DNA from: Bacteriovoracaceae bacterium
GTDB taxonomy: Bacteria; Bdellovibrionota; Bacteriovoracia; Bacteriovoracales; Bacteriovoracaceae
Reading direction: 5' to 3'
Assembly: GCA_018649885.1 (NCBI GenBank)
Contig: JABIHA010000138.1
Span: forward strand, 1 to 64,000
Length of the DNA stretch: 64,000 bases
Shown: positions 1 through 64,000 of the stretch, one piece after another
Numbering within the stretch: position 1 is the first letter of the stretch
Layout of the letters: each line of letters begins with the position of its first letter
Notes under the pieces: model-generated
Seen by the model: only the letters and a program-made list of their open reading frames with translations
Database searches by the model: none
Told to the model about the DNA's origin: nothing
Position numbers and translations under genes: made by a program

Positions 1-70
1 TGAAATAGAATTCATAATATTCCTTTTGGATGGATTTTTGTTTGGCGATAAAAATCATATCAAAAGAATT

Positions 71-99
71 AACTACGGCCATTACGCATGGCCGTAGTT
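71..99 (+). terminator. Perfect 12-bp stem-loop, probable terminator
   Basis: Arms AACTACGGCCAT (71-82) and its exact complement (88-99) flank a 5-nt loop. The arms end in A and T stretches and the plus strand continues with TTAT, so it could terminate transcription entering from the left edge. It could also act on the minus strand, downstream of the ankyrin gene. No transcript end is known. Confidence 0.45.
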
Positions 100-172
100 T
101 TATGAAATCATTCAACTATTTTCTTAAGTTAGCAGCATTCCTGCCAGTAGACTTTTACCAGTCTGCTGGTAC

Positions 173-1225
173 TTATTTCTTTTTTGCTTTCTTTCTAATT
201 TTTCGCTCAATTGACTCTTCATATTCATAATAGGGTGCCATGTATTCATATGTAGAGTCGTAGTCAAATTTGTCTTTGCAGTCTGGGCATTGATATACAG
301 CTGCGGATCGATCGCCGGGACTTGGGTTTCCTTTTAAAATTTTAAGCTTTTTGATACACTCTGGAAGGTAGTCGTTTCTTGAGTTTTGATCAATCCAATA
401 ACAATATTCCCTGTTGCCGATTTCCCAGCATGTATCACATTTAAAATTTACATACTTTGGAGAATTTCTACGTTTGTTTCTAGCAACTTCTTTTTCACCG
501 ATTAGTAGAGAGTATATTTTTTCAGCGGTTTTGATTTTACTCGTATGGATCATCATCATTCTGGCAAATGTTTCAGCATCATTTCCATTAAAAATTTCTA
601 AATCTACATTTGGTGAAAACTTAAGCAGGAGTTTTACAATTGGGAGGTTGACGCCAACAACGGCCTCCATTAGAGCTGTCCATCCATTTGATGATTGTTG
701 GTTAATACTTGCCCCTAAGTCCAAAAGCAATTTAACCGCTTCAATTTGAGCTCCTCTGATGGCCCATCGTAGTGGTGAGGCATCCGTTGCATCAAAAGTA
801 TCAACTACGGCACCACCCTTTATGGCCTTTTCAATTTGCTTTAAATTTCCAGAGTAGGATGCCTTTATCAGTAATTTATCCAGAGCAGAAGTATATTTGT
901 TATCTACCTTGGGTCTTGCCTGAACAATCTGTGCTAATTGCAAATGTTCTAGGATGAATTCGCTTGAGTACACAGATTTACTTGCACAGGTAATTGTGTC
1001 ATTTGTAACTATGGCCCCATACTTAAGAAGCATCTTAATGGCCTCAAGCTTTCCATGTTTAGCGGCCACACTGAGGGCAGTAAATTCAGCATCATCTAAA
1101 GTCTCTAACTTTGCTCCAGAATCTAGCGCTTTTTTTAATTTTTTTGTATTACCAGACTCAGCTGAAGCAAACATTAGCGAAGTGGGGTCTTCAAGATCAT
1201 TTTCACTTTTTCGTTTCTTTGCCAT
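173..1225 (-). CDS. Ankyrin-repeat protein with C-terminal CxxC pairs
   Basis: About 350 residues. Residues 15-240 hold several ankyrin-type helical repeats; the clearest lie near residues 48-78 and 150-210, with TALSVAAKHGKLEAIKMLLK and TALMEAVVGVNLPIVKLLL as typical units. Ankyrin repeats bind partner proteins. The C-terminal third carries two CxxC pairs (Cys263/266 and 313/316) that could form a zinc ribbon, followed by a Tyr/Glu-rich stretch and a Lys-rich tail. No signal peptide is seen, so it is probably cytoplasmic. I chose the ATG at 1225 because the protein then opens with a normal MAKKRK start; the frame stays open to a TTG at 1303. No strong ribosome site precedes either start. The partner is unknown. 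Confidence 0.75.
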   Translation of the reverse strand: MAKKRKSENDLEDPTSLMFASAESGNTKKLKKALDSGAKLETLDDAEFTALSVAAKHGKLEAIKMLLKYGAIVTNDTITCASKSVYSSEFILEHLQLAQIVQARPKVDNKYTSALDKLLIKASYSGNLKQIEKAIKGGAVVDTFDATDASPLRWAIRGAQIEAVKLLLDLGASINQQSSNGWTALMEAVVGVNLPIVKLLLKFSPNVDLEIFNGNDAETFARMMMIHTSKIKTAEKIYSLLIGEKEVARNKRRNSPKYVNFKCDTCWEIGNREYCYWIDQNSRNDYLPECIKKLKILKGNPSPGDRSAAVYQCPDCKDKFDYDSTYEYMAPYYEYEESIERKIRKKAKKK

Positions 1226-1350
1226 AAGATTCTTTGGGGGTATTTTAACATTGCACTTAACTTGTACATGATAGCATGAAAAGATTAATGCCTCTGAAGT
1301 CAAAAAAGAATTAGGTTTGTCTCTTTAGATATTTGGCAGGCAGACTATAT

Positions 1351-1598
1351 TTTAAAAACTCCCGCTAATAGTACCGGGTGGTTTGAAAATTTCCCCAAAT
1401 AATACCACTCCTTTTTAAATTCCCGCTAATGGTACCGGTAGGTCTGAAAATTTCTCCAAATAGTACCACTCTTTTAAAAATTCCCCCCAAAGGTACCGCA
1501 AGTTTATGATTTTTACGTAAATTTGAACCATTATTGCTGAAATTCCCTCTAAAAGTACCGGTGTTCTTGGAGGAAGCGGTACTTTTAGAGGGAATTTC
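1351..1598. repeat. Array of alternating 18-bp direct repeats, 61-bp period
   Basis: The gene-free stretch 1226-1787 contains this array. Two related motifs alternate. A-type (roughly TTCCCGCTAATGGTACCG) begins its CCC at 1361, 1422, 1483 and 1545. B-type (TTTCCCCAAATARTACCAC) begins its C run at 1393 and 1454. Steps are 32 and 29 bp, about three helical turns each, giving a 61-62-bp superperiod. The expected third B copy near 1515 is unrecognisable. An inverted A copy closes the array at 1577-1598. Such spacing suits multimeric protein binding, as in iterons or multi-site transposon ends such as IS21-type elements. No transposase of that type is adjacent. The minus-strand open frame across it appears to be a by-product of the repeats. 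Confidence 0.7.
1539..1598. repeat. Perfect 22-bp inverted repeat with 16-nt loop
   Basis: Positions 1539-1560 and 1577-1598 are exact reverse complements, each containing the A-type core of the neighbouring array (TTCCCTCTAAAAGTACCG). The pair could form a long hairpin, or mark one end of a lost mobile element. The sequence after it is not T-rich, so a simple terminator is unlikely. Confidence 0.75.
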
Positions 1599-1738
1599 AA
1601 GTTGGTGCCAAGGCCAGGTTTTCACTTTTACTGGGCGGGGATATAGATAATATCAATAAGTTAGATGTCTGAATGCGTAAAAAGACACGTTATAATTATA
1701 ATAAATACTGTAAAAATACATATTAATATGCTAGAATA

Positions 1739-1756
1739 ATGCGTAATAATACGCAT
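1739..1756. promoter_or_regulatory. Palindromic operator candidate upstream of HTH gene
   Basis: ATGCGTA-ATAA-TACGCAT is a perfect dyad ending 31 bp before the HTH gene's ATG at 1788. One further half-site, ATGCGTA, lies at 1673-1679. AT-rich -10-like hexamers (TATAAT at 1690-1695 and TAGAAT at about 1732) sit between the two. The placement suits autorepression by the downstream HTH protein, as is usual for toxin-antitoxin-like pairs. This is inferred from position and symmetry only. Confidence 0.5.
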
Positions 1757-1787
1757 GTTTGCCGATGAGCTTGGAGGAGGAGCAGCA

Positions 1788-2237
1788 ATGAAGATTAACC
1801 TGAATAGTTTGACCCAGTCTCAGATTGAAAGAAGGCTCGATTCTATAAGAGAAACCAAAGGGAAGACGGTTGTTTCAAAGGGCTGGATACAATACATAAG
1901 AAAAGCGATGGGACTAACTATTGAAGAGCTTGCAAAGCTAACGGGCCTATCGGCCAGGACAGTAGCACAAGCGCAAAGTAGAGAAGTCGAGGGGAAGATT
2001 ACTCTATCAACTTTGAAGAAGATGGCAGATGCAATGGAGTGCGATCTTGTATATTCATTAATACCTAAAAAAAGTGTGACAGAGACGATCAAAAATAAGG
2101 CAAGGGAAAAAGCGCGCAAAAGACTAGCTGAGGCGGGGCTCCACATGAAGCTAGAAGATCAAGGGGTCGAAGGCGCAATGGAAGAAAGGGTAGAGAGGTT
2201 AGCGCTAAAATTGATCGAAAATGGAGATGTTTGGTAA
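1788..2237 (+). CDS. Mobile mystery protein A (HTH, TIGR02612-like)
   Basis: 149 residues. The central part (about residues 35-85) is an XRE/Cro-type helix-turn-helix with GLTIEELAKLTGLSARTVAQ, followed by LSTLKKMADAMECDLVYSLIP. The N-terminal LTQSQIERRLDSIR segment and overall length match my recollection of the family annotated 'mobile mystery protein A', which travels with a Fic protein. The ATG at 1788 is preceded by a strong GGAGGAGGAG ribosome site; an in-frame ATG at 1755 lies inside the palindrome and lacks one. It probably represses the operon through the dyad at 1739-1756 and may act as the antitoxin-like partner of the Fic protein 31 bp downstream. That antitoxin role is inference. 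Confidence 0.82.
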   Translation: MKINLNSLTQSQIERRLDSIRETKGKTVVSKGWIQYIRKAMGLTIEELAKLTGLSARTVAQAQSREVEGKITLSTLKKMADAMECDLVYSLIPKKSVTETIKNKAREKARKRLAEAGLHMKLEDQGVEGAMEERVERLALKLIENGDVW

Positions 2238-2268
2238 TGGACACCAACTACCATGGAGATATTTAGTA

Positions 2269-2862
2269 ATGTCTATATTATTTTATAATAGAGATGGGCA
2301 AACACCTGTCGATGAATCAATACGTAAAGATCTAATTCCAGATCATATTAATGACATGACTGAATTATATGAATCGGAAATTGAAAATATTGCACTTGGT
2401 ATAGAGTGGGCGAAAACTACCAAGAAAAACCACAGGGATTACTTTACTTGGCTTGAAGTCCACAAGCATATGTTTAACGATGTTTGGAAGTTTGCTGGTA
2501 ACACAAGAAAAGTAGAACTTAATAATCCAGATTTCTTAATGCCCTATGAAATTCTTCCACAACTAAAAGATCTGCAGGAAAATTTAATTTTCTGGCTTGA
2601 AAACAAGACGTTTGATGACAGAGAATTAATGGCACGAGTGCATGAAAGACTACTGACTATTCATCCATTTAAAGATGGTAACGGTCGTTGGGCAAGGCTG
2701 CTAGTAAACATGATTTGTGAAAAACAGAATATAGAAGTTCCAAGCTGGGGAAAAGAGATTAAAGAGGATGACAAGAGAAGGAGCATATATATTTCAGCAG
2801 TAAAAAAGGCTCGGAAGGATGACGACTACGCCCACTTGATTTCAATTATGTACGAAAAATGA
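2269..2862 (+). CDS. Mobile mystery protein B, Fic-domain protein (TIGR02613-like)
   Basis: 197 residues. The Fic active-site motif HPFKDGNGRWAR is intact at residues 132-143, so the protein probably transfers AMP or a related group to a target hydroxyl. The N-terminal stretch (GQTPVDESIRKDLIPDHI) and FNDVWKFAGNTR at about 69-80 are typical of the family paired with mobile mystery protein A. I see no canonical (S/T)xxxE(G/N) inhibitory helix, so regulation may rest on the partner. The start ATG at 2269 has GGAGA about ten bases upstream; an earlier in-frame ATG at 2221 overlaps the HTH gene and would add residues unlike the family. The target is unknown. Confidence 0.85.
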   Translation: MSILFYNRDGQTPVDESIRKDLIPDHINDMTELYESEIENIALGIEWAKTTKKNHRDYFTWLEVHKHMFNDVWKFAGNTRKVELNNPDFLMPYEILPQLKDLQENLIFWLENKTFDDRELMARVHERLLTIHPFKDGNGRWARLLVNMICEKQNIEVPSWGKEIKEDDKRRSIYISAVKKARKDDDYAHLISIMYEK

Positions 2863-2892
2863 TAGAACATTAGAAATGAGAGTTATTCAACT

Positions 2893-3778
2893 ATGAACAA
2901 GCTTATTTCTTTAGCGACGACTATTTTGGTATCTACTGTAGCTATAAGCTCATGCTCCCATAACTCTTCACTGGACCTTAATTTAGTTAGGCAATGGAAT
3001 CCTCAAGATGAAAAACTTGAACCCTACCATGCTCCATACGTGTCGATATTTAGCTGCAACTCATGCAAACTCTATAGCATCTCCCACTTTTAAAACTATC
3101 AAGCATACAGTTAATACAAGCCCCCCAGAGTTAATAGTTCTTGAAGGATTTTCAAATAACAATAATGATCTTAGTCCTAAGTGGTTTTTAAATCGGGTGG
3201 GGAGATGCAAGAAATCTGAGTTTAAAAAATGTGGTGAACCAACATATGCGGCGATGATCGCTCATGAAAATGGAATTCCCTTTGTTGGAGGAGAGCCAAG
3301 TGATATAGAAATCTACCATGATCTAAAACATTACGGGTACCAAGAAATCGATATTCTTGGTTTTTATCTTCTACGACAGATTCCGCAATTAAAGAGATTA
3401 GGGAAATTAAAAACTAATGGTTTTCAAAGTCAGGGTGAGAGTCTTTTGGCGAATTTCGCTAGCGATTTTAACTTTAAATCATCTCCAAGCTTTGCCACCT
3501 TTTTGCGGTGGTATAACTCTCACAGGCTTGGTGATAAGGAATACCTCGACTTCACAACTATGGATGTCGCACCAAGTGATTATGATGGAGCATCGTATTT
3601 TCAAAAAATGTCAGCAAGAATTGGTGTAACAAGAGAACGTTTTATTAATACTGTTTTAAATGATGCATTAAAAAACTATAGTAATATTCTCATTATCTAT
3701 GGTGCTGGACACCTAGTAAAATCGAGAAAAGTATATGAAAAAGCCTTTGGTCAATCAGAGAATCTTAAAGTCTTTTAG
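2893..3778 (+). pseudogene. Frameshifted TraB/GumN-like secreted lipoprotein
   Basis: The first frame (from ATG 2893) encodes a lipoprotein signal ending ISSC and runs to about residue 50 (YHAPYV). The sequence continues sensibly only in the next frame, from about 3048 to 3778. Removing one base near 3045-3050 would join HAPYV to RYLAATHAN and give a protein of about 295 residues. Later landmarks are ELIVLEGF, GIPFVGGEPSD and a C-terminal IIYGAGHLVKSR. An early T-H motif and a late GxGHL motif are typical of TraB/GumN/Tiki-type predicted metalloproteases. The IS element inserted 120 bp downstream shows local disturbance. It is either a pseudogene or a sequencing error; the family call is tentative. 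Confidence 0.6.
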
Positions 3779-3857
3779 TTCTCATTATCAGTATTGGTTG
3801 CTGCTGTAGCGAACCTAATTGTTCAATTTACTGAGTCATATCGGGGAGCGTATTGCT

Positions 3858-3887
3858 GAAGCCCTATAAGATAAGTTATAGGGCTTC
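3858..3887. other. Perfect 12-bp stem-loop beside IS insertion site
   Basis: GAAGCCCTATAA (3858-3869) pairs exactly with 3876-3887 across a 6-nt loop. It lies 79 bp after the TraB-like frame and ends ten bases before the target duplication of the IS. No T-run follows on either strand, so a canonical terminator is not supported. It may be a transcript-end hairpin or the feature that attracted the IS. Confidence 0.5.
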
Positions 3888-3900
3888 ATGATAAAAAATC

Positions 3901-3943
3901 CGTATTGCCTCAATAAAAACGTAACCCTACTAAGAGATTTACA
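3901..3943 (+). repeat. IS left terminal inverted repeat
   Basis: It starts CGTATTGCCTCAATAAAAAC and continues through GTAACCCTA to TTTACA. It matches the reverse complement of the right end with a one-base gap after the first twelve bases and a few mismatches. Confidence 0.85.
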
Positions 3944-4144
3944 TAGTGTTGACTCAGCAAAAGATATTCTTAACTGGGATTTATTCTATGAGGCCTTTTC
4001 AAGTTCTTGTTTTTGTTTCAAAATTATCCTTATTACTTACTTTGAGTCACCTTGAAAAATGTAACCCAAATCAAAACCCAAAACCACTTTTTCCAAAAGT
4101 GTTGACTCACAATAAAGGTTACCCAAATAACAAAGGAATTTTCT

Positions 4145-5353
4145 ATGTCTTTAAAATTTAAGGTGGAATACCTTAAGGCCATTCGCGAGCGGTATTTCAA
4201 TTCTAATCGACCTCAAAAATCAAAGATCCTCAATGAGCTTTGTGAGGTCACCGGATACAACCGTAAATATGCCATAAGAATCCTTGCTAAAGGTCATCAT
4301 GAAGGCCCTAAGGCCTCAGGAAGATGCAAAGCATATTCTGATATAACCTTTTATCATCTAAAAAAACTTTGGCATCTGATGGGGAGAATCTGCTCTAGGA
4401 AAATGGTTGCTGGCTTTGAGACTTGGCTCAAATATTATAATGAACCTGGATTTGGGCCAATTGTTAAAGACGAACTACTTAGTATGAGTGCAGCTACAGT
4501 AGATCGATACCTCAATGGCTACAAGTCAAAGTTTGCGCGTACAAAGCGCTCAGGGACTGTTCGTGGCTGTAAGAAGTTTCAAAATACGATTCCTTTAAAA
4601 GACTTTACAATAAAAACTCAAAGACCAGGTTTTGTTGAGGCAGATACAGTTGCTCATTGTGGAAGTTCACTATCTGGGAAGTTTGCATGGAGTTTGACTG
4701 TAACAGACGTTTATTCTGGGTGGACTGACAATAGGGCCTTTCATGGAAAAACTGCTGATAATGTTCTTACGGCCATAATATCAATAGATAAGGGTCTCCC
4801 CTACACACTCCGATCTTTCAACTCAGACAATGGCACCGAGTTTTTAAATAACTACCTCGTTGAATTCTTCAGAGATCTGAAAAAAATTCCAATGACACGC
4901 TCGCGGGCCTACAGAAAAAATGATAATTGCCATGTAGAGCAGAAGAATTTCACACATGTCAGAGAGGTATTTGGGTATGAGCGATTTGAAAATGAGTTTT
5001 TAACTGATTATATGAATGATATTTACCAAAACTATCTAAATCCCCTACTAAATTATTTCACACCTCAATTAAAGCTGATTGAAAAAAAAAGAGTTGGTTC
5101 AAAGTATTATCGTAAGTATGGACCAGCTCAGACCCCGTATCAGAGGCTGTTAGCGTCACCTGATATTTCAATGAGACAAAAAGAATTACTCCGTAGATCT
5201 TATACGAAACTAAACCCAATCGAAATAAAAAGAGCACTTAGTAAAAAACTTTCAAATTTTAAAAAGATCTACGAAAGAATTGGCTCAGTAAGCTCAGATG
5301 ATGTGGAAGCCAGTTCTTTGAATATTGAGCATATATTAAAACTCTATGCATAG
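4145..5353 (+). CDS. IS transposase, DDE integrase-core type
   Basis: 402 residues. An N-terminal helix-turn-helix (about residues 24-50, ILNELCEVTGYNRKYAIRIL) precedes an rve-like catalytic core. The likely triad is Asp167 (VEADTV), Asp228 (NSDNGTEF) and Glu265 (NCHVEQKN), a D-60-D-36-E spacing in the range expected for retroviral-integrase-like transposases. The C-terminal region (about 290-402) is Lys/Arg-rich and probably contacts the ends. The gene fills most of the element at 3901-5507 and ends 154 bp from its right end. AAAGGA at about 4131 precedes the ATG. The frame is intact, so the enzyme could be functional. Confidence 0.9.
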   Translation: MSLKFKVEYLKAIRERYFNSNRPQKSKILNELCEVTGYNRKYAIRILAKGHHEGPKASGRCKAYSDITFYHLKKLWHLMGRICSRKMVAGFETWLKYYNEPGFGPIVKDELLSMSAATVDRYLNGYKSKFARTKRSGTVRGCKKFQNTIPLKDFTIKTQRPGFVEADTVAHCGSSLSGKFAWSLTVTDVYSGWTDNRAFHGKTADNVLTAIISIDKGLPYTLRSFNSDNGTEFLNNYLVEFFRDLKKIPMTRSRAYRKNDNCHVEQKNFTHVREVFGYERFENEFLTDYMNDIYQNYLNPLLNYFTPQLKLIEKKRVGSKYYRKYGPAQTPYQRLLASPDISMRQKELLRRSYTKLNPIEIKRALSKKLSNFKKIYERIGSVSSDDVEASSLNIEHILKLYA

Positions 5354-5467
5354 CTCGAACACTTAAGTCTTCCCTCTTGTTAAACAATATTTGATTTCTT
5401 GATAGGTGCAACTCCTTCCTTGATGATTCTTATGAAGAAAGAAGTTATAATATTATAGAGTCTGCCT

Positions 5468-5507
5468 TGTAACTCTCTAGGGTTACCTTTTTATCTGAGG
5501 CAATACG
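5468..5507 (-). repeat. IS right terminal inverted repeat
   Basis: Read on the minus strand it starts CGTATTGCCTCAGATAAAAA, then GGTAACCCTA and GAGTTACA. The outermost twelve bases are identical to the left end. AATC follows immediately outside on the plus strand. Confidence 0.85.
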
Positions 5508-5643
5508 AATCACGGAATAGTTATTCAGGATAAGGAAATTGCATCTTGAGTGAGCTGAGTATTGGCGATCATTTCAAAGCCGCCTTGGTATTTTATATTG
5601 CTATATAAGTCAACTAAAGTTGCAAATTGTTTATTATAATATA

Positions 5644-6819
5644 CTAAAAATCAAACCACTCTTCTTTGATAATCCCAAATCTAGCATGGTGATTAAGTAG
5701 GTAGTATATTTTCTTGCCATCAGAGTAATAGAGTTGGATTCCTGTGTTAGAGTACTTAAAAAATGCTGGGTATCTATTCCCCTTAGCATCTTCAAATTTC
5801 GTAGTGTCACTTGTATGATTAAAGTCAAATTCAGCTGCAGGATAATTAATTGTGTTAGGGTGTAGCCTGGTTTTATTGAAGCGTTTTTGGTCATCGATGT
5901 CCGCAAATTTTGTTGCAAAGACGACTTGCATTTTCGGCAGAAAAATTTGAATGGCCACATCACTCGATATCCCCCCGCCCCCATTTGTGAGTTTTCCTAG
6001 GTAAACTTTCTTTTTATCTATTTGTTCACTACTAAATATTGATCCAACTGGGTATCCCCACGAGAACATGCCAACATGTGAACACCTTTTTTTATCTCGT
6101 CCAAATATAGCACCATAGCAAAATGAGTATTGTTTCATAGCTCTAAAAAAATCAAGCTCCTTTATTTTAAATTCTCCGTAGCCAGAACCTTCTGATCCAA
6201 ACCAAATGCTGAGAGCACCTGTATCCATAAAAGTATTTTGAATATGACCAATTCCAAAAACGTGGCCGAGTTCGTGAATTAATGCTCTTTTAAGCAGATT
6301 AGGAGTAGACCAGCGGTTTTTAGCAAATATTTTCTCATCATCTCCTTTTATATAAATAAATCCTTTCGCCTTAAGGTTTACTTTGTCATATTTCTCTCTT
6401 ATTGCGATACCAACTAGATTTTCGTAATCACTCTGAAAATATTTTAATTCACTTTTGCTTAATGATCCTTTGCCCAGATAGAATCTTAAATCAGTTTTGT
6501 TACTACAGTTTTCATAGGTAAATGTTTGAACTCCCGCACCTAAGATGGTGTTATAACTCATCATAAATGAGTGATAATCTTTAAATTGATCTTGCCAATA
6601 AAAAAGTGCTCTTTTAATTTCTTGTTTGAATCTTTTTAAGTCTATTGAGTTTCTAGATTCATCAATTTCTACGCAATAGCTCACTTTTTTAGTATTTATG
6701 ACCCACCATGGATTACTATAGTCTGATCTCCAGCGTAACTCCCCGCCGTTGCCTACCCGAGTTTCTGCAAAGCTAAGAGAGCTTGATATTACCAGAGTAA
6801 TTAATATTAAATACTTCAC
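5644..6819 (-). CDS. Secreted matrixin-like zinc metalloprotease
   Basis: 391 residues with an N-terminal Sec signal ending near SLSFA. The zinc site HELGHVFGIGH lies at residues 182-192, giving the HExxHxxGxxH metzincin motif, and a Met (MD, residue 198) sits where the Met-turn may be. The 200-residue C-terminal part has no recognisable domain; it contains a Cys pair and Tyr-rich strands. The start overlaps the stop of the upstream TIGR02147 gene by 4 bp (ATGA), so the two are translationally coupled. It is probably exported to the periplasm or outside. The substrate is unknown. Confidence 0.85.
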   Translation of the reverse strand: MKYLILITLVISSSLSFAETRVGNGGELRWRSDYSNPWWVINTKKVSYCVEIDESRNSIDLKRFKQEIKRALFYWQDQFKDYHSFMMSYNTILGAGVQTFTYENCSNKTDLRFYLGKGSLSKSELKYFQSDYENLVGIAIREKYDKVNLKAKGFIYIKGDDEKIFAKNRWSTPNLLKRALIHELGHVFGIGHIQNTFMDTGALSIWFGSEGSGYGEFKIKELDFFRAMKQYSFCYGAIFGRDKKRCSHVGMFSWGYPVGSIFSSEQIDKKKVYLGKLTNGGGGISSDVAIQIFLPKMQVVFATKFADIDDQKRFNKTRLHPNTINYPAAEFDFNHTSDTTKFEDAKGNRYPAFFKYSNTGIQLYYSDGKKIYYLLNHHARFGIIKEEWFDF

Positions 6820-7655
6820 TGTATCTCCTCATTTTTTTGTTTTGATATTGGAAAAAGCTGAATTCCTAGCTGAAATAACTTTTGTTTTCCTTTCTGATCT
6901 AAGGCCTTAGAAAAGTCGTCAAGGAAACCCCTAATAAGTTTTTTTGCAACAGGAATATCTTCTTTATTCATTTTAATTAAAACTGATTGAAACTCTCGAA
7001 AATCCACTGAGAAATCAAAAAGTGCTTCTTTTGCACCATCCAGCATGTCTCGGTGGTATTTTTTGATGGCGATATTCGCCATATCATCTTCAGTTGAAAG
7101 CCGACCATTGTTAAGCTTAAGCTTTCCACTACTATCTCTTATTAGAAGTTCATTTTCTTCCAATATTTCAAGAGCTCTTTTTATATCACCCACATTTACA
7201 TGAGATTGAAAATTACTTTGTATCCAGCTAGGATCTTCAAAGAACTCATCTAAGTCGACCATCTCTCTTATTGAAAGAGTGTACCAATTAGAAAGAATTT
7301 CATAAGAGTGATTATCGCCAAGTACAAAATGTGTATCAGGATTTGATTTTTTTAACTTTTCCATAAGAAGTAGTCCCAGTCTTGGATCTTTTTTTATTTT
7401 TTGCAGTTGAATTAAATCCAAAAAGTATTCAAGGTCACTTTCATTAAACTCAAAATAATGAGTAAATTTTTTAACCATCTCTGCACCTGGATGGCGCTCA
7501 TTTTTAACTATTTTTGTAAGTGAAGATGTGGATTTAAGCCCTAAAGATTTGGCCCAAGCACCATAACTCCAGTTTTTATTCTTAAGTTTTTTCTTCTCAA
7601 AACTGTGAAGTAAAAAAGCGCGATAATCTGAAAATTTTCTAAGTTGTGTTTCCAT
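6816..7655 (-). CDS. TIGR02147-family regulator (DUF4423-like)
   Basis: About 279 residues. The opening FSDYRAFLLHSFEKKK, then WSYGAWAKSLGLKSTSSLTK (an HTH-like segment) and the all-helical remainder fit the TIGR02147 family, found mainly in Fibrobacter and Bdellovibrio relatives. These are predicted DNA-binding regulators, often encoded directly beside a secreted protein. Here the partner is the matrixin-like protease, whose ATG overlaps this gene's stop. The ATG at 7655 is the simplest start; a TTG at 7661, nearer the AGGTAAG ribosome site, is an alternative. The regulated target is probably the downstream protease, which is inference from context. Confidence 0.85.
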   Translation of the reverse strand: METQLRKFSDYRAFLLHSFEKKKLKNKNWSYGAWAKSLGLKSTSSLTKIVKNERHPGAEMVKKFTHYFEFNESDLEYFLDLIQLQKIKKDPRLGLLLMEKLKKSNPDTHFVLGDNHSYEILSNWYTLSIREMVDLDEFFEDPSWIQSNFQSHVNVGDIKRALEILEENELLIRDSSGKLKLNNGRLSTEDDMANIAIKKYHRDMLDGAKEALFDFSVDFREFQSVLIKMNKEDIPVAKKLIRGFLDDFSKALDQKGKQKLFQLGIQLFPISKQKNEEIQ

Positions 7656-7926
7656 GCCCAATTCTTACCTAGCCGTTGGCTAAAATCAATGGCCTTGTTG
7701 GCAAACTTAGGAAATACCCTTGGCTAAAGCTGCCAATAAATCTTTACGCAATACGGCTACTTATTGTTTTTACTCACTTGATCAGCAGCTCCTTGGCACT
7801 TTTTAAGGCCTGCCATGGAATGGGCCTTAAATGCTAAAATGACAACGCTATAAATATTAACATCACCTTCGACTCTTTAATTTTTCACATGTAGAAATGC
7901 CTCAGTAGAGAAGCTACAGAGCTGCT

Positions 7927-8145
7927 TTAAAACTGTATTGATTTGACGAGAGATTCCAGTCCATTGACTTTGATTTCATAGAGCTCGGCCAAAAGTCTTC
8001 CCAGCTCGCCTTTGGGAAGCTCATTTTCGTAGTACCAAACCACATAAGTCTCAGGTAAGTCGATCAGCTTAACACCTCGATATTTACCGTAGGGCATTTC
8101 CATAGAAATTATTTTTTTGAGGCTTTCTGGATTGTAGTTGGACAT
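7927..8145 (-). CDS. DUF3820 family small protein
   Basis: 72 residues. The core MPYGKYRGVKLIDLPETYVV followed by WYYE is the DUF3820 signature. Members are small cytoplasmic proteins, sometimes annotated as quorum-sensing-regulated virulence factors; the biochemical role is uncertain. The full length matches the family, so it is complete. It appears monocistronic: the next minus-strand gene starts 270 bp away, and the upstream gene ends 50 bp before it. The 265-bp gap after it (7662-7926) holds only a weak hairpin. Confidence 0.85.
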   Translation of the reverse strand: MSNYNPESLKKIISMEMPYGKYRGVKLIDLPETYVVWYYENELPKGELGRLLAELYEIKVNGLESLVKSIQF

Positions 8146-8195
8146 AGGCTCACCTTATACTTTCTCTTTGAATATTAAAAGGACTAGTGAGTCTG

Positions 8196-8783
8196 TTATT
8201 CAGTAGATTTTATAGTCAGGATATAGCTATAAGTAGCAACAAATCCACCTGGAATAGGAAAGCGAAGTGATTTTATGATATTTTTAGCACAGTCACTAAA
8301 CTTACCTGGGAGCTGGGTTTTGATGGTCACTTTCTCAGCGAAACCTTTGGGGGTGATGGTAAAATTGAATTCTGCCTTTGACCATTTTTCTGCCAATTGC
8401 ATACTGGAGTATGAAGGCATTGACCGACTTTGATAGCAATTGGTTATATTATTTGAGTGAAATTTCATCAGCGAGTCCACTTTTAGAAAGTATTTTTCTC
8501 TCGGACTGATTTTCCTTAAATTAAAGCATGAGCTTTGATCTTTTAACTCGCAGCCTATTTTATAAAACTTAAGTGCAGACTTGTAATTCTTAGATTTATT
8601 GTAGTGATAGCCTAATTTGGCACATGAGAGACCATCTTTATTTAAACAATTTTTCCTCAAACTTGGGATATCAATTTTTACTTTTGGGTGAGGAGTCAGT
8701 TGTTGCTTATTTTCTTTTGTGCCACAACTTATAGCAAAAATAAGCGCATTTAGTATTAGGAAATGGAAAAAGACTTTGTTCAC
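8196..8783 (-). CDS. Lipoprotein with Sel1-like and AgmX/TonB-like C-terminal region
   Basis: 195 residues from a GTG start at 8783, which has AAAGGGA nine bases upstream and makes the lipobox FAISC fall at residue 21 or so. A start at 8840 would bury the signal behind 19 residues. The middle (NKDGLSCAKLGYHYNKSKNY and KIGCELKDQSSCFNL) resembles Sel1/TPR units with paired Cys. The end (FTITPKGFAEKVTIKTQ then CAKNIIKSLRFP) resembles the AgmX/PglI-type C-terminal domain, a TonB-CTD-like fold. It is probably an envelope-anchored protein. Its partner is unknown. Confidence 0.65.
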   Translation of the reverse strand: MNKVFFHFLILNALIFAISCGTKENKQQLTPHPKVKIDIPSLRKNCLNKDGLSCAKLGYHYNKSKNYKSALKFYKIGCELKDQSSCFNLRKISPREKYFLKVDSLMKFHSNNITNCYQSRSMPSYSSMQLAEKWSKAEFNFTITPKGFAEKVTIKTQLPGKFSDCAKNIIKSLRFPIPGGFVATYSYILTIKSTE

Positions 8784-9006
8784 AAAATTGTTCCCTTTGA
8801 GTAGTAAGGAAATATCTAACATATAGACGCAATTTTTCAATGCTGGCCTGTAAAGAAGTCACTCAATTGTTACTGGGAGGTGAGTTTACTTGGAGTTACA
8901 AACTTTTGGAATAGGACTTCTCGCTGCTTCTCAGCATCTGGCCTTTGACGAGGGCCGACTGGGAAAGGCATAATGCTTTATTAAAAAAATCGATAAAGGA
9001 TTATCT

Positions 9007-10668
9007 ATGAAAGCCCTACTTCTACTGTGCTTTTTTATTGGCACTGTTCACTCCTCAGATAAAGATGATTACCAAGAGGCCGTAAAATTATTAAACGGCG
9101 AACTTAAACAAGCAATGAAAGGAAGGCATAGCTGTCCAGGTCTTAGCTTAGTAGTCAGTTGCGGGAATCAAAAGTGTGAGGCCTCCAAGGGAGAAGACGT
9201 AAATAGTTGTCCCGCCGATTGCCTTTATTCACCGGTTAAATCCTATAATAAACAAACAATTTGTGAAAATACTCTGGGGCTCCATAGACCCTACTCTACT
9301 TTGGAAGTTTCACAAATCGTCAAAAATGCTTATGCCAAGGGCGAGAAAATAAAGGTAGTGGGTACATTGCACTCGGCAACGGGGATTATTTGCTCTGAAG
9401 GTCATATTATTAGCACTGAAAATCTTAATCACGTTTTGGGATTGGAAAATGTTGGTGCCAAGGAATATGTAAATGTCGAACCAGGAGTTACTGTTTTTGC
9501 ACTTTCTGAGTGGCTTCACAAAAGAGGAAAAGCATTAGCAGGTATTCCTCATATGGGATTTAGGGACTTAACTGTGGCCGGCGCCATCGCTACTGGTTCT
9601 CATGGAAGCTCACCCAAGCATACAGGAGTTATCTCCAATATTGTTGATGGGGTTGAATTTGTGGATGGTCTTGGAAATATTAGAACTGTTACAGAGAAAG
9701 ACCCTGAGATAAAGGCCCTACGTGTAAGCTTAGGCATGCTGGGAATAACCACTAAATTAAAACTGCGAATTCAAGATCAATTTAATCTAGAGGTCAAAGT
9801 TAGCTTTCATCATGAAGATCTACTACTGGGATCAAAGAATATCCATGACGTAGTTGCAGACTGTGATTACGGGCAACTCAACTGGTTTCCTGGTACTAAA
9901 AAATTCATGAAAACTTGTGGGAAGAAAACCAAAAAATCTGTCCATAAGAAGGCCAATAATGAACTACTTAATCCCTCAATACCTGATGTCATAGTGGACC
10001 CATTTAAAGTCGCTCTTCAGTACGGGGCTTGTCATAATTCAGTCATGTGCTCTATTGAAGCTGTTAGATATCTTCAGTTTGTCTTTCAACCACCTCTTAC
10101 AAAAAAAGGGATCTTTGGTATCAAGATGAATTCAAAGAAAGTTAGAGGGCCTTCACATAGAATGGTGAGCTCTCACCTAACTCCCAATCAAGAAGGCTTT
10201 TTCCAAATGGATTGGGAAATTGCTCTACCTCAAAGTACATCAATGGATGCATTAAAATTTGTAAAATCACACATAGAGAAAAACAAAATATGTCTGCCGC
10301 TAGTTGGAGTTTTTATTCGATTTGCAAAAATCGAAGACAAGACCCTTTTGGCCCACTCGAATGCAGATGGCGTGAAGTGGAAAGTTGGAGATATTGTGAC
10401 TTTTCTTGAAATGCCAGTCTATCTTCCAGTTGGTTTTAATGCTGCCGAGAAAAAATCTTATGATCTTCCCTTTGAAAGCTTTGCAAGCACTCTTGTTAGT
10501 AAATATTCGGGAAGGGCCCACTGGGGAAAAAATAGGATGTGGATTTTTGAAGATCAAAAAAAGCTTGGAACTTATATGAATAGAGTTACAGAATTTCAAA
10601 AGCAGGCAAAAATTTATGATCCTAAGGGTCTATTTAAAAATAGTTTCTCTGCTAAGGCTGGACTCTAA
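9007..10668 (+). CDS. Secreted FAD-linked oxidase, gulonolactone/arabinonolactone oxidase type
   Basis: 553 residues with a Sec signal (about 1-16). Residues 43-72 form a Cys-rich module of the CGNxxCExxE...CPxDC kind, seen in secreted proteins of delta-proteobacteria-like groups. The FAD_binding_4 domain follows (about 90-260): VVGTLHSATG with His122 at the position that binds FAD covalently in this family, and GAIATGSHGSSPKHTG. The C-terminal ALO-type domain ends with AHWGKNRMW near residue 500. The enzyme probably oxidises a sugar lactone or other alcohol and passes electrons to oxygen outside the cytoplasm. It is monocistronic and convergent with a methyltransferase gene. The substrate is unknown. 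Confidence 0.82.
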   Translation: MKALLLLCFFIGTVHSSDKDDYQEAVKLLNGELKQAMKGRHSCPGLSLVVSCGNQKCEASKGEDVNSCPADCLYSPVKSYNKQTICENTLGLHRPYSTLEVSQIVKNAYAKGEKIKVVGTLHSATGIICSEGHIISTENLNHVLGLENVGAKEYVNVEPGVTVFALSEWLHKRGKALAGIPHMGFRDLTVAGAIATGSHGSSPKHTGVISNIVDGVEFVDGLGNIRTVTEKDPEIKALRVSLGMLGITTKLKLRIQDQFNLEVKVSFHHEDLLLGSKNIHDVVADCDYGQLNWFPGTKKFMKTCGKKTKKSVHKKANNELLNPSIPDVIVDPFKVALQYGACHNSVMCSIEAVRYLQFVFQPPLTKKGIFGIKMNSKKVRGPSHRMVSSHLTPNQEGFFQMDWEIALPQSTSMDALKFVKSHIEKNKICLPLVGVFIRFAKIEDKTLLAHSNADGVKWKVGDIVTFLEMPVYLPVGFNAAEKKSYDLPFESFASTLVSKYSGRAHWGKNRMWIFEDQKKLGTYMNRVTEFQKQAKIYDPKGLFKNSFSAKAGL

Positions 10669-10691
10669 GTATTTGATTGGTGCGAAGTTAT

Positions 10692-11501
10692 TTACTTAGC
10701 ACCAACAATAAAGGCATTCCAGTTGACAGTATTTTCTTCGGTTTCACTTTGATGGAACTCGCCATTTCCGAATCCATCATCGCCGATTCCCTCCCAGAAA
10801 ACTACGCTCTTCGAAAATCCAACTTCTTCCATCAGCTCTCTTAGCTCTGGAATTGTCCACATTCGAAAATGATAGCTAAAAGCTTTTTCAATTGAGGGGC
10901 CATCTTCGTATTTAAAATTAATATGATAGTGAGATTTGCGTGATATGGGGTTAAAGCTTTCCCTTACAAATTCAAAGTCAAAGTTTTGAATTTGGTCATT
11001 ATTATGAATTTGACGAACTTGCGTTTCAAGAATCTCAGAATCACTACCACCAAATAAATCTAGGATCAAAATTCCATCCTTATCAAGTGAATCCAGGCAG
11101 TGTTTAAAATACTGTTTTAGCACAGATCTTTGGTGGAATAGGCAGTAGGAATAGTTAAAGGCGACAATGATATCAACTTTTTCAGTAGTTGATATTGAGT
11201 CTTGTTGTAAAACATTTAGCCTTTTCTTTTCGTCATCACTTAAATGGGTGTAGTAATTTTCTTTCCCGTAGGAAAGGGCATTTTCATCTATATCAATTGC
11301 AATGGCAGAATTATTCTTTTCATCTTGAACCCAGCAGCAGCATAATGCAAAAGTACCGCTAAAATCTTCTCTTAATTTTTCAGGATTTTTTTCAGTAAGC
11401 TCAGTGTAAATATTTGAGATTCTTTCAACATCGCTAAGTGGATCTTGAACAGAGCACAGGTAGAGGGCATATTTATCTTGTGTAATAATTCGCTTTGACA
11501 T
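10692..11501 (-). CDS. Class I SAM-dependent methyltransferase
   Basis: 269 residues. Motif I is atypical (LREDFSGTFALCCCWVQ), followed by the acidic loop AIAIDIDENAL and a post-motif segment VDIIVAFNYSYCLF; DKDGILILDLFGGSD resembles motif III. This is the Rossmann methyltransferase order. The substrate cannot be told; the proteins with this DFSGTF variant are usually annotated only as methyltransferases. It starts 3 bp after the stop of the RRM gene upstream, so the two form an operon, hinting at an RNA or translation-linked role. Confidence 0.75.
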   Translation of the reverse strand: MSKRIITQDKYALYLCSVQDPLSDVERISNIYTELTEKNPEKLREDFSGTFALCCCWVQDEKNNSAIAIDIDENALSYGKENYYTHLSDDEKKRLNVLQQDSISTTEKVDIIVAFNYSYCLFHQRSVLKQYFKHCLDSLDKDGILILDLFGGSDSEILETQVRQIHNNDQIQNFDFEFVRESFNPISRKSHYHINFKYEDGPSIEKAFSYHFRMWTIPELRELMEEVGFSKSVVFWEGIGDDGFGNGEFHQSETEENTVNWNAFIVGAK

Positions 11502-11504
11502 GAT

Positions 11505-11915
11505 TTATTTTTGGCGGCTTTCTAGGAATTCTAAAAGCTTTGGAAGTTGACCTTTTTTTCTTTTGGTCCTTCTTTCACTCATCATTTTAACAAGCTTATC
11601 TTCTTTATCATCTTTTTTCTTTTGCTTATCTTTCTTGTCCCCAGTGGCATTAATTTTAAAATCGATAGACTCAATGGCCTCGCTTACTTTAAGAGTTCTG
11701 CCATCCACTTCCATACCATTGAGTGCTGCTATCGCCTTATCAGCGTCTTTTCCATTGGGCATGTGAACAAAGGCCAAGCCTTTTTTTAATTTAGTTTTTG
11801 GATCGAGAGGAATTTTAATTTCTTGGATGTAACCATATTTTGAAAATAAAAACATAATCCCTTTCTCATCTCTACGATAATTAAGGTTTCCAACGTATAT
11901 AGTTTTTCCGCTCAT
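11505..11915 (-). CDS. RNA-recognition-motif (RRM) protein
   Basis: 136 residues. A single RRM spans residues 4-80: RNP2 is IYVGNL and RNP1 is KGLAFVHM, a slightly degenerate version. IAALNGMEVDGRTLKVSEA is the usual last helix and strand. The tail (about 85-136) is strongly Lys-rich with KDKQKKKDDKEDK, as in bacterial cold-response RRM proteins. It presumably binds single-stranded RNA. It is first in an operon with the methyltransferase gene. The 184-bp divergent gap to the next plus-strand gene should hold its promoter. Confidence 0.88.
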   Translation of the reverse strand: MSGKTIYVGNLNYRRDEKGIMFLFSKYGYIQEIKIPLDPKTKLKKGLAFVHMPNGKDADKAIAALNGMEVDGRTLKVSEAIESIDFKINATGDKKDKQKKKDDKEDKLVKMMSERRTKRKKGQLPKLLEFLESRQK

Positions 11916-12099
11916 TTTTTATCCATTTCTGCATTGTAGTACAATTTTTTTCAAACCTAGCACTATGCATACTCGATGACTATGACTAGGTGTTTCAATA
12001 ACCAAAGCCTCTATAAATAATACATGTGCCAGTTGCTGTCATTTACACTCAGAGGCCACTTTCGATATGGATCCCTTTTAATATTAATGGGAGAAGAAA

Positions 12100-12741
12100 A
12101 TGAAATTAATCACAATTTTGATGACCTTGTGCATTACTAATGCCATGGCACTCGATCTTACAGGTCTTGTGGGAGAGAGTAGCTCACCCAATCCAGTAAA
12201 GGCCAAAAAGCTTTTAAAAGAATTTAAAACACCTCACCTTTTATCGAAACTCTCAGCAGTGGAAAAAGCAAAACTTGCTGAAATTGAAAAGAGCCTTTCA
12301 AAAATAAATGAAAAACCCAGCTTAGAAATTCGAAAGCTTGGAGCGGCTGATAAAAAATATTTTGATAACCTTGAGAAGATTAAAAAATCTATTGAAGATG
12401 CAAATGATGTTTATGAGGATATCTCCTATACATTGGAAGATGGTGAAGAAGTTCTCTCTTACTGCAACTTTGCTGATGATGATTCTGATTTGACTCCTGA
12501 GCAGTATGAGTTAGAGGTTCTCGAATATGATTATTCTTACTGGGCCAATAGAGTTGAAAAAGATGGTGCTCTTGTGGCCTATATGTCGTTTTTGTTAGTT
12601 CCGGTTGTGGGCTGGCATCGTGAAGCTGGTGAGAGAGTGACTTGTCAATTTCCTCGCTCTGTTTATGCAATTGATACAGATTTGAACTACGTAGAAGATG
12701 CTAAATTTCCGAGATACGCTGAAGAGTTAATGGTTAAATAG
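12100..12741 (+). CDS. Secreted protein of unknown function
   Basis: 213 residues with a short Sec signal ending NAMA at residue 17. Residues 30-115 are predicted mostly helical with many Lys and Glu (LSKLSAVEKAKLAEIEKSLS), probably a coiled coil. An acidic stretch near 120-140 is followed by YDYSYWANRVEKDGALVAYM and a hydrophobic segment LLVPVVGWH. Two Cys remain after the signal, one near residue 122 and one near 187. The start has GGGAGAAGAAA upstream. I do not recognise a family. It is monocistronic and ends just before a hairpin. Confidence 0.6.
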   Translation: MKLITILMTLCITNAMALDLTGLVGESSSPNPVKAKKLLKEFKTPHLLSKLSAVEKAKLAEIEKSLSKINEKPSLEIRKLGAADKKYFDNLEKIKKSIEDANDVYEDISYTLEDGEEVLSYCNFADDDSDLTPEQYELEVLEYDYSYWANRVEKDGALVAYMSFLLVPVVGWHREAGERVTCQFPRSVYAIDTDLNYVEDAKFPRYAEELMVK

Positions 12742-12754
12742 TAAGACTAGTATT

Positions 12755-12780
12755 GTGGGAGAGATTTCACTCTCTCCCAC
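12755..12780. terminator. Hairpin between convergent genes
   Basis: GTGGGAGAGA (12755-12764) pairs with 12771-12780 across a 6-nt loop. It sits exactly in the 57-bp gap between two convergent genes ending at 12741 and 12799. Neither side has a good T-run, so it is at best a weak bidirectional terminator. Confidence 0.45.
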
Positions 12781-12798
12781 TCCTAATGGTTTTGAAAT

Positions 12799-13704
12799 TT
12801 ATTTGCCGCCACATTTTTTACGTCTGCAACCGAATCGAACTTCAAGTCCAACACCTGCATAGGGGACAAAGTCTCTAGCGAAAATCTCATCACTTGCATG
12901 AGAGTAGTCTACATTTAAGTAGTTTGCCTGAAATCCAACTTGGCCATAAGCGTAGAGGCCATCGGCAAGAATTCTATAGTTGGCCCTAACCAGACCTTCA
13001 GCGAGAATTCCTTCCATAAGAGTGCTTTCAATGCCATCTCCAAGTCCTCTTGGAGTAAGGTAAATAGTTGTTTCCACCATTGCTTCAAGTGTAAGTCTTG
13101 GGGTTGCATGGTAAACCGCTGTGATATTAGCACGAACAAGGGGAAGCCAATAAAGTGTTCGATCACCCATGGGTGTAGCAGGATTATTCGATTTCATAAT
13201 TTCAAATAGTGTATTTCCCAGAGTAATCTTAACGGCTGCTCTTTGGTTTTTGGTTTGATAATCGAGCAGGTTAATAGCATATGTTCCAATAGAAATTAGG
13301 GTTCCAAGGTCACGGTCTTTATCGATCTTTATGCTAAATAGATCAAGCCGGGCCTTATCGTCAATATTCACGCTTGCCACCTCGACTTCAATGTAGCGTA
13401 TGTCTTCGTTTGATACCCCTCTTCTGAGTGTTGCTGAAAGAAAATTGATGTCAGTTGAAATCGTTGACTCTTCTGTGGAATTTCCCTCTTGATCAGTTTT
13501 TTTGATTTTTAAGGAAAGGCCTATATCAATTGAAATTCCCAGTTGTGCTTCAACATCACCATCATCAAAATTCATCACGAGCACTTCTTTAGAGGCCTGA
13601 ACCAATAGCTCAGATTCTTCGACTTTGGTAGAGTTTGCAAGTGGTGAAACTACTGTGGCGATAATAAGTGTGGATAATAAGAAAAAGTGTCTGATAGACC
13701 TCAT
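12799..13704 (-). CDS. Secreted, probable outer-membrane beta-rich protein
   Basis: 301 residues with a Sec signal ending near LANS. The body is rich in alternating strands, with stretches such as YHATPRLTLEAMVETTIYL and LYAYGQVGFQANYL in the second half that look like beta-barrel hairpins. It ends VGLEVRFGCRRKKC with two Cys and a basic tail, so the usual C-terminal Phe of barrel proteins is shifted inward. I do not recognise a named family. Overall size and basic tail resemble the protein encoded at 37627-38496, though I see no clear sequence identity. It is probably envelope-located. Confidence 0.55.
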   Translation of the reverse strand: MRSIRHFFLLSTLIIATVVSPLANSTKVEESELLVQASKEVLVMNFDDGDVEAQLGISIDIGLSLKIKKTDQEGNSTEESTISTDINFLSATLRRGVSNEDIRYIEVEVASVNIDDKARLDLFSIKIDKDRDLGTLISIGTYAINLLDYQTKNQRAAVKITLGNTLFEIMKSNNPATPMGDRTLYWLPLVRANITAVYHATPRLTLEAMVETTIYLTPRGLGDGIESTLMEGILAEGLVRANYRILADGLYAYGQVGFQANYLNVDYSHASDEIFARDFVPYAGVGLEVRFGCRRKKCGGK

Positions 13705-13857
13705 GATTTAACTCCAGAAAATGTATAATTATGTGCGGGTGTAAAATAGCATGGAGCATTATCTGGTTGTATTGAATTTACGATTATCTGTAAAAAATAC
13801 AGAGTTTTATTAATTGAAAGTTAAGGAAGTTCTACGACCTGCTACTTTAGGATGATC

Positions 13858-14424
13858 TCAATCACCTAATACAGACCTTGGTGAGCTACTGCCAAAGCCA
13901 GAAAGTGATTCTGTTGTTGGAGGGGCATCGTTAAAATTGGCCTCAAAATGTGGATTTTCGTCAAAGGCTTTTTTGACAGCAGCTTTAACTATGGAGCCAG
14001 TAGTGTTTTTACAGGCCTTTATAATAGCATGTCCTGTGGCCCTCGCGGCCTCTCTTTCTTCAGAGCCATTAGGGCTTGCATTAAAAATAGCGAGCTGCTG
14101 CTCAAGTTCTTCTTTTATTCTATCGTAAACGATTTGATCAAAAGTGACTTTGGGATTCTCATTAAAGTTACACATTTTTCCTGCCATCTCTCGCTCACCA
14201 TACAAGGGGCCATAGGTTTTTATTGGCTGTCCATTTTTGGCCACCACAACTTCATGCTTACCACCTGGAGCTCGAAATAAATGGTTGGCATCATTTAAGT
14301 AGCTATAGCAGACTTTGTTTATTTCAGTTGGAGTGGGAAAATTGCTACCTGTCGTTCTTGCAGTGGCAAAAATATTTGATAAAGAGAAGGAAAGCACCAA
14401 AAATAATAAAGTAGCTCTAAACAT
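13858..14424 (-). CDS. Secreted protein of unknown function
   Basis: 188 residues with a clear Sec signal (about 1-20, ending NIFA). Cys residues near 39, 84 and 137 remain in the mature chain. The middle contains HEVVVAKNGQPIKTYGPLYG, and a helical run follows (about 95-160) with KEELEQQLAIF and HAIIKACKNTTGSIVKAAVK. The last 25 residues are Ser/Pro-rich and probably unstructured. No family is recognised. It is flanked by a convergent-type gap of 153 bp on one side and a divergent 257-bp gap on the other, so it appears to be transcribed alone. Confidence 0.6.
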   Translation of the reverse strand: MFRATLLFLVLSFSLSNIFATARTTGSNFPTPTEINKVCYSYLNDANHLFRAPGGKHEVVVAKNGQPIKTYGPLYGEREMAGKMCNFNENPKVTFDQIVYDRIKEELEQQLAIFNASPNGSEEREAARATGHAIIKACKNTTGSIVKAAVKKAFDENPHFEANFNDAPPTTESLSGFGSSSPRSVLGD

Positions 14425-14681
14425 TTTTTATTTTCCCGTAGTATAGACCTTTATAGTGTTTCGGCTATTTAGAGTTTTTTCTAAATATGTTGATGGTCAT
14501 GGATGTACATAAATTATGAGAAGTATTGATCCATTGAAAAGTCTATTCATCTGTCTATTCTTTAGAAAAAAAACCAAGTGATCAATTTTTGGGACCTAAC
14601 TACTTAAAATTGACAGTGAAGTGTGGCACTGAGGTTGCCCTTATAGAGAGCATAAAACTGTACGTCGCTGAGGAGGAGAAC

Positions 14682-15285
14682 ATGAGAAGTATGCTAATTT
14701 TATTGAGTGCAATCTATTCAACACATTCATTTGCCACAGGTGGACCGGGAGAAGCTGTAGTTCATAGGGTAGGCTCTGATCAATTATCAAATGACACTGT
14801 GGTTATTCATCGTGGTCCTAGCTCTGTTGAGAGAGTAAAAGTTGAAGAGAAATCCAAACGTTTCTTTGTCATCGTTATAAAGACAAAAAACCAAGTAGTC
14901 GTGTTGCAAAAAAAGAAAAAGATGTTGAAGAGCCCTATCAAATTCCAGCTTTAACAAAGGTGAGAACTGGAGGAAGTCTTGAGTCGGGACAACGTCAAGG
15001 CCATGGAGAAACAGTGTGGTCTATTTATTAAGAGAGACTACTGATAGTATTGTTCCTATTTTTAGCTGTAGGGATATTATTGTTGATATTGGCTCTCCAT
15101 TTGATGGCCATGATGCTCACACAAGATCGAAGTGTCTTGAAGGCCTTAGTCATTTTGAGCAAAGCTCTAGACCACTTGCTGACTCAACTCACGACCTAGG
15201 AAGATGGGTTCAAGAAAATGGTGGGAAATTAATAGAAGTTTTTGAAAATACGGCAGAAGATGTGAGTGCATTTTTCGGCCTGTAA
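14682..15285 (+). pseudogene. Decayed small secreted protein gene, two frameshifts
   Basis: An excellent GAGGAGGAG ribosome site precedes ATG 14682, and a signal peptide follows (MRSMLILLSAIYSTHSFATG). The first frame degenerates after about residue 58 into Lys/Val runs. A second frame, about 14867-15031, reads plausibly (KKPSSRVAKKEKDVEEPYQ, then TKVRTGGSLESGQRQGHGET). A third frame from about 15016 to 15285 reads RETTDSIVPIFSC, later ENGGKLIEVFENTAEDVS. One +/- base change near 14865 and one near 15028 would give a single protein of about 200 residues. I read this as one gene broken twice; two independent small genes are possible. Confidence 0.45.
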
Positions 15286-15489
15286 TCTAATCCCCCGGGG
15301 TGCGTCGGCTGAGGCCAATGTATCCCCACTATCTTTCTAAATAGTTGACGATACACAAGTCTATGCAAACAATAACTTACATTCAATCCAGAATTTGGGA
15401 ATTCACCTATGTGCTTATTGACCCAGATGTCAGAAAGTGATTTCTAAATCATTACCCCTAATGTGGTAACGAGAAAAAAGGTAATCAAA

Positions 15490-16470
15490 GTGCTAAACGG
15501 CCCAATGGTTGAAGTCAAAGATTTAAAAGTGAGCTTTTTTACAAAGCTTGGCGAAGTTAAGGCCGTTGACGGAATTTCCTACCAGGTGGCCCGTGGCAAG
15601 GTTATGGGGATCGTTGGTGAAAGTGGTTGCGGAAAATCTGTCAGCTCCTTTTCTTTGATGGGACTTTTAAGCCAGCCGGGAAAGATTGTGGGAGGAGAAA
15701 TCCTTTTGGATGGAGTCAATCTTACAAATTTGGGAAATAGCGAATACGAGGGTGTGAGAGGCAATAAAATGGCGATGATTTTTCAGGAGCCAATGACTGC
15801 ACTCAATCCAGTATTAAGAATAGGTTATCAAATTAGTGAGCAGATTATAAAGCATATGGGATTTTCAAAGATCCAGGCAAAGAATAGGGCCTTCGAGCTT
15901 TTAGAATTAGTGGGTATCCCCTCTCCCCAAAAAAGATTCCATGAATATCCTCATCAATTATCAGGTGGAATGAAGCAAAGGGCGATGATCGCTATGGCAC
16001 TTAGTTGTGAGCCGGAGTTTTTGATTGCCGATGAGCCTACCACTGCACTTGATGTCACTATTCAAGCTCAAATATTAGAGCTGATTCAATCACTTCAAAA
16101 AAAATTAAATATGACAGTTCAATTTATTACTCATGATCTGGGAGTGATTTCTGAAATTGCAGATGATGTCATGGTGATGTACGCGGGAAGGATTGTAGAG
16201 TCTGGCAGTTGTCATGAAATTTTTCAAAATCCAAGACATCCCTACACTATTGGCCTCATCAACTCATTGCCCAAATTGGGGACTAGAGTTGATGAGCTTT
16301 ATACCATTCCTGGAAGTGTCCCAGGTCCTCTCGAATTGGGGCAGGGCTGTGCCTATTATAACCGTTGCTCTAAAGCTTCTGAAAAGTGTCTTATGGAGCG
16401 ACCTCAGCTGACAGGTGATAAAAGTAAGGTCGCCTGTTTTTTCCCTGAAGATCACGGGGGTATAAATTGA
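15490..16470 (+). CDS. oppD: Oligopeptide ABC transporter ATPase OppD
   Basis: About 326 residues. Walker A is GESGCGKS, the ABC signature LSGGMKQR, Walker B FLIADEPT, and the switch His lies in FITHDLG. The C-terminal oligopeptide-transporter domain includes YTIGLINSLPKLG and the Cys-bearing CAYYNRC...C pattern that can hold an iron-sulphur cluster in Opp/Dpp ATPases. The GTG at 15490 has AAAAAGG eight bases upstream; an earlier GTG (15463) and the ATG at 15505 are alternatives. It overlaps the next gene by 4 bp and forms one NBD of the importer. It powers peptide uptake at the inner membrane. Confidence 0.93.
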   Translation: MLNGPMVEVKDLKVSFFTKLGEVKAVDGISYQVARGKVMGIVGESGCGKSVSSFSLMGLLSQPGKIVGGEILLDGVNLTNLGNSEYEGVRGNKMAMIFQEPMTALNPVLRIGYQISEQIIKHMGFSKIQAKNRAFELLELVGIPSPQKRFHEYPHQLSGGMKQRAMIAMALSCEPEFLIADEPTTALDVTIQAQILELIQSLQKKLNMTVQFITHDLGVISEIADDVMVMYAGRIVESGSCHEIFQNPRHPYTIGLINSLPKLGTRVDELYTIPGSVPGPLELGQGCAYYNRCSKASEKCLMERPQLTGDKSKVACFFPEDHGGIN

Positions 16471-17447
16471 TTTTAGAAGTTGAAGATCTAAAAAAATACT
16501 ATCCTATTAAGTCAGGACTATTACTCCGGCACACAGGAGATGTAAAGGCCCTGGACGGGGTTAGCTTTACTCTTGAGCGCGGTAAAACACTAGGAATTGT
16601 AGGAGAAAGTGGTTGTGGTAAATCAACCCTTGGAAAAGCAATTATTCGTCTCTATGAGCCCACTTCAGGTATTGTCAAATTTGAAGGACAAGACTTTTTA
16701 AATCTTAAGGGTGTTGATCTTCGAAATTCTAGGCGAGATATTCAAATGATTTTTCAAGATCCATTTGCCTCACTGGATCCCAGGATGACTGTGGCCAATA
16801 TATTGAATGAACCACTCGAAATCCACCAAATCGGAACGCCTAGTGAGAGAAAAGAAAAAGTTGACCAACTGATGCGCATTGTAGGTCTTAAAAGAGAGCA
16901 TCTAAACCGCTATCCCCACGAATTTTCAGGTGGGCAAAGACAAAGAATAAGCATTGCAAGGTGCTTGGCACTTAACCCCAAGCTGATTGTAGCTGATGAG
17001 CCAGTTTCGGCGTTAGATGTTTCTATCCAAGCACAAGTTTTAAATTTATTAAAAAAGATTCAAAAAGATTTTAACATCTCTTTTGTCTTCATATCTCATG
17101 ACCTTTCTGTCGTAGAGCATATGTGTGATGAAGTGGCCGTGATGTATCTTGGAAAAATTGTCGAGAAGGCGCCACGTGATGAGCTTTTTAATAATCCAGC
17201 ACATCCTTATACTAAGGCCCTACTCAAGGCGATCCCAATAGCGGGCAGGGGAAAAAGAGAAAATAGGGAGCTACTTAGTGGGGATGTCCCCTCACCTATT
17301 GATCCCCCATCAGGCTGTGCCTTTCACCCCAGGTGTCCTAAGGGCCAACCCAGCTGTAGTATTGAAACACCCAAGCTAGAAAATTACCAAAATAACCCCC
17401 AACATCAGCTAAGCTGTCCACCTGTGCATTCGGAGAAAAGTATATGA
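16467..17447 (+). CDS. oppF: Oligopeptide ABC transporter ATPase OppF
   Basis: 326 residues with Walker A GESGCGKS, signature FSGGQRQR, Walker B IVADEPV and FISHDLSVVEHM. Near the N-terminus KKYYPIKSGLL is typical of OppF/DppF, and the C-terminal Opp_C region carries GCAFHPRCPKG. It pairs with OppD as the second ATPase. The start is TTG at 16467, overlapping the oppD stop by 4 bp, and the stop overlaps the oppA ATG by 4 bp. This tight coupling argues for a single mRNA D-F-A-B-C. The order, with ATPases first, differs from the classical ABCDF order. Confidence 0.93.
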   Translation: MILEVEDLKKYYPIKSGLLLRHTGDVKALDGVSFTLERGKTLGIVGESGCGKSTLGKAIIRLYEPTSGIVKFEGQDFLNLKGVDLRNSRRDIQMIFQDPFASLDPRMTVANILNEPLEIHQIGTPSERKEKVDQLMRIVGLKREHLNRYPHEFSGGQRQRISIARCLALNPKLIVADEPVSALDVSIQAQVLNLLKKIQKDFNISFVFISHDLSVVEHMCDEVAVMYLGKIVEKAPRDELFNNPAHPYTKALLKAIPIAGRGKRENRELLSGDVPSPIDPPSGCAFHPRCPKGQPSCSIETPKLENYQNNPQHQLSCPPVHSEKSI

Positions 17448-19132
17448 AAAACTATCTTTTAATTTTGCTAATGATGTTTCCACTTTTATCGCATTCTGCA
17501 ATTAGTAGGAAACCAAGCAACAATGTCTTAAAAATTGGCATGACACAAGAATTTGAGAATATGAACCCAATCATCAAACAAATGATGGCCACTTCCTATA
17601 TTTATGAAATGGTGGGAAGGACACTTGTTGTCCTAGACGAGAAGGGTAAATGGATCCCTCAACTTGTAAAAAAATACCCAACCCTTGAAAATGGCCTGGC
17701 CAAAATGTACACCGAAAAAGGTGTCAAAAAAATCAAGGTCCAGTGGGAGATGAAGGATCTTGCCAGCTGGGGAGATGGAACCCCAGTGACAGGGTATGAT
17801 GTAGAATTTTCTCACAAGATTGCTCTTAGTAAAAATATCTCTGTAGGAGAAACTGAAGTTTACGCTCAGGTAGAGAAAATTATTGTTGATAAAAAAAATC
17901 CCAAAAAGTTTACTTTTATTTACGAGAAGGCCAAGTGGAGTTTTAATCAACTGGCCACATTTCAAATCGTGCCAAAGCATCTTGAATCTGCTGTTTTTGA
18001 TAAATTTGGAAAAGATAAAGAAGGTTATTCGAAAAACTCTATTTATTCAGTGAATCCAACTCACCCAGGTCTTTATAATGGTCCTTATAAAATACAAGAA
18101 ATAAAACTGGGAAGCCATGTTACACTTGTTCCCAACCCCACTTTTTACGGTAAGGCCCCTAAAATTCAAAAAATTATTCTCAAATTAATTCCCAACACGG
18201 GAACTCTTGAGGCCAACTTGAGGTCTGGAAATATTGATATGATCTCAATATTGGGACTTACTCTAGACCAGGCAATTTCACTTGATAAAAAACTTAAAAA
18301 AGAAAAATCTAGTCACCGCGTGAACTTTAAGCAAGGTCTCATTTATGAGCACATTGATCTTCAGCTATCGAATCCTATCTTGAAAGATATTAATGTGAGA
18401 AAAGCATTGGTTCACTCGATTAATAGGCAAAAATTAACTCAAGCTCTTTTTGAAGGAAAGCAAACTCCTGCTCTTCATAATGTGGCTCCCATCGATACAT
18501 GGTTTACCAAAGATCCTAAAAAAGTTGTTGTCTACAAATATTCCAGAAGGAAGGCCAAGAAACTTTTAGATAAGGCCGGCTGGAAAATGGGAAAAGATGG
18601 GTATCGTCATAAAGATGGTAAGAAGTTAGGTTTTCAACTTATGACAACATCAGGCAACAAACTCAGAGAGCTTGTTGAAGTCTACCTTCAAGAAGAATGG
18701 AAAAAAATTGGTGTGGAAATTAGCATTAAAAACGAGCCTCCCAGAGTTTACTTTGGTGAAACAGTCAAAAAATCAAAGTTTCCAGCAATGGCGATGTTTG
18801 CATGGATTTCTTCTCCAGAAAATACTCCTAGATCAACTTTTCACTCTAAAAGTATTCCCACTGATAAAAATGGCTACAGTGGACAAAATGCTCCTAGATG
18901 GAAAAACAAGAGCGTTGATAAACTAATTGATGAAATTGATGTGACATTTGATTCAGATAAGAGAAAAGAGCTTGTCCATAAAGTTCTTTATCACTATACA
19001 AATGAAGTTCCTGTTATCCCTCTTTACTATAGATCAGATATTTCTGTGACTCCCAAAAATTTGGTGGGCTACAAACTTACAGGACACCAATTTAGCTCAG
19101 GAAACCATGTTGAAGGCTGGGAGCTGAAGTAG
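17444..19132 (+). CDS. oppA: Peptide-binding protein, SBP family 5 (OppA-like)
   Basis: 562 residues. A Sec signal (about 1-19, ending SHSA) exports it to the periplasm; there is no lipobox Cys. Family-5 landmarks are present: LASWGDGTPVTGYDVEFSHK near residue 103, HPGLYNGPYKI near 206, DINVRKALVHSINRQKL near 313 and YHYTNEVPVIPLYYRSD near the end. It captures peptides and delivers them to OppBC. The chain is unusually Lys-rich. Being coupled to the ATPase genes and followed by the permeases, it is the importer's dedicated receptor. Confidence 0.92.
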   Translation: MKNYLLILLMMFPLLSHSAISRKPSNNVLKIGMTQEFENMNPIIKQMMATSYIYEMVGRTLVVLDEKGKWIPQLVKKYPTLENGLAKMYTEKGVKKIKVQWEMKDLASWGDGTPVTGYDVEFSHKIALSKNISVGETEVYAQVEKIIVDKKNPKKFTFIYEKAKWSFNQLATFQIVPKHLESAVFDKFGKDKEGYSKNSIYSVNPTHPGLYNGPYKIQEIKLGSHVTLVPNPTFYGKAPKIQKIILKLIPNTGTLEANLRSGNIDMISILGLTLDQAISLDKKLKKEKSSHRVNFKQGLIYEHIDLQLSNPILKDINVRKALVHSINRQKLTQALFEGKQTPALHNVAPIDTWFTKDPKKVVVYKYSRRKAKKLLDKAGWKMGKDGYRHKDGKKLGFQLMTTSGNKLRELVEVYLQEEWKKIGVEISIKNEPPRVYFGETVKKSKFPAMAMFAWISSPENTPRSTFHSKSIPTDKNGYSGQNAPRWKNKSVDKLIDEIDVTFDSDKRKELVHKVLYHYTNEVPVIPLYYRSDISVTPKNLVGYKLTGHQFSSGNHVEGWELK

Positions 19133-19161
19133 AATTGGACCACCCAGTTTAGGAGAGATTT

Positions 19162-20133
19162 GTGGGAAATTATATAACCAGGCGATTATTTCAGATGGTA
19201 TTAGTCCTGATACTTCTGTCTTTTGTTTGTTATGGATTGATGAGTTTGATGCCAGGTGACCCACTTGATATCATGATTAGCTCTAATCCAAAAATAACTA
19301 GCGAAGATATCGTAAGACTCAAGGCCGTTTATGGCCTTGATCAACCGATGTATATGAGATACTGGGCCTGGCTCACAGATATCCTTTCAGGGGATTTTGG
19401 TTACTCTAGAACTTACAAGGTCCCAACGACCACGATTTTAGTGCCAAGACTTTTTAATACCTTCGTCCTAACCATGACTGCTTTGATTCTCTCTTTAATG
19501 ATATCCATTCCCATTGGAATAATTTCTGCTTTAAAAAAGGGATCCAAATTTGATTACTTCACAAATCTTTTGGCCTTTGCTGGGATTTCTATCCCCTCAT
19601 TCTTTTTAGCAATCATTTTAATTATCATTTTTGCCGTTTGGCTTGAATGGTTCCCTGCCGGAGGCACAGAGTCAGTGGGAGAAGCCTCTTTAACAGGGAT
19701 GGCCTATGCTAAAGATCGAATACACTATCTGGTTTTGCCAGTGGTATCCCTCATGGTACTTCAAATAGGAACCTTTGTTCGCTATACAAGATCTGCCATG
19801 ATGGAAGTATTGGGACAAGATTATATTCGAACTGCAAGAGCAAAGGGGATTAAACAAAACAAAATTGTTTACCTTCACGCTCTGAAAAATGCACTGATTC
19901 CTCTTATTACTGTCATATCGATTAGCTTTTCTTTCATTTTCTCAGGAGCAATTATCACAGAGACGATTTTTGCCTATCAAGGTGTGGGACGGCTGGTATA
20001 TGACTCTATTATGGGAAATGACTACAACGTGGCGATGATCGCCTTTATTATATCAATCGCAATGGTGCTGATTATGAATTTGGTAGCTGATATTTTGTAT
20101 GCAGTAGTTGACCCAAGAATAAGTTATAAGTAG
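19162..20133 (+). CDS. oppB: Peptide ABC transporter permease OppB
   Basis: 323 residues, about six transmembrane helices. The N-terminal YITRRLFQMVLVLILLSFV and the conserved MPGDPLD segment (residues 30-36) are standard for OppB/DppB. The EAA coupling loop is RTARAKGIKQNKIVYLHALK near residue 220. The start is GTG at 19162 with AGGAGAGAT just upstream. It pairs with OppC to form the translocation path in the inner membrane. Spacing of 29 bp from oppA and 10 bp to oppC keeps it in the operon. Confidence 0.93.
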   Translation: MGNYITRRLFQMVLVLILLSFVCYGLMSLMPGDPLDIMISSNPKITSEDIVRLKAVYGLDQPMYMRYWAWLTDILSGDFGYSRTYKVPTTTILVPRLFNTFVLTMTALILSLMISIPIGIISALKKGSKFDYFTNLLAFAGISIPSFFLAIILIIIFAVWLEWFPAGGTESVGEASLTGMAYAKDRIHYLVLPVVSLMVLQIGTFVRYTRSAMMEVLGQDYIRTARAKGIKQNKIVYLHALKNALIPLITVISISFSFIFSGAIITETIFAYQGVGRLVYDSIMGNDYNVAMIAFIISIAMVLIMNLVADILYAVVDPRISYK

Positions 20134-20143
20134 GGAGAGAGAA

Positions 20144-21379
20144 TTGTCGACCGAGGTGTTAAATTCAGCGCAAATGAATAGGATCAAAGATTCTAAGGAT
20201 AGTAGCGCAACTGACTCCAAATCAATGTCTCAAATTGTGTTCTCACAATTTATAGAGCATAAGTTTGCTCTTGCAGGACTTTTTACTATCACGGTTTTTA
20301 TGTTGATTGGGATTTTTGCACCTGTGATTTCAGGGCTGACTGGACTTGACCCCAATGTCCAAGACGTTTTTAATCGCTACAAGCCAGCTCTTTCAACCAT
20401 CTCATATAGCTCTGATCGTATGGACTATGAAATGGAGAAACTATCTGATCAAAATCCACTAATTAGTGACAAAATTAAAACCTACTTGCAGTCTGCTGGG
20501 CCTGCCATAAACTCTGAAGTCGATTTTAGTCTCTCCACCGATGAGTTTTTAGTGGATCTCAATGGACTTTTAAATGAAGAGCCAGAAATCTTAGAAAAAT
20601 TTAAAACTCTTAAAAATCCTGAGATTCAAAGACTATTGAAATTGAGAGAAAGTTTTAAAACAACTCATCTTCTGGGAACTGATGAACTCGGTAGAGACGT
20701 TTTGATTAGGCTTGTTTATGGAACGAGAGTTTCCATAGGAGTGGGTCTCTTAGTGGCCTTTGCTAGTGCCATTATTGGACTTTTTATTGGCTCTCTTGCC
20801 GGATACTATGGCGGGGTTATCGATACTCTTTTAATGCGAGTGACTGATTCTCTTTTGAGCCTTCCCCTACTTCCTGTACTGATAATCTTTGCGGCAGTAG
20901 ACCTTAAAAAAGTACCACTACTAAACTTCTTTGAAGGAAGTGAACAAGAGAGCGTTTTTAAACTCATTGCAATTCTTTGTCTCTTTTCTTGGATGACAGT
21001 GGCAAGACTTGTGAGGGGAAGTATTCTATCCATTAAAGAGCAAGAATTTATTCAAGCAGCAAAAACTCTGGGTGCTCGTGATCATATCATTATTATCAAG
21101 CACATCATCCCCAATGTCATCGCCCCACTTCTTGTGAGTGTGACTCTCAATATAGGAAATTCTATACTATCAGAGGCAGCACTTGGCTTTCTGGGGCTGG
21201 GAATTCAACCTCCTATTCCCAGTTGGGGAAATATGCTCAACAACGCTCAAGAGCTAATCTATCGTGCTCCACTGCTGGCGATCTTGCCAGGATTTTTGAT
21301 CCTAGTGGTAGTTATCTCATTTAATTTCTTTGGTGATGGGTTGCAAGACGCCGTTGATCCTAAATCAATTAGAAGATAG
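20144..21379 (+). CDS. oppC: Peptide ABC transporter permease OppC, enlarged loop
   Basis: 411 residues, about 100 longer than ordinary OppC. TM1 lies at about 43-62; the conserved HLLGTDELGRDVL does not appear until 175-187, leaving a periplasmic loop of about 112 residues where about 50 is usual. The extra part (about 85-170) is acidic and helical. The permease core, with EAA loop AAKTLGARDHIIIIKHIIPN, and the DGLQDAVDPK ending are normal. The start TTG at 20144 has GGGAGAGAG immediately upstream. It ends the operon and converges on a minus-strand gene 9 bp away. Confidence 0.92.
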   Translation: MSTEVLNSAQMNRIKDSKDSSATDSKSMSQIVFSQFIEHKFALAGLFTITVFMLIGIFAPVISGLTGLDPNVQDVFNRYKPALSTISYSSDRMDYEMEKLSDQNPLISDKIKTYLQSAGPAINSEVDFSLSTDEFLVDLNGLLNEEPEILEKFKTLKNPEIQRLLKLRESFKTTHLLGTDELGRDVLIRLVYGTRVSIGVGLLVAFASAIIGLFIGSLAGYYGGVIDTLLMRVTDSLLSLPLLPVLIIFAAVDLKKVPLLNFFEGSEQESVFKLIAILCLFSWMTVARLVRGSILSIKEQEFIQAAKTLGARDHIIIIKHIIPNVIAPLLVSVTLNIGNSILSEAALGFLGLGIQPPIPSWGNMLNNAQELIYRAPLLAILPGFLILVVVISFNFFGDGLQDAVDPKSIRR

Positions 21380-21388
21380 AGCAGAAAC

Positions 21389-21862
21389 TTATTTTAACCC
21401 ACTGGACTTTAGTGCCATCTCTATTAGATCTTTTGCTAGGAAATATCCATTTGGTGGTTTTTGTTTGCGACACTTTCCGGGATGAATACAAGATTTGACA
21501 GGCTTTGATAGTGGCAGTTGAATATCCCACTTCTTCTTTTTATTCACCCAAAGATCCAATTTCCCAAATGTCACTGAAGGGCTTGGGAAGTAAGACATGG
21601 GATCTCTTAGTGTAAGTACATCAGTGTGTTTTTTAGAAAAATCTAGACAGATCTTTTGATCAAGCTGCTCTTTAAATTCTTTCCCTGTTTCTTTAACTGT
21701 TAGCTGACATTTCTTCTTAGTTGATTTGAGCTTGACTTCAACCAAAGGCCATCTCTTTTTTCCACTTAGTTTTAGTTCAACCTTAAATTTTGCAGACTCA
21801 TTACCTGCATAGATCGAGAAGGTGAACATAAAAGAAAGTAATACAATCGCTATTCTGGACAT
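21389..21862 (-). CDS. Secreted basic protein of unknown function
   Basis: 157 residues from ATG 21862, which is preceded by an excellent AGGAGGG site inside the end of the upstream gene. Residues 1-20 form a signal peptide (IVLLSFMFTFSIYAG). The mature protein is Lys-rich with four Cys (KKKCQL, QKICLDF, SCIHPGKC). It reads like a small beta-rich domain. The gene overlaps the stop of the upstream metalloprotease-like gene by 13 bp, so the two are co-transcribed, and it may be an accessory or inhibitor of that protein. That role is inferred from linkage only. Confidence 0.6.
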   Translation of the reverse strand: MSRIAIVLLSFMFTFSIYAGNESAKFKVELKLSGKKRWPLVEVKLKSTKKKCQLTVKETGKEFKEQLDQKICLDFSKKHTDVLTLRDPMSYFPSPSVTFGKLDLWVNKKKKWDIQLPLSKPVKSCIHPGKCRKQKPPNGYFLAKDLIEMALKSSGLK

Positions 21863-23118
21863 AAGTAGTGCCCTCCTAGTTTTTTCTTTAGTTCTGGAAC
21901 TGTATTCAAAAGACACTCAAAAGTATCGACAGCATATGGATGAGATGAATCTCTCATTCTATTACAAGTATCCCATGGATGAACATCGCTTATATTTTCT
22001 GCACTCATTATGGCAAAGGCATCGGCCCATGCCTCTTCTAGGTAGGCTCCGGAATAAAAGGGGTCGCAAGTGGTGCTGGAGTAATTAATAACGCTGTAGA
22101 TGCATTCCAGAAAATTGTTATTAAATCCTGTGTCACTATAGAGCCTATCAAAAAAATCATAGCTAGATTGATAGTGGTAAGAGTAACCATACTTTGCTAG
22201 ATTTTGAAATTGTGATCTCGCCTGAAGAACTTTTTTCTTAACTTTTTTCTTTTTACTATTAAAATTTGAATAAAGCTGTAGTTTGATTCTTGAGCAGGCA
22301 TGAGAAAATTCGTGTCTCATGAGACTGTCTGTAGTCTCCCAATAGGTGTTGCCACTTTCTCTCCAAACATAGGGTGAGATTCGAACATGGCCTGAAATGA
22401 TATCCCATTGCTTTTTTAGTTTTCCAATTTTCTTTCGACCATTTTTTCGAAAAGTTTTTTGTATATCATCCATTATTTGGTGTTCTTCAAAATCAAAATC
22501 GAATTGTGGACCTTCAGTGCACTCATCCCCAAGACTTTTATTATCTCTTGCCTCTTCATCCAAGCAAAATCTGATTTCAACCTTTTTGATGGCCTCAAGA
22601 CACTTTTTATCTTCTTCACAGCAATTAACTTCCCAGGTAGAGCGCTTGGCCTGTATGTCTTCAAGTTGTGCAATTTGCTCTTCAGCTGTTGATCGCACAT
22701 ATCCGCTTTCTTCTTCAAACTCTTCTTCTGAAGCCGGGACAAAATTAACATCATATCTATTAGCTTCAACCATGGTGCAACTATCCATATTTTGCCAAGT
22801 AAAACCATTTGTTTCCCATAGCTCTTTACAAAATGGGACAAGCTCATCAGATAGTGCGTCTTTGGGGTATTTTGAAAGCTCGCTACATTCAAAAGTGATT
22901 GGCTCCACCTTTATTGGAATGGCCAAGTTTTCTCCACTGGCAGGACAGCTACTTTTTATAGAGGTTGCACTACTTAGGTATCGAGAAATCCTAGTTAGCT
23001 CCCTGGCACCATGCCTTGAACGGTACTCAGTCCTGATTTTTTTTTGACTAGTATTGTGTGCCTGCAAAGTAGCAGCACCTAGTAGTAAAAAGAAAAATGT
23101 AAGCGCTCTAATACTCAC
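21850..23118 (-). CDS. Secreted HExxH zincin-like protein
   Basis: 422 residues with a signal peptide ending LQA at about residue 20. MRHEFSHAC (HExxH at 269-273) is the likely zinc and catalytic motif, and EEAWADAFA (361-369) may supply the third ligand downstream. About a dozen Cys in the first 200 residues, including a CC pair, suggest a disulphide-bonded pro- or binding region. I know no exact family, so peptidase activity is inferred. It overlaps the small secreted protein gene downstream and faces the large lipoprotein gene across a 194-bp divergent gap. Confidence 0.75.
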   Translation of the reverse strand: MSIRALTFFFLLLGAATLQAHNTSQKKIRTEYRSRHGARELTRISRYLSSATSIKSSCPASGENLAIPIKVEPITFECSELSKYPKDALSDELVPFCKELWETNGFTWQNMDSCTMVEANRYDVNFVPASEEEFEEESGYVRSTAEEQIAQLEDIQAKRSTWEVNCCEEDKKCLEAIKKVEIRFCLDEEARDNKSLGDECTEGPQFDFDFEEHQIMDDIQKTFRKNGRKKIGKLKKQWDIISGHVRISPYVWRESGNTYWETTDSLMRHEFSHACSRIKLQLYSNFNSKKKKVKKKVLQARSQFQNLAKYGYSYHYQSSYDFFDRLYSDTGFNNNFLECIYSVINYSSTTCDPFYSGAYLEEAWADAFAIMSAENISDVHPWDTCNRMRDSSHPYAVDTFECLLNTVPELKKKLGGHYLCPE

Positions 23119-23208
23119 TAACTCGCCCGGTTCAATCTCTTCTCCATATCGAAATATCCGACGATGATAGTGAGTTTAAGATGGTGAAATCTATTAAAGG
23201 GAAATATT

Positions 23209-23226
23209 CACCCGGTTAACCGAGTG
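23209..23226. promoter_or_regulatory. Near-perfect palindrome in divergent promoter region
   Basis: CACCCGGTTAACCGAGTG is symmetric at 16 of 18 positions around GTTAAC. It lies midway between the divergent starts at 23118 (minus) and 23313 (plus). A related half-site CCCGGTT occurs at 23126-23132, just upstream of the minus gene. This resembles an operator shared by both genes. No regulator is identified. Confidence 0.4.
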
Positions 23227-23312
23227 TTTGGGTCGACCAATGCTGTTTCTTGCCACTTTGGGCCAGCTAGGATTCAATATAGTATTAAAGATTTTTATTT
23301 TCTGGGGGCACT

Positions 23313-25580
23313 TTGAAAAGGGTATTCTGCATTGCCTTAGGCTGTTTTATGCTCTTTTCCTGCGGGAAAGACAAGAGCAGTGTTTCTACTCACGTCAATG
23401 TGAAATTTGGCGCGGCCAATGTCACTAGCGGCGGCGGTGTTATCGTTAAAACCGAAGATTCTGGGGGGGCCGGTAACACCTACATCCTAGATGGAACCAA
23501 CTCTGCTGAAAGCATTAACCTCGATTCTGGAGACTGGAGTTTTACAGTTTTTGCATGGTCGGGCACAACTCCTCTGAGTGGTGAAGCATACTGTGGTTCT
23601 GCATCTGCCTTTTTAGAAAATCCAACTGAGACAGTGGATATTTCAGCAAGTGTGGCCGAGTGTAATAATACTGGCTACTCCCAAATCCTTGACGGGGCAG
23701 GCAAGTTCCCTAACCTCAACATGCAGTCTTGCATGAATATGACCAATATTGTTGATTGGGATGATACTTGTGAATTTCCCATTGAAGACAAAGGAGAGGT
23801 TCAAAGTGTTCGCTTTGAAATTGTTGGTGCCAACGGCTCTATAACCTCAGCTTGTTATGGAAATACTGGCTCAGGTAATGATACTAGCTATACAGATAGT
23901 ATCATTGAAGGGATTGATGTCAGGATCCCCTTTGGCAATACAGGTGGCATAAATCTCTACACAGTAATTCATACCTACGCTGATACAACTTGCACAGCTG
24001 CTTATGAGTTGCTCTCTGGAGAATTTCCAAGTGGGTTCCATGCTGGAGAGCTTTTTGGGATAGAAACATATGCAGCTAGCTCAACCTCTATAACCACTAT
24101 CACTTTTGCTGACACTCTTTCGGGTGTGGGCTCAATGGCCTTTACAGCTGAAGTTCCCATGCTACATTGTGTGAGTGGAGGTACTGGTTTGCCTACCCCC
24201 TGTTTTACTGATTACGATCTAGGTGTTTCATACGATAGCGCTGACTATGATTTATATATGTCTTTTAATGGCGTAGGAGCCTGGCATTCAGATGAATCTA
24301 CTAATGCAGGAGACACATCATACGATTTGGGGACAGCTATAGTTAACCCTGATGCTTGTGTTGTAGACAGTTGGACAGGTTTCTCAGTGACTCCTACTTG
24401 TACCTGTAATGGCAATGCTGGTGACTCAATAGGAAGTGTTGTTGGTTGCTCAATAGATGTCCCTACAGAGGCATCAAATTTTGTGGGTGATGGTTCCAAT
24501 TTTAGTATTGATTTTCGCCTTTCTGATGATTCAGGCTCCACTTGGACTTCTTATAGTAAAACGGTCTATGTTTATTATATAAATGTTGAGGCCAATCGAT
24601 ATGGAAAAAATGCCTGGGGTAATCAGCTGGGGAGCGCTTCAGGTATCAACCCTGAAGGCTATTCTTCGTATTCAGAATATAAGCATCGAGGATTTATAGG
24701 AGACATGCAGGAGGTTTTAGGGCCCGATCTTGTATCAGGACTTTTGTACCTGGAAGGAATTAGCAGTTGCACTAGTATTCCCGCTTCAGGGACAGTTTCT
24801 GGCTCGAAAGATTTTAACATGGCCTTAGCTTCCTACACTATGACCTTTGGCACTTCCTCTGACACCTTTCCCTCTGGGGGAATTGGGGGAAATATCACCT
24901 CAGGTGTGACCCTTGATAAGAAAATTGGAGTGAGCTACGTGCTGTCAACTGGAGAGAGTGAGACTTCTTATTGGTGGCTCAACTGCGCCAGTAATGTGGG
25001 GAAGTATGTCGCTTATGAGTATAAGCCTAGCACTGCCTCTAATAACTATAGTTATATAATTTATGACAACAATAGTTTTGCGACAAGTGGAAAGGCCTTT
25101 GAAAGCTACGGTGTTGAGTATTCTTCTACTTCCGAGTATGAATATAATTTCGGAAAAGCAGTAAGATTAAACGATGCCGAGCTGACAATGTACAGTATAG
25201 TAGCAGGTTTATATTCAACTGAAGAGTATGTCACAAGGACGCTCACTGATATAAGTGCTGCTGGTAAAATGAACGCCCAAAATACATTTTCATATAATTA
25301 CGCGGCTGCCTTCAATGACACGACTACAGACTTTGTAGCTGATCCAGATGGAGCGGGAAGTAACTGGTATGCCACAGCTGCCTGCGTTGACCCGTCAACC
25401 TATGCGACTTTAACAGGCTGTAATACCCCTCCCGTAGCAGTTAACTCTGATTTATTTGCAGGCAATATTACTCCTGCCTATGTAGTAAAACTAGTTAAAG
25501 AGGATGATTGTATAGGTGTAAGCACCCCAACTAAAAGTCAGTTGCATTGTGATGTAGAGAGTTTGTTCAATTCTCAATAA
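23313..25580 (+). CDS. Large lipoprotein of unknown function
   Basis: 755 residues from a TTG start with GGGGGC upstream. The signal ends in lipobox LFSC at residue 17, so it is lipid-anchored in the envelope. The mature protein is rich in Ser, Thr, Gly, Tyr and Asp with about 20 Cys, low in Lys, and strand-forming, the composition of a surface-exposed adhesin-like or matrix protein. Short similar segments such as SNFVGDGSNFSIDFRLSDD suggest Ig-like beta units. I recognise no catalytic motif. It converges with the next gene and shares 14 bp at the ends. Large low-Lys surface lipoproteins are common in Bdellovibrio relatives. Confidence 0.7.
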   Translation: MKRVFCIALGCFMLFSCGKDKSSVSTHVNVKFGAANVTSGGGVIVKTEDSGGAGNTYILDGTNSAESINLDSGDWSFTVFAWSGTTPLSGEAYCGSASAFLENPTETVDISASVAECNNTGYSQILDGAGKFPNLNMQSCMNMTNIVDWDDTCEFPIEDKGEVQSVRFEIVGANGSITSACYGNTGSGNDTSYTDSIIEGIDVRIPFGNTGGINLYTVIHTYADTTCTAAYELLSGEFPSGFHAGELFGIETYAASSTSITTITFADTLSGVGSMAFTAEVPMLHCVSGGTGLPTPCFTDYDLGVSYDSADYDLYMSFNGVGAWHSDESTNAGDTSYDLGTAIVNPDACVVDSWTGFSVTPTCTCNGNAGDSIGSVVGCSIDVPTEASNFVGDGSNFSIDFRLSDDSGSTWTSYSKTVYVYYINVEANRYGKNAWGNQLGSASGINPEGYSSYSEYKHRGFIGDMQEVLGPDLVSGLLYLEGISSCTSIPASGTVSGSKDFNMALASYTMTFGTSSDTFPSGGIGGNITSGVTLDKKIGVSYVLSTGESETSYWWLNCASNVGKYVAYEYKPSTASNNYSYIIYDNNSFATSGKAFESYGVEYSSTSEYEYNFGKAVRLNDAELTMYSIVAGLYSTEEYVTRTLTDISAAGKMNAQNTFSYNYAAAFNDTTTDFVADPDGAGSNWYATAACVDPSTYATLTGCNTPPVAVNSDLFAGNITPAYVVKLVKEDDCIGVSTPTKSQLHCDVESLFNSQ

Positions 25581-26478
25581 GTAGTTGGTCAGCAGTTGAT
25601 TTAACAATTGTTTTTTGATCTAACTTGTCTCTAAAATAACGATAGATATAGCGCCCACTCCACAGAGCTAAGAATCCTTTGAGCAAATTTCGTCCCATTT
25701 CAAAAGAACTTCTCCCGTCGTCAAAGTAGATGGACTTTACAGAATAATTTTGAATTTCAGCTAGCTCGAGCACAAATTGCTCTTTACTTAAAGTGGCCCT
25801 TTTAAGACTTTCTTTTGCTAGATAAGCAGCACTATTAGTAATTCGTCTTGAAGAAATCTCTGCAATTAAATCTTGTCTTAAGCTTGGCGGTAGTTTTCTG
25901 ACAAGTTCCCACTGAGCGCCAATGGCCCGGGTTTCCATTCGCCTAAAAATCAATGTTAAGGCCGGATTACTGGGCATGACTTTAACACCTTTTAGAAATA
26001 AAAATACTGTTCCTTGGGCCCAAAGAAGAGGATTGGTATTTCTATCGAAGGCATGCTCAATTTCGTGGATGGCCACAATAAGATCTTCTACTTTTCTACT
26101 CTCTGTCCAAGGAAAATGAAGTAGATTTTTAAAAGGATCGTAGTGGGCACCACCATGTGAAAGTAAATCAACTGCAGCAGGGTCGAAGGCCGAGTTTAGT
26201 GCACGTTCCATTAATCTTCTACTGATAAAGTTGAGGCTTGAGAGCCGATCTTTAATTAAAATTTCAAAGACCTTTTCTACTTTGTTGTCATTTGGAATTA
26301 ATGAGTTTTGAAAAACCTCATCAATCTTTGACCCAGCTTCAGCTCCAATATTCCATTTTTTAAAATAAATGGCATAGCGGTCCAGTGTAGTCGCTACTTC
26401 TATCACTCTTTCACATTTCATGGACCAGCTCTTATGTGAAAAACACATAAGGCAAATCAATAAAAAGAGTATTCTCAT
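25567..26478 (-). CDS. Secreted HExxH protein of unknown family
   Basis: About 303 residues with a signal peptide ending KSWS. HEIEHAFD (residues 138-145 from this start) is a HExxH zinc-binding motif in a hydrophobic helix (LIVAIHEIEHAF). Downstream, RMETRAIGAQWELV offers a Glu that could be the third ligand. No standard peptidase family was recognised. The ATG at 26478 is used; a TTG nine bases upstream is possible. It lies 14 bp after a small membrane protein gene on the same strand, probably as an operon. Confidence 0.7.
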   Translation of the reverse strand: MRILFLLICLMCFSHKSWSMKCERVIEVATTLDRYAIYFKKWNIGAEAGSKIDEVFQNSLIPNDNKVEKVFEILIKDRLSSLNFISRRLMERALNSAFDPAAVDLLSHGGAHYDPFKNLLHFPWTESRKVEDLIVAIHEIEHAFDRNTNPLLWAQGTVFLFLKGVKVMPSNPALTLIFRRMETRAIGAQWELVRKLPPSLRQDLIAEISSRRITNSAAYLAKESLKRATLSKEQFVLELAEIQNYSVKSIYFDDGRSSFEMGRNLLKGFLALWSGRYIYRYFRDKLDQKTIVKSTADQLLIEN

Positions 26479-26492
26479 TTTCCCCAAACCAT

Positions 26493-26897
26493 CTATTTTA
26501 AAAGTCTTTTAAAACGATGGCTCCCCTTTATCTTTACTACAGCTTTGATAAAAAGCATGCAGGCCGTAAGTCCTATAATTAAAAACCCAAAAAGCTGGGT
26601 ATATATTTGTCTCGTAGTCAAAAACATTGAGTCTATTTCTGTCTGCTTTTCCATGCAATGAGAAAGGGCTGCACCTGTGGCTGTTTTACAGAGGGATTTA
26701 TTCTTTAAGCTAAAGGAGTGAACACAGTTCTGTCTTATATTGTAGACTTCGATCTCAGAGCAAAGTGATACCTCATTTTTATGAAAGGCCATAGATCTTT
26801 TTTCCTTACTTGGGCTAATCCAAAGGAATGCTGAAAACAGCAGTAAAAAGATACTTGATAGAACCAGGTGACCAATAAAGGATTTGTATTTGCTCAT
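26493..26897 (-). CDS. Two-TM membrane protein with extracytoplasmic Cys
   Basis: 134 residues. Hydrophobic helices at about 8-27 (GHLVLSSIFLLLFSAFLW) and 100-122 (FGFLIIGLTACMLFIKAVVK) flank a 70-residue loop with five Cys, presumably periplasmic and disulphide-linked. The C-terminus is basic (KIKGSHRFKRLLK). It is followed 14 bp later by the HExxH protein gene. No family is recognised; a membrane partner for that enzyme is a guess. Confidence 0.55.
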   Translation of the reverse strand: MSKYKSFIGHLVLSSIFLLLFSAFLWISPSKEKRSMAFHKNEVSLCSEIEVYNIRQNCVHSFSLKNKSLCKTATGAALSHCMEKQTEIDSMFLTTRQIYTQLFGFLIIGLTACMLFIKAVVKIKGSHRFKRLLK

Positions 26898-26971
26898 AGG
26901 CAAACCTAACAAAACTTTTTCACTCTTTAAAAGAAGGTGTATAATTTACAGTGTAAAACTGGAGAAAACTA

Positions 26972-27274
26972 ATGAGATTTAAGGTAGTTATACCCTTTAT
27001 TGTGGTGTTTGCTTGTGGCTGTAATGGCGCCATTGGCAAAAAAGAATGCCAAGACTATGCATTTTCCTCATATAAAGGTTTTCCTCGCGCCGCCAATAAT
27101 TACAAAACACTGTGCAAAGAAATTAAAGTCTCCATTACTCCTAGAGATTGTGGGCGTGCATTTGAAAAGATTCGCAAGTCTGGAAACTTGAGACTTCTAA
27201 AGAATAATTTTGGGGCAGATGTGGTGAACTGCTTTAGTGAAAAGGATTTGAAGCTTTTGGTTAGACAAGAGTAA
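26972..27274 (+). CDS. Small Cys-containing lipoprotein
   Basis: 100 residues. The signal peptide ends VFACGC, giving a lipobox Cys at residue 15 or 17. The mature chain is short and basic, with Cys at about 26, 48, 60 and 89, enough for two disulphides. CGRAFEKIRKSGNLRLLKNNFG looks helical. The ribosome site is GGAGAAA. It stands alone between a divergent membrane-protein gene and a plus-strand membrane gene 62 bp downstream. No family is recognised. Confidence 0.55.
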   Translation: MRFKVVIPFIVVFACGCNGAIGKKECQDYAFSSYKGFPRAANNYKTLCKEIKVSITPRDCGRAFEKIRKSGNLRLLKNNFGADVVNCFSEKDLKLLVRQE

Positions 27275-27336
27275 ATTTCCCCCCAGTTAAAAAAACTTAA
27301 ATGTGCGATAAAATATAGTGTGTCGAGCGTTATGGT

Positions 27337-28185
27337 ATGAAAAAAATCTATATATTAATTGTCACTCTCGTGACCCTAGCTTTGGGTTATGAGTTTCTTT
27401 ATCTAAATCAATTCTTGACCAGTGAGTTTAGTTTTTTGGCAAGTATGAAAGAGAAAGGGATAATCGCAAGCGACGTTTCGCCATCGACCAGATCTGGAAA
27501 ATGGGTCAGCCTATATCTCGGTTGGATTGGATCTTCATTTCTACTAGCACTGCTTTTATATTCCCTGAGAAGAAGAGTTTCAGTTTTTAAAAGTCTAGGT
27601 GCCATAAAAACTCATCTAGATTTTCATATTTTTTGCGGTTTTATGGGAACTGTACTCATTGTCTTTCACGCAAATTTCAAAGTGGGCGGTCTTGTTGCGA
27701 TTCCTTTCTGGACCATGATGATCAGTTTTGTCTCGGGTATTATCGGACGTTTTTTAATGGGACAGCTATCGGTTAAAAAAGAGGATTTAGAAAAAGAATG
27801 TTTAATGATTGAAAGCGAGCTTGAACAATATCCCAGTGTCATCAGTGAATTTGTTAATTCAAAGAAACAATTTATACAAGAATATATTGGGGGACAAACT
27901 GCCAGCATTTACAACGAAGTTTCTATTACCAAAGTATTCTACAATACCTTTTTGGGAGATTTTTATCTCCATATGAAACTCAACCGTGTCCTCAGTGATT
28001 TACCGAAAGACGTGGCGGGAAAATTAAAGCTCTATTCACTGGCCAACCGAAAACTGGCCTTTTACGCACCCACCAAAAAGATCCTCTCCTATTGGCATTC
28101 CTTCCACTTGCCATTTTCCATTGTGATGTATGTATTGGCAATATTACACATAGTTAGCTCACTTTTCTTCTCTGTTGAGATGTAG
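27337..28185 (+). CDS. Membrane protein, probable haem b-binding (ferric reductase-like fold)
   Basis: 282 residues, with helices at about 5-22, 57-75, 90-107, 113-133 and 255-278. His residues placed within or at the ends of helices (HLDFHIFCGFMGTVLIVFH and WHSFHLPFSIVMYVLAILH) have the spacing of bis-His haem b ligation in ferric-reductase-like or cytochrome b membrane proteins. A soluble helical segment of about 115 residues separates the fourth and last helices. It probably moves electrons across the inner membrane. No cofactor-binding reductase domain is attached and no partner gene is obvious nearby. Confidence 0.6.
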   Translation: MKKIYILIVTLVTLALGYEFLYLNQFLTSEFSFLASMKEKGIIASDVSPSTRSGKWVSLYLGWIGSSFLLALLLYSLRRRVSVFKSLGAIKTHLDFHIFCGFMGTVLIVFHANFKVGGLVAIPFWTMMISFVSGIIGRFLMGQLSVKKEDLEKECLMIESELEQYPSVISEFVNSKKQFIQEYIGGQTASIYNEVSITKVFYNTFLGDFYLHMKLNRVLSDLPKDVAGKLKLYSLANRKLAFYAPTKKILSYWHSFHLPFSIVMYVLAILHIVSSLFFSVEM

Positions 28186-28310
28186 TTTCCCCCTCTAGCT
28201 TTAAGCTGCTAAGCAGTTTAGCTAATGAGCTTCAAGTAGATTTAATAATTTTTCAACGACCTCCCTACCAGGCAATATCACCTTGTCTTACAAAATCTCC
28301 TGGAGGAGTC

Positions 28311-28694
28311 ATGAAAATTATCATTCTACTTTTTTTAATTATTGTCTCCCAAACTGCATTTTCTTCAGTTGTTTTAGTTGATTCAGTTTCTCAAAATTCT
28401 TTCATTCACTACTCGAATCCATATGTTTTGGGTGGTCCAGAGGTGACTCAGACAACTTTTCATATTTACGTTGATTCATGTACTCCTTTTAATGAGGAAG
28501 ACTTTAAAGTTGAAGTCACAAAAAAATATTCAGGTCTTCCCGGAACTCTTTTAAAGTTTGTTAGTCTTGAGCTTTCAGACCAAGTAGTTGACTGTATGGG
28601 ACCAACTACTTTACGTAGCTATGAAGTGGTCACTGAAAAACTTAATAAAACTGAAGATTATATTCTAGAAAATAATAAGGTTTTAAAGTTTTAA
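28311..28694 (+). CDS. Small secreted protein of unknown function
   Basis: 127 residues with a signal peptide (about 1-19, ending TAFSS). The mature part is short, with two Cys (near residues 57 and 100) that could pair. It reads as beta-strands. A good CTGGAGGAG ribosome site lies just before the ATG. No family is recognised. It is flanked by a haem-b-like membrane gene upstream and a promoter with an inverted repeat downstream. Confidence 0.55.
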   Translation: MKIIILLFLIIVSQTAFSSVVLVDSVSQNSFIHYSNPYVLGGPEVTQTTFHIYVDSCTPFNEEDFKVEVTKKYSGLPGTLLKFVSLELSDQVVDCMGPTTLRSYEVVTEKLNKTEDYILENNKVLKF

Positions 28695-28708
28695 TCAAAG
28701 CTCCCTTG

Positions 28709-28737
28709 TTGTTTGTTTGCTAAGCCCTCTCTATAAT
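28709..28737 (+). promoter_or_regulatory. Sigma70-type promoter for the 28772 gene
   Basis: TTGTTT (28709-28714), a 17-bp spacer and TATAAT (28732-28737) give a good -35/-10 pair. The expected transcript start is near 28744, about 28 bases before the ATG at 28772. Confidence 0.55.
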
Positions 28738-28764
28738 ATACAGACCCTGGTAAATTATAGAGAG
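28727..28764. promoter_or_regulatory. 11-bp inverted repeat over the -10 region
   Basis: CTCTCTATAAT (28727-28737) is repeated exactly in inverse at 28754-28764, with 16 bp between. The left arm contains the -10 hexamer, so protein bound here would block initiation. Only the right arm would be in the RNA, so this is a DNA-level operator candidate rather than an RNA hairpin. Confidence 0.45.
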
Positions 28765-28771
28765 GTTACTT

Positions 28772-29431
28772 ATGAGCATTTCCAAAACCATCCCATATCC
28801 AAAAGCAGGAATTCTCAGCTCAATGGTAATCACCCTAGTGACTGCTGCGCTGGCCATAATCGTTGGACTTTTTGTACCTGTGCTTGCTCAGAGATTTAAT
28901 GCTTCCGCTTCAAGTGAATTAGTAAATAGCTTTTTAATTTCAATTGTCTTAATGGTGGCCCATAAGCTTGAGAGCTACTTTACAAATGAATATGATCATT
29001 GCCCCGTCTACCTCCACGCTTCCACAAAGTCTTGGGGGCAAAAGCCTAGGCAAGCAGTCTTTGTCGGTTTTGTTGGCACCTTTTTGGCCATGGCCTTTAT
29101 TAATTACCTACTAGTTAAGGGACCACCTTGGACTCTTTTGATTCTTGCAGCTTGGGCCTCACAGGGATTACACGAACTTCATCATAGTGCTAAGAGCTTG
29201 GCCCAAAAATCTTATTATCCTGGAACAATTACCTCTATTATTTTCGTAGCATATGGTGCAAGTTCATTTTTCCCTAAGTGGTCGGCCTTAGTGAATACAG
29301 GTGGTCATGATATCACCGCTTGGTACTATGCAGTTATGCCCTTTATTTTTGTGGGATTTTACTTTGAGCATAAATGGTGGCTTAAAAAGAAAGGGCAAGT
29401 TGATTGCAAGGAATTCGTATGTACCAGTTAG
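28772..29431 (+). CDS. Multi-TM membrane protein, HXXEE-like
   Basis: 219 residues with about five transmembrane helices. HKLESYFTNEYDHCP and, later, GLHELHHSAKSL place conserved His and Glu at helix ends, in the manner of the HXXEE domain; the match is partial. KPRQAVFVGFVGTFLAMAF and WYYAVMPFIFVGFYF are clear hydrophobic spans. The C-terminus is Lys-rich and cytoplasmic. The stop overlaps the start of the aminotransferase gene, so the two are translated together, suggesting a transport or tailoring role for the enzyme's substrate. Confidence 0.5.
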   Translation: MSISKTIPYPKAGILSSMVITLVTAALAIIVGLFVPVLAQRFNASASSELVNSFLISIVLMVAHKLESYFTNEYDHCPVYLHASTKSWGQKPRQAVFVGFVGTFLAMAFINYLLVKGPPWTLLILAAWASQGLHELHHSAKSLAQKSYYPGTITSIIFVAYGASSFFPKWSALVNTGGHDITAWYYAVMPFIFVGFYFEHKWWLKKKGQVDCKEFVCTS

Positions 29432-30573
29432 ATGATTCATTTTGGAGTGAAGTTAGATTAAAGTTTCCTGCCGCAAGTAATGGAGTCTATCTCAACACAG
29501 CAGCTGTGGGGCCGCTCGCAAATCCTGTCTATGACAGTTATCACTCGCACATACTCCACATGAATCGTGTTGGGGACTGGAATTATACCCGGGCCATTGA
29601 GAATATGGAGAGGACCAGAGAAAAGGTTGCAGCTCTTATGGGCGCTGAAGCCTGCGACATAGGCTTTGCACCCAACACATCTCACGCCATGAATCTTTTG
29701 GCGATGATGTTTAAAGTTTCTGGCAGCGACAATTCCATCTCAATGCCAGACATCGAATTCCCCTCTTCTCTCTATCCTTTTAGATACCATGGGTATCAGT
29801 TAAATTTATCTCCTACAATAAATGGAAGAATAGATTGCGATCAATTGATAAAAGGAGTGGACGACAATAATCGGGCAATCCTTGCAAGTCATGTACAATT
29901 TTCCAATGGTTTTAGAATGGATCTTGATGAGCTCGGCGCCCGAGCAGAAGGTCTTGGCACTCCTTTTATTGTCAATGCTACACAATCACTTGGAAGTTTT
30001 CCCATAGATGTTAAAAAATCAAAAATTTCTGCCTTAACGGCTTCTTGTCACAAATGGATGGGCGCAGGCTACGGGCTTAGTGTTGTTTATGTAAGTAAAG
30101 AGACAAGGGAGAAAACAAAGTGGCCACTTATGGGCTGGTTGAGCGTGGCCCAAGAAGACCTATTTAGCGCTGAAGATGTAAAAATTAAAGAGATCACCTC
30201 TGCCATAGAAACAGGAGTGACTCCCCTTTCCAATTATTACGCCCTTGGGGCCTCAGTTGATTTAATTACAGAAATTGGTGTTGAGAATATCGCCACTAGG
30301 ATTCAAACTCTTTCAACTCAATTCGCAGATCGCTTGGCGACTGAGGGATTTGAAATTCTCTCTTTTAGAGATCAAGAAAGTGAGCATTCAAAAAGTCATA
30401 ATTCTGGAAATATATTGATCAAAAATGAGGATCCAGAAAAGGCATGGGAGATCTTAAATAAGAAAGGGATTTACCTCTCTCCAAGAAGAGGAGGCCTTAG
30501 AGTCTCTATCAATTACTTTAATAACACTTCAGATCTAGATCAGCTAATCCTGGCCCTTAAGGAGCTAGGGTGA
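29419..30573 (+). CDS. PLP-dependent class V aminotransferase-fold enzyme
   Basis: 384 residues. VYLNTAAVGPLANPVYDS at the N-terminus, FAPNTSHAMNLL and SCHKWMGAGYGL (the Lys that binds pyridoxal phosphate) are hallmarks of the class V/cysteine desulfurase-like fold. The C-terminal KGIYLSPRRGGLRVSINYFN is the usual small-domain end. The exact reaction, whether aminotransferase, desulfurase or isopenicillin-N epimerase-like, cannot be decided. The ATG at 29419 overlaps the previous stop by 13 bp and has AAGGAA upstream. It converges with a protease gene and overlaps it by 17 bp at the tail. Confidence 0.8.
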   Translation: MYQLDDSFWSEVRLKFPAASNGVYLNTAAVGPLANPVYDSYHSHILHMNRVGDWNYTRAIENMERTREKVAALMGAEACDIGFAPNTSHAMNLLAMMFKVSGSDNSISMPDIEFPSSLYPFRYHGYQLNLSPTINGRIDCDQLIKGVDDNNRAILASHVQFSNGFRMDLDELGARAEGLGTPFIVNATQSLGSFPIDVKKSKISALTASCHKWMGAGYGLSVVYVSKETREKTKWPLMGWLSVAQEDLFSAEDVKIKEITSAIETGVTPLSNYYALGASVDLITEIGVENIATRIQTLSTQFADRLATEGFEILSFRDQESEHSKSHNSGNILIKNEDPEKAWEILNKKGIYLSPRRGGLRVSINYFNNTSDLDQLILALKELG

Positions 30574-31672
30574 TTTGAACGGCGTGGTTTGATAATCTTT
30601 CAATCCACTCGTACTCACGAATAATAACAGGTGCATTTAAATGAGATTCTTCTCCATCGCGAGTTTTGTCGTAATCATAGATGGGCATACTTTTATCGGG
30701 GTAAATCGAATCTCTAACATAAAAAACACCACGATTTTTACAGCCACCACTTTTCTTAAAGGTGCTATCAATGGCCTTGCCGTGTCTTCGATATTTTTTT
30801 GCTTTTTTAGCATAGTACAAAGCGTCGCTTTCTTCTTTAGCTTCACTTTGTTTTTTGTCCATTTTGACAGCTCTTTTTTCCATTTTCTCCTGGTAGCTAG
30901 ATAGAAAAGGACAGCCGTATGAATTAGCGTGATCATTGTATCCCATAATCATATTGGCGTGCCAGTAGCCATAGTGGTTGTAAATGGCAATTACAGGAGC
31001 CTTGTTTTCTCGTAAGGCCTTTTTGATAAGGGCAACGGCATTTTTAGGTGCCTGTCCTGTATTCCATTGATTGCGGTCCCTATCTTTGTACAAAACAGTT
31101 CTTTCAAATTTTGGTAGTGATACCAGAGGGGTTCCTTTCGGGGTGGGAGAAACTATCCAGTTGTAAGCAGTCCCGTACACAGCGTCCTCAGCTCCTTTGT
31201 GAGAGATGACTCTTTTGCCAGCCGATTTTTTGAACCATCCCTTGGTAAAAGGAAAATCAGAATTTAAAACATGCACTCCACTAGCATTAAACCTGTAAAT
31301 GGTATCTGTCCTCCAATTGGAAATAGATTTAGATCCAATTTTCCTTGATTTTAAATTCAAGGTATATCGTTCACTAAGATTGATTTTGTTGGGGGACTGA
31401 ATTTTAGAAAGCCACCACTCAACGACCGCTGTGTGGGACATAAAAAGACATGAGCCTGCATTTTCTTGATCGGGAGCTGGAACGACATAGGGAAGAAGGT
31501 CATTGAATCCACCCTTAAAAGTACCTACTTCAGGCAGCAATGCTTCTGAGTCTATGGCCTCAAGGCCTTGTCCACTTTCATTCGGATATTTTAAACCCTG
31601 AACAAAGTTTGGTGCAGCTTGCACGCATATGGAAAAAATTATGGAGAGAAAAATAAGTGTGGTCTTCAACAA
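30557..31672 (-). CDS. Secreted papain-like (C1-type) cysteine protease
   Basis: 371 residues with a signal peptide ending VQAA. The nucleophile region DQENAGSCLFMSH places Cys75 after the oxyanion Gln69 (Q...GSC). His238 in YWHANMIMGYND is the general base, and FYVRDSIYP takes the position of the usual Asn-containing strand, with Asp rather than Asn. A Lys/Glu-rich insert (about 265-310) lies between His and that strand. It is probably exported and degrades proteins. It is transcribed alone and runs into the tail of the aminotransferase gene. Confidence 0.75.
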   Translation of the reverse strand: MLKTTLIFLSIIFSICVQAAPNFVQGLKYPNESGQGLEAIDSEALLPEVGTFKGGFNDLLPYVVPAPDQENAGSCLFMSHTAVVEWWLSKIQSPNKINLSERYTLNLKSRKIGSKSISNWRTDTIYRFNASGVHVLNSDFPFTKGWFKKSAGKRVISHKGAEDAVYGTAYNWIVSPTPKGTPLVSLPKFERTVLYKDRDRNQWNTGQAPKNAVALIKKALRENKAPVIAIYNHYGYWHANMIMGYNDHANSYGCPFLSSYQEKMEKRAVKMDKKQSEAKEESDALYYAKKAKKYRRHGKAIDSTFKKSGGCKNRGVFYVRDSIYPDKSMPIYDYDKTRDGEESHLNAPVIIREYEWIERLSNHAVQITLAP

Positions 31673-31756
31673 TTGGGCCCCTGTGAGTTTGTGGAGCTAG
31701 ATTGTTGAAGATCTATGGGAATTTGTCACTTTGCGAAGCGAGAGCAGAGACAGATT

Positions 31757-32635
31757 TTAGTTTGATGCTTGGCAAACACCCATTTCAATCAGCCTATCGT
31801 AGTAGTCTTCTATAACGTGGTGCTGCTCAAATGACATGGAAAGCGGCTTGCCCCCTCTTTGTATCTGCCAAAGTGGAGCACCTTTCTTTTTTAATTTAGT
31901 GATTTCGCAGTCTGAGGGAGTATCTGGCATTTTACAGATTCCAAAGTCTACCAGTAGTGAGAGTACTTCCTCGGTATCGGCGATTGTCTCAAGATTTCCA
32001 GAAAAACCCTTTCCATCTTTTATAACTTTGTAATTGAAGGTGACTTTGTTGTAGTTAATATCACAAACCTCATTGGAAGCAAAAACTTCGCAAGTTCCAC
32101 CTTCATTTAATTGAATGAGTGCTTCAAGAGTATCATTTAATTTGTTCGATTTTTCACTGACTTTAGTTTTTCCCTGATAAATGGCGTAACGCTTTAATAG
32201 CGGCTTAAATTTTAACTGACACTTCCCTGCACTTTCTTGTGGGAAAATTTTAAGGCCTTCAGAGCCTACATAGTTATTGCAAATATTTTTCTGGGCCAAG
32301 TTACTAAGAAGTACTTTGGCATCCTCGTACTTCCCAAAAGAGTGGGATTTAAATGTATCTTCTCTTTTGAGAATAAATGAGCTTTCACCATGAGGAATGA
32401 TAGAGCATTTTTGACTTGCCCTTATTGGGTAGCTGCAAACCCCTGCGCTGACATATGATTCAAACATTTCCATAGCAGCACTCAAACTTTCATAGTTACT
32501 TTCATCAACAGCATTTTGACCGGAGATTATTTGAAAATTCCCTTGTTCGTTACTTGTCAGCCGACACGCATTTTGTGCCCATACTGAGAAGCTGAAGGTT
32601 ATCAGTAGTAAACAAAACCACTTTAGGACTTTCAT
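31757..32635 (-). CDS. Secreted protein with five Cys-bounded repeats
   Basis: 292 residues. After a signal peptide (about 1-21) the chain consists of five repeats, each opening and closing with Cys: 24-67, 77-119, 139-182, 191-234 and 243-288. The interval is 42-45 residues every time. Each unit has an early strand of the type FQIISGQ or YAIYQGK and ends in a helix followed by GVC, GTC, GIC or NIC. I interpret each as a small disulphide-closed alpha/beta module. No named family is recognised. The regularity suggests a multivalent binding or scaffold protein outside the cell. Confidence 0.75.
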   Translation of the reverse strand: MKVLKWFCLLLITFSFSVWAQNACRLTSNEQGNFQIISGQNAVDESNYESLSAAMEMFESYVSAGVCSYPIRASQKCSIIPHGESSFILKREDTFKSHSFGKYEDAKVLLSNLAQKNICNNYVGSEGLKIFPQESAGKCQLKFKPLLKRYAIYQGKTKVSEKSNKLNDTLEALIQLNEGGTCEVFASNEVCDINYNKVTFNYKVIKDGKGFSGNLETIADTEEVLSLLVDFGICKMPDTPSDCEITKLKKKGAPLWQIQRGGKPLSMSFEQHHVIEDYYDRLIEMGVCQASN

Positions 32636-32906
32636 TGGTAATTCCTTTGTCTATATTAAGTCAGCTTTTATAAAGCAAGTTATGGACCAAGAATGCCCTT
32701 GTTAATTAACTGAAATTACATAAAGCACTGTCGAAAATTTAGAGACTTGTAGTGAAAAAATTACTGTAGTGCTCGGGGACATCGCAACCACTTTTCCTTT
32801 ATTGTGCAAAAAACAGACAGCTTTGAAAATAGAACAATATTGACCTGCCGAGCGCCTCTTTGAGTTAGACTTTTAGCATCTAGCGATCGTTTTTTTGGGG
32901 AAAATA

Positions 32907-33464
32907 ATGAAAATATCACACATCTTTTTACATGGTCTCTTGGCCTTGCTTTTCTCATTTTCAGTACAGGGAAGTGATGCAAAGGCCTCTGTGCCAGAAG
33001 CAGGAAATACGGTAGAGGAATTCCAAAAGAGATCTAAGCAATATATAAAGGAATCAAAAAAAGAACAGCTAGAGCTTGGCATAGATCAAACAAGTCCAGC
33101 ACAAAATGTAACCTGCAAATATAGTGGATTTGAAATTCCTTCAGGTGATGATACCCCACGAATTACTAAATTTGGTGGAGAGGTTTTTATCAACTTTATC
33201 CTTGGTGAAATTCAACGCTCCTTAATTGTAGATTTAAGGTCAGCTGGAATTAATAATCTGATAACAATTGACCCCATTACTATGCATATACTTTCATTTG
33301 AGCTTACTAGTGACACAGCAATTGAATTAGCAATCCCCGAAGCTTTTTTCAGCTACGATGGGGCTTCTTCTGGAAATGCAGAACTCGAATTTGAAAATGG
33401 TATAAAATTTGAAATTTCCTGTAAAAAAACACTCTTCCCTCCTTTTAGAAGTGGAGGATGGTAG
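32907..33464 (+). CDS. Secreted protein of unknown function
   Basis: 185 residues from ATG 32907, which has GGGGA upstream; a start four codons earlier is possible. A signal peptide ends at about SVQGS. Residues 30-60 are helical and charged, followed by a beta-rich half with strands VFINFILGEIQRSLIVDL and IELAIPEAFFSY. Two Cys (about 84 and 171) may form one disulphide. No family is recognised. It is monocistronic. Confidence 0.55.
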   Translation: MKISHIFLHGLLALLFSFSVQGSDAKASVPEAGNTVEEFQKRSKQYIKESKKEQLELGIDQTSPAQNVTCKYSGFEIPSGDDTPRITKFGGEVFINFILGEIQRSLIVDLRSAGINNLITIDPITMHILSFELTSDTAIELAIPEAFFSYDGASSGNAELEFENGIKFEISCKKTLFPPFRSGGW

Positions 33465-33571
33465 GCCGAATTTGGATTAGTAGTGTGGTAAAGTAGGTCT
33501 CAATCTTTTGATAGTATAGTTTTTTTAACAAAATGCCCTCACCACAATCAAATGTGATCATCATATACCCT

Positions 33572-33799
33572 TTAGCTCTCCCTATTTCTTTGAACCCAAA
33601 AGACTCCATCGCTGTACTCTTTAATCTCTGTCTCTACTCTTTGCCGAAGCTGATCCTTGTCCATGGCAGGATTTCTCATAGACATCAGCTGGCAGAGATC
33701 CTCTATGTGAGTTTCGTCGGCCATTTTAAATTTGAGATCTTTTGGGTGTTCGCCACTTTTTAGATTTGGTTTATAAGGCTCATTTTGCTGTTTGCTCAT
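33572..33799 (-). CDS. Short protein, possible GNAT acetyltransferase remnant
   Basis: 75 residues from ATG 33799. Residues 25-65 (ETHIEDLCQLMSMRNPAMDK, then REVET-like charged helix and VFWVQRN) resemble the first strand, two helices and second strand of a GNAT acetyltransferase. The frame stops where GNAT core strands should follow. In another minus-strand frame the bases just beyond the stop read GFKEIGRAKGYMMITF, which resembles GNAT sequence. One frameshift or a small internal deletion would explain both. Either this is a short unknown protein or a broken acetyltransferase. Confidence 0.4.
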   Translation of the reverse strand: MSKQQNEPYKPNLKSGEHPKDLKFKMADETHIEDLCQLMSMRNPAMDKDQLRQRVETEIKEYSDGVFWVQRNRES

Positions 33800-33812
33800 T
33801 TTCAAAAATCTC

Positions 33813-33844
33813 CAAAAAAAAACGGGTCCAATTCTGGACCCGTT
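33813..33844 (-). terminator. Rho-independent terminator of the serine protease gene
   Basis: On the minus strand a 10-bp perfect GC-rich stem (AACGGGTCCA and its complement, 33844-33821) with a GAAT loop is followed by a run of about eight T. It starts 33 bp after the protease stop at 33877, a textbook placement. Confidence 0.9.
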
Positions 33845-33876
33845 CCCCTTCATCTCTCATGACAGAGATTACCTCA

Positions 33877-34728
33877 TTATTTCGTATTTTCTGCGACCCA
33901 TTGCCTGTGATAAATTAGATTTGCTGAAATCCCGATGCTCTGGCACCAGTCTCCTGAAGAGTGAACTCCAGCTAGGAAGTTTCTTCCTTTGACCTTAACA
34001 ACCCATGGGCCTCCACTGTCACCATTACAAGTAGTGACGCCGTCTCTCACGACAGCAAGTGTTCCCACGTAATTAAATTTACTTAAAAAGCCTGAAGCCC
34101 CCTCGATTGGTAATACGTGAAGATCCATATCAATTTTTAAAAGATCCTCACTAACACCATCGTAGAAACCCAATTTTCCCCAGCCAGATATTTTGACTTG
34201 AGGAAGGCTTCTTCCCTGCTCAGGACCAGCCGTTTGTGGCTCAACATAACCTGAGTAAACATCATCAGCGATAACTTCTACCGGCTGAACTTTTTCACTA
34301 TATTCAATGTTGTCCTTGAATTTTATAAGGGCAAGGTCGCAATGGGTGCATGACTCCAGTGTGGCCAGATCGTATCCCTTATAAGATTCGTGAACTGTAA
34401 ATGATTCGATTTCTGGAAGAGCTTCAAGTGAATCACTTGTACCGCTTCCTCCTGCGAAAACTGTAAAGCCTTCAACTTTTCTTTCATAAAGGCAGTGAGC
34501 TGCAGTTAGAACATACCTTTTTCCAATAATTGTTCCACCACACCATGTAGATCCAAATCGTCTTATTTGAACCATCCAAGGAACTTCTTCTGGGCTAGCT
34601 TCTGAGCCACCAACAATGAAAGTTGATTTAACATCTAAAGCCTCACCGCTTGGGTTTTGCCCACATGACACAAGGCTAAGAGTAACAACTAACATAACTA
34701 AGAGTGTTAATAATCTAGACACAATCAC
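33877..34728 (-). CDS. Secreted chymotrypsin-fold (S1) serine protease lipoprotein
   Basis: 283 residues. A lipobox (SLVSC, Cys22) anchors it in the envelope. The zymogen cleavage site precedes IVGGSEASPEEVPWMV. The triad is His78 (TAAHC), Asp131 (CDLALIKF) and Ser238 (NGDSGGPW). The residue six before Ser is Thr232, where trypsins have Asp, so a preference for Arg/Lys is not supported; a chymotrypsin- or elastase-like preference is more likely. The gene ends in a strong terminator 33 bp later. Such proteases are numerous in predatory bacteria. Confidence 0.93.
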   Translation of the reverse strand: MIVSRLLTLLVMLVVTLSLVSCGQNPSGEALDVKSTFIVGGSEASPEEVPWMVQIRRFGSTWCGGTIIGKRYVLTAAHCLYERKVEGFTVFAGGSGTSDSLEALPEIESFTVHESYKGYDLATLESCTHCDLALIKFKDNIEYSEKVQPVEVIADDVYSGYVEPQTAGPEQGRSLPQVKISGWGKLGFYDGVSEDLLKIDMDLHVLPIEGASGFLSKFNYVGTLAVVRDGVTTCNGDSGGPWVVKVKGRNFLAGVHSSGDWCQSIGISANLIYHRQWVAENTK

Positions 34729-34957
34729 TTCCTCCGCAAAAAACTTTTGATGAAGCTATAAAAGAAAAATTGTACTCTTCTGTCAAATAGTTGAGCGCTC
34801 TTGTAAGTTATTGTTGGTATTATGTGGTTCTTAATTTTTTTCTTAGAGAGACGTGGGGCGGTTGAAAGATGTTTTAAGTTTTCGAAACATTGCATCAAGT
34901 GATTGGGATCAAAAGGTTGTTGCGTTTAGTTAGAGTGGTTACGCAGTGACGAATTGA

Positions 34958-34979
34958 ATGGTGCTCGACAGAGCACCAT
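34958..34979. other. 9-bp hairpin after small Cys-rich gene
   Basis: ATGGTGCTC and its complement flank a GACA loop, ending 12 bp beyond the minus-strand gene stop at 34991. No T-run follows, so it is an imperfect terminator or processing signal. The rest of the 262-bp gap up to 34729 shows no gene. Confidence 0.4.
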
Positions 34980-34990
34980 GTTATGTAAGA

Positions 34991-35365
34991 TTACTCAACA
35001 GAGCTTTGAGTTGAAGCAAATTTTTCTGTCAGCTTAACTTTGATTTCTGCGATACATGAATTCAGACTCTCATCTAACTCACCGCCTTTAACTTTTTCTC
35101 TGCATTCTTTTCTAGAGATATCAGAGGCCTTACAAAGAGACTTTGCACACTTTAATTTTGCACACTTTTGAAATTTTGGTTTTTCAAGACATGTGGCTAT
35201 ATCGTTTTTCTTAAGACATCTTTTAAGACCTCTTTTACATTTTCTGGCAATTTTTCTTCCGCGCTTTTTGCCTTCACTTTTACTTGGGCCTTTTGACATA
35301 AGCTCAAATGAAAAAAGCACTGAAGCAACAATAAAAAGTATCATAATTGGGTTTTGGTTTCTCAC
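34991..35365 (-). CDS. Secreted Lys/Cys-rich small protein
   Basis: 124 residues with a signal peptide (about 1-24). The mature part has about 20 Lys and ten Cys, such as CKRGLKRCLKKNDIATC, CAKLKCAKSLC and SRKEC. The even spacing of Cys in a helical context resembles antiparallel helical hairpins held by disulphides. The strong positive charge could favour binding to nucleic acid, lipopolysaccharide or membranes; this is only a compositional argument. Ribosome site AGGAGAGAG precedes the ATG. No family is recognised. Confidence 0.55.
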   Translation of the reverse strand: MRNQNPIMILFIVASVLFSFELMSKGPSKSEGKKRGRKIARKCKRGLKRCLKKNDIATCLEKPKFQKCAKLKCAKSLCKASDISRKECREKVKGGELDESLNSCIAEIKVKLTEKFASTQSSVE

Positions 35366-35569
35366 TTTCTCTCTCCTCGTTTCTTAGTTGAGGGTTATAC
35401 GAAGGTTTTTAGGAAAAGTTCTAAAGTACTTTGATCAAATGATTTTTGTTGAGAATCTGTTCACTAAGTGGTGAAAACTCTAGGCGTATTTTGCACCTAT
35501 CCTGGCCATATAGATATATGCATATAATATATTTTGAACTCATGGTAAATAAAAAATAGGTGGATTAAA

Positions 35570-36562
35570 ATGACCAAGATTTTGATGCTCTCAGTGCTAC
35601 TTCTGTGTTCATGTGCAGGAGGTGATAAATTTAAGGTCATTGCTCATCGTGGACTTCCAAGATTATTTCCAGAACATACTTTAGAGGGACTTCGAGCAGT
35701 TTTAAAATACCCGGTTCACTACGTTGAGCCAGATGTGGTTTTGACTAAAGATGATGTTCCCGTGATTCTTCATGACATTCATTTAGATAGTACAACAAAT
35801 GTGGCCTCTGTGTTTCCAAAGAAGGTAAGGGCAGATGGCAGATTTTATGCGGCTGATTTAACTTTAGCTGAACTTAAAACATTGAGGGCCAATCACAGAA
35901 TTAATCTAAAAACGAAAAAAGCGGCCATTGGTAGTAGAGTTCCTATTTCAGGATCACAGTACTTAGTGCCTACCCTCAGTGAATTTATGACTGTAGTTCA
36001 AAACCACAATGAAGTTGAAAGAACCAGTGTGGGTATTTATTTAGAAATTAAGGCCCCTGGTTTTCACAAAAAAATGGGAAAGGATATAACGAATATTGTT
36101 TATGAGAAAATTAGTGCTTTTAGTAAAATTCATAGAGAAACTCCATTTATCATTCAATGTTTCGATGACAAAACTCTTATTAGGTTGAAAAATGTGATTA
36201 AAACTAGAATCCCACTGGTTCAGTTGATAGGTGAAAATTCGTGGGCCATGAATAAAATTGATTACAATAAAATGAAAACAAAAGAAGGCTTAACCAGTAT
36301 TTCAAAATATGCTGCTGGAGTTGGTCCTTGGATTCCTCATGTTCTTACTTATAAAGATGGAGAGGTTAGTGCGACACCATTTTCTGAATGGGCACATGAG
36401 GTAGGTCTTGTGATACATCCCTACACCCTTAGAAATGATGCTCTTCCAAAGTTTATAAAAGATGAAAAACAGTTAGTTGAGCTTCTGATGAACGAAGCAA
36501 GGGTTGATGGCGTCTTTACTGACAATGCTCACACTACTTTGGAATCTATTGATTTATTATAA
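35570..36562 (+). CDS. Glycerophosphodiester phosphodiesterase, lipoprotein
   Basis: 330 residues. A short lipobox (LCSC, residue 15) is followed at once by the GDPD domain: IAHRGLPRLFPEHT holds the catalytic His and Glu, and VEPDVVLTKDDVPVILHD supplies the metal and second His. YLEIKAP and the C-terminal VDGVFTDNAHTT complete the barrel, as in GlpQ. It hydrolyses glycerophosphodiesters to glycerol-3-phosphate and alcohol in the periplasm, useful for using prey phospholipids. It overlaps the next, convergent gene by 6 bp. Confidence 0.9.
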   Translation: MTKILMLSVLLLCSCAGGDKFKVIAHRGLPRLFPEHTLEGLRAVLKYPVHYVEPDVVLTKDDVPVILHDIHLDSTTNVASVFPKKVRADGRFYAADLTLAELKTLRANHRINLKTKKAAIGSRVPISGSQYLVPTLSEFMTVVQNHNEVERTSVGIYLEIKAPGFHKKMGKDITNIVYEKISAFSKIHRETPFIIQCFDDKTLIRLKNVIKTRIPLVQLIGENSWAMNKIDYNKMKTKEGLTSISKYAAGVGPWIPHVLTYKDGEVSATPFSEWAHEVGLVIHPYTLRNDALPKFIKDEKQLVELLMNEARVDGVFTDNAHTTLESIDLL

Positions 36563-37369
36563 GTTGTGGCCCATCCTCTCTTTAACATAGGTTTTAATTT
36601 CTGAGATCATTCTCTCAACCCACATAACAGATTTTATTCTTCCCTCAGTGCATGCATCTAAGTGGGCGCCATCGCGCTGGCAACCAGAGTCTTCTTTTGG
36701 ATAGGACATAAATGGTAGTGAGCTTTCTCTACTGCTTAGAAATTGGCAGTAATTTCCCGCTTTGACGTGAGCAGTCACTAGCATTTCGTAGAGCCTATCT
36801 TGTTTGTATTTTGGTTTTTTTCGTAGGCTTCCATCTGGTGGTCCAATCCAGACACACTTGGCACCTGATAGCCTAATTTTATCGACGAGCGCAACTACGG
36901 TATTCGCGGCATCTTCGAGTTTGGTGTTGGCCACTTCTGGATCTAATTGGGGGTCAGAGCCTACGCTATTAATCTGGTTGGCACCTAGGGCGACAACAAC
37001 GAGGTCTGCTTTAATTGGTATGTCTTGGGCCGGGTCTATATTAGCTAATAGATTATCAACAAGCGGAGTTTTCAGAAACTTACCCCTTAGCCCCGTAATG
37101 GTGTCAGTTGAAGCGCCGTTAAAAAATCCACAAGGAGTTACCCACCTGTGTGATGTTTTAGTCCAATGAACCGGAGAAGATCCACAACGGCCATAAGTAG
37201 CAACTTGAGTGTTATTCAAAGTGCTGAGTCTCCCATGCATCATGATTCCAAACGATTGGGCAGTATGAGAGTCCCCGATCACCAAAATATTCAGTTTATT
37301 CTCCTCACCAAAGGCCGTGCAGCTGCAGATCATGATTAAAAATAATGTAGTGGTGAATGTTTTCATCAT
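36557..37369 (-). CDS. Secreted SGNH/GDSL-type hydrolase
   Basis: 270 residues with a lipoprotein-like signal ending MICSC. Block I is VIGDSHTAQSFG (catalytic Ser in GDSH), block III is VVVALGANQINS, and DGAHLD near residue 240 gives the Asp-x-x-His. The GDSH variant matches SGNH hydrolases acting on acyl or acetyl groups of glycans and lipids. The target is not known. It lies tail to tail with the GDPD gene, suggesting neighbouring roles in lipid or wall turnover but independent transcription. Confidence 0.82.
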   Translation of the reverse strand: MMKTFTTTLFLIMICSCTAFGEENKLNILVIGDSHTAQSFGIMMHGRLSTLNNTQVATYGRCGSSPVHWTKTSHRWVTPCGFFNGASTDTITGLRGKFLKTPLVDNLLANIDPAQDIPIKADLVVVALGANQINSVGSDPQLDPEVANTKLEDAANTVVALVDKIRLSGAKCVWIGPPDGSLRKKPKYKQDRLYEMLVTAHVKAGNYCQFLSSRESSLPFMSYPKEDSGCQRDGAHLDACTEGRIKSVMWVERMISEIKTYVKERMGHNL

Positions 37370-37626
37370 AAGCTCCTACGAAAGAGAACTGGGGGGAGAT
37401 AATCTCTAAAACTGGCGCCATTTGCAATGTGAGCCTGTAGAAAATTCAGAGTTTACTGACTTGAAATCAGGTAGATCCTGATAAAAAAGTGAACGGTCAG
37501 TTTGGAACGTTTATTCCTAATAGGGATGGGTATTATTTTCAGTTTTGTGGGGCATTGCGTTGACCCCTGGTATAAATCATGGATACGGGACGCACTTTTA
37601 TTTTTAAAACTTATACGGAGTTTTTT

Positions 37627-38496
37627 ATGAAATTTTTTGCACTACTGCTAGGGCTTAGCCTTGCGGGTTCTTCATTTGCTGATGAAGGAGATTTTACACT
37701 ACTACCATTTGCTGGAGCAGGCTCCAGAGTTAATGTTCGAATCTCAGAAGATGGATTTGACGGCGGCATTCAAGCTGATGAACACGCTGAAGACTTGCTG
37801 GTATCAGTTAATATGCAGGCGCTTAAATACAAAGGCACCACATTTTTGAGTCTATATGCTGACTTCATGGTCTCTACCGATAGTAGTCCAGAGTTCCATA
37901 CCTTTATGGCAACGCTAGCTAATATGGATCTTTATGATTCATCTAAAACTACTCCAGAAGAGGAGCAGAAAAAGGCCAGAATCAAAACTCAGATTTCTGC
38001 AAGTATGCTTACTTTTCTAAGAACTAATGTTTATACTAATCCGGGAGCAGAGCCATTTGCTTTATCACAAATCGAAATTGCAAAAATAACTATTGACCAT
38101 GTTATTCCTGTTGATGATGGAAAATTTCAAATTCACACTTCAATAAGTGTCAGTGGTGGTGTCCAGGGTATTATCGGCGACGCCGATCCAGAGACATTCT
38201 TGGCCTTAAGTAGCTCTTTAACACTTGCTTTTGGAAATGGGTTGTCTGTTTCTTTTGGCAACTACACAAAGCTGTACACATTGACTCCAGATCTAAAACT
38301 AGTTTTAAATCCTACAGGATCAATTTCTTACGCTATTCCAGATACTGCTCTTTCGGTTTATCTGGAATTGGGAACGGCCAACCTCTTTCTTGGCGCAGAT
38401 GATGGAATTGATAGATATAATAATGGTTACAGTGCCACTGTTGGGATCAGAGGATATTGGGATCCAATTAAGCCTTTTAGAAGAAAGAAAAAATAA
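37627..38496 (+). CDS. Secreted, probable outer-membrane beta-rich protein
   Basis: 289 residues from ATG 37627, which has CGGAG upstream and begins a clean signal peptide ending SFAD. The body alternates short beta-strands with Gly-rich turns, for example FQIHTSISVSGGVQGIIG, ALSSSLTLAFGNGLSVSFG and YSATVGIRGYWDP; this fits a beta-barrel. The tail is basic (FRRKKK) like the 12799-13704 protein. A TTGACC element at 37560 may be part of its promoter. I do not know the family. Confidence 0.55.
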   Translation: MKFFALLLGLSLAGSSFADEGDFTLLPFAGAGSRVNVRISEDGFDGGIQADEHAEDLLVSVNMQALKYKGTTFLSLYADFMVSTDSSPEFHTFMATLANMDLYDSSKTTPEEEQKKARIKTQISASMLTFLRTNVYTNPGAEPFALSQIEIAKITIDHVIPVDDGKFQIHTSISVSGGVQGIIGDADPETFLALSSSLTLAFGNGLSVSFGNYTKLYTLTPDLKLVLNPTGSISYAIPDTALSVYLELGTANLFLGADDGIDRYNNGYSATVGIRGYWDPIKPFRRKKK

Positions 38497-38597
38497 AGTT
38501 AAATACAATCTTTGGGGTGCAGATTTCTTTGCTGCACCTCCCTTTTCACAATCTGGCATTAAGTTAAAATAGAGCTCTAATTAAGTTGGAGCAATCT

Positions 38598-39470
38598 ATG
38601 CCGTATATTCAGCACAAATTTGGAAGAACCTTTTTTCAAGCGAAGGGTCGTTTAAGCTCTGGAGTTCCTTTAGTGGTACTTCACGGTGGTCCAGGTGGAA
38701 GTTATAGTAAAAGTAAGTCACCTTTTTTGAAGCTTAGCACTCACAGAAAAGTCTTTCTTCACGATCAAATTGGAGGAGGCAAGAGCTCCCCACTAAAAAC
38801 ATCTCAGATGAAAATCGAAACTTTTGTTTATGAGCTGGACCATCTCATTAAGAGCTGGGGGTTAAAGGAGTTTCATCTTTACGGAGGCTCCTGGGGAACT
38901 ACGCTGGCGTTGGAATACTATCTCAGAAAAAAACCAAAGGGACTGCGCTCTCTTATATTACAGTCCCCTATGTTTAGTGCCAAAGACTGGGAAAGGGATG
39001 CAATCCGTTTAATTCAAAAGCTACCTGCTAAAACCAGAAAAGTGATTGAGTACTGTCATGAAATAGGGGCCACCGACTCTAAGGTTTATCAGGAGGCCGT
39101 CATGGTCTATTATCTTCGCCATGTACTCAGAAATGAGAGAAAACTAAAGAAAGCATTTAGTGGTAAAAGTAATCCTCATGGTAAGCAAGTTTATGAGTAT
39201 ATGTGGGGCCCTTCAGAGTTTAAGCCAACTGGTACGTTAAAAAAGTACAGCCGTGTTTCAGATTTATCAAAAATAAGTGTGCCCACCTATCTCATGTGTG
39301 GTCAATACGATGAGGCAACTCCGGCCACAGTTAAAAGTTATCATCAGCGAGTTGCGGGATCAAAATTTAAGATCTTTAAAGACTGCTCTCACGCCATAGG
39401 TTCAGAAAATGAGAAATTATTTCTTTCAGAAATAAAGGGATTTTTGAAGGAGTGTGATCAAAAATGTTGA
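38598..39470 (+). CDS. Proline iminopeptidase-like alpha/beta hydrolase (S33)
   Basis: 290 residues. HGGPGG (29-34) is the oxyanion-loop motif typical of proline iminopeptidases. The nucleophile elbow GGSWG has Ser98; Asp238 (GQYDEATP) and His265 (CSHAIGSEN) complete the triad. No signal peptide is seen, so it acts in the cytoplasm, probably removing N-terminal Pro or small residues from imported peptides. That would fit with the Opp system in this region. It overlaps the next gene by 7 bp. Confidence 0.87.
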   Translation: MPYIQHKFGRTFFQAKGRLSSGVPLVVLHGGPGGSYSKSKSPFLKLSTHRKVFLHDQIGGGKSSPLKTSQMKIETFVYELDHLIKSWGLKEFHLYGGSWGTTLALEYYLRKKPKGLRSLILQSPMFSAKDWERDAIRLIQKLPAKTRKVIEYCHEIGATDSKVYQEAVMVYYLRHVLRNERKLKKAFSGKSNPHGKQVYEYMWGPSEFKPTGTLKKYSRVSDLSKISVPTYLMCGQYDEATPATVKSYHQRVAGSKFKIFKDCSHAIGSENEKLFLSEIKGFLKECDQKC

Positions 39471-39817
39471 GCTACGAAGTATATAAAATCACCCATATAG
39501 CTATTGTTTTTATTTTTTTAACCACTCTTGCTGCTGATCTTTTAGGTGGCAACCAATCTAAGTGGGTTAAAATGGTTGTGGGGATGAGCAGCTTTTTGAT
39601 TATTGTCACCGGAATGGGACTCGCGGCAGTGATGGGAGTGTTTGGCGGTGGTGAATTTCCCCTATGGCTTAAGGGGAAAGTTCTTTTTTGGGGAGCTCTA
39701 GCAATGGCCGCCCCTATTTGTGGAAAGTATCTTGTGAAACATAGAGCGGCTTCTTTTTGGGGGCTACTAGTATTAGCTTTACTTGCAGTTTCAATGGCCA
39801 TTTACAAATTTATTTAA
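39464..39817 (+). CDS. Four-TM membrane protein of unknown function
   Basis: 117 residues, four helices at about 9-27, 36-58, 68-86 and 96-114. His10 near the start of the first helix (YKITHIAIVFIFL) and Lys/His residues near 85-92 (GKYLVKHRAAS) recall small haem-linked or SirB-like membrane proteins, without a firm match. The start overlaps the peptidase gene stop, so they are co-translated. It converges on the HD-GYP gene 16 bp away. Confidence 0.6.
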   Translation: MLSYEVYKITHIAIVFIFLTTLAADLLGGNQSKWVKMVVGMSSFLIIVTGMGLAAVMGVFGGGEFPLWLKGKVLFWGALAMAAPICGKYLVKHRAASFWGLLVLALLAVSMAIYKFI

Positions 39818-39833
39818 AGAGTTGGCCCTGAGA

Positions 39834-41399
39834 CTAGAACAAGCGCTCTAAAATTTTAACCATATGCTGGTTAAATTTGGATTCACTCTTTGAAACAACT
39901 TCCAGTGCTTTTTGATGGTTTCCTTCGAGTTTAGAAAGAGCTCGGTCATAGAAGTTTGAAAGTATGGTTATCTGAGAATAAATAGAGAGTTGATTTTTCT
40001 TAATTCCTCGTGGGTAGCCACTCCCATCACAGTACTCATGATGATCTCTAATGACTTCAACTACCTTTTCGCTTACTTCGCCTAAGTTTCCAATAAGTGA
40101 GACAGATAAATTGACATGCTCTTTGTATTTGAGCTTTTGTTCATCACTTAGCGTTTCATATGGGGTATTGTCCATACCCAGCTGAGCAAGACCAGCGTCA
40201 TGTAATAGACCTGAAACAACGAGGATATCTCTTATTATAGATGAGTCACTAGGAAACTGGTTTTGGAATACCTTAAATTGAGGCGCCAGCTTTGGTTCCT
40301 CAGTGACCAATAAAATCTCCCTGTACATTGCAAAACTAAGATTGGCGACATTGACGGCATGTTCAGATATTCCATTTTCATTTTGGTTGTTAAAAATATG
40401 CTCTATATTGCTTTTTGAGTCATCACTTAAAAATTTGGAGATATAATTTGAGGCATCTTTTATCCCCTCAAAGCTTTTCTCATCAAGCTTTTTATAGGCA
40501 TCACTAACCTTTGAAGCAGCGAATTTATTAATGACCTCGGCAGCAGTATTCTTTTCACCCGAATTTGAGCTTAAAATGTCGTCTATGTATTCATCTAGGT
40601 AGTGCTGGTAGGCCGGCTCATCTTCAGCGTGAATATAAATTCTTTTCACACCGTGCTTACCAAATGCTTGAATGTGACCTTTGGTAATTACCGTTCCTTT
40701 TTTTACTATCACCTTTTTAGGGTCCGCCTGGGAAAATGTGTCAAAAGGAAGAGCTTTTCCCACTAAAATGATTTTGACTCTTATGGGGACAAGCTTGGGA
40801 GCATTTACTACATTGATCACTTTTTTTATTTCAGTGGGGACAGCTGCTAGGTCGCTTCTTTTTAGGTAGAGGAAACTTCCTTCCGCCGGCATTTTAAATC
40901 TTTCACCATCAGAGCAAATACTTTCAAACGAATCCTTTGACTTTTTGTAAAGAGCAATAGGCGAGATTTCAAAAGAGTCCAGAAAATCAATATGGACAGG
41001 GACAATATTACTGGCTTTGGAGTTAGCTATTGAATAATTTTTTATAATGCCATTTATAGGAGCCGCTACATTTTTTATCGGATGGATTTCTAAAAGTCCG
41101 AGCTCAATAAATGGATTGTAGCCATTAAATACTTCTTCTGTAATCATTACAAATTTTACAAGAGATCCTTCAATGTAGATTTGAATAATCGAATCAAAAA
41201 TATCTTTTAGTAAGTTCCTAGTTTGCAAAATGAAAATTGAGGGGATCTCACTTACTGAAATCTCCATCACTGCATTTAAAAAATTTGGTAGTTCCGTAAT
41301 TTCTAGTTTTGATTTTTCAATAAGGCCTACTACTTGATCCAAAGCATCTGATTTTTCGTTCTCATTGACAAAAAATACTTTTGGAGCGACTTTGGCCAT
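39834..41399 (-). CDS. HD-GYP domain cyclic-di-GMP phosphodiesterase
   Basis: 521 residues from ATG 41399, with AAGGA upstream. The HD-GYP domain occupies about 340-521: LLHDAGL (His400-Asp401), His428, HHEYCDGSGYPRG (453-465) with the complete GYP motif, so it is probably active on c-di-GMP. The N-terminal 330 residues show no named domain; they include a possible receiver-like start (KVFFVNENEKSDALDQVVGL) without clear phospho-acceptor, and charged helices at 290-330. Frames opening at 41483 lack a ribosome site. It faces the decarboxylase-like gene across a 125-bp promoter region. C-di-GMP turnover controls predatory versus free-living growth in related species. Confidence 0.88.
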   Translation of the reverse strand: MAKVAPKVFFVNENEKSDALDQVVGLIEKSKLEITELPNFLNAVMEISVSEIPSIFILQTRNLLKDIFDSIIQIYIEGSLVKFVMITEEVFNGYNPFIELGLLEIHPIKNVAAPINGIIKNYSIANSKASNIVPVHIDFLDSFEISPIALYKKSKDSFESICSDGERFKMPAEGSFLYLKRSDLAAVPTEIKKVINVVNAPKLVPIRVKIILVGKALPFDTFSQADPKKVIVKKGTVITKGHIQAFGKHGVKRIYIHAEDEPAYQHYLDEYIDDILSSNSGEKNTAAEVINKFAASKVSDAYKKLDEKSFEGIKDASNYISKFLSDDSKSNIEHIFNNQNENGISEHAVNVANLSFAMYREILLVTEEPKLAPQFKVFQNQFPSDSSIIRDILVVSGLLHDAGLAQLGMDNTPYETLSDEQKLKYKEHVNLSVSLIGNLGEVSEKVVEVIRDHHEYCDGSGYPRGIKKNQLSIYSQITILSNFYDRALSKLEGNHQKALEVVSKSESKFNQHMVKILERLF

Positions 41400-41524
41400 T
41401 TTTTTCCTTAAACATGTTTTTATCCAATTATAACTCAATTTGTGGTCTGAATAATTGTTTTTATGGGTTATGATTGGAATCAATGCTTAAAAAAAATTGT
41501 TTTCAAGAAAGCACAGGGGGAATT

Positions 41525-42409
41525 ATGGAGCCAACTTGGGAAATTGAAGAAAAGATGTATAACAACACAGAGAAGTTTAAAGGTGATTTTTTTGATCGGT
41601 TTTCTCTTAGGCACAATAAGGCCCCTTTGAAGCTTACTGATAGTATTGAGAAGAACTATCTATTTCCTACATTTTATGGAGATGTCACTTGTGCTGTGGG
41701 GATTTTCTTGTGTGACTATGAGAAAGCAAAAAAGGTAATGCTTCACCCAAAAATTGAGCCAGTGAAAATGCCAAAAGGTAGGGCACTTGTTATTTTTTCT
41801 TGTTATGAGTATCAAAGTGTTTACAATATTGCTCCCTACAATGAAGTCGCAATGACAATTCCAGTTATGTTTAACCCCGGCCTTAATATACCCGTTTTAC
41901 CAATTGTTATGCCCCAGCTTTTTAATAACTTTGGATACTATGTTTTTTCCATGCCGGTGACTTCAAAAGAAAACCAACTCAGAGGAACCAAAATTTGGGG
42001 TCTTCCCAAGGTGACTGAAAGAATTGATATAGATGTTAAAGACAACCACTCACATACTCGCGCTTATGATGAAAAGGGAGAGATCTATTTTGAGCTAAGT
42101 GTTCCAACTGATGGAAAGAAAACTCACTTTGATGTGAGCTCTCCTCTATACACAAAAAAAAATGGTCATCATTTACAGAGCTATACTAACTTTCAGGGTG
42201 ATTTTTTTGTGAATAAAAATATGAGTCTGTTGTTTGATGGCTCCCCTGATCGTTCTTTTGAAGGCAGTCCATTAAAGTTGGGAAATTCTCCGAGAGCTAA
42301 TTTGTTAAAAGAGTTAGATATTATTCCCACTCCTTTTCAATTTAGATATTGCTACAATATGTCTAGTTGCTTTGACTTACCGAGTGAAGGATTTAAGCCA
42401 AGTATTTAG
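41525..42409 (+). CDS. Acetoacetate decarboxylase-like protein
   Basis: 294 residues from ATG 41525, which follows GGGGGAATT. The ADC fold is indicated by PYNEVAMTIPVMF near residue 104 and by TKIWGLPKV, where Lys162 corresponds to the Schiff-base Lys of acetoacetate decarboxylase. Family members either decarboxylate acetoacetate or act as related aldolase-dehydratases, so the reaction is open. It is cytoplasmic. Its stop overlaps the opposing gene by 4 bp. Confidence 0.8.
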   Translation: MEPTWEIEEKMYNNTEKFKGDFFDRFSLRHNKAPLKLTDSIEKNYLFPTFYGDVTCAVGIFLCDYEKAKKVMLHPKIEPVKMPKGRALVIFSCYEYQSVYNIAPYNEVAMTIPVMFNPGLNIPVLPIVMPQLFNNFGYYVFSMPVTSKENQLRGTKIWGLPKVTERIDIDVKDNHSHTRAYDEKGEIYFELSVPTDGKKTHFDVSSPLYTKKNGHHLQSYTNFQGDFFVNKNMSLLFDGSPDRSFEGSPLKLGNSPRANLLKELDIIPTPFQFRYCYNMSSCFDLPSEGFKPSI

Positions 42410-42633
42410 TCACTATCACAGCCATAAAGGCATGAATCTACAGAGTCGACTCTTCCCCATGGGTCATTAAATTCAGCCGGTACATTAGGGTCTACTTTTT
42501 TTGCATATTCCCATGGGCAGTTTTGGCATCCACTTTGGCAGCAGTAACCTCTTTTTTTCAGGTAACTTCCACTGAAAACCATTTCCCCGTTTTCATTAAA
42601 CTCAAAATCTTCACCCTCTTTTAGCTCTTCCAT
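42406..42633 (-). CDS. DUF5522-like small Cys-rich protein
   Basis: 75 residues. The core YLKKRGYCCQSGCQNCPWEY is the DUF5522 signature (CCxxGCxxCPY), with four Cys positioned to bind a metal. Two further Cys lie near the C-terminus. The start used is ATG 42633; there is no strong ribosome site. The function is unknown. It is transcribed toward the decarboxylase-like gene and away from the M64 peptidase gene. Confidence 0.8.
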   Translation of the reverse strand: MEELKEGEDFEFNENGEMVFSGSYLKKRGYCCQSGCQNCPWEYAKKVDPNVPAEFNDPWGRVDSVDSCLYGCDSD

Positions 42634-42750
42634 TATAAATGGATACCAAAAATTTGGGTGAGTTGAAAGGCACGCGCGCGGGTGCCGCCGCGCGGATTTG
42701 CCATATGTCACCATTTGCGATCAAATACGGCCAAAATGATAGGGGGAGTT

Positions 42751-43923
42751 ATGAAAAAAGCGGTACTACTAGTCTTAGTATTTTCTGCAGTGAGTGTGTT
42801 TGCCAAACCACTGAACTACTCACTACAAAGCTGCCATCTTAAGAGCAGCTCCCCTGATAAAATCAATATCGTTTTTGTTCCCTCAGGATTTAATTCTGAC
42901 AAGGTGGCCTTTCAAAAAAATGTTGAAAATACAGTTAAAGTTTTTGAGAGCTTTGACCCAGTCTCTCCTGCTATCGTAGGCCTTGAGTACTCTATGTCCT
43001 TTGCAGGTATAGAGAAAAAAGCATTTTGCAAATTCAATTGCAGTGGCATCAAAAGACTTCTTTGCTGTGATGTAAAAACTTCAAAAAAAATGGCAAGCTC
43101 TTGCGGACCCTATGTAGATCAAGTCATTGTAGTCCACAATTCATTGCAATACGGAGGGGCTGGCTACAGATCAAAAAATGTGGCCACAACATCTATTCAC
43201 CCTAAGTCTGCTCTCGTTGCAGTTCACGAGCTTGGGCACTCACTATTTAAATTGGGAGATGAGTACACCTCTGGAAAGGGAACACCTTCTAACTCAGCTA
43301 ATTGCCAGGATAAAACTTGCACTAACTGGAGTGATCTTCTTAAAGATAGAATGAAGGCCGTAAGTTGTGGAGGAAGTGGCTGTAAAGGTGGTGCCTACTA
43401 CACAGCGGGAGAGACCATCATGAAATCTCTAACTCTGCCTTTTCTCGCCTCCAACGAAAGAATCTCTTGCTGCGTATACAGAAAACGCCTTAAAAACTTG
43501 CCTGCCTACTGCTCAAAGTTTTTTAAATATGGAAGAGGCCTCGATAATTTCTGTGACTCTGTAAATAAAATCATTCCCCCCACAATGAATGCCAGGACAC
43601 TTAATATCAATTTACAAAAAATAGATGGTTCGTGGAGTGTGCAACAATCCTTTATAAGTGACCGCTTTGTTCCCGAAGACCAGGCCCTAGAAAAGCAAAT
43701 AGAAAAAAAGAAAGTGTTTAAAGTCGTGATTGCTGGCATTGAACATAACATATTAGTAGCCGAAACTGAGGGCGTTGAGTATCACACTGGTGACAGTTTC
43801 GAGAATGCTCAAATCCAAAACCTGTATAGCACGGCCCAAATCGTCCTAGGTGAAAAGCTTGATTTTACAGGTCGCTTTGAAGTCTTCGATGGTGGTGAGT
43901 TGATTTATAGAGGTAGTTACTAA
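42751..43923 (+). CDS. Secreted M64-type metallopeptidase
   Basis: 390 residues with a signal peptide ending VFAK. The motif HELGHSLFKLGDEY (159-172) is characteristic of peptidase family M64 (IgA peptidase-like): HExxH with the following D-E-Y. INIVFVPSGFNSD near 38 is the usual entry strand. About 14 Cys, including CC pairs, suggest heavy disulphide bonding. The start has GGGGGAG upstream. It is monocistronic and ends 177 bp before the serine hydrolase gene. Confidence 0.88.
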   Translation: MKKAVLLVLVFSAVSVFAKPLNYSLQSCHLKSSSPDKINIVFVPSGFNSDKVAFQKNVENTVKVFESFDPVSPAIVGLEYSMSFAGIEKKAFCKFNCSGIKRLLCCDVKTSKKMASSCGPYVDQVIVVHNSLQYGGAGYRSKNVATTSIHPKSALVAVHELGHSLFKLGDEYTSGKGTPSNSANCQDKTCTNWSDLLKDRMKAVSCGGSGCKGGAYYTAGETIMKSLTLPFLASNERISCCVYRKRLKNLPAYCSKFFKYGRGLDNFCDSVNKIIPPTMNARTLNINLQKIDGSWSVQQSFISDRFVPEDQALEKQIEKKKVFKVVIAGIEHNILVAETEGVEYHTGDSFENAQIQNLYSTAQIVLGEKLDFTGRFEVFDGGELIYRGSY

Positions 43924-44100
43924 GGGGCCTAGAGCAAGACCTATGAGACTTAGAGTGTTGGTTGCATCTAGTCCCAAAATTGTGGACGTACCTAGATATA
44001 AATAGTACCTAAATAAAACGACGATGCTGATCAGGGCCCTTGATAAGGAATCATCGGTTCGGTCCGGTGTGGTTAAGTTAAATAATGTGAAGGAGTAGAA

Positions 44101-45168
44101 TTGAAACTTGCATTGTGTGTTGTAGCCTTTTCTTTAATCAATTTTTCTTATGCCTCAAGTCTGAAGCATGATTTAGACAAAATTATTTCAAAATACCAAA
44201 AGGGTAACTCCTTTCAGGGGACTGTAAAGGTTTTCAAAAAAGGAAAAGAAATTTACAGGAAAAATCTAGGGTTTGCGAGTGTTGAACATAAAGTTAAAAT
44301 TCAAAGTGACACTGTTTTCCAGGTAGGCTCTCTAACAAAACAGTTTGTTGCTGTTGGTATTTTAAAGTTATTTGAGATGGGGAAAATAGATCTGGATGGT
44401 AATGTCTCTCAGTATTTGAAAACTCCGAAGCATTGGGAAGATGTTACTATACACCATCTATTGACTCATACTTCAGCACTCAAAAGAAATGCTCCTATTA
44501 CAACTAAAGAGTCCAGCGCTTTTCACACACTTAAAGATGTTTTCGACTCGATTTCATCAGAATCCCTTCGTGATAAACAAAAACCTGGTGACAAGTTTGC
44601 CTACAGTAACGCAGGTTACTCAGTGCTAGCTTATATTATCGAAGTCGTATCTCAAAAAAGTTATCAGGAATTCATGAATAAATTTGTTTTTGGGCCTGCG
44701 AAATTAAATTCTACTGGAGTATTTCACCAAAGTTTGATTGTTCCTAATCGGGCAGAGGGATATGTTGTATTCAAGAGTAACGATTATAGGGCATGTTGTT
44801 TTGACTATACAAATACATATGGTGCAGGGGATGTTTACTCTACTGCAGATGAGTTATTCAAATGGTATACATTACTAAAGTCAAATCTGGTTATTAGTAA
44901 AAAATCTTTAGATTTATTATTCACAGAACATATTCAACACTCGAGACAAAGCTGGTCTTATGGGTATGGGTGGATTATTGATAAGTACAAAGGGAGTGAT
45001 ATTATCTGGCATAATGGATCAGTTAATGGATTCTTAGCAGATCTGAGCATCATGCCAAACAAAGAGATTTTTACAGTTATATTGTCTAATAAAGTCGTGA
45101 GGCCTACAACTTTCTACTTAGATAAATTCAGGAATAATCTCATAGATAGAGTATTGCTAGAGAAATAA
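44101..45168 (+). CDS. Secreted serine hydrolase, class C beta-lactamase fold
   Basis: 355 residues from a TTG start with AAGGAG upstream and a signal peptide ending SYAS. SLTK (77-80) is the SxxK nucleophile motif, YSNAGY the YxN motif (168-170), and WHNGSVNGF near 306 the third element. Related proteins are esterases, D-amino-acid peptidases or DD-peptidases rather than true beta-lactamases, so resistance is not implied. It acts outside the cytoplasm. Transcribed alone. Confidence 0.87.
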   Translation: MKLALCVVAFSLINFSYASSLKHDLDKIISKYQKGNSFQGTVKVFKKGKEIYRKNLGFASVEHKVKIQSDTVFQVGSLTKQFVAVGILKLFEMGKIDLDGNVSQYLKTPKHWEDVTIHHLLTHTSALKRNAPITTKESSAFHTLKDVFDSISSESLRDKQKPGDKFAYSNAGYSVLAYIIEVVSQKSYQEFMNKFVFGPAKLNSTGVFHQSLIVPNRAEGYVVFKSNDYRACCFDYTNTYGAGDVYSTADELFKWYTLLKSNLVISKKSLDLLFTEHIQHSRQSWSYGYGWIIDKYKGSDIIWHNGSVNGFLADLSIMPNKEIFTVILSNKVVRPTTFYLDKFRNNLIDRVLLEK

Positions 45169-45232
45169 AAAAACAATATTTTATGGAGATACTCGCTTCA
45201 AACAAGAAACTAAAGGAAGGTACGCCTAAATA

Positions 45233-45571
45233 CTAAATTTTCTGCGTAATTTTTTCTAAAGATTTCGAACCAAAGTCTAAAACAAATTGTCTGGTATTGT
45301 GGTTCTTGCATACAAGTCTTAAATTATCTAAGGTATTTTTCCCTCCCTTTGAGTAGGGCGTGATGTGGTGATCAAATTCCAGGTTTCTGGATTCAGTGCA
45401 CTTTCCCCTGTGCATGCTAACATGCTCGCATGTGTAACTCGCCCTTTTTCGAATTTTTCTTTTTATCACTTGGGGGATATACCTCGAACTCACATTTTGT
45501 ATTGGAGAAGGCCTTCGAATTGCTTTTAGTTCACACTTCCTAACTTGCTTTAATTTATTTTCAAGGGCCAC
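45233..45571 (-). pseudogene. C-terminal fragment of an HNH endonuclease gene
   Basis: 112 residues from a non-ATG (GTG) codon. The HNH nuclease motif is intact: CEHVSMHRGKC, then LEFDHHITPYSKGG and NTLDNLRLVCKNHN. Full-length relatives that I know from this bacterial group have a long N-terminal region before RYIPQVIKRKI-like sequence. Here the reading frame continues only nine codons upstream (SIIKLLE) and then meets a stop. I therefore read it as the truncated end of a longer gene, next to 740 bp of decayed DNA. A short active nuclease cannot be excluded. Confidence 0.65.
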
Positions 45572-46314
45572 TTCAAGTAATTTGATTATGGATGTTGAAT
45601 GATATTAAAGAAGTATTACCTGGCCAGTTTTAAGGAGTGTCACAACCACTAAAAAAGAATCCCATCTCGCTTTCCTCCTCTCAAAATAGAATGGAAAATC
45701 ATCTCCCAAGCACTTTCTCTTAATAAAACCTATCACCAAAGTCAGCAATTCCAGAGATGAAATCCCTCCCTAAATCTTCCCATAAAAGAAGTCCTCAAAA
45801 CCATATATCAACTACACAATCTTCACATCACAAAACTCGTCAAAATACCCCTAAACTATGCCGTGATAGAAGGGCCGCCACCAAACTAATTATGAAACTC
45901 AACCTTCCTACGGCCCGTGAACTACAAATCTCTTTCCCTGAACTTCTTTGAATGTATATTTGATGGAACATCTATACTGATTCTTAAAATGATCAATTTT
46001 AGTTTCTTTGGGTAGATTCACTCCGATGAAATTCTTGGCACCTTCACACCAATGGCACTTAGCGTGTTCCTAGTATCAAGTTCCAAAAGTATGTACCAAT
46101 GCAAATGATCTACGAATGATCAATCTTTTGACACAATAAAGTAAACAATGAAAAATATTCATGAAAAATATCATTAACAATCTCTCCCGTCATTTTACTT
46201 TGAAAATCGCTAAACTTATATCAACAACAAGGGATCGCTTATCATGACAAAAATTGGTCCAAGATTTATAAAATTGAAAAGGTACTAAATCAAATTTCTC
46301 AAGAGGAGCTTGAA
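45572..46314. other. Gene-poor decayed region
   Basis: No convincing gene is present in these 743 bp. The part 45650-45950 is strikingly C-rich and G-poor on the plus strand. A plus-strand frame with one stop reads plausibly in pieces (KIEWKIISQALSLNKTYHQ, then IKEVLKTIYQLHNLHITKLV), and another ends TARELQISFPELL. On the minus strand around 46030-46115 DHLHWYILLELDTRNTLSA reads like a fragment of a former gene. I interpret the stretch as remnants of lost accessory genes, together with the HNH fragment. Confidence 0.45.
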
Positions 46315-46908
46315 ATGAAAAAAAATTTCACATTAATTGGGCTTTCTTCTCTAATGGCCTTTCCACTATTTTCTGCAGAGGTCAGTGCTGATGAAGAAGC
46401 TGCTCTATTTAGACAAATCATTCATCAGGCTCATGCAAATTTAGAGGTTGGCCAAACATCTACTTATAGATCTGCCGTTAAAGGACTTAATAATGCTTAT
46501 CCTGAGTGCTGGCTAGAAGTAAAAAGAGAGTCTACCGTGAAGTCTATTTCAAGAACTGATTATGGTGGGTATGTGAATAGATTAGAAACTATTGTTCCAT
46601 CTAAGTTGGCCTTAGGTACTGAAGTAGCAGAAGTCGACTCTGACAATTCAACACAAGAATGTCAGGGAATGCAGTTCATTGGTGTGCCTAGTTCATATGA
46701 AGTAGATGAGCAACTATTAGCAATTGATCATAGTTGGATTTTAGGCAAATATGGATTTGAGTTAACAAAAGGACTATCTATTTCAAGCAACAAAGATGGG
46801 CAAATGGTTTTAACATACAAGAATGAAAAAGGTGAAGTGGATCTAAATCCAAGCCACTTGGTGCCATATTCATTAAGAATTCCTGGAAAAGTTTATACTC
46901 TTAACTAA
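46315..46908 (+). CDS. Secreted protein of unknown function
   Basis: 197 residues with a signal peptide (about 1-20, ending LFSA). A strong AAGAGGAGC ribosome site precedes the ATG. The mature protein is acidic and beta-rich, with Cys near 63 and 111 and segments such as KGLNNAYPECWLEVKRES and LSISSNKDGQMVLTYKNEKG. No family is recognised. It lies at the border between the decayed region and the kynurenine genes and converges on kmo. Confidence 0.55.
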   Translation: MKKNFTLIGLSSLMAFPLFSAEVSADEEAALFRQIIHQAHANLEVGQTSTYRSAVKGLNNAYPECWLEVKRESTVKSISRTDYGGYVNRLETIVPSKLALGTEVAEVDSDNSTQECQGMQFIGVPSSYEVDEQLLAIDHSWILGKYGFELTKGLSISSNKDGQMVLTYKNEKGEVDLNPSHLVPYSLRIPGKVYTLN

Positions 46909-46977
46909 TAATTTGAATGCTTTATGTCGTGGGCAATAGCTCATTATCCACGATGTATTCATTCTCCAAAACATTGC

Positions 46978-48282
46978 TTATAGCATCTTCTCTGCAAGAC
47001 CCCAGTCCACATCTTCAAGATTATTTACACCAGCAGCAAGCTTTTCAATTGTCTCTTTGTTTTTTATTCCCTGATCGTAAGCTTCTTTGTAAGGTCTGAG
47101 ACCATAGACGACCATTCTATACCTTGAGTTGAATCGATCTGGAAATCTGTTGACAAGTTCCTTTTCAATTTTCTTTTTGAATAGGAATTTCTCATCTCCC
47201 ACGTGTTCACTCATTTCACGGTAATTTTCGATGGCCATGGTGGCGATGGCGTCACCGTTGGGTTTTTGGAACTCGGTGTATTTAGAGAATGCCTGCTCAA
47301 GAGTTTCACTATCGTCTAGGATTTCTTCTAAAACCGTGCAGTCTTCAAAGCCCGCATTCATTCCCTGTCCAAAAAATGGAACTATGGCATGAGCGGCATC
47401 GCCTATCAGGGCGACTTGGCCTTTGTAGTTCCACGGGAAAGATCTAACGGTGCCTAGTTTACCCACAGGGTTTTCAGTGAACTGCTCTAGGTAATCTTTC
47501 ATCAGGGGGATTGCACTGGGATAGAATTTCTCAAAGTAACTCTTTGCTAGCTCTTTTGTTCTCAGGTGATCAAAGTGATGCTCACTGCTTGGTGGAATAT
47601 AAAGAGTTACTGTAAAGCTTCCCTTTAAATTGGGAAGCGCCATGAGAAAGTGATCTCCTCTTGGCCATATATGAAGAGCATTTTTTTCAATTTGATAGTT
47701 GCCGTCATTAGTGGCGGGCATATAGAGCTCTTTATAGTCGGCATCGAGCCACTCTATAGTGCTTTCAACTAAGTTTTGTCTTTCAAGCTCTTTTCTTACC
47801 ACTGAGCCCGATCCATCAGCTCCGAAAATGATATCTGAAGTGAATTTTCTATCCCCAAATTGGATTTCATTTTTATCAACGTCTAAGTTGGTGAGGTCGT
47901 GATCAAAGAAAAATTTGGCCCCAGCTTTTTCAGCGAGATCTATCAAAATGATATTGAGCTGTCCCCTCGAAATGGAGTAGTTGCACTCAGAGTTGTCTTT
48001 ACCGTAGGGTTGGTAAGTTGTTTTTCCCTCTATATCGTGAATCATTCTTCCAAATACGGGAACGGACTCACTTAGCACTTGATCTTTAATATCTAAAAGC
48101 TCTAATGCTTTGATTCCTCTGGAGGTGATAATTAAATTAATTGATCGACCTGAGTCAGCTCCGGCGGTTCTGGGATCAACACGCTTTTCAAAAACATTTA
48201 CACTATGGCCTCTTTTCAGCATATACAGTGCTTCAAGGCTGCCTACTAGACCACCACCTACTATGGAAACATTTTTACTCAT
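46978..48282 (-). CDS. kmo: Kynurenine 3-monooxygenase
   Basis: 434 residues. VSIVGGGLVGSLEALYML is the FAD-binding dinucleotide fold, and VALIGDAAHAIVPFFGQGMN is the GD motif of flavin monooxygenases with the KMO-typical PFFGQGMN. The enzyme hydroxylates L-kynurenine to 3-hydroxykynurenine with NADPH and O2. The C-terminal region (about 375-434) is helical but lacks an obvious membrane anchor. It follows kynU with a 4-bp overlap on the minus strand, so one mRNA makes both, divergent from the other kynurenine genes. Confidence 0.95.
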   Translation of the reverse strand: MSKNVSIVGGGLVGSLEALYMLKRGHSVNVFEKRVDPRTAGADSGRSINLIITSRGIKALELLDIKDQVLSESVPVFGRMIHDIEGKTTYQPYGKDNSECNYSISRGQLNIILIDLAEKAGAKFFFDHDLTNLDVDKNEIQFGDRKFTSDIIFGADGSGSVVRKELERQNLVESTIEWLDADYKELYMPATNDGNYQIEKNALHIWPRGDHFLMALPNLKGSFTVTLYIPPSSEHHFDHLRTKELAKSYFEKFYPSAIPLMKDYLEQFTENPVGKLGTVRSFPWNYKGQVALIGDAAHAIVPFFGQGMNAGFEDCTVLEEILDDSETLEQAFSKYTEFQKPNGDAIATMAIENYREMSEHVGDEKFLFKKKIEKELVNRFPDRFNSRYRMVVYGLRPYKEAYDQGIKNKETIEKLAAGVNNLEDVDWGLAEKML

Positions 48283-49535
48283 GATGTGTGCTCCTCAATG
48301 ATTTCTACTAATTTGTGGACCTCTGAATATGTATTGTAAAGAGGTGCCGGAGTCATTCTTAGTATATCGGGTTCTCTAAAGTCACAGATAACATTTTCAT
48401 CCTTAAAAACTTCCAGAAGTTTTTTGGGATTATTTTTAAAGCGAAGGCAGAGCATGCTACCTCTGCTACCTGACGGTGATATCACTTGGGCCTTGTCAGC
48501 TAGCTTGCTCTCAAAAAGATATTCCATGTAGTTTGTAATTTGGTGGCCTTTTTCAACAATTCTATCCATGGTATTTTCATAAAAAATTTCGAGGCTCGAT
48601 CTAAGCGAAGCCAGTTGAAAAATGGGGGGATTTGATAACTGCCAGCCCTGAGCTCCCTCAATGCCTTTAAAGTCGGGACCCATTTTAAATCGACTTTCTT
48701 TGTCGTGTCCCCACCAACCACAAAATCTTGGAAGGTCCCCTGCTGCATGATTTTCGTGGACAAATGCAGCTGCAAGACCACCAGGGCCTGAGTTTAAATA
48801 TTTATAGCCACACCAAACGGCAAAATCGACGTTGTGCTTGTGCAAATCTAGTTTTAAATTTCCTGCTCCATGGGCCAAGTTGAATCCAGCCAGTGCTCCC
48901 TTTTCATGTGCTTTTTTGGTGATGGCCTCAATATCAAAATATTGGCCACTTAAGTAATTGCAGTTACCCAGCATCACAAGTGCTAGCTCGTCGCCTAATT
49001 TGTCGATGGTTTCAAGAACTTGCTCTGGGTCCACTGTCAGCTCACCTGGTCTTGGACATAGTTCAACGATTGTATCTGATGGGTCAAAGCCGTGAAATTT
49101 GGCCTGGGAATCAACTGCGTACTTGTCAGAGGGAAAGGTGTTATTTTCAATGAGTATTTTGTAGCGAGTTTTAGAAGGCCTATAAAATGAGACCATCATT
49201 AAATGTAGATTAACTGTCAAAGTGTTCATGGTGACCACTTCGCTCTCTTTAGCACCCACAATGTGGGCCTGCATTTTTGTTAGGTTTTCGTGGTATGGAA
49301 GCCAAGGGTGTCTGGCATCAAAGTGACCTTCAACACCAAATTCCGCCCAGTCCTCTAGCTCTTCGCCAATATAGTCTTTGGCCTTTTTGGGCATAACTCC
49401 CAGTGAATGGCCTGCGAAGTAGAGGTATGGACTTCCACTTTTGGTGTGGGGCATGTGAAAGAGCTCTCTTGTATGAGAGAGAGGGTCATTTTTATCAAAC
49501 TCTTTTGCAAACTCTTTGTCAGTTCTAAATTCCAA
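48279..49535 (-). CDS. kynU: Kynureninase
   Basis: 418 residues, a fold-type I PLP enzyme. YFAGHSLGVMPK at the N-terminus, MNTLTVNLHLMMVSFY and CGYKYLNSGPGG (Schiff-base Lys) match kynureninase. It cleaves 3-hydroxykynurenine to 3-hydroxyanthranilate and alanine. It is the first gene of the kynU-kmo operon; the 176-bp gap to the SDR gene at 49712 must hold divergent promoters. Length is normal for the family. Confidence 0.95.
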   Translation of the reverse strand: MEFRTDKEFAKEFDKNDPLSHTRELFHMPHTKSGSPYLYFAGHSLGVMPKKAKDYIGEELEDWAEFGVEGHFDARHPWLPYHENLTKMQAHIVGAKESEVVTMNTLTVNLHLMMVSFYRPSKTRYKILIENNTFPSDKYAVDSQAKFHGFDPSDTIVELCPRPGELTVDPEQVLETIDKLGDELALVMLGNCNYLSGQYFDIEAITKKAHEKGALAGFNLAHGAGNLKLDLHKHNVDFAVWCGYKYLNSGPGGLAAAFVHENHAAGDLPRFCGWWGHDKESRFKMGPDFKGIEGAQGWQLSNPPIFQLASLRSSLEIFYENTMDRIVEKGHQITNYMEYLFESKLADKAQVISPSGSRGSMLCLRFKNNPKKLLEVFKDENVICDFREPDILRMTPAPLYNTYSEVHKLVEIIEEHTS

Positions 49536-49711
49536 TTAAATTCTCCAGGTATGTCTGTCGGCTACACTACGACCTTTTTTTTTATCTGAAAATGGCAAGA
49601 TGCGTCCTGGCAAGGCGTCACAGGCACTTTTTACTGCTCAAAATATGACGGGGGTAATAAAAATTGTTATGTTCTTCAGCAAACTTCAGCATTTTCAAAG
49701 GGGCCGCCGTA

Positions 49712-50488
49712 ATGGATCTAAACTTAGAGGGAAAAAGAGCACTTGTTTGTGGGTCTTCCCAGGGGATTGGTCTGGCCAGTGCCATAGAGCTCGCATCTCT
49801 TGGAGCCTCGGTTACGCTGGTATCTAGATCAGAAGAAAAACTCGTTAAGGCATTAGAGCAACTTCCTGGAAGCGGTCACGATTTTTTGGCAATTGATTTA
49901 AATGACAGCGATGCCATTCGTGAGCTTGTGGGCCCCTCTCATAAAAAATCTCCTTATAGTATTTTGGTAAATAATAGTGCTGGTCCCAAGGGTGGGCCTA
50001 TTGAATTTGCAGATCCAGACGATTTTGTTGCGGCCTTTAAGCAACATCTCTTAGCTGCTTCAATCATATCAAAAATTGTTCTTCCCGAAATGAAAAGCAT
50101 AGGCTTTGGAAGAATCATCAATATTATTTCTACTTCAGTAAAAACTCCACTCATGGGTTTAGGAGTTTCCAATACCATTCGCTCAGCTGTTGCAAGCTGG
50201 GGAAAAACTCTTTCTTTAGAAGTTGCCCCTTTTGGTGTGACTGTAAATAGTGTTCTTCCGGGTGCTACGGCCACATCAAGGCTTGACTCACTTCTTGAGA
50301 GCTGGGCCCAAAAAAGTGGATGTTCTGTGGAAGAAGAGGCCACAAAAAGAAAAGCTGCCATTCCCGCTGGAAGATTTGGAGAGCCTTCCGAAGTGGCTTC
50401 TGTAGTCGCTTTTTTATCATCACCTGCAGCTGCCTATGTAAATGGCGTTGCACTTTCTGTTGATGGAGGGAGAACCGCTTGTCTTTAA
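49712..50488 (+). CDS. Short-chain dehydrogenase in kynurenine operon
   Basis: 258 residues. VCGSSQGIGLASAIEL is the TGxxxGxG-type cofactor site, NNSAGP the NNAG motif and SVDGGRTACL the usual C-terminus. The catalytic Tyr-x-x-x-Lys is not evident: after IINIISTSVKTPLMGLGVSN the expected YxxxK is missing, so activity may be altered. ATG 49712 has AAAGGGG upstream. It leads the plus-strand kynurenine operon and overlaps kynB by 10 bp. Its substrate is unknown; a downstream intermediate such as 4-oxalocrotonate, or a non-catalytic role, are options. Confidence 0.85.
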   Translation: MDLNLEGKRALVCGSSQGIGLASAIELASLGASVTLVSRSEEKLVKALEQLPGSGHDFLAIDLNDSDAIRELVGPSHKKSPYSILVNNSAGPKGGPIEFADPDDFVAAFKQHLLAASIISKIVLPEMKSIGFGRIINIISTSVKTPLMGLGVSNTIRSAVASWGKTLSLEVAPFGVTVNSVLPGATATSRLDSLLESWAQKSGCSVEEEATKRKAAIPAGRFGEPSEVASVVAFLSSPAAAYVNGVALSVDGGRTACL

Positions 50489-51135
50489 TCAGTGACAATC
50501 AAAGCTATATTGATATCACCCCTGTTATTTCTGAGTCTATGGGTGTGTTTCCCGGCGATTGCTCTTTTAGTCGAGACGTCGTCTTGTCTTTTGAAAAAGG
50601 TGACAACTTAGTTTTAAGCTCTATCAAAGCTACTGCTCATTTAGGCGCTCACACAGATGCTCCCAACCATTACCACCCTGATGGAGTTTCAATCGAAAAG
50701 AGATCTCTTAATTACTATATGGGCCCTTGCCAAGTAATAGAGGTGCCCACCGCCAAAGGGCAAAGAATTGAGCTTAGTGATTTTGAAGATCAAAAAATTG
50801 TGGCCCGAAGAGTATTGTTTAAAACTAACTCTTATGTTGATCCCAATAATTGGAGTGATGACTTTTGCTCCCTTAGTGTCTCCGTTATTGAATATTTAAA
50901 TCAGCACAAGGTAAGGCTTGTGGGAATTGATACACCTTCAGTGGATCCATGTGATTCAAAAGATCTACCTGCACATCACGCTATTTATAAAAATGATATG
51001 GCGATTTTGGAAGGCGTTGTTCTAACAGATGTAGTTCCTGGAATATACACCCTACTGGCGCTACCTCTGGCAATTAGCGGAGGTGATGCCTCTCCAGTTA
51101 GGGCAATACTACTGAGTGAAGGAAATGGAGTCTAA
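50479..51135 (+). CDS. kynB: Kynurenine formamidase (KynB-type cyclase family)
   Basis: 218 residues. HLGAHTDAPNHYHPDG is the metal-binding motif of the cyclase family (HxGTHxDxPxH, here with Ala in place of Thr), and SMGVFPGDCSF the conserved N-terminal strand. It hydrolyses N-formylkynurenine, the product of KynA, to kynurenine and formate. It begins with TTG inside the SDR gene, overlapping by 10 bp, and abuts the aldehyde dehydrogenase gene directly. Operon position makes the pathway assignment firm. Confidence 0.92.
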   Translation: MSLISDNQSYIDITPVISESMGVFPGDCSFSRDVVLSFEKGDNLVLSSIKATAHLGAHTDAPNHYHPDGVSIEKRSLNYYMGPCQVIEVPTAKGQRIELSDFEDQKIVARRVLFKTNSYVDPNNWSDDFCSLSVSVIEYLNQHKVRLVGIDTPSVDPCDSKDLPAHHAIYKNDMAILEGVVLTDVVPGIYTLLALPLAISGGDASPVRAILLSEGNGV

Positions 51136-52572
51136 GTGGAAAAGATATTAAACTACATTAATGGTGAGCTCGTTAGTCCAAAAAATGGGAATTGGATTGA
51201 GGGAATGAATCCGGCCACACTGGAAGTGACTTCACAAATCTGTGACTCTGAAGCCGCTGATGTGGAGGCTGCCATAAGAAGTGCTGAGTCCGCCTTCACA
51301 TTTTGGGGGCAGTCTTCAGTTTCCTACAGAGTCCAGGTTGTTAGAAAAATTGCCGATCTCATTGAAGAAAATATAGAAGAGCTCAGTAAAATTGAAAGCA
51401 TGGATAATGGAAAGCCTATTTCCGCCTCTAAAAGTGTCGACATTCCTAGGAGTGCTACTAACTTTCGCTATTTTTGCGATGCTATGACTCAGTTTTCAAG
51501 TGAGTGTCATCAAACAGATCCCGGGCTTATCAATTTCACTACAAGATCACCTCTGGGGGTTGTCGGTTGTATCTCCCCGTGGAACCTTCCTCTTTATCTT
51601 TTTACTTGGAAAATTGCACCCGCCCTACTGGCCGGCAATACCATTGTGGCCAAGCCCTCAGAGGTGACACCCATGAGTGCTTTTTTTCTTTCAAAGCTTT
51701 GTATTCGTGCGGGTCTTCCCGGAGGAGTGTTAAATATTGTTCACGGTCACGGTCATAAAATCGGGGAGACACTTAATACTGACCCGGTTGTTAAGGCTAT
51801 TTCTTTTACCGGAAGTACACAGACTGGAAGAATGATCGCCACTGCAGCTGCCGGAAGTTTCAAAAAAGTTGGCCTGGAGATGGGAGGAAAGAATCCTACC
51901 ATCGTTTTTGCTGATGCTGACCTTGAGCTTGCTACTTCGGGAGCAAAGAGGGCGGCATTTTCTAATCAGGGACAAATTTGTTTATGTGGTTCAAGAATTT
52001 TGGTGGAAAAGAGTATCTACTCTGATTTTTGCCATCGGCTTATTCAAAAGACTCGTGAAATTACCATTGGTGATCCCCTCGATCCTAAAACCCAGCATGG
52101 GGCGATGGTTAGTGGTGAGCATTTTAATAAAGTGATGAAAAGTATTGAACTGGCAGTGCAAGAGGGCGGAAAAATTCTTTGTGGCGGTAATAGCGTAAAA
52201 CCGGAAGGTCTCGCTGGATATTTTATAGAGCCTACATTGATAGAAGGTCTTGGCAGTGAGTGCAGAACAAATCAGGAAGAGATTTTTGGTCCAGTGGCGA
52301 CAATTATTCCTTTTGAAGGTGAAGAGCAGGCACTGGAAATTGCTAACTCCACCGAGTATGGCCTGGCGGCTTCTGTCTGGACTAAGGATATTAGTTTGGC
52401 CCACAGAATGTCAGAAAAACTTGAGGCCGGAATGGTTTGGGTAAATTGCTGGATGGAAAGAGATCTTCGAACTCCTTTTGGCGGAGTGAAAAATTCGGGC
52501 TTTGGAAGAGAGGGAGGGCTTGAGTCTCTTCGCTTTTTCACCAAACCCAAAAATATATGTATTAGTTATTAG
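51136..52572 (+). CDS. 2-aminomuconate/hydroxymuconate semialdehyde dehydrogenase
   Basis: 478 residues, an NAD-dependent aldehyde dehydrogenase. ISPWNLPLYLFTWKIAPALL, LEMGGKNPTIVF and SNQGQICLCGSR (catalytic Cys) are the standard motifs, and the motif FGREGG near the end closes the fold. In this operon it should oxidise 2-aminomuconate 6-semialdehyde, the product of ACMSD, to 2-aminomuconate (AmnC/NbaE role). It starts with GTG directly after kynB. Substrate assignment is from the operon; the family itself is broader. Confidence 0.92.
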   Translation: MEKILNYINGELVSPKNGNWIEGMNPATLEVTSQICDSEAADVEAAIRSAESAFTFWGQSSVSYRVQVVRKIADLIEENIEELSKIESMDNGKPISASKSVDIPRSATNFRYFCDAMTQFSSECHQTDPGLINFTTRSPLGVVGCISPWNLPLYLFTWKIAPALLAGNTIVAKPSEVTPMSAFFLSKLCIRAGLPGGVLNIVHGHGHKIGETLNTDPVVKAISFTGSTQTGRMIATAAAGSFKKVGLEMGGKNPTIVFADADLELATSGAKRAAFSNQGQICLCGSRILVEKSIYSDFCHRLIQKTREITIGDPLDPKTQHGAMVSGEHFNKVMKSIELAVQEGGKILCGGNSVKPEGLAGYFIEPTLIEGLGSECRTNQEEIFGPVATIIPFEGEEQALEIANSTEYGLAASVWTKDISLAHRMSEKLEAGMVWVNCWMERDLRTPFGGVKNSGFGREGGLESLRFFTKPKNICISY

Positions 52573-52581
52573 GATAGAAAA

Positions 52582-52992
52582 ATGGAAGAAAAAAATTCAA
52601 ATAGAGCTCCCGATCCCGTAGGCCTTTATCCCCACGCAAAAAAGGTGGGGAATTTATTATTTCTATCTGGTGTGGGCCCAAGAAAAAAAGGAACTGATCA
52701 AATCCCAGGGGTTGTGCTGGGTGAAAATGGAGAAGTAGTTGAAAGTGATATTGAAGCGCAATGTCGAAGTGTTTTTGATAATGTTAGGGCGATCTTAGAA
52801 GACTCGGGCTCTAGCTGGGATCAATTAGTAGATGTAACCGTTTTTCTTACCAATATGAAAAAAGACTTTAAAACCTATAATAAAATTTATGCTCAGTATT
52901 TCTCAGAAAATAGGCCTTGTCGAACGACAGTAGAGATTAACTGTCTTCCCACCCCTATTGCTATTGAATTAAAGTGCATAGCCACAATTTAA
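52582..52992 (+). CDS. RidA-family protein, probable 2-aminomuconate deaminase
   Basis: 136 residues, RidA/YjgF fold. YPHAKKVGNLLFLSGVGPRK and DVTVFLTNMKKDFKTYNKIY are characteristic, and the C-terminal NRPCRTTVEINCLPTPIAIE holds the Arg that contacts the substrate in this family. Several bacterial kynurenine and aminophenol operons use RidA-type 2-aminomuconate deaminases (AmnD/NbaF), releasing ammonia to give 4-oxalocrotonate. Its place between the dehydrogenase and 3-HAO supports that role rather than general imine deamination. Confidence 0.88.
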   Translation: MEEKNSNRAPDPVGLYPHAKKVGNLLFLSGVGPRKKGTDQIPGVVLGENGEVVESDIEAQCRSVFDNVRAILEDSGSSWDQLVDVTVFLTNMKKDFKTYNKIYAQYFSENRPCRTTVEINCLPTPIAIELKCIATI

Positions 52993-53008
52993 GATTCAGG
53001 AGACCATC

Positions 53009-53524
53009 ATGAGTACTTGTATTCCCATTAATTTTAAAAACTGGATTAACGATCACCGGGAATTTCTAAAACCCCCTGTTGGGAACAAGATGGTTTGGAA
53101 AGAAGGTGGGTTTATTGTGATGGTAGTTGGTGGGCCCAATGCTCGTCAGGATTACCATATAAATGAAACCGATGAGTTCTTCTACCAAGTAGAAGGAAAT
53201 ATGGTTTTAAAAACAAGAAATGATCACGGTAAGATAGTAGATGTACCTATTAATGAAGGTGAGATCTACCTTCTGTCTGGAGGGGTTCCGCACAGCCCAC
53301 AAAGAGAGGCCAATTCAGTTGGACTTGTTATTGAAAAAACGAGGGTCCCTGAAGACAAAGATTCTCTTGTTTGGTATTGCGAGGGATGCGACAGTGTCCT
53401 CTACAGCGAGACTTTTTATCTATCAAATATTGAAACCCAACTGAAAGAATGTTTTGATCGCTACTTTGGTGATGAAAAAAATTATACCTGCAAAAAATGT
53501 GGGCGGGTAAACCCAAAGGCTTAG
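53009..53524 (+). CDS. nbaC: 3-hydroxyanthranilate 3,4-dioxygenase
   Basis: 171 residues, a cupin. The iron ligands are His50, Glu56 and His95 (DYHINETDEFF and GGVPHSPQR). The bacterial form has a C-terminal rubredoxin-like metal site, present here as CEGC (124-127) and CKKC (161-164). It opens the ring of 3-hydroxyanthranilate to give ACMS. It is encoded between the RidA protein and ACMSD and ends just before the latter's start. Length agrees with bacterial homologues. Confidence 0.95.
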   Translation: MSTCIPINFKNWINDHREFLKPPVGNKMVWKEGGFIVMVVGGPNARQDYHINETDEFFYQVEGNMVLKTRNDHGKIVDVPINEGEIYLLSGGVPHSPQREANSVGLVIEKTRVPEDKDSLVWYCEGCDSVLYSETFYLSNIETQLKECFDRYFGDEKNYTCKKCGRVNPKA

Positions 53525-53526
53525 TA

Positions 53527-54558
53527 GTGTTAAAAATTGATATTCATACCCATATTCTTCCTCCTGTAATCCCTGAGTTTAAAAAACAATTCGGATACGG
53601 AGGATTTATCTGTCTTGAGCACGCGAGCGCTGAATGTAACTGCACTGCCAATATGGTGGGAGATGATGGGCGGTTTTTCCGTAGTGTTGAGCCCAATTGT
53701 TTTGATCCCAAGGCCAGAATTATAGACTGTGATGAACATGATGTGGGTGTGCAAGTGCTTTCAACAGTACCAGTGATGTTTAGTTACTGGACTAAACCAG
53801 ATGATGGACTATTTGTTGCAAAATTTCTCAATGATCATATCGCTAGTGTTTGTCAGAAATTTCCAAAAAGATTTGTGGGGCTGGGAACACTTCCTATGCA
53901 ATCACCAAAGCTAGCTGTTAAAGAGCTAGAGCGCCTTGTGAAAGAATTGGGGTTGTGTGGAGTAGAAATTGGCTCTCATATTGGGGAGTTAAATTTAAAT
54001 GATCCTGCACTTTTTGAAGTTTTTGAAGCGGCTGCTGAATTGGGCGCGGCCGTACTCGTTCATCCCTGGGATATGATGGGAAAAGAGCGTATGGAGAAGT
54101 ACTGGCTTCCATGGCTTGTGGGAATGCCGGCTGAAAGTTCACTGGCGATTTGTTCCATGATTTTTGGTGGTGTCTTTGAACGCCTCCCCAAACTCAAGGT
54201 AGCCTTCGCCCACGGAGGAGGCTCCTTTCCGTCTACAATTGGAAGAATTGAGCATGGTTTTAATGTCAGACCGGATCTTTGTGCCATCGACAATGATAAA
54301 TCACCTCTTGATTACCTAGGGCGTTTTTGGGTTGATTCATTAGTTCACAATAAGGCAATGCTCGCCCAACTGATAGAGCTCTTTGGATCTAATCGTGTGG
54401 CCCTTGGCACAGATTATCCTTTTCCCCTAGGAGAGCTAGAACCTGGACAATTAATAGGGTCAATGAATTTAGATCAAGAAACTAGGAACAACCTATATCA
54501 CGCCAGTGCCCTAGAGTGGCTTGGCCTTGAAAAAGAAAGATTCACCACGGAGAATTAA
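53527..54558 (+). CDS. nbaD: ACMS decarboxylase (amidohydrolase family)
   Basis: 343 residues, a metal-dependent TIM barrel. IDIHTHILPP provides the HxH zinc ligands, and VLVHPWDMMG and ALGTDYPFPLGE further ligands, all typical of ACMSD. It converts 2-amino-3-carboxymuconate semialdehyde to 2-aminomuconate semialdehyde and so prevents spontaneous quinolinate formation. I use the GTG at 53527 with AAAGG upstream, two bases after the 3-HAO stop; an ATG at 53497 overlaps 3-HAO and lacks a site. Confidence 0.94.
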   Translation: MLKIDIHTHILPPVIPEFKKQFGYGGFICLEHASAECNCTANMVGDDGRFFRSVEPNCFDPKARIIDCDEHDVGVQVLSTVPVMFSYWTKPDDGLFVAKFLNDHIASVCQKFPKRFVGLGTLPMQSPKLAVKELERLVKELGLCGVEIGSHIGELNLNDPALFEVFEAAAELGAAVLVHPWDMMGKERMEKYWLPWLVGMPAESSLAICSMIFGGVFERLPKLKVAFAHGGGSFPSTIGRIEHGFNVRPDLCAIDNDKSPLDYLGRFWVDSLVHNKAMLAQLIELFGSNRVALGTDYPFPLGELEPGQLIGSMNLDQETRNNLYHASALEWLGLEKERFTTEN

Positions 54559-54560
54559 AG

Positions 54561-55643
54561 ATGCAAAAAAATCCTAACCCTTGCTATTACCCTGATTACT
54601 TAAAATTAAATATGGTCTTAGGCAGCCAAGAGCCCTTAAGTGGTAAATACGGCGAAGAGGCCCATGATGAAACTCTTTTTATCATTGTTCATCAAGTATA
54701 TGAGTTATGGTTCAAACAAATTTTGCACGAAATGGGTGTTGTGCTCAATGTTTTTGGGCAAGATTACATTAGTGAGTCAGATCTAGGAAGTTGTCTTTCA
54801 AAAACCTACCGAGTTAAGTCGATTCAAAAAGTACTTATTGATCAGCTCAATATTATCGAGACCATGACTCCTCAAGCCTTTTTAGATTTTAGAGACTACC
54901 TTGTCCCCGCTTCTGGTTTTCAAAGCGTTCAGTTTAGAGAACTTGAAATTAGGCTTGGACTCAAAACTGACAACCGGGTCGCTTACGACAATAAATCCTT
55001 TCACAATCGCCTGTCAGCTGAACACCAAGAATACCTTATCAATGTGGAGAAACAGCCCGCCCTAATTGATCTTTTGGCGAATTGGCTTGAAAGGCTTCCT
55101 TTTGTCGATTTTGGAGGATTCAAATTTTGGGAACAATATCAAACTGCCGTTTGGAAAATGTTAGATAGTGATAGTGAAATCATTAAAAATAACCCCACAC
55201 TAAATCATGAAGAAATAAAACTCCAATTAAAAGAGCTTGATTTAACAAGGGCGAGCTTTGAATCTCTGTTTGATGATGAAAAATACAACGAGCGTTTTCC
55301 AAATCACGTACTCTCAAGAAAAGCGATGCTTTCAGCACTGTTTATTAAGCTCTATAGTTGGTATCCACTACTGGATATTCCTGCAAGATTTTTAACATCA
55401 CTGATGGATATTGATGAATTACTTGCCAATTGGAGGCACAATCACGCTCTGATGGTTCAAAGAATGATTGGGACCAAAATTGGTACTGGCGGTTCTGCAG
55501 GACACACATACCTTAAGGCCACAACACATTCCAATCGAGTTTTTACAGATTTATTTAATATATCGACTTTCTTAGTGCCCACATCTGCACTACCTAAGTT
55601 ACCTGAAGAGGTAATAAAAAACCTTCAGTTTCAAAGAATGTGA
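54561..55643 (+). CDS. kynA: Tryptophan 2,3-dioxygenase
   Basis: 360 residues. HDETLFIIVHQVYELWFKQI is the hallmark motif near residue 36, and GTGGSAGHTYLKATT near the C-terminus also fits; the haem-ligand His probably lies in NHALMVQRMIG. It oxidises L-tryptophan to N-formylkynurenine, the first step. Unusually, this entry enzyme is the last gene of the operon, 2 bp after the ACMSD stop. The C-terminus overlaps the convergent small gene by 13 bp. Confidence 0.95.
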   Translation: MQKNPNPCYYPDYLKLNMVLGSQEPLSGKYGEEAHDETLFIIVHQVYELWFKQILHEMGVVLNVFGQDYISESDLGSCLSKTYRVKSIQKVLIDQLNIIETMTPQAFLDFRDYLVPASGFQSVQFRELEIRLGLKTDNRVAYDNKSFHNRLSAEHQEYLINVEKQPALIDLLANWLERLPFVDFGGFKFWEQYQTAVWKMLDSDSEIIKNNPTLNHEEIKLQLKELDLTRASFESLFDDEKYNERFPNHVLSRKAMLSALFIKLYSWYPLLDIPARFLTSLMDIDELLANWRHNHALMVQRMIGTKIGTGGSAGHTYLKATTHSNRVFTDLFNISTFLVPTSALPKLPEEVIKNLQFQRM

Positions 55644-55873
55644 TCTTCGATCTCGCCAGTAATTGTCTGGCAATAAACTTCCTTGTCCTCTGGGGTTAGC
55701 CCCAGGGTCTCGGCAAGGGAGTCGGTAATGGAGGGGGCATCAATATGAACATCGATATCCATTTTCTCCATATCACTGGCAAATTCAAAGGCCTTCTCTA
55801 TAGTCTCTAGGTGTGTTGAGTATAAGACACTACCAGAAGCTGTATTAATAACTTTTACGTTCTTTTCTTTCAT
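55631..55873 (-). CDS. Small protein of unknown function
   Basis: 80 residues from ATG 55873. VINTASGSVLYSTHLETIEK, then KAFEFASDMEKMDIDVHIDA look like an alpha/beta fold, with an acidic end. No signal peptide. It lies between two minus-strand frames and overlaps the tail of kynA by 13 bp. A frame extends to a TTG at 55909, without a ribosome site. No family is recognised; coding potential seems real because the composition is well balanced. Confidence 0.5.
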   Translation of the reverse strand: MKEKNVKVINTASGSVLYSTHLETIEKAFEFASDMEKMDIDVHIDAPSITDSLAETLGLTPEDKEVYCQTITGEIEDHIL

Positions 55874-55916
55874 CCAGATATTATGCCCATTTGTAAAAAG
55901 AACAGGCAAGTGGATT

Positions 55917-57128
55917 TTATTTGTGGCACAGTGTTGGAACTGTGATGGAGATATTTTGTGATTTTAATGAATCGTATAAATCCATTTTGAAAGCACTCGC
56001 AGCAGTTCTCACTCCTCCCGGAAGGGAGTTCTTGTTTTTGATCATGCAGTGTAGAGAGGCGGCGAGCAATTTAACGGTGGATTTATTTGATGGGTCCCCA
56101 GAGGATTTCATTTGGGCCTTAAAAAGAGACCCGCTTTCAGTTATTGCAAAAATGTGTGCTGCAAAATGACCTCGTTCAATACTTAGATCACTTGGACCTT
56201 CTCCCGATTTTGGACCAAATCTTTTTAGCAGTGGGTGTAAGGCCTTTTTTTGAAAGGCAAAGTCTGCCAATTTTTGGGCCCAGCTAACTCCTTTAGCAGA
56301 AACCTTGTTAAAGCTGTTGGTGGGATTCCAGTATTCATTATAATAAAAAGGGAGTTTAAAATACTGATGATCTTTACTTAGAAGCTCAACACTTCTTTGA
56401 ACTACATTGGTATTTATTGATCTTTGGAAAAACGGTGCCACCCATTTTCCGTAATTTTTGTGGAAGTGGGCCTTGTCTTCTTCTTCACAGTACTCATCAG
56501 CAATATCAAAGCTATCAACACAAAGGTTATAAGGGGAGTGTGCCTCCATATAATTTTGATTTTTTCCAAGACCAAGGGCGGTTAAAAAAGTACCCCCATT
56601 AAGGCCACCACCAATATTGTAGACTATCTCAACTTGTTTGGTTTTCTCTCCCACAAATTGATGAATTTTTTCCATCATATAGAAGCTGCCAAAGTCAGCA
56701 GGCACAGAATCAAATCCTGCGAAGGGAATAATACAAGTACCGTTTTCCACAGCTTTAGAATGTGATGATTTAATGATTTTTTTGCCGAAATTTACTTCCC
56801 CGCTAATATCGAGATAATGAGTTTTGTGTCTTACACAGCTTTCAACAATATTAGGGCCATTTTGAAAAAAAGGACCAGCTAAATTAATTACAATCTCAGA
56901 CTCCGAAATCAACTCATCGATACGTCTGGTATCTTCTAAATTCGCGACTTGTTTTTCTGGTCTATTACTGGGATGAAGAGTTCTGTAAACGCGGTCAAGT
57001 TTTTTTGGATCCCTTCCAGAAATGGCCCAATGGCGAAGACCAAACTCAGCTCGGTGTGAGATATATTGGATGAATCTTTTGCCGACAAAGCCTGTAGCTC
57101 CGAAAACAATAATCTGATATTTTTTCAT
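55917..57128 (-). CDS. Saccharopine dehydrogenase-like NAD(P) oxidoreductase
   Basis: 403 residues. QIIVFGATGFVGKRFIQYI is a Rossmann cofactor site, followed by HWAISGRDPKKL, EIVINLAGPFFQNG and DISGEVNFGKKI, and IPFAGFDSVPADFGSF, all as in the saccharopine dehydrogenase/trans-acting enoyl reductase family. True saccharopine dehydrogenase is unlikely; such proteins usually act on lipids or polyketides or are uncharacterised. ATG 57128 was chosen by family-like start; earlier starts at 57146 and 57155 are possible. It is 43 bp upstream of the small minus-strand gene ending at 55631. Confidence 0.85.
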   Translation of the reverse strand: MKKYQIIVFGATGFVGKRFIQYISHRAEFGLRHWAISGRDPKKLDRVYRTLHPSNRPEKQVANLEDTRRIDELISESEIVINLAGPFFQNGPNIVESCVRHKTHYLDISGEVNFGKKIIKSSHSKAVENGTCIIPFAGFDSVPADFGSFYMMEKIHQFVGEKTKQVEIVYNIGGGLNGGTFLTALGLGKNQNYMEAHSPYNLCVDSFDIADEYCEEEDKAHFHKNYGKWVAPFFQRSINTNVVQRSVELLSKDHQYFKLPFYYNEYWNPTNSFNKVSAKGVSWAQKLADFAFQKKALHPLLKRFGPKSGEGPSDLSIERGHFAAHIFAITESGSLFKAQMKSSGDPSNKSTVKLLAASLHCMIKNKNSLPGGVRTAASAFKMDLYDSLKSQNISITVPTLCHK

Positions 57129-57293
57129 AGTCAGCACACTTACCATCGTGGGCATGACTTAGGCCACGCTCGTAATAAATTTTATGGACTTCTTCACTAA
57201 GAGGTTCAAATTGCACAGTCCAAATAGGGGGCCCAATAAGCTTCATTTAAGTAGTTGATGGATGTGATAGACTATAGCTTCCAGGAGGTTTCA

Positions 57294-57566
57294 ATGTACG
57301 CTCTTTTTCTATTTGCACCGCTTTACTATCTCTGGGATTTCTCACAAGGTTCACCAAATGGTTTACTCGGGGTGCTACCCTCACTTTTCATGATTTACTT
57401 GGGTCTGGGGATTTTGTTCTCAGTTATTAAAATTTCATTGGTGCTTAGTTCTGATTTTTGTGTCAAAAGCATGAGCCTCCCCATTTTATTGCATCAAAAA
57501 GATTTTGGAGATGGACAGCTAAGGGATCTAAGTGTGGAGAAAGAGGAAACCCCCAAGGCTGCATAG
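57294..57566 (+). CDS. Small two-TM membrane protein before ctaB
   Basis: 90 residues from ATG 57294, which has a strong AGGAGG site. Two hydrophobic segments, about 2-14 with WDF following and 26-50 (PSLFMIYLGLGILFSVIKIS), then a charged tail with KDFGDGQLRDLSVEKEE. It precedes ctaB by 90 bp and is probably the first gene of the oxidase operon. No family is recognised; an oxidase assembly or accessory role is only suggested by position. Confidence 0.55.
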   Translation: MYALFLFAPLYYLWDFSQGSPNGLLGVLPSLFMIYLGLGILFSVIKISLVLSSDFCVKSMSLPILLHQKDFGDGQLRDLSVEKEETPKAA

Positions 57567-57656
57567 CGAAGACCTTTTCATTCTGATCTATTTTATCGCT
57601 AGAAATATTACATCCAAAGTAGTAAAAATTCGGGCACATATAATTTTAAGGTGTTC

Positions 57657-58523
57657 ATGGTTTTTAAAGATTTACTCCAACTGACTAAGCCAAAATTGAG
57701 TGGGCTTGTGATTTTTACCTCTGCCGCTGGAATGCTACTAGCGCCTGGCGAGATCTCTTTTGCGCAGGGGGCTTGGGCCACACTTCTCATTACTATGGTT
57801 GTGGCATCTGGTGCTGTCCTCAATTCTTTTCTTGAGTGGAAGCTCGATAAGAAAATGGCCAGAACTAAAAGCAGACCTTTGCCTGCTGGAAGAATGAGCC
57901 CGGAGCTTGCGCTGTGGTTTGGTGTCCTGCTAAGTGTGATCTCTCTGCCACTGCTTGTTTTTACCGTTAATACCTTAACTGCATTTTTGGGCTTTATAGC
58001 GTGGTCTACTTATTTATTTGCCTATACACCTATGAAAAAACGAACACCACTTGCAGTTGCTGTAGGGGCCATTCCTGGAGCCCTTCCACCACTAATGGGG
58101 TGGGCCGCTTGCGCTGGAGGCCTTGACGCCATGGCCTGGTCACTTTTTATCATTTTGTGTGTTTGGCAAATTCCACATTTTCTTGCCATCTCTATTGTTC
58201 ATAGACTTGATTATCACAATGCAGGGGTTATGGTTTTGCCAAACCTAGAGGGAATTGATGTGACGGCCAAGTGTATCTTTGCCACAACACTACTTCTTTA
58301 CGCTGTTAGTTTTCTGCCAGGCTTTGTATCTACAACATTTGCTGGATATTCGGTGGCCGCCCTTCTCCTGGGAGCAGTACTTGCCTTTTTCTCCTGGAAA
58401 ACCTGTGCTCATTCTTCTCAAACTTCCCAGAGTTTTAAATGGTCCAAGGCCTACTTCTGGTCAACCATTGCTTACTTGCCGCTACTGTTCATTTGCATGA
58501 TTGCATTTAAATTCTCCAACTAA
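57657..58523 (+). CDS. ctaB: Protoheme IX farnesyltransferase
   Basis: 288 residues, about nine TM helices of the UbiA family. LLQLTKPKLSGLVIFTSAAG, NSFLEWKLDKKMARTKSRPL (the NxxxDxxxD-type prenyl-binding region, here with Glu/Asp variation) and GVMVLPNLEG are typical. It attaches farnesyl to haem b to make haem O for the adjacent oxidase. ATG 57657 has TAAGG five bases upstream; a GTG at 57651 is possible. It belongs to the oxidase operon. Confidence 0.93.
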   Translation: MVFKDLLQLTKPKLSGLVIFTSAAGMLLAPGEISFAQGAWATLLITMVVASGAVLNSFLEWKLDKKMARTKSRPLPAGRMSPELALWFGVLLSVISLPLLVFTVNTLTAFLGFIAWSTYLFAYTPMKKRTPLAVAVGAIPGALPPLMGWAACAGGLDAMAWSLFIILCVWQIPHFLAISIVHRLDYHNAGVMVLPNLEGIDVTAKCIFATTLLLYAVSFLPGFVSTTFAGYSVAALLLGAVLAFFSWKTCAHSSQTSQSFKWSKAYFWSTIAYLPLLFICMIAFKFSN

Positions 58524-58607
58524 AAGATTCTACTTCTATTCTAATTTCATGAGGGTTATCATGTTTAGAAATGACGTGTTCAATGCTTTTGCCATAGGAA
58601 TCTATTT

Positions 58608-59429
58608 ATGGGTTTTAAATTATTGGTTTCGCTGCTCCATGTAGGCCAAGTCAGTGCTGGAATGTTTTCAGATTTCATTACGATGCTGACCCCTCCTGAA
58701 GATATTTCTACTTACGGTCACAAGATTATGTTTCTGTTTAACTACATCACTGTGATGAATGTGTTTTATTTCACGCTCGTGTGTATTGGCCTTTTTGGTT
58801 TCTCTTATTTGTATAGTGCCAAGAGAAACAAGACTCCTGAGTACACTTATGGAAATAGAAAAAAACAGCTTAAGGTTACCCTGATAATAGGTCTGGCCGT
58901 TTTTTGTACAGTGGATAGTGTTATTACAGTGACGGCCAACAATGATTTGGTAAATACTTTTTGGAAGTTTCCTGAAAGTGATGATCCTGAAACTATCAAG
59001 GTTCAAGTTTTGGCCCAACAGTGGATGTGGCACTTTAGGCTTGCCGGTAATGATAAGGTTTTTAATACAGATGATGACATCGTGACCGCCAATCATCTTC
59101 ATCTTCCAATAGGAAAAAAAATTGTTTTTCAACTAACTTCTAAAGATGTCATTCACTCCTTTTTCCTACCTAATGCTAGGGTAAAGATTGATGCAATGCC
59201 TGGAAGAATTTCAAGGATCTGGGTCGAGTTTACAAAGTCTGGTGATTTCGAGATCGCTTGCGCTGAAATGTGCGGGACCCATCACTATCTAATGAAAGCA
59301 AAAATGACTTTATACGATCCAGATGATTTTCAGTATTGGGAAAGTGAAGCAGCTAAGTTTGCTTACCAAGAAAACGATACAGGGACTGTTGATTCCTACT
59401 GGGGATGGAAGTGGGAGAGCAATAGATGA
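58608..59429 (+). CDS. coxB: Cytochrome c oxidase subunit II
   Basis: 273 residues. Two TM helices (about 40-70 and 90-110) anchor a CuA cupredoxin domain. The CuA ligands are His183 (DVIHSFFLP), Cys218, Glu220, Cys222, His226 and Met229 (CAEMCGTHHYLM), all present. WMWHF at 139-143 is the aromatic docking patch. There is no fused cytochrome c domain; a separate dihaem cytochrome is encoded downstream instead. It overlaps coxA by 4 bp (ATGA). Confidence 0.95.
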   Translation: MGFKLLVSLLHVGQVSAGMFSDFITMLTPPEDISTYGHKIMFLFNYITVMNVFYFTLVCIGLFGFSYLYSAKRNKTPEYTYGNRKKQLKVTLIIGLAVFCTVDSVITVTANNDLVNTFWKFPESDDPETIKVQVLAQQWMWHFRLAGNDKVFNTDDDIVTANHLHLPIGKKIVFQLTSKDVIHSFFLPNARVKIDAMPGRISRIWVEFTKSGDFEIACAEMCGTHHYLMKAKMTLYDPDDFQYWESEAAKFAYQENDTGTVDSYWGWKWESNR

Positions 59430-61153
59430 AAGTCTTAGTACATGCACACGATGCACCTAATACATTTTTAAGTAAGTATATAATCTCATATGACCATAAA
59501 GTGATTGCTAAGCAATTTTTATGGTTGGGCATGGTATTTCTCGCTATAGGCGGATTGATGGCCATGTTGATAAGGTGGACTTTGGCAAATCCAGGTGTTC
59601 CGATGCCTTTTTTTGGCCATCTTCTCTTCCCAAATAGTGGCGGAGTTGTTCCCCCCGATTCATATGCCATGCTCTTTACTGAACATGGAACAATTATGAT
59701 TTTTTGGGCCATCACTCCCATACTTATTGGGGCCTTTGGCAATCTTTTGATTCCCCTTCAAATTGGTGCCAGGGATATGATTTTTCCCACGCTCAATATG
59801 CTCTCTTTTCATTTTACCTTTGTTTCAGGTGTCATTATGCTATTAGCACTTTGTACACCTCTTGGTGGTGCTGCTGGTGGATGGACTGCCTACCCCACTC
59901 TTTCGTTGAATTTGGGTAGCCCTGGAGCGGGACAAACCTTGTGGGCCATCGCTATTTTTCTTTTTGGTATTTCTTCAACTATGGGGGCCATCAATTATAT
60001 CACGACAGTGATATGCCTTAGGGCCCCAGGCATGGGTTATTTTGATATGCCTCTTGCTGTATGGGGACTTCTTTTAACAGCGATTTTAAATGCTATCTTT
60101 GTTCCAGTTCTTGGAGCAGGTGGGCTACTGCTTGTTTTTGATAGGGTATTTGAAACCCAATATTTCTTGGCGGGAGCTGCTGCTACTTCTGGAACAGGGG
60201 ATCCTATTTTATTCCAACACGTATTTTGGATCTTTGGTCACCCCGAAGTGTACATCCTTATACTGCCGGCTTGGGGAATTGTTTCAGATCTTTTGTCTTT
60301 CTTTTCAAGAAAACCAGCATTTGGATATAAGGCCACTGCACTTTCAATGTGTGCTATTACCGTTTTGTCTACACTCGTTTACGGTCACCACATGTTTACG
60401 ACTCAGATGTCACCACTTCTTACTCAAAGTTTTATGACTCTTACAATGACGATCTCAATTCCATCGGCCATCTTTTTCGCCAATTGGCTTGGGACTTTAT
60501 ACAAAGGATCGATCCGCTTCACTTCTCCCATGCTTTTTTCATTGGGAGTTGTTTTTGTTTTCGGTCTAGGTGGTTTAACAGGTCTTTATCTTGGAACTAC
60601 TACCACAGACTTCTATCTTCACGACACTTACTTTGTTGTGGGTCACTTTCATTACACCATGGCAGCTTCTGTATTTTTAGCTGGCTTTGGAGCAATCTAT
60701 TTTTGGTGGCCAAAAATGTACGGTACGATGCTTAATGAGAGGCTTGCTAAAGCTCATTTTTGGGCAACCATACTTCCTCTCAACGGTGTGTTTATGGGGA
60801 TGATGATGATGGGCTATGCGGGGATGCATAGAAGACTTTACAATCCCTTCATCTATGACTTTCTTAAAAAACTAATACCAATGAATAATTTTGTTACAAC
60901 TTGTGCGATCCTAATGGGTTTTGCACAGATTTTCTTTATCACCAATCTTATTTGGACTTATTTTAAAGGTGAGCAGGCTTCTGATAATCCGTGGGAAGTG
61001 GGAACACTTGAATGGACTACACCTTCTCCGGTTCCACACTATAACTTTAAATCTATCCCAATTGTTAAGTGTGGACCCCACGAACTTGGGAATCCTAAAT
61101 TGACTACGGGAAGAGACTTTCAATATCAGACAGAGGAATTGGTAGAAGTTTAA
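59426..61153 (+). CDS. coxA: Cytochrome c oxidase subunit I, K-channel Lys replaced
   Basis: 575 residues with 12 or more TM helices. Ligands are complete: His87 and His409 for the low-spin haem, His407 for the haem a3, and His272, His321 and His322 for CuB, with the crosslinking Tyr276 in GHPEVY. Glu274 (HPEV) and Asp117 (GARDMIF) for the D-channel are present. At the K-channel Lys position, where P-T-G-I-K is usual, the sequence is PSAIFFANW, with Phe350. It thus resembles A-family oxidases but lacks the usual K-channel residue. Coupled to coxB and coxC by overlaps. Confidence 0.94.
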   Translation: MKVLVHAHDAPNTFLSKYIISYDHKVIAKQFLWLGMVFLAIGGLMAMLIRWTLANPGVPMPFFGHLLFPNSGGVVPPDSYAMLFTEHGTIMIFWAITPILIGAFGNLLIPLQIGARDMIFPTLNMLSFHFTFVSGVIMLLALCTPLGGAAGGWTAYPTLSLNLGSPGAGQTLWAIAIFLFGISSTMGAINYITTVICLRAPGMGYFDMPLAVWGLLLTAILNAIFVPVLGAGGLLLVFDRVFETQYFLAGAAATSGTGDPILFQHVFWIFGHPEVYILILPAWGIVSDLLSFFSRKPAFGYKATALSMCAITVLSTLVYGHHMFTTQMSPLLTQSFMTLTMTISIPSAIFFANWLGTLYKGSIRFTSPMLFSLGVVFVFGLGGLTGLYLGTTTTDFYLHDTYFVVGHFHYTMAASVFLAGFGAIYFWWPKMYGTMLNERLAKAHFWATILPLNGVFMGMMMMGYAGMHRRLYNPFIYDFLKKLIPMNNFVTTCAILMGFAQIFFITNLIWTYFKGEQASDNPWEVGTLEWTTPSPVPHYNFKSIPIVKCGPHELGNPKLTTGRDFQYQTEELVEV

Positions 61154-61740
61154 TGGAAACAATTGATTTAACCATAGATCCAAAGAAAAGAAAGATAGCT
61201 GGTGAGGTCGCTTCAACTGTGGCCATGGTGTCTTTTGCTATGCTTTTTGGAACTCTGTTTATGGGCTACGCTGTTTTTAGGGCCCAACAAGTTGTTTGGC
61301 CCCCTATGGGTCTTAGTCTTCCTCCACTTTTTTATCCAACTCAGTCTACTATTGTGATTGGAATCAGTTCACTATTTTATGAGGGATTTCGTCATTTTGT
61401 AGAAAGGGACGATTTAGGGAAGGCAAAAATTTGTCTTGTGGCCACACTTGCATTTGGGCTGGCCTTTATTTTTTGTCAGGTGAAGTTGTGGGAAGTGTTA
61501 GAGCTCTCAGGAGTTTATCATTACTCTGGAATTTTTGGCTCTGTGGTTTTTGGTTATACATGGATTCATACTGCTCATGTTGTGCTGGGAATTAGCTCTC
61601 TATTGTATTTAGTTTTACCCACTTTTTTTGGGGTTTTAGGTTCTGCAAATTTAAAAAGCTCAGCAGGACATATAGGAAAGTTTTGGCACTTTTTAGGTAT
61701 AGTCTGGTTAATAGTTTATTTAATGATATTTTTATTTTAA
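61153..61740 (+). CDS. coxC: Cytochrome c oxidase subunit III
   Basis: 195 residues with five TM helices, the compact form of subunit III. GTLFMGYAVFRAQQVVWPP is the first helix end, STIVIGISSLFYEGFRHF the second, and GYTWIHTAHVVLGISSLLYL carries the conserved His. Its ATG overlaps the coxA stop by one base (TAATG). It stabilises subunit I and D-channel proton uptake. It is shorter than the seven-helix mitochondrial type, as in many bacterial caa3/quinol oxidases. Confidence 0.9.
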   Translation: METIDLTIDPKKRKIAGEVASTVAMVSFAMLFGTLFMGYAVFRAQQVVWPPMGLSLPPLFYPTQSTIVIGISSLFYEGFRHFVERDDLGKAKICLVATLAFGLAFIFCQVKLWEVLELSGVYHYSGIFGSVVFGYTWIHTAHVVLGISSLLYLVLPTFFGVLGSANLKSSAGHIGKFWHFLGIVWLIVYLMIFLF

Positions 61741-61756
61741 TAAAAGGTTCAACTTT

Positions 61757-62641
61757 ATGAATCAGAAAATTTTTGTTCTGTTTGCATTATCTCTAAGTCT
61801 TGTCTCATGTATGCAAAGCCATGAGCTTCCAGAAGAAATTACTTTGGCGGGAGCAGGCGTTGTTACAAAAGATACACTTTATTTGGGTAAAACAACTTAT
61901 ATGGAATATTGTTTTGCCTGCCACGGTGTAAATGGAGATGGTAAAGGTGTTGCCTCAAAAGGTTTAATTCCACCACCAAGAGATTTCACTCAGGGTATTT
62001 ATAAATTTGGTTGGGTTATGGCAGGTGATTTGCCTACAGATGATGACTTTAAGAGAATTATTAGAAAAGGCCTTCATGGAACGGCGATGCTTAAGTGGGA
62101 TATTGGAGACAAGAGATTAAATGCTGTTATTCAGTACTTAAAAACTTTTGCACCTAAAGTGTGGAAAGGTAGTGATAAAAAAGTCGGCAAATGGGTAGAT
62201 ATTGGAGCTGATCCCTACACCATAGCAAGAAAGAGTCATGCCATCGCCAAGGGAGCTGAAGTCTATCACAGCGTAGCTATGTGTCAGACATGTCACAGAG
62301 CTTATGGCACAAAAGCTGAGTTAAGCCGCTGGAATCAAAAATATAACGGTGAGCCTTTGACAGAATTCGACCAAGATATGTACAAACTCAAGACACAAGA
62401 ATCTGAGTTTGGCGTTAATACCCTTCCGCCGGATTTTACCTGGCATGAGGTGAGATCCGCAGATACTGTAAGCGAGATTGCCCTTAGGGTGGCAGCTGGA
62501 GTATCAGGTACAGCAATGCCAGCTTGGAAAGATACCATTGAAGACAATGAAATTTGGGCCGTGTCCTATTACATTCGAAGCTTGATGGATCTTAAACACA
62601 CCCCTGGTAGGGCCTCTCTCATGAGGAAGCTGGAGAACTAA
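61757..62641 (+). CDS. Dihaem cytochrome c lipoprotein
   Basis: 294 residues. The lipobox LVSC (Cys18) anchors it in the membrane. Two haem c sites, CFACH (52-56) and CQTCH (176-180), and Met111 (HGTAMLKW) and Met254 (SGTAMPAW) as likely sixth ligands give two class I cytochrome domains. It probably delivers electrons from the quinol side to CuA of CoxB, replacing the fused domain of caa3 oxidases. It sits within the operon between coxC and the SCO gene, 16 bp and 3 bp away. Confidence 0.93.
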   Translation: MNQKIFVLFALSLSLVSCMQSHELPEEITLAGAGVVTKDTLYLGKTTYMEYCFACHGVNGDGKGVASKGLIPPPRDFTQGIYKFGWVMAGDLPTDDDFKRIIRKGLHGTAMLKWDIGDKRLNAVIQYLKTFAPKVWKGSDKKVGKWVDIGADPYTIARKSHAIAKGAEVYHSVAMCQTCHRAYGTKAELSRWNQKYNGEPLTEFDQDMYKLKTQESEFGVNTLPPDFTWHEVRSADTVSEIALRVAAGVSGTAMPAWKDTIEDNEIWAVSYYIRSLMDLKHTPGRASLMRKLEN

Positions 62642-62644
62642 AAA

Positions 62645-63292
62645 ATGGAATTAAGTGCAGGAAAAATTCGCCAAGATAATAAATTGCAAAAAGTTTTGGC
62701 CAGTAAGTGGTTTTGGGTTCTCTCAATTTGCTTTTTATTTTCCTATCCTCTTATAAGGGCGGTTAATAGAGAGCTTCCTCCACCCAGACCAACCCTATAT
62801 CAAGTTCCAGAGTTTACACTTAAAAATGAGATGAATAAGCCTTTTGGTTCAAAAGATCTTAAAGGCAAGGTATACGTGGCCAGTTTTTTCTTCACAAGTT
62901 GTTCTGCCACTTGTCCAAAACTTATGGCCAAGATGCAAAAAATCCAAAAAAGAGTTAGAGGTTTAAGACAAACCATTGCTCTTGTTTCTTTTACTGTTGA
63001 TCCAGAAGAAGATTCACCAGAAAAACTTTTTAAGTTTTCAAGAAAGTACAAGGCCAATCCCTATATTTGGCGTTTTTTAACTGGTGAACGAGAAGTTTTA
63101 ACGAAGCTTTTGGTAAAAGGTTTTAAGGTTCCCATGAGCGGAGTAAAAGATCCTGACATTGTTGATTTGGCCCACACTGAAAAGTTTGTCCTTGTTGATA
63201 AAGTTGGCGGGATAAAGGGTTATTATGGAACTGATCAAAGCGGTATTGATAGAATGATGATTGATATTGGGTTACTTGCTAATGGAATTTAA
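62645..63292 (+). CDS. SCO1/SenC copper chaperone
   Basis: 215 residues. An N-terminal TM anchor (about 21-37) is followed by a thioredoxin fold. CSATC (86-90) with His177 (DLAHTEKF) form the copper site, and FTVDPEEDSPEKL is a family signature. It loads copper into the CuA centre of CoxB. It begins 3 bp after the cytochrome c gene stop. Length is usual for SCO proteins. Confidence 0.94.
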   Translation: MELSAGKIRQDNKLQKVLASKWFWVLSICFLFSYPLIRAVNRELPPPRPTLYQVPEFTLKNEMNKPFGSKDLKGKVYVASFFFTSCSATCPKLMAKMQKIQKRVRGLRQTIALVSFTVDPEEDSPEKLFKFSRKYKANPYIWRFLTGEREVLTKLLVKGFKVPMSGVKDPDIVDLAHTEKFVLVDKVGGIKGYYGTDQSGIDRMMIDIGLLANGI

Positions 63293-63341
63293 ATTAGGCC
63301 CAAGATAGTTATAGCAATGGATTGTAAATTAGGAGTGAGCA

Positions 63342-63629
63342 GTGAGTGATCAAACAGAGCATAAGAGTCATAAGAAAGAATATTTCCTAGTCTTTTTGGC
63401 CCTTGGTGTACTGACTTTAATTGAACTTTTTATCCCTGGTACTAAAGGTCTTTCTACCTTTGCCAAGGGAAGCGCTCTGACTTTTTTAGCAGTTGGAAAG
63501 GCATGTCTTGTTGCCTATTTTTATATGCACCTAAAAGATGAGACAAGGTATATGAAATACCTTGCAATGGTTCCCATTTCTGCAGCTTTTTATGCTGTAG
63601 TCGTTGTCTTAGAATCAATGTTTCGCTAA
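63342..63629 (+). CDS. Cytochrome c oxidase subunit IV (prokaryotic type)
   Basis: 95 residues with three TM helices. YFLVFLALGVLTLIELFIPG, then LTFLAVGKACLVAYFYMHL and a third helix LAMVPISAAFYAVVVVLE match the short bacterial subunit IV family (CtaF/CyoD-like). KACLVAYFYMHLKDE is the most recognisable motif. The start is GTG 63342 with GGAGTGAGC upstream. It is a structural or assembly subunit; position 49 bp after SCO supports operon membership. Confidence 0.9.
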   Translation: MSDQTEHKSHKKEYFLVFLALGVLTLIELFIPGTKGLSTFAKGSALTFLAVGKACLVAYFYMHLKDETRYMKYLAMVPISAAFYAVVVVLESMFR

Positions 63630-63647
63630 TAATCGAGGTTTTTTACC

Positions 63648-63824
63648 ATGGCAGGAAAGCAACACCCCACATCACTGGCCAGCAGATCTATAGAAGATCT
63701 TGTTCATTACAAACCAGACCAATTTAAGTTTCCTACTTGGGGAGCGGTTATTGTATTGATCGCAGCTTTTATAATCTTAAAAATGTTTATTTATATAAAA
63801 GACTCTAAAAGGCATGGGAAATAA
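63648..63824 (+). CDS. 58-aa single-TM peptide at end of oxidase operon
   Basis: 58 residues. A soluble N-terminus (SLASRSIEDLVHYKPDQFKF) is followed by one TM helix (WGAVIVLIAAFIILKMFIYI) and a basic tail (KDSKRHGK). It starts 18 bp after subunit IV with CGAGG upstream, and ends 1 bp before the opposite gene. Small single-helix subunits occur in many cytochrome oxidases, so it may be one; no family is recognised. Confidence 0.65.
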   Translation: MAGKQHPTSLASRSIEDLVHYKPDQFKFPTWGAVIVLIAAFIILKMFIYIKDSKRHGK

Positions 63825-63825
63825 T

Positions 63826-64000
63826 TTATTGACTGAGCTTTTCTTGCTCGTCTGTGCTGGCTTTACGCTCTTTTTTTAACGAGAGTTCCATTTCGCTGAT
63901 TTTTAATTTGAACTCACCGCATATTTCTAAAAACTGATCGATTTCTTTTTTACTAGGTCCTGTGGGTTTTAAATTGGGCCCAACACTTTTAGTTTGAAGC
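63826..64000 (-). CDS. Partial charged helical protein, C-terminal end
   Basis: Only the last 57 residues are inside the window. They include KPTGPSKKEIDQFLEICGEF and a Lys/Glu-rich helix (ISEMELSLKKERKAS), consistent with a coiled coil. It converges on the oxidase operon. Nothing more can be said without the rest. Confidence 0.55.
   Translation of the reverse strand, partial: LQTKSVGPNLKPTGPSKKEIDQFLEICGEFKLKISEMELSLKKERKASTDEQEKLSQ

What the first reader, a model, noticed from the sequence alone, without database searches (positions are those of the whole stretch)
60461..60487. Oxidase subunit I lacks the K-channel lysine
All haem and copper ligands, the crosslinked Tyr and D-channel Asp/Glu are present, but the near-invariant Lys in PTGIK is Phe350 (PSAIFF). 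A-family oxidases need this Lys for proton uptake in the reductive phase, so another route must exist or pumping is changed.
Basis: partly seen in the sequence, partly recalled or inferred. Interest (0 to 1): 0.7.

Follow-up and report, generated by a model that had tools for sequence, protein, structure and literature searches.

The report
Respiratory oxidase with rewired proton channel
A predatory-bacterium relative carries an otherwise normal cytochrome c oxidase that lacks the lysine thought essential for one of its two proton channels; many relatives in several phyla lack it too, and nearly all have gained a nearby serine or threonine instead, so nature seems to have solved this step without the lysine at least twice.

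Summary
Subunit I (59426-61153, 575 aa) has every metal ligand, the cross-link Tyr276, D-channel Asp117 and Glu274, but Phe350 (TTT, 60473-60475) where A-family oxidases have Lys (R. sphaeroides K362). It is not a one-off. The window is from Bacteriovoracaceae, where at least 75 genomes carry this oxidase; the same lineage occurs in Myxococcota, Acidobacteriota, Planctomycetota, Neomarinimicrobiota and Omnitrophota. This genome's second A-family oxidase (Val) also lacks Lys, and no cbb3 or bd oxidase was found. New here: in 180 of 180 aligned sequences where Lys is replaced by a non-ionisable residue, the residue six earlier in helix VIII (Ser344; A356 in R. sphaeroides) is Ser/Thr; with Lys present it is Ala/Gly in 113 of 116. 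It is the only column that gained polarity in all Lys-less groups. One common origin is rejected (AU p = 6e-5). The subunit II entry Glu (E101) is also replaced, here by Gln87. Best reading: a working A-family oxidase with a lysine-free, hydroxyl-based K-region; the proton route is inferred, not shown. One exception (Mesorhizobium, Ala/Ala) and separate Gln/Glu variants exist. K-channel loss is published for archaeal A-family oxidases; this hydroxyl swap was not found in the open-access library.

The parts
59426..61153 (+). cytochrome c oxidase subunit I (575 aa), A-family, K-channel Lys replaced
   Evidence: PF00115 E 1.1e-133; AF2 model pLDDT 87.4, pTM 0.90, Foldseek best hits A-family aa3 oxidases
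60473..60475 (+). Phe350 codon (TTT), place of K362 (R. sphaeroides)
   Evidence: ungapped alignment to PDB chains and 304 homologues
60455..60457 (+). Ser344 codon, place of A356 (R. sphaeroides); Ser/Thr in 180 of 180 non-ionisable Lys-less sequences of the main set
60464..60466 (+). Ser347 codon, place of K-channel T359 (kept hydroxyl)
60443..60445 (+). Thr340 codon, place of T352, conserved as Thr (or Ser) in all groups
60284..60286 (+). Ser287 codon, place of K-channel S299
60245..60253 (+). Glu274-Val-Tyr276 (GHPEVY): D-channel Glu and cross-linked Tyr
59774..59776 (+). Asp117 codon, D-channel entrance (D132)
58608..59429 (+). subunit II with CuA ligands (CAEMCGTHHYLM)
   Evidence: PF00116 E 2.2e-17
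58866..58868 (+). Gln87 of subunit II at the place of K-channel entry Glu (E101 II)
   Evidence: subunit II alignment
57651..58523 (+). ctaB, haem O synthase
   Evidence: TIGR01473 252.6 bits over cut-off
61153..61740 (+). subunit III
   Evidence: PF00510
61757..62641 (+). dihaem cytochrome c, likely electron donor; a two-CxxCH cytochrome c is present in each of the five related operons read
   Evidence: PF13442 and PF00034; operons
62645..63292 (+). SCO1/SenC copper assembly factor
   Evidence: PF02630
63342..63629 (+). subunit IV
   Evidence: PF03626

Best explanation
This is a working, haem-A-type A-family cytochrome c oxidase of a lysine-free variety. The two lysine-era marks of the K-channel are gone (Lys to Phe350 in subunit I; entry Glu to Gln87 in subunit II) and a hydroxyl has been added two turns higher in helix VIII (Ser344), next to the kept Thr340 and Ser347. 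I propose that these hydroxyls, with water, form a short proton relay at the tyrosine/haem a3 farnesyl end, so that Tyr276 is re-protonated in the reductive phase without a lysine, while Asp117-Glu274 carry the other protons and pumping. Shown: the residues, their co-change in at least two independent lineages, conservation, fold and operon. Inferred: that the enzyme is active, that Ser344 faces the Tyr/farnesyl (from helix geometry and recalled bovine A313 contacts), that it conducts or holds protons, and where those protons enter.
For: Of 304 subunit I sequences, every well-aligned one with a non-ionisable residue at 350 has Ser/Thr at 344 (180 of 180); with Lys, Ala/Gly in 113 of 116. Column 344 is the only one of 575 that gained polarity in all four Lys-less groups. 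One origin of Lys loss is rejected (p-AU 6.3e-5), so the swap happened at least twice (Ser in one lineage; mostly Thr, next to a Gly-bearing Lys type, in Terriglobia). Subunit II Glu is 49 of 49 with Lys but 2 of 111 in the window's clade, mostly His/Ser/Gln there. Ligands, Tyr and Glu conserved. Operon with CuA subunit, cytochrome c, SCO, subunit III; CtaA present; no bd and no other oxidase-type HCO found in this genome.
Against: No structure with haem and water was computed, so contacts of Ser344 are not shown. In the other Lys-less groups the lower K-channel hydroxyls (S299, T359 places) are often lost too, which fits closure of the channel as well as rerouting. One Mesorhizobium sequence has Ala at both places, and Lys coexists with Ser344 in four sequences, so the Ser is neither strictly required nor exclusive. 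The 180 sequences are related: the independent events number two, perhaps three.
Confidence: 0.5

Rival explanations
1. The K-channel is simply closed. All substrate and pumped protons enter by the D-channel (Asp117, Glu274); Ser344 only packs against or hydrogen-bonds the haem a3 farnesyl chain after Lys is lost.
For: Subunit II Glu and, in some groups, the S299 and T359 hydroxyls are also gone; D-channel Asp/Glu kept in the window. In K-channel mutants the first reduction step still occurs (PMC8079940).
Against: K362 mutants of the model enzyme are largely inactive (PMC8239185, PMC10095113), so D-only delivery needs further change; 19 Myxococcota members of the same clade lack the D132 Asp (Gly/Arg) and still have the Ser.
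Confidence: 0.3
2. Protons reach Tyr276 from the N side through a new lysine-free K-like channel with clade-specific polar residues (for example Thr304 on helix VII and His/Gln/Ser at the subunit II entry), as in B- and C-family oxidases that run a K-like channel without Lys.
For: Thr/Ser304 in 117 of 117 of the clade against Met in 68 of 69 Lys-bearing A1; the subunit II entry residue stays polar in nearly all 111; B and C families use hydroxyl/tyrosine K-channels (PMC3084760).
Against: Thr304 is not shared by the other Lys-less groups; no path was modelled.
Confidence: 0.15
3. The enzyme is not a real O2 reductase (decayed, or turned to another substrate such as NO).
For: Falls below the NCBIfam CtaD_CoxA cut-off (545 against 670.75 bits).
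Against: All ligands and the Tyr kept over many phyla, 75 or more genomes of the family carry it, complete operon; the genome has a separate qNOR-like protein.
Confidence: 0.05

Closest known systems
A1-type aa3 cytochrome c oxidase (R. sphaeroides, P. denitrificans, mycobacterial)
   Same: fold (TM about 0.84), metal ligands, Tyr, D-channel Asp/Glu, CuA subunit II
   Different: no K362, Ser instead of Ala at 356, no E101 in subunit II; about 36-39% identical
R. sphaeroides K362M mutant (PDB 3om3)
   Same: hydrophobic residue at the K362 place, same fold
   Different: a laboratory mutant with strongly impaired turnover; the window enzyme is natural, conserved and carries co-changes
Archaeal A-family oxidases with K-channel loss (Degli Esposti et al. 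2021, PMC8239418)
   Same: A-family COX1 without the canonical K-channel; the authors count seven losses under one of their hypotheses
   Different: archaeal; the residue-level variants are in a supplement not available here; no Ser/Thr swap is described in the main-text passages read
B- and C-family oxidases
   Same: run a K-like channel without Lys
   Different: lack the D-channel marks that the window enzyme has; only distant sequence similarity (ba3 about 47 bits)
CoxMNOP-like oxidases of Bradyrhizobium and Bacteroidota oxidases (L056, L107, L130)
   Same: Lys-bearing A1 relatives in the tree, similar gene order
   Different: keep PTAIK/PSAVK and the subunit II Glu

Membership tests
A-type (A1) haem-copper oxygen reductase | six His ligands and cross-linked Tyr in helix VI | tested here: met
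   invariant columns
A-type (A1) haem-copper oxygen reductase | D-channel Asp and Glu (P. denitrificans D124, E278) | tested here: met
   Asp117, Glu274
A-type (A1) haem-copper oxygen reductase | K-channel Lys354 (P. denitrificans; listed in PMC3084760 Table 2) | tested here: not met
   Phe350
A-type (A1) haem-copper oxygen reductase | K-channel Thr351 and Ser291 | tested here: met
   Ser347 (conservative) and Ser287
A-type (A1) haem-copper oxygen reductase | place among A-family sequences and fold | tested here: met
   nested among Lys-bearing A1 sequences; Foldseek
A-type (A1) haem-copper oxygen reductase | proton pumping of about 1 H+ per electron | not testable with these tools
   needs purified enzyme or cells
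NCBIfam TIGR02891 CtaD_CoxA | score over curated cut-off 670.75 | tested here: not met
   545 bits
B-type oxidase | no D-channel residues; B-type K-channel | tested here: not met
   Asp117 and Glu274 present; ba3 match only about 47 bits
nitric oxide reductase | loss of the helix VI Tyr of oxidases | tested here: not met
   GHPEVY with Tyr276 present

The most novel reading that the evidence does not exclude
A widespread lysine-free class of A-family oxidases in which the K-channel lysine has been exchanged, at least twice independently, for a Ser/Thr hydroxyl beside the catalytic tyrosine; some Myxococcota members also lack the D-channel Asp, so that neither classical entry residue is needed.
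Probability: 0.5. Interest if true: 0.75.

Novelty: new variant of a known kind. Interest (0 to 1): 0.62.

Why it matters
The K-channel lysine is treated as a fingerprint of A-family oxidases and as essential for the reductive phase. A conserved natural class without it, with a single recurrent partner change, gives a direct test of what the lysine does (proton wire, charge balance, or both) and offers natural enzymes in which to ask whether D-channel-only or hydroxyl-only delivery can support turnover and pumping. It also means that channel fingerprints misclassify a good number of bacterial oxidases.

Tried and rejected
Misalignment hiding a Lys: rejected, ungapped alignment. CoxMNOP type as a known Lys-less class: rejected, it keeps Lys. 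Haem O instead of haem A because ctaA is absent from the window: rejected, CtaA is on another contig. My first hand alignment put Lys89 of subunit II at E101 (so written in notebook entries 2 and 4); the computed alignment puts Gln87 there, and that is what this report uses. A relocated Lys302 in helix VII: rejected, Lys/Arg is there in most groups alike. Open-access paper searches for A-family oxidases lacking the K-channel gave only PMC8239418 as relevant. The AF2 model gave no coordinates to measure distances, so Ser344 contacts could not be computed. Subunit II of the AHPEVY group is ambiguous: a Glu lies near the place of E101 and may be kept.

Full report
OBSERVATION. Subunit I of a cox operon is encoded at 59426-61153 (575 aa). 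Helix VIII reads T340-M-T-I-S344-I-P-S347-A-I-F350-F-A-N353-W. Against solved chains the alignment is ungapped and Phe350 lies on the K-channel Lys. All His ligands, Tyr276, Asp117 and Arg469/470 are invariant in a 51-sequence alignment, and Glu274 is present. AlphaFold2 gives the usual fold (pLDDT 87.4, pTM 0.90), and Foldseek's best matches are A-family aa3 oxidases, the R. sphaeroides K362M structure 3om3 among them.

SURROUNDINGS. The operon is ctaB, subunit II, subunit I, subunit III, dihaem cytochrome c, SCO, subunit IV. In five related operons read, two from the family and three from bins of other phyla, a two-CxxCH cytochrome c lies beside the oxidase genes, with subunit III and often a SCO-like gene. 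Subunit II carries a complete CuA motif. CtaA is on another contig, so haem A can be made. The genome (5.4 Mb, 92% complete) has two A-family oxidases and a qNOR-like protein; no cbb3-type and no bd oxidase was found. The second A-family oxidase (contig C20) also lacks the Lys (Val, ISVPFAVVLF). If the assembly is representative, this cell respires O2 with Lys-less enzymes only; it is a draft, so that is not certain.

DISTRIBUTION. Named relatives place the window in Bacteriovoracaceae, Bdellovibrionota. In a phylum sample, 75 genomes of the window's family and 4 of another family carry the same type. Outside the phylum it occurs in genomes labelled Thermoanaerobaculia and other Acidobacteria, Planctomycetota, Omnitrophota, Neomarinimicrobiota and Myxococcales. 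Many are metagenome bins, but repeated finds in the class of the Myxococcales bin, including large 9-13 Mb genomes, and in the phylum of the Neomarinimicrobiota bin argue against contamination there. Three other Lys-less groups exist: an AHPEVY group (Bdellovibrionota, Neomarinimicrobiota, Myxococcota), the group of the C20 oxidase, and a Terriglobia group.

THE RECURRENT PARTNER CHANGE. In 304 subunit I sequences, position 350 is Lys in 116, Glu/Gln in 7, and something else in 181; one of the 181 (L348) is a badly aligned distant sequence without the HPEVY motif and is set aside. Of the other 180, all have Ser (157) or Thr (23) at 344. Of the 116 with Lys, 113 have Ala or Gly and 3 have Ser. 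A scan of all 575 positions for polarity gained in a Lys-less group but rare in Lys-bearing ones returns column 344 for each of the four groups, and no other column for all four. A small separate set from plasmids (17 sequences) gave 10 with Lys (9 Ala, 1 Ser), 6 with Gln (Ala, Val or Ser) and one exception with Ala at both places, a Mesorhizobium protein that also lacks the D-channel Glu (GHPWVYA). So the rule is strong but not absolute.

INDEPENDENCE. With columns 340-356 left out, the tree needs at least three changes at 350 and three at 344; a second, more diverse tree gives four and six, the extra ones at 344 including Lys-bearing rows with Ser. Holding all Lys-less rows as one clade is rejected (p-AU 6.3e-5), while two origins, Terriglobia and the rest, are not rejected (p 0.17). 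Thus at least two independent events, perhaps three. This is few for a formal test of correlation (the paired test cannot reach 0.05), and the large counts above must not be read as independent events.

SUBUNIT II AND OTHER CHANNEL RESIDUES. The K-channel entry Glu of subunit II is Glu in 49 of 49 Lys-bearing A1 enzymes but in 2 of 111 of the window's clade, where it is mostly His (57), Ser (25) or Gln (16, the window's Gln87 included). Ser287 (S299) is kept in 87 of 117 and a hydroxyl at 347 (T359) in 95 of 117 of the clade; both are largely lost in the C20 group, and S299 in the AHPEVY group. In Myxococcota members of the clade the D132 Asp is also gone (14 Gly, 5 Arg).

MECHANISM. What all Lys-less groups with non-ionisable residues share is not a lower channel but the hydroxyl at 344. 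On an ideal helix it lies next to Thr340 and Ser347; from memory, the equivalent bovine A313 contacts haem a3 near the farnesyl chain and Tyr244 (not verified here). I therefore propose a lysine-free hydroxyl/water relay at the tyrosine end (0.5). The chief rival is a closed K-channel with D-channel delivery only and a structural Ser (0.3); the Myxococcota members without D132 speak against it as a general answer. Literature: A-type enzymes take one or two protons by the K-channel, and the first reduction still occurs in mutants lacking the Lys (PMC8079940); mutations at the ends of the D- and K-channels cost activity (PMC8239185); the subunit II Glu is a critical K-channel residue (PMC10095113).

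KNOWN OR NEW. By tree, fold and ligands this is an A-family oxidase; by the published channel fingerprint (PMC3084760 Table 2) it fails on the Lys. Loss of the K-channel in archaeal A-family oxidases is discussed in PMC8239418. I found no description of this bacterial class or of the 344 swap, but only open-licence papers could be searched. Verdict: new variant of a known kind.

Noticed in passing
G000 contig C20 (L192:4181-5848): The genome's second A-family oxidase also lacks the K-channel Lys (Val; ISVPFAVVLF), with a subunit II lacking the entry Glu.
   Followed up: yes
L250-L264, L335-L338: Myxococcota members of the clade also lack the D-channel entrance Asp (Gly or Arg at the D132 place), and many have His/Ser at the N121/N139 places: neither classical entry residue is present.
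   Followed up: partly
L362-L366, L371; L053, L298, L333, L334; L326-L328: Further K-channel variants: Lys to Gln in plasmid-borne ctaD of Alphaproteobacteria and others, Lys to Glu in an Acidobacteriota group; these keep Ala/Val at 344 in all but one.
   Followed up: partly
L369 (Mesorhizobium sp. INR15 plasmid): CtaD with Ala at the K362 place, Ala at 344 and GHPWVYA, so the D-channel Glu and the Lys are both missing.
   Followed up: no
L064:3341-5053, L089:3212-5014, L374-L380: Many Bacteriovoracaceae have a ctaA-ctaB fusion upstream of the cox genes; the window has ctaB alone and a separate CtaA on contig C109.
   Followed up: partly
window 51136-55643: Tryptophan/kynurenine breakdown genes (aldehyde dehydrogenase, RidA-like, 3-hydroxyanthranilate dioxygenase, amidohydrolase, tryptophan 2,3-dioxygenase) lie next to the cox operon; a tryptophan 2,3-dioxygenase-like gene is also there in L089.
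   Followed up: partly
L224, L226-L228, L230 against L205-L223: Terriglobia genomes often carry two A-family paralogues, one with the Lys and one without, a natural pair for comparison.
   Followed up: no
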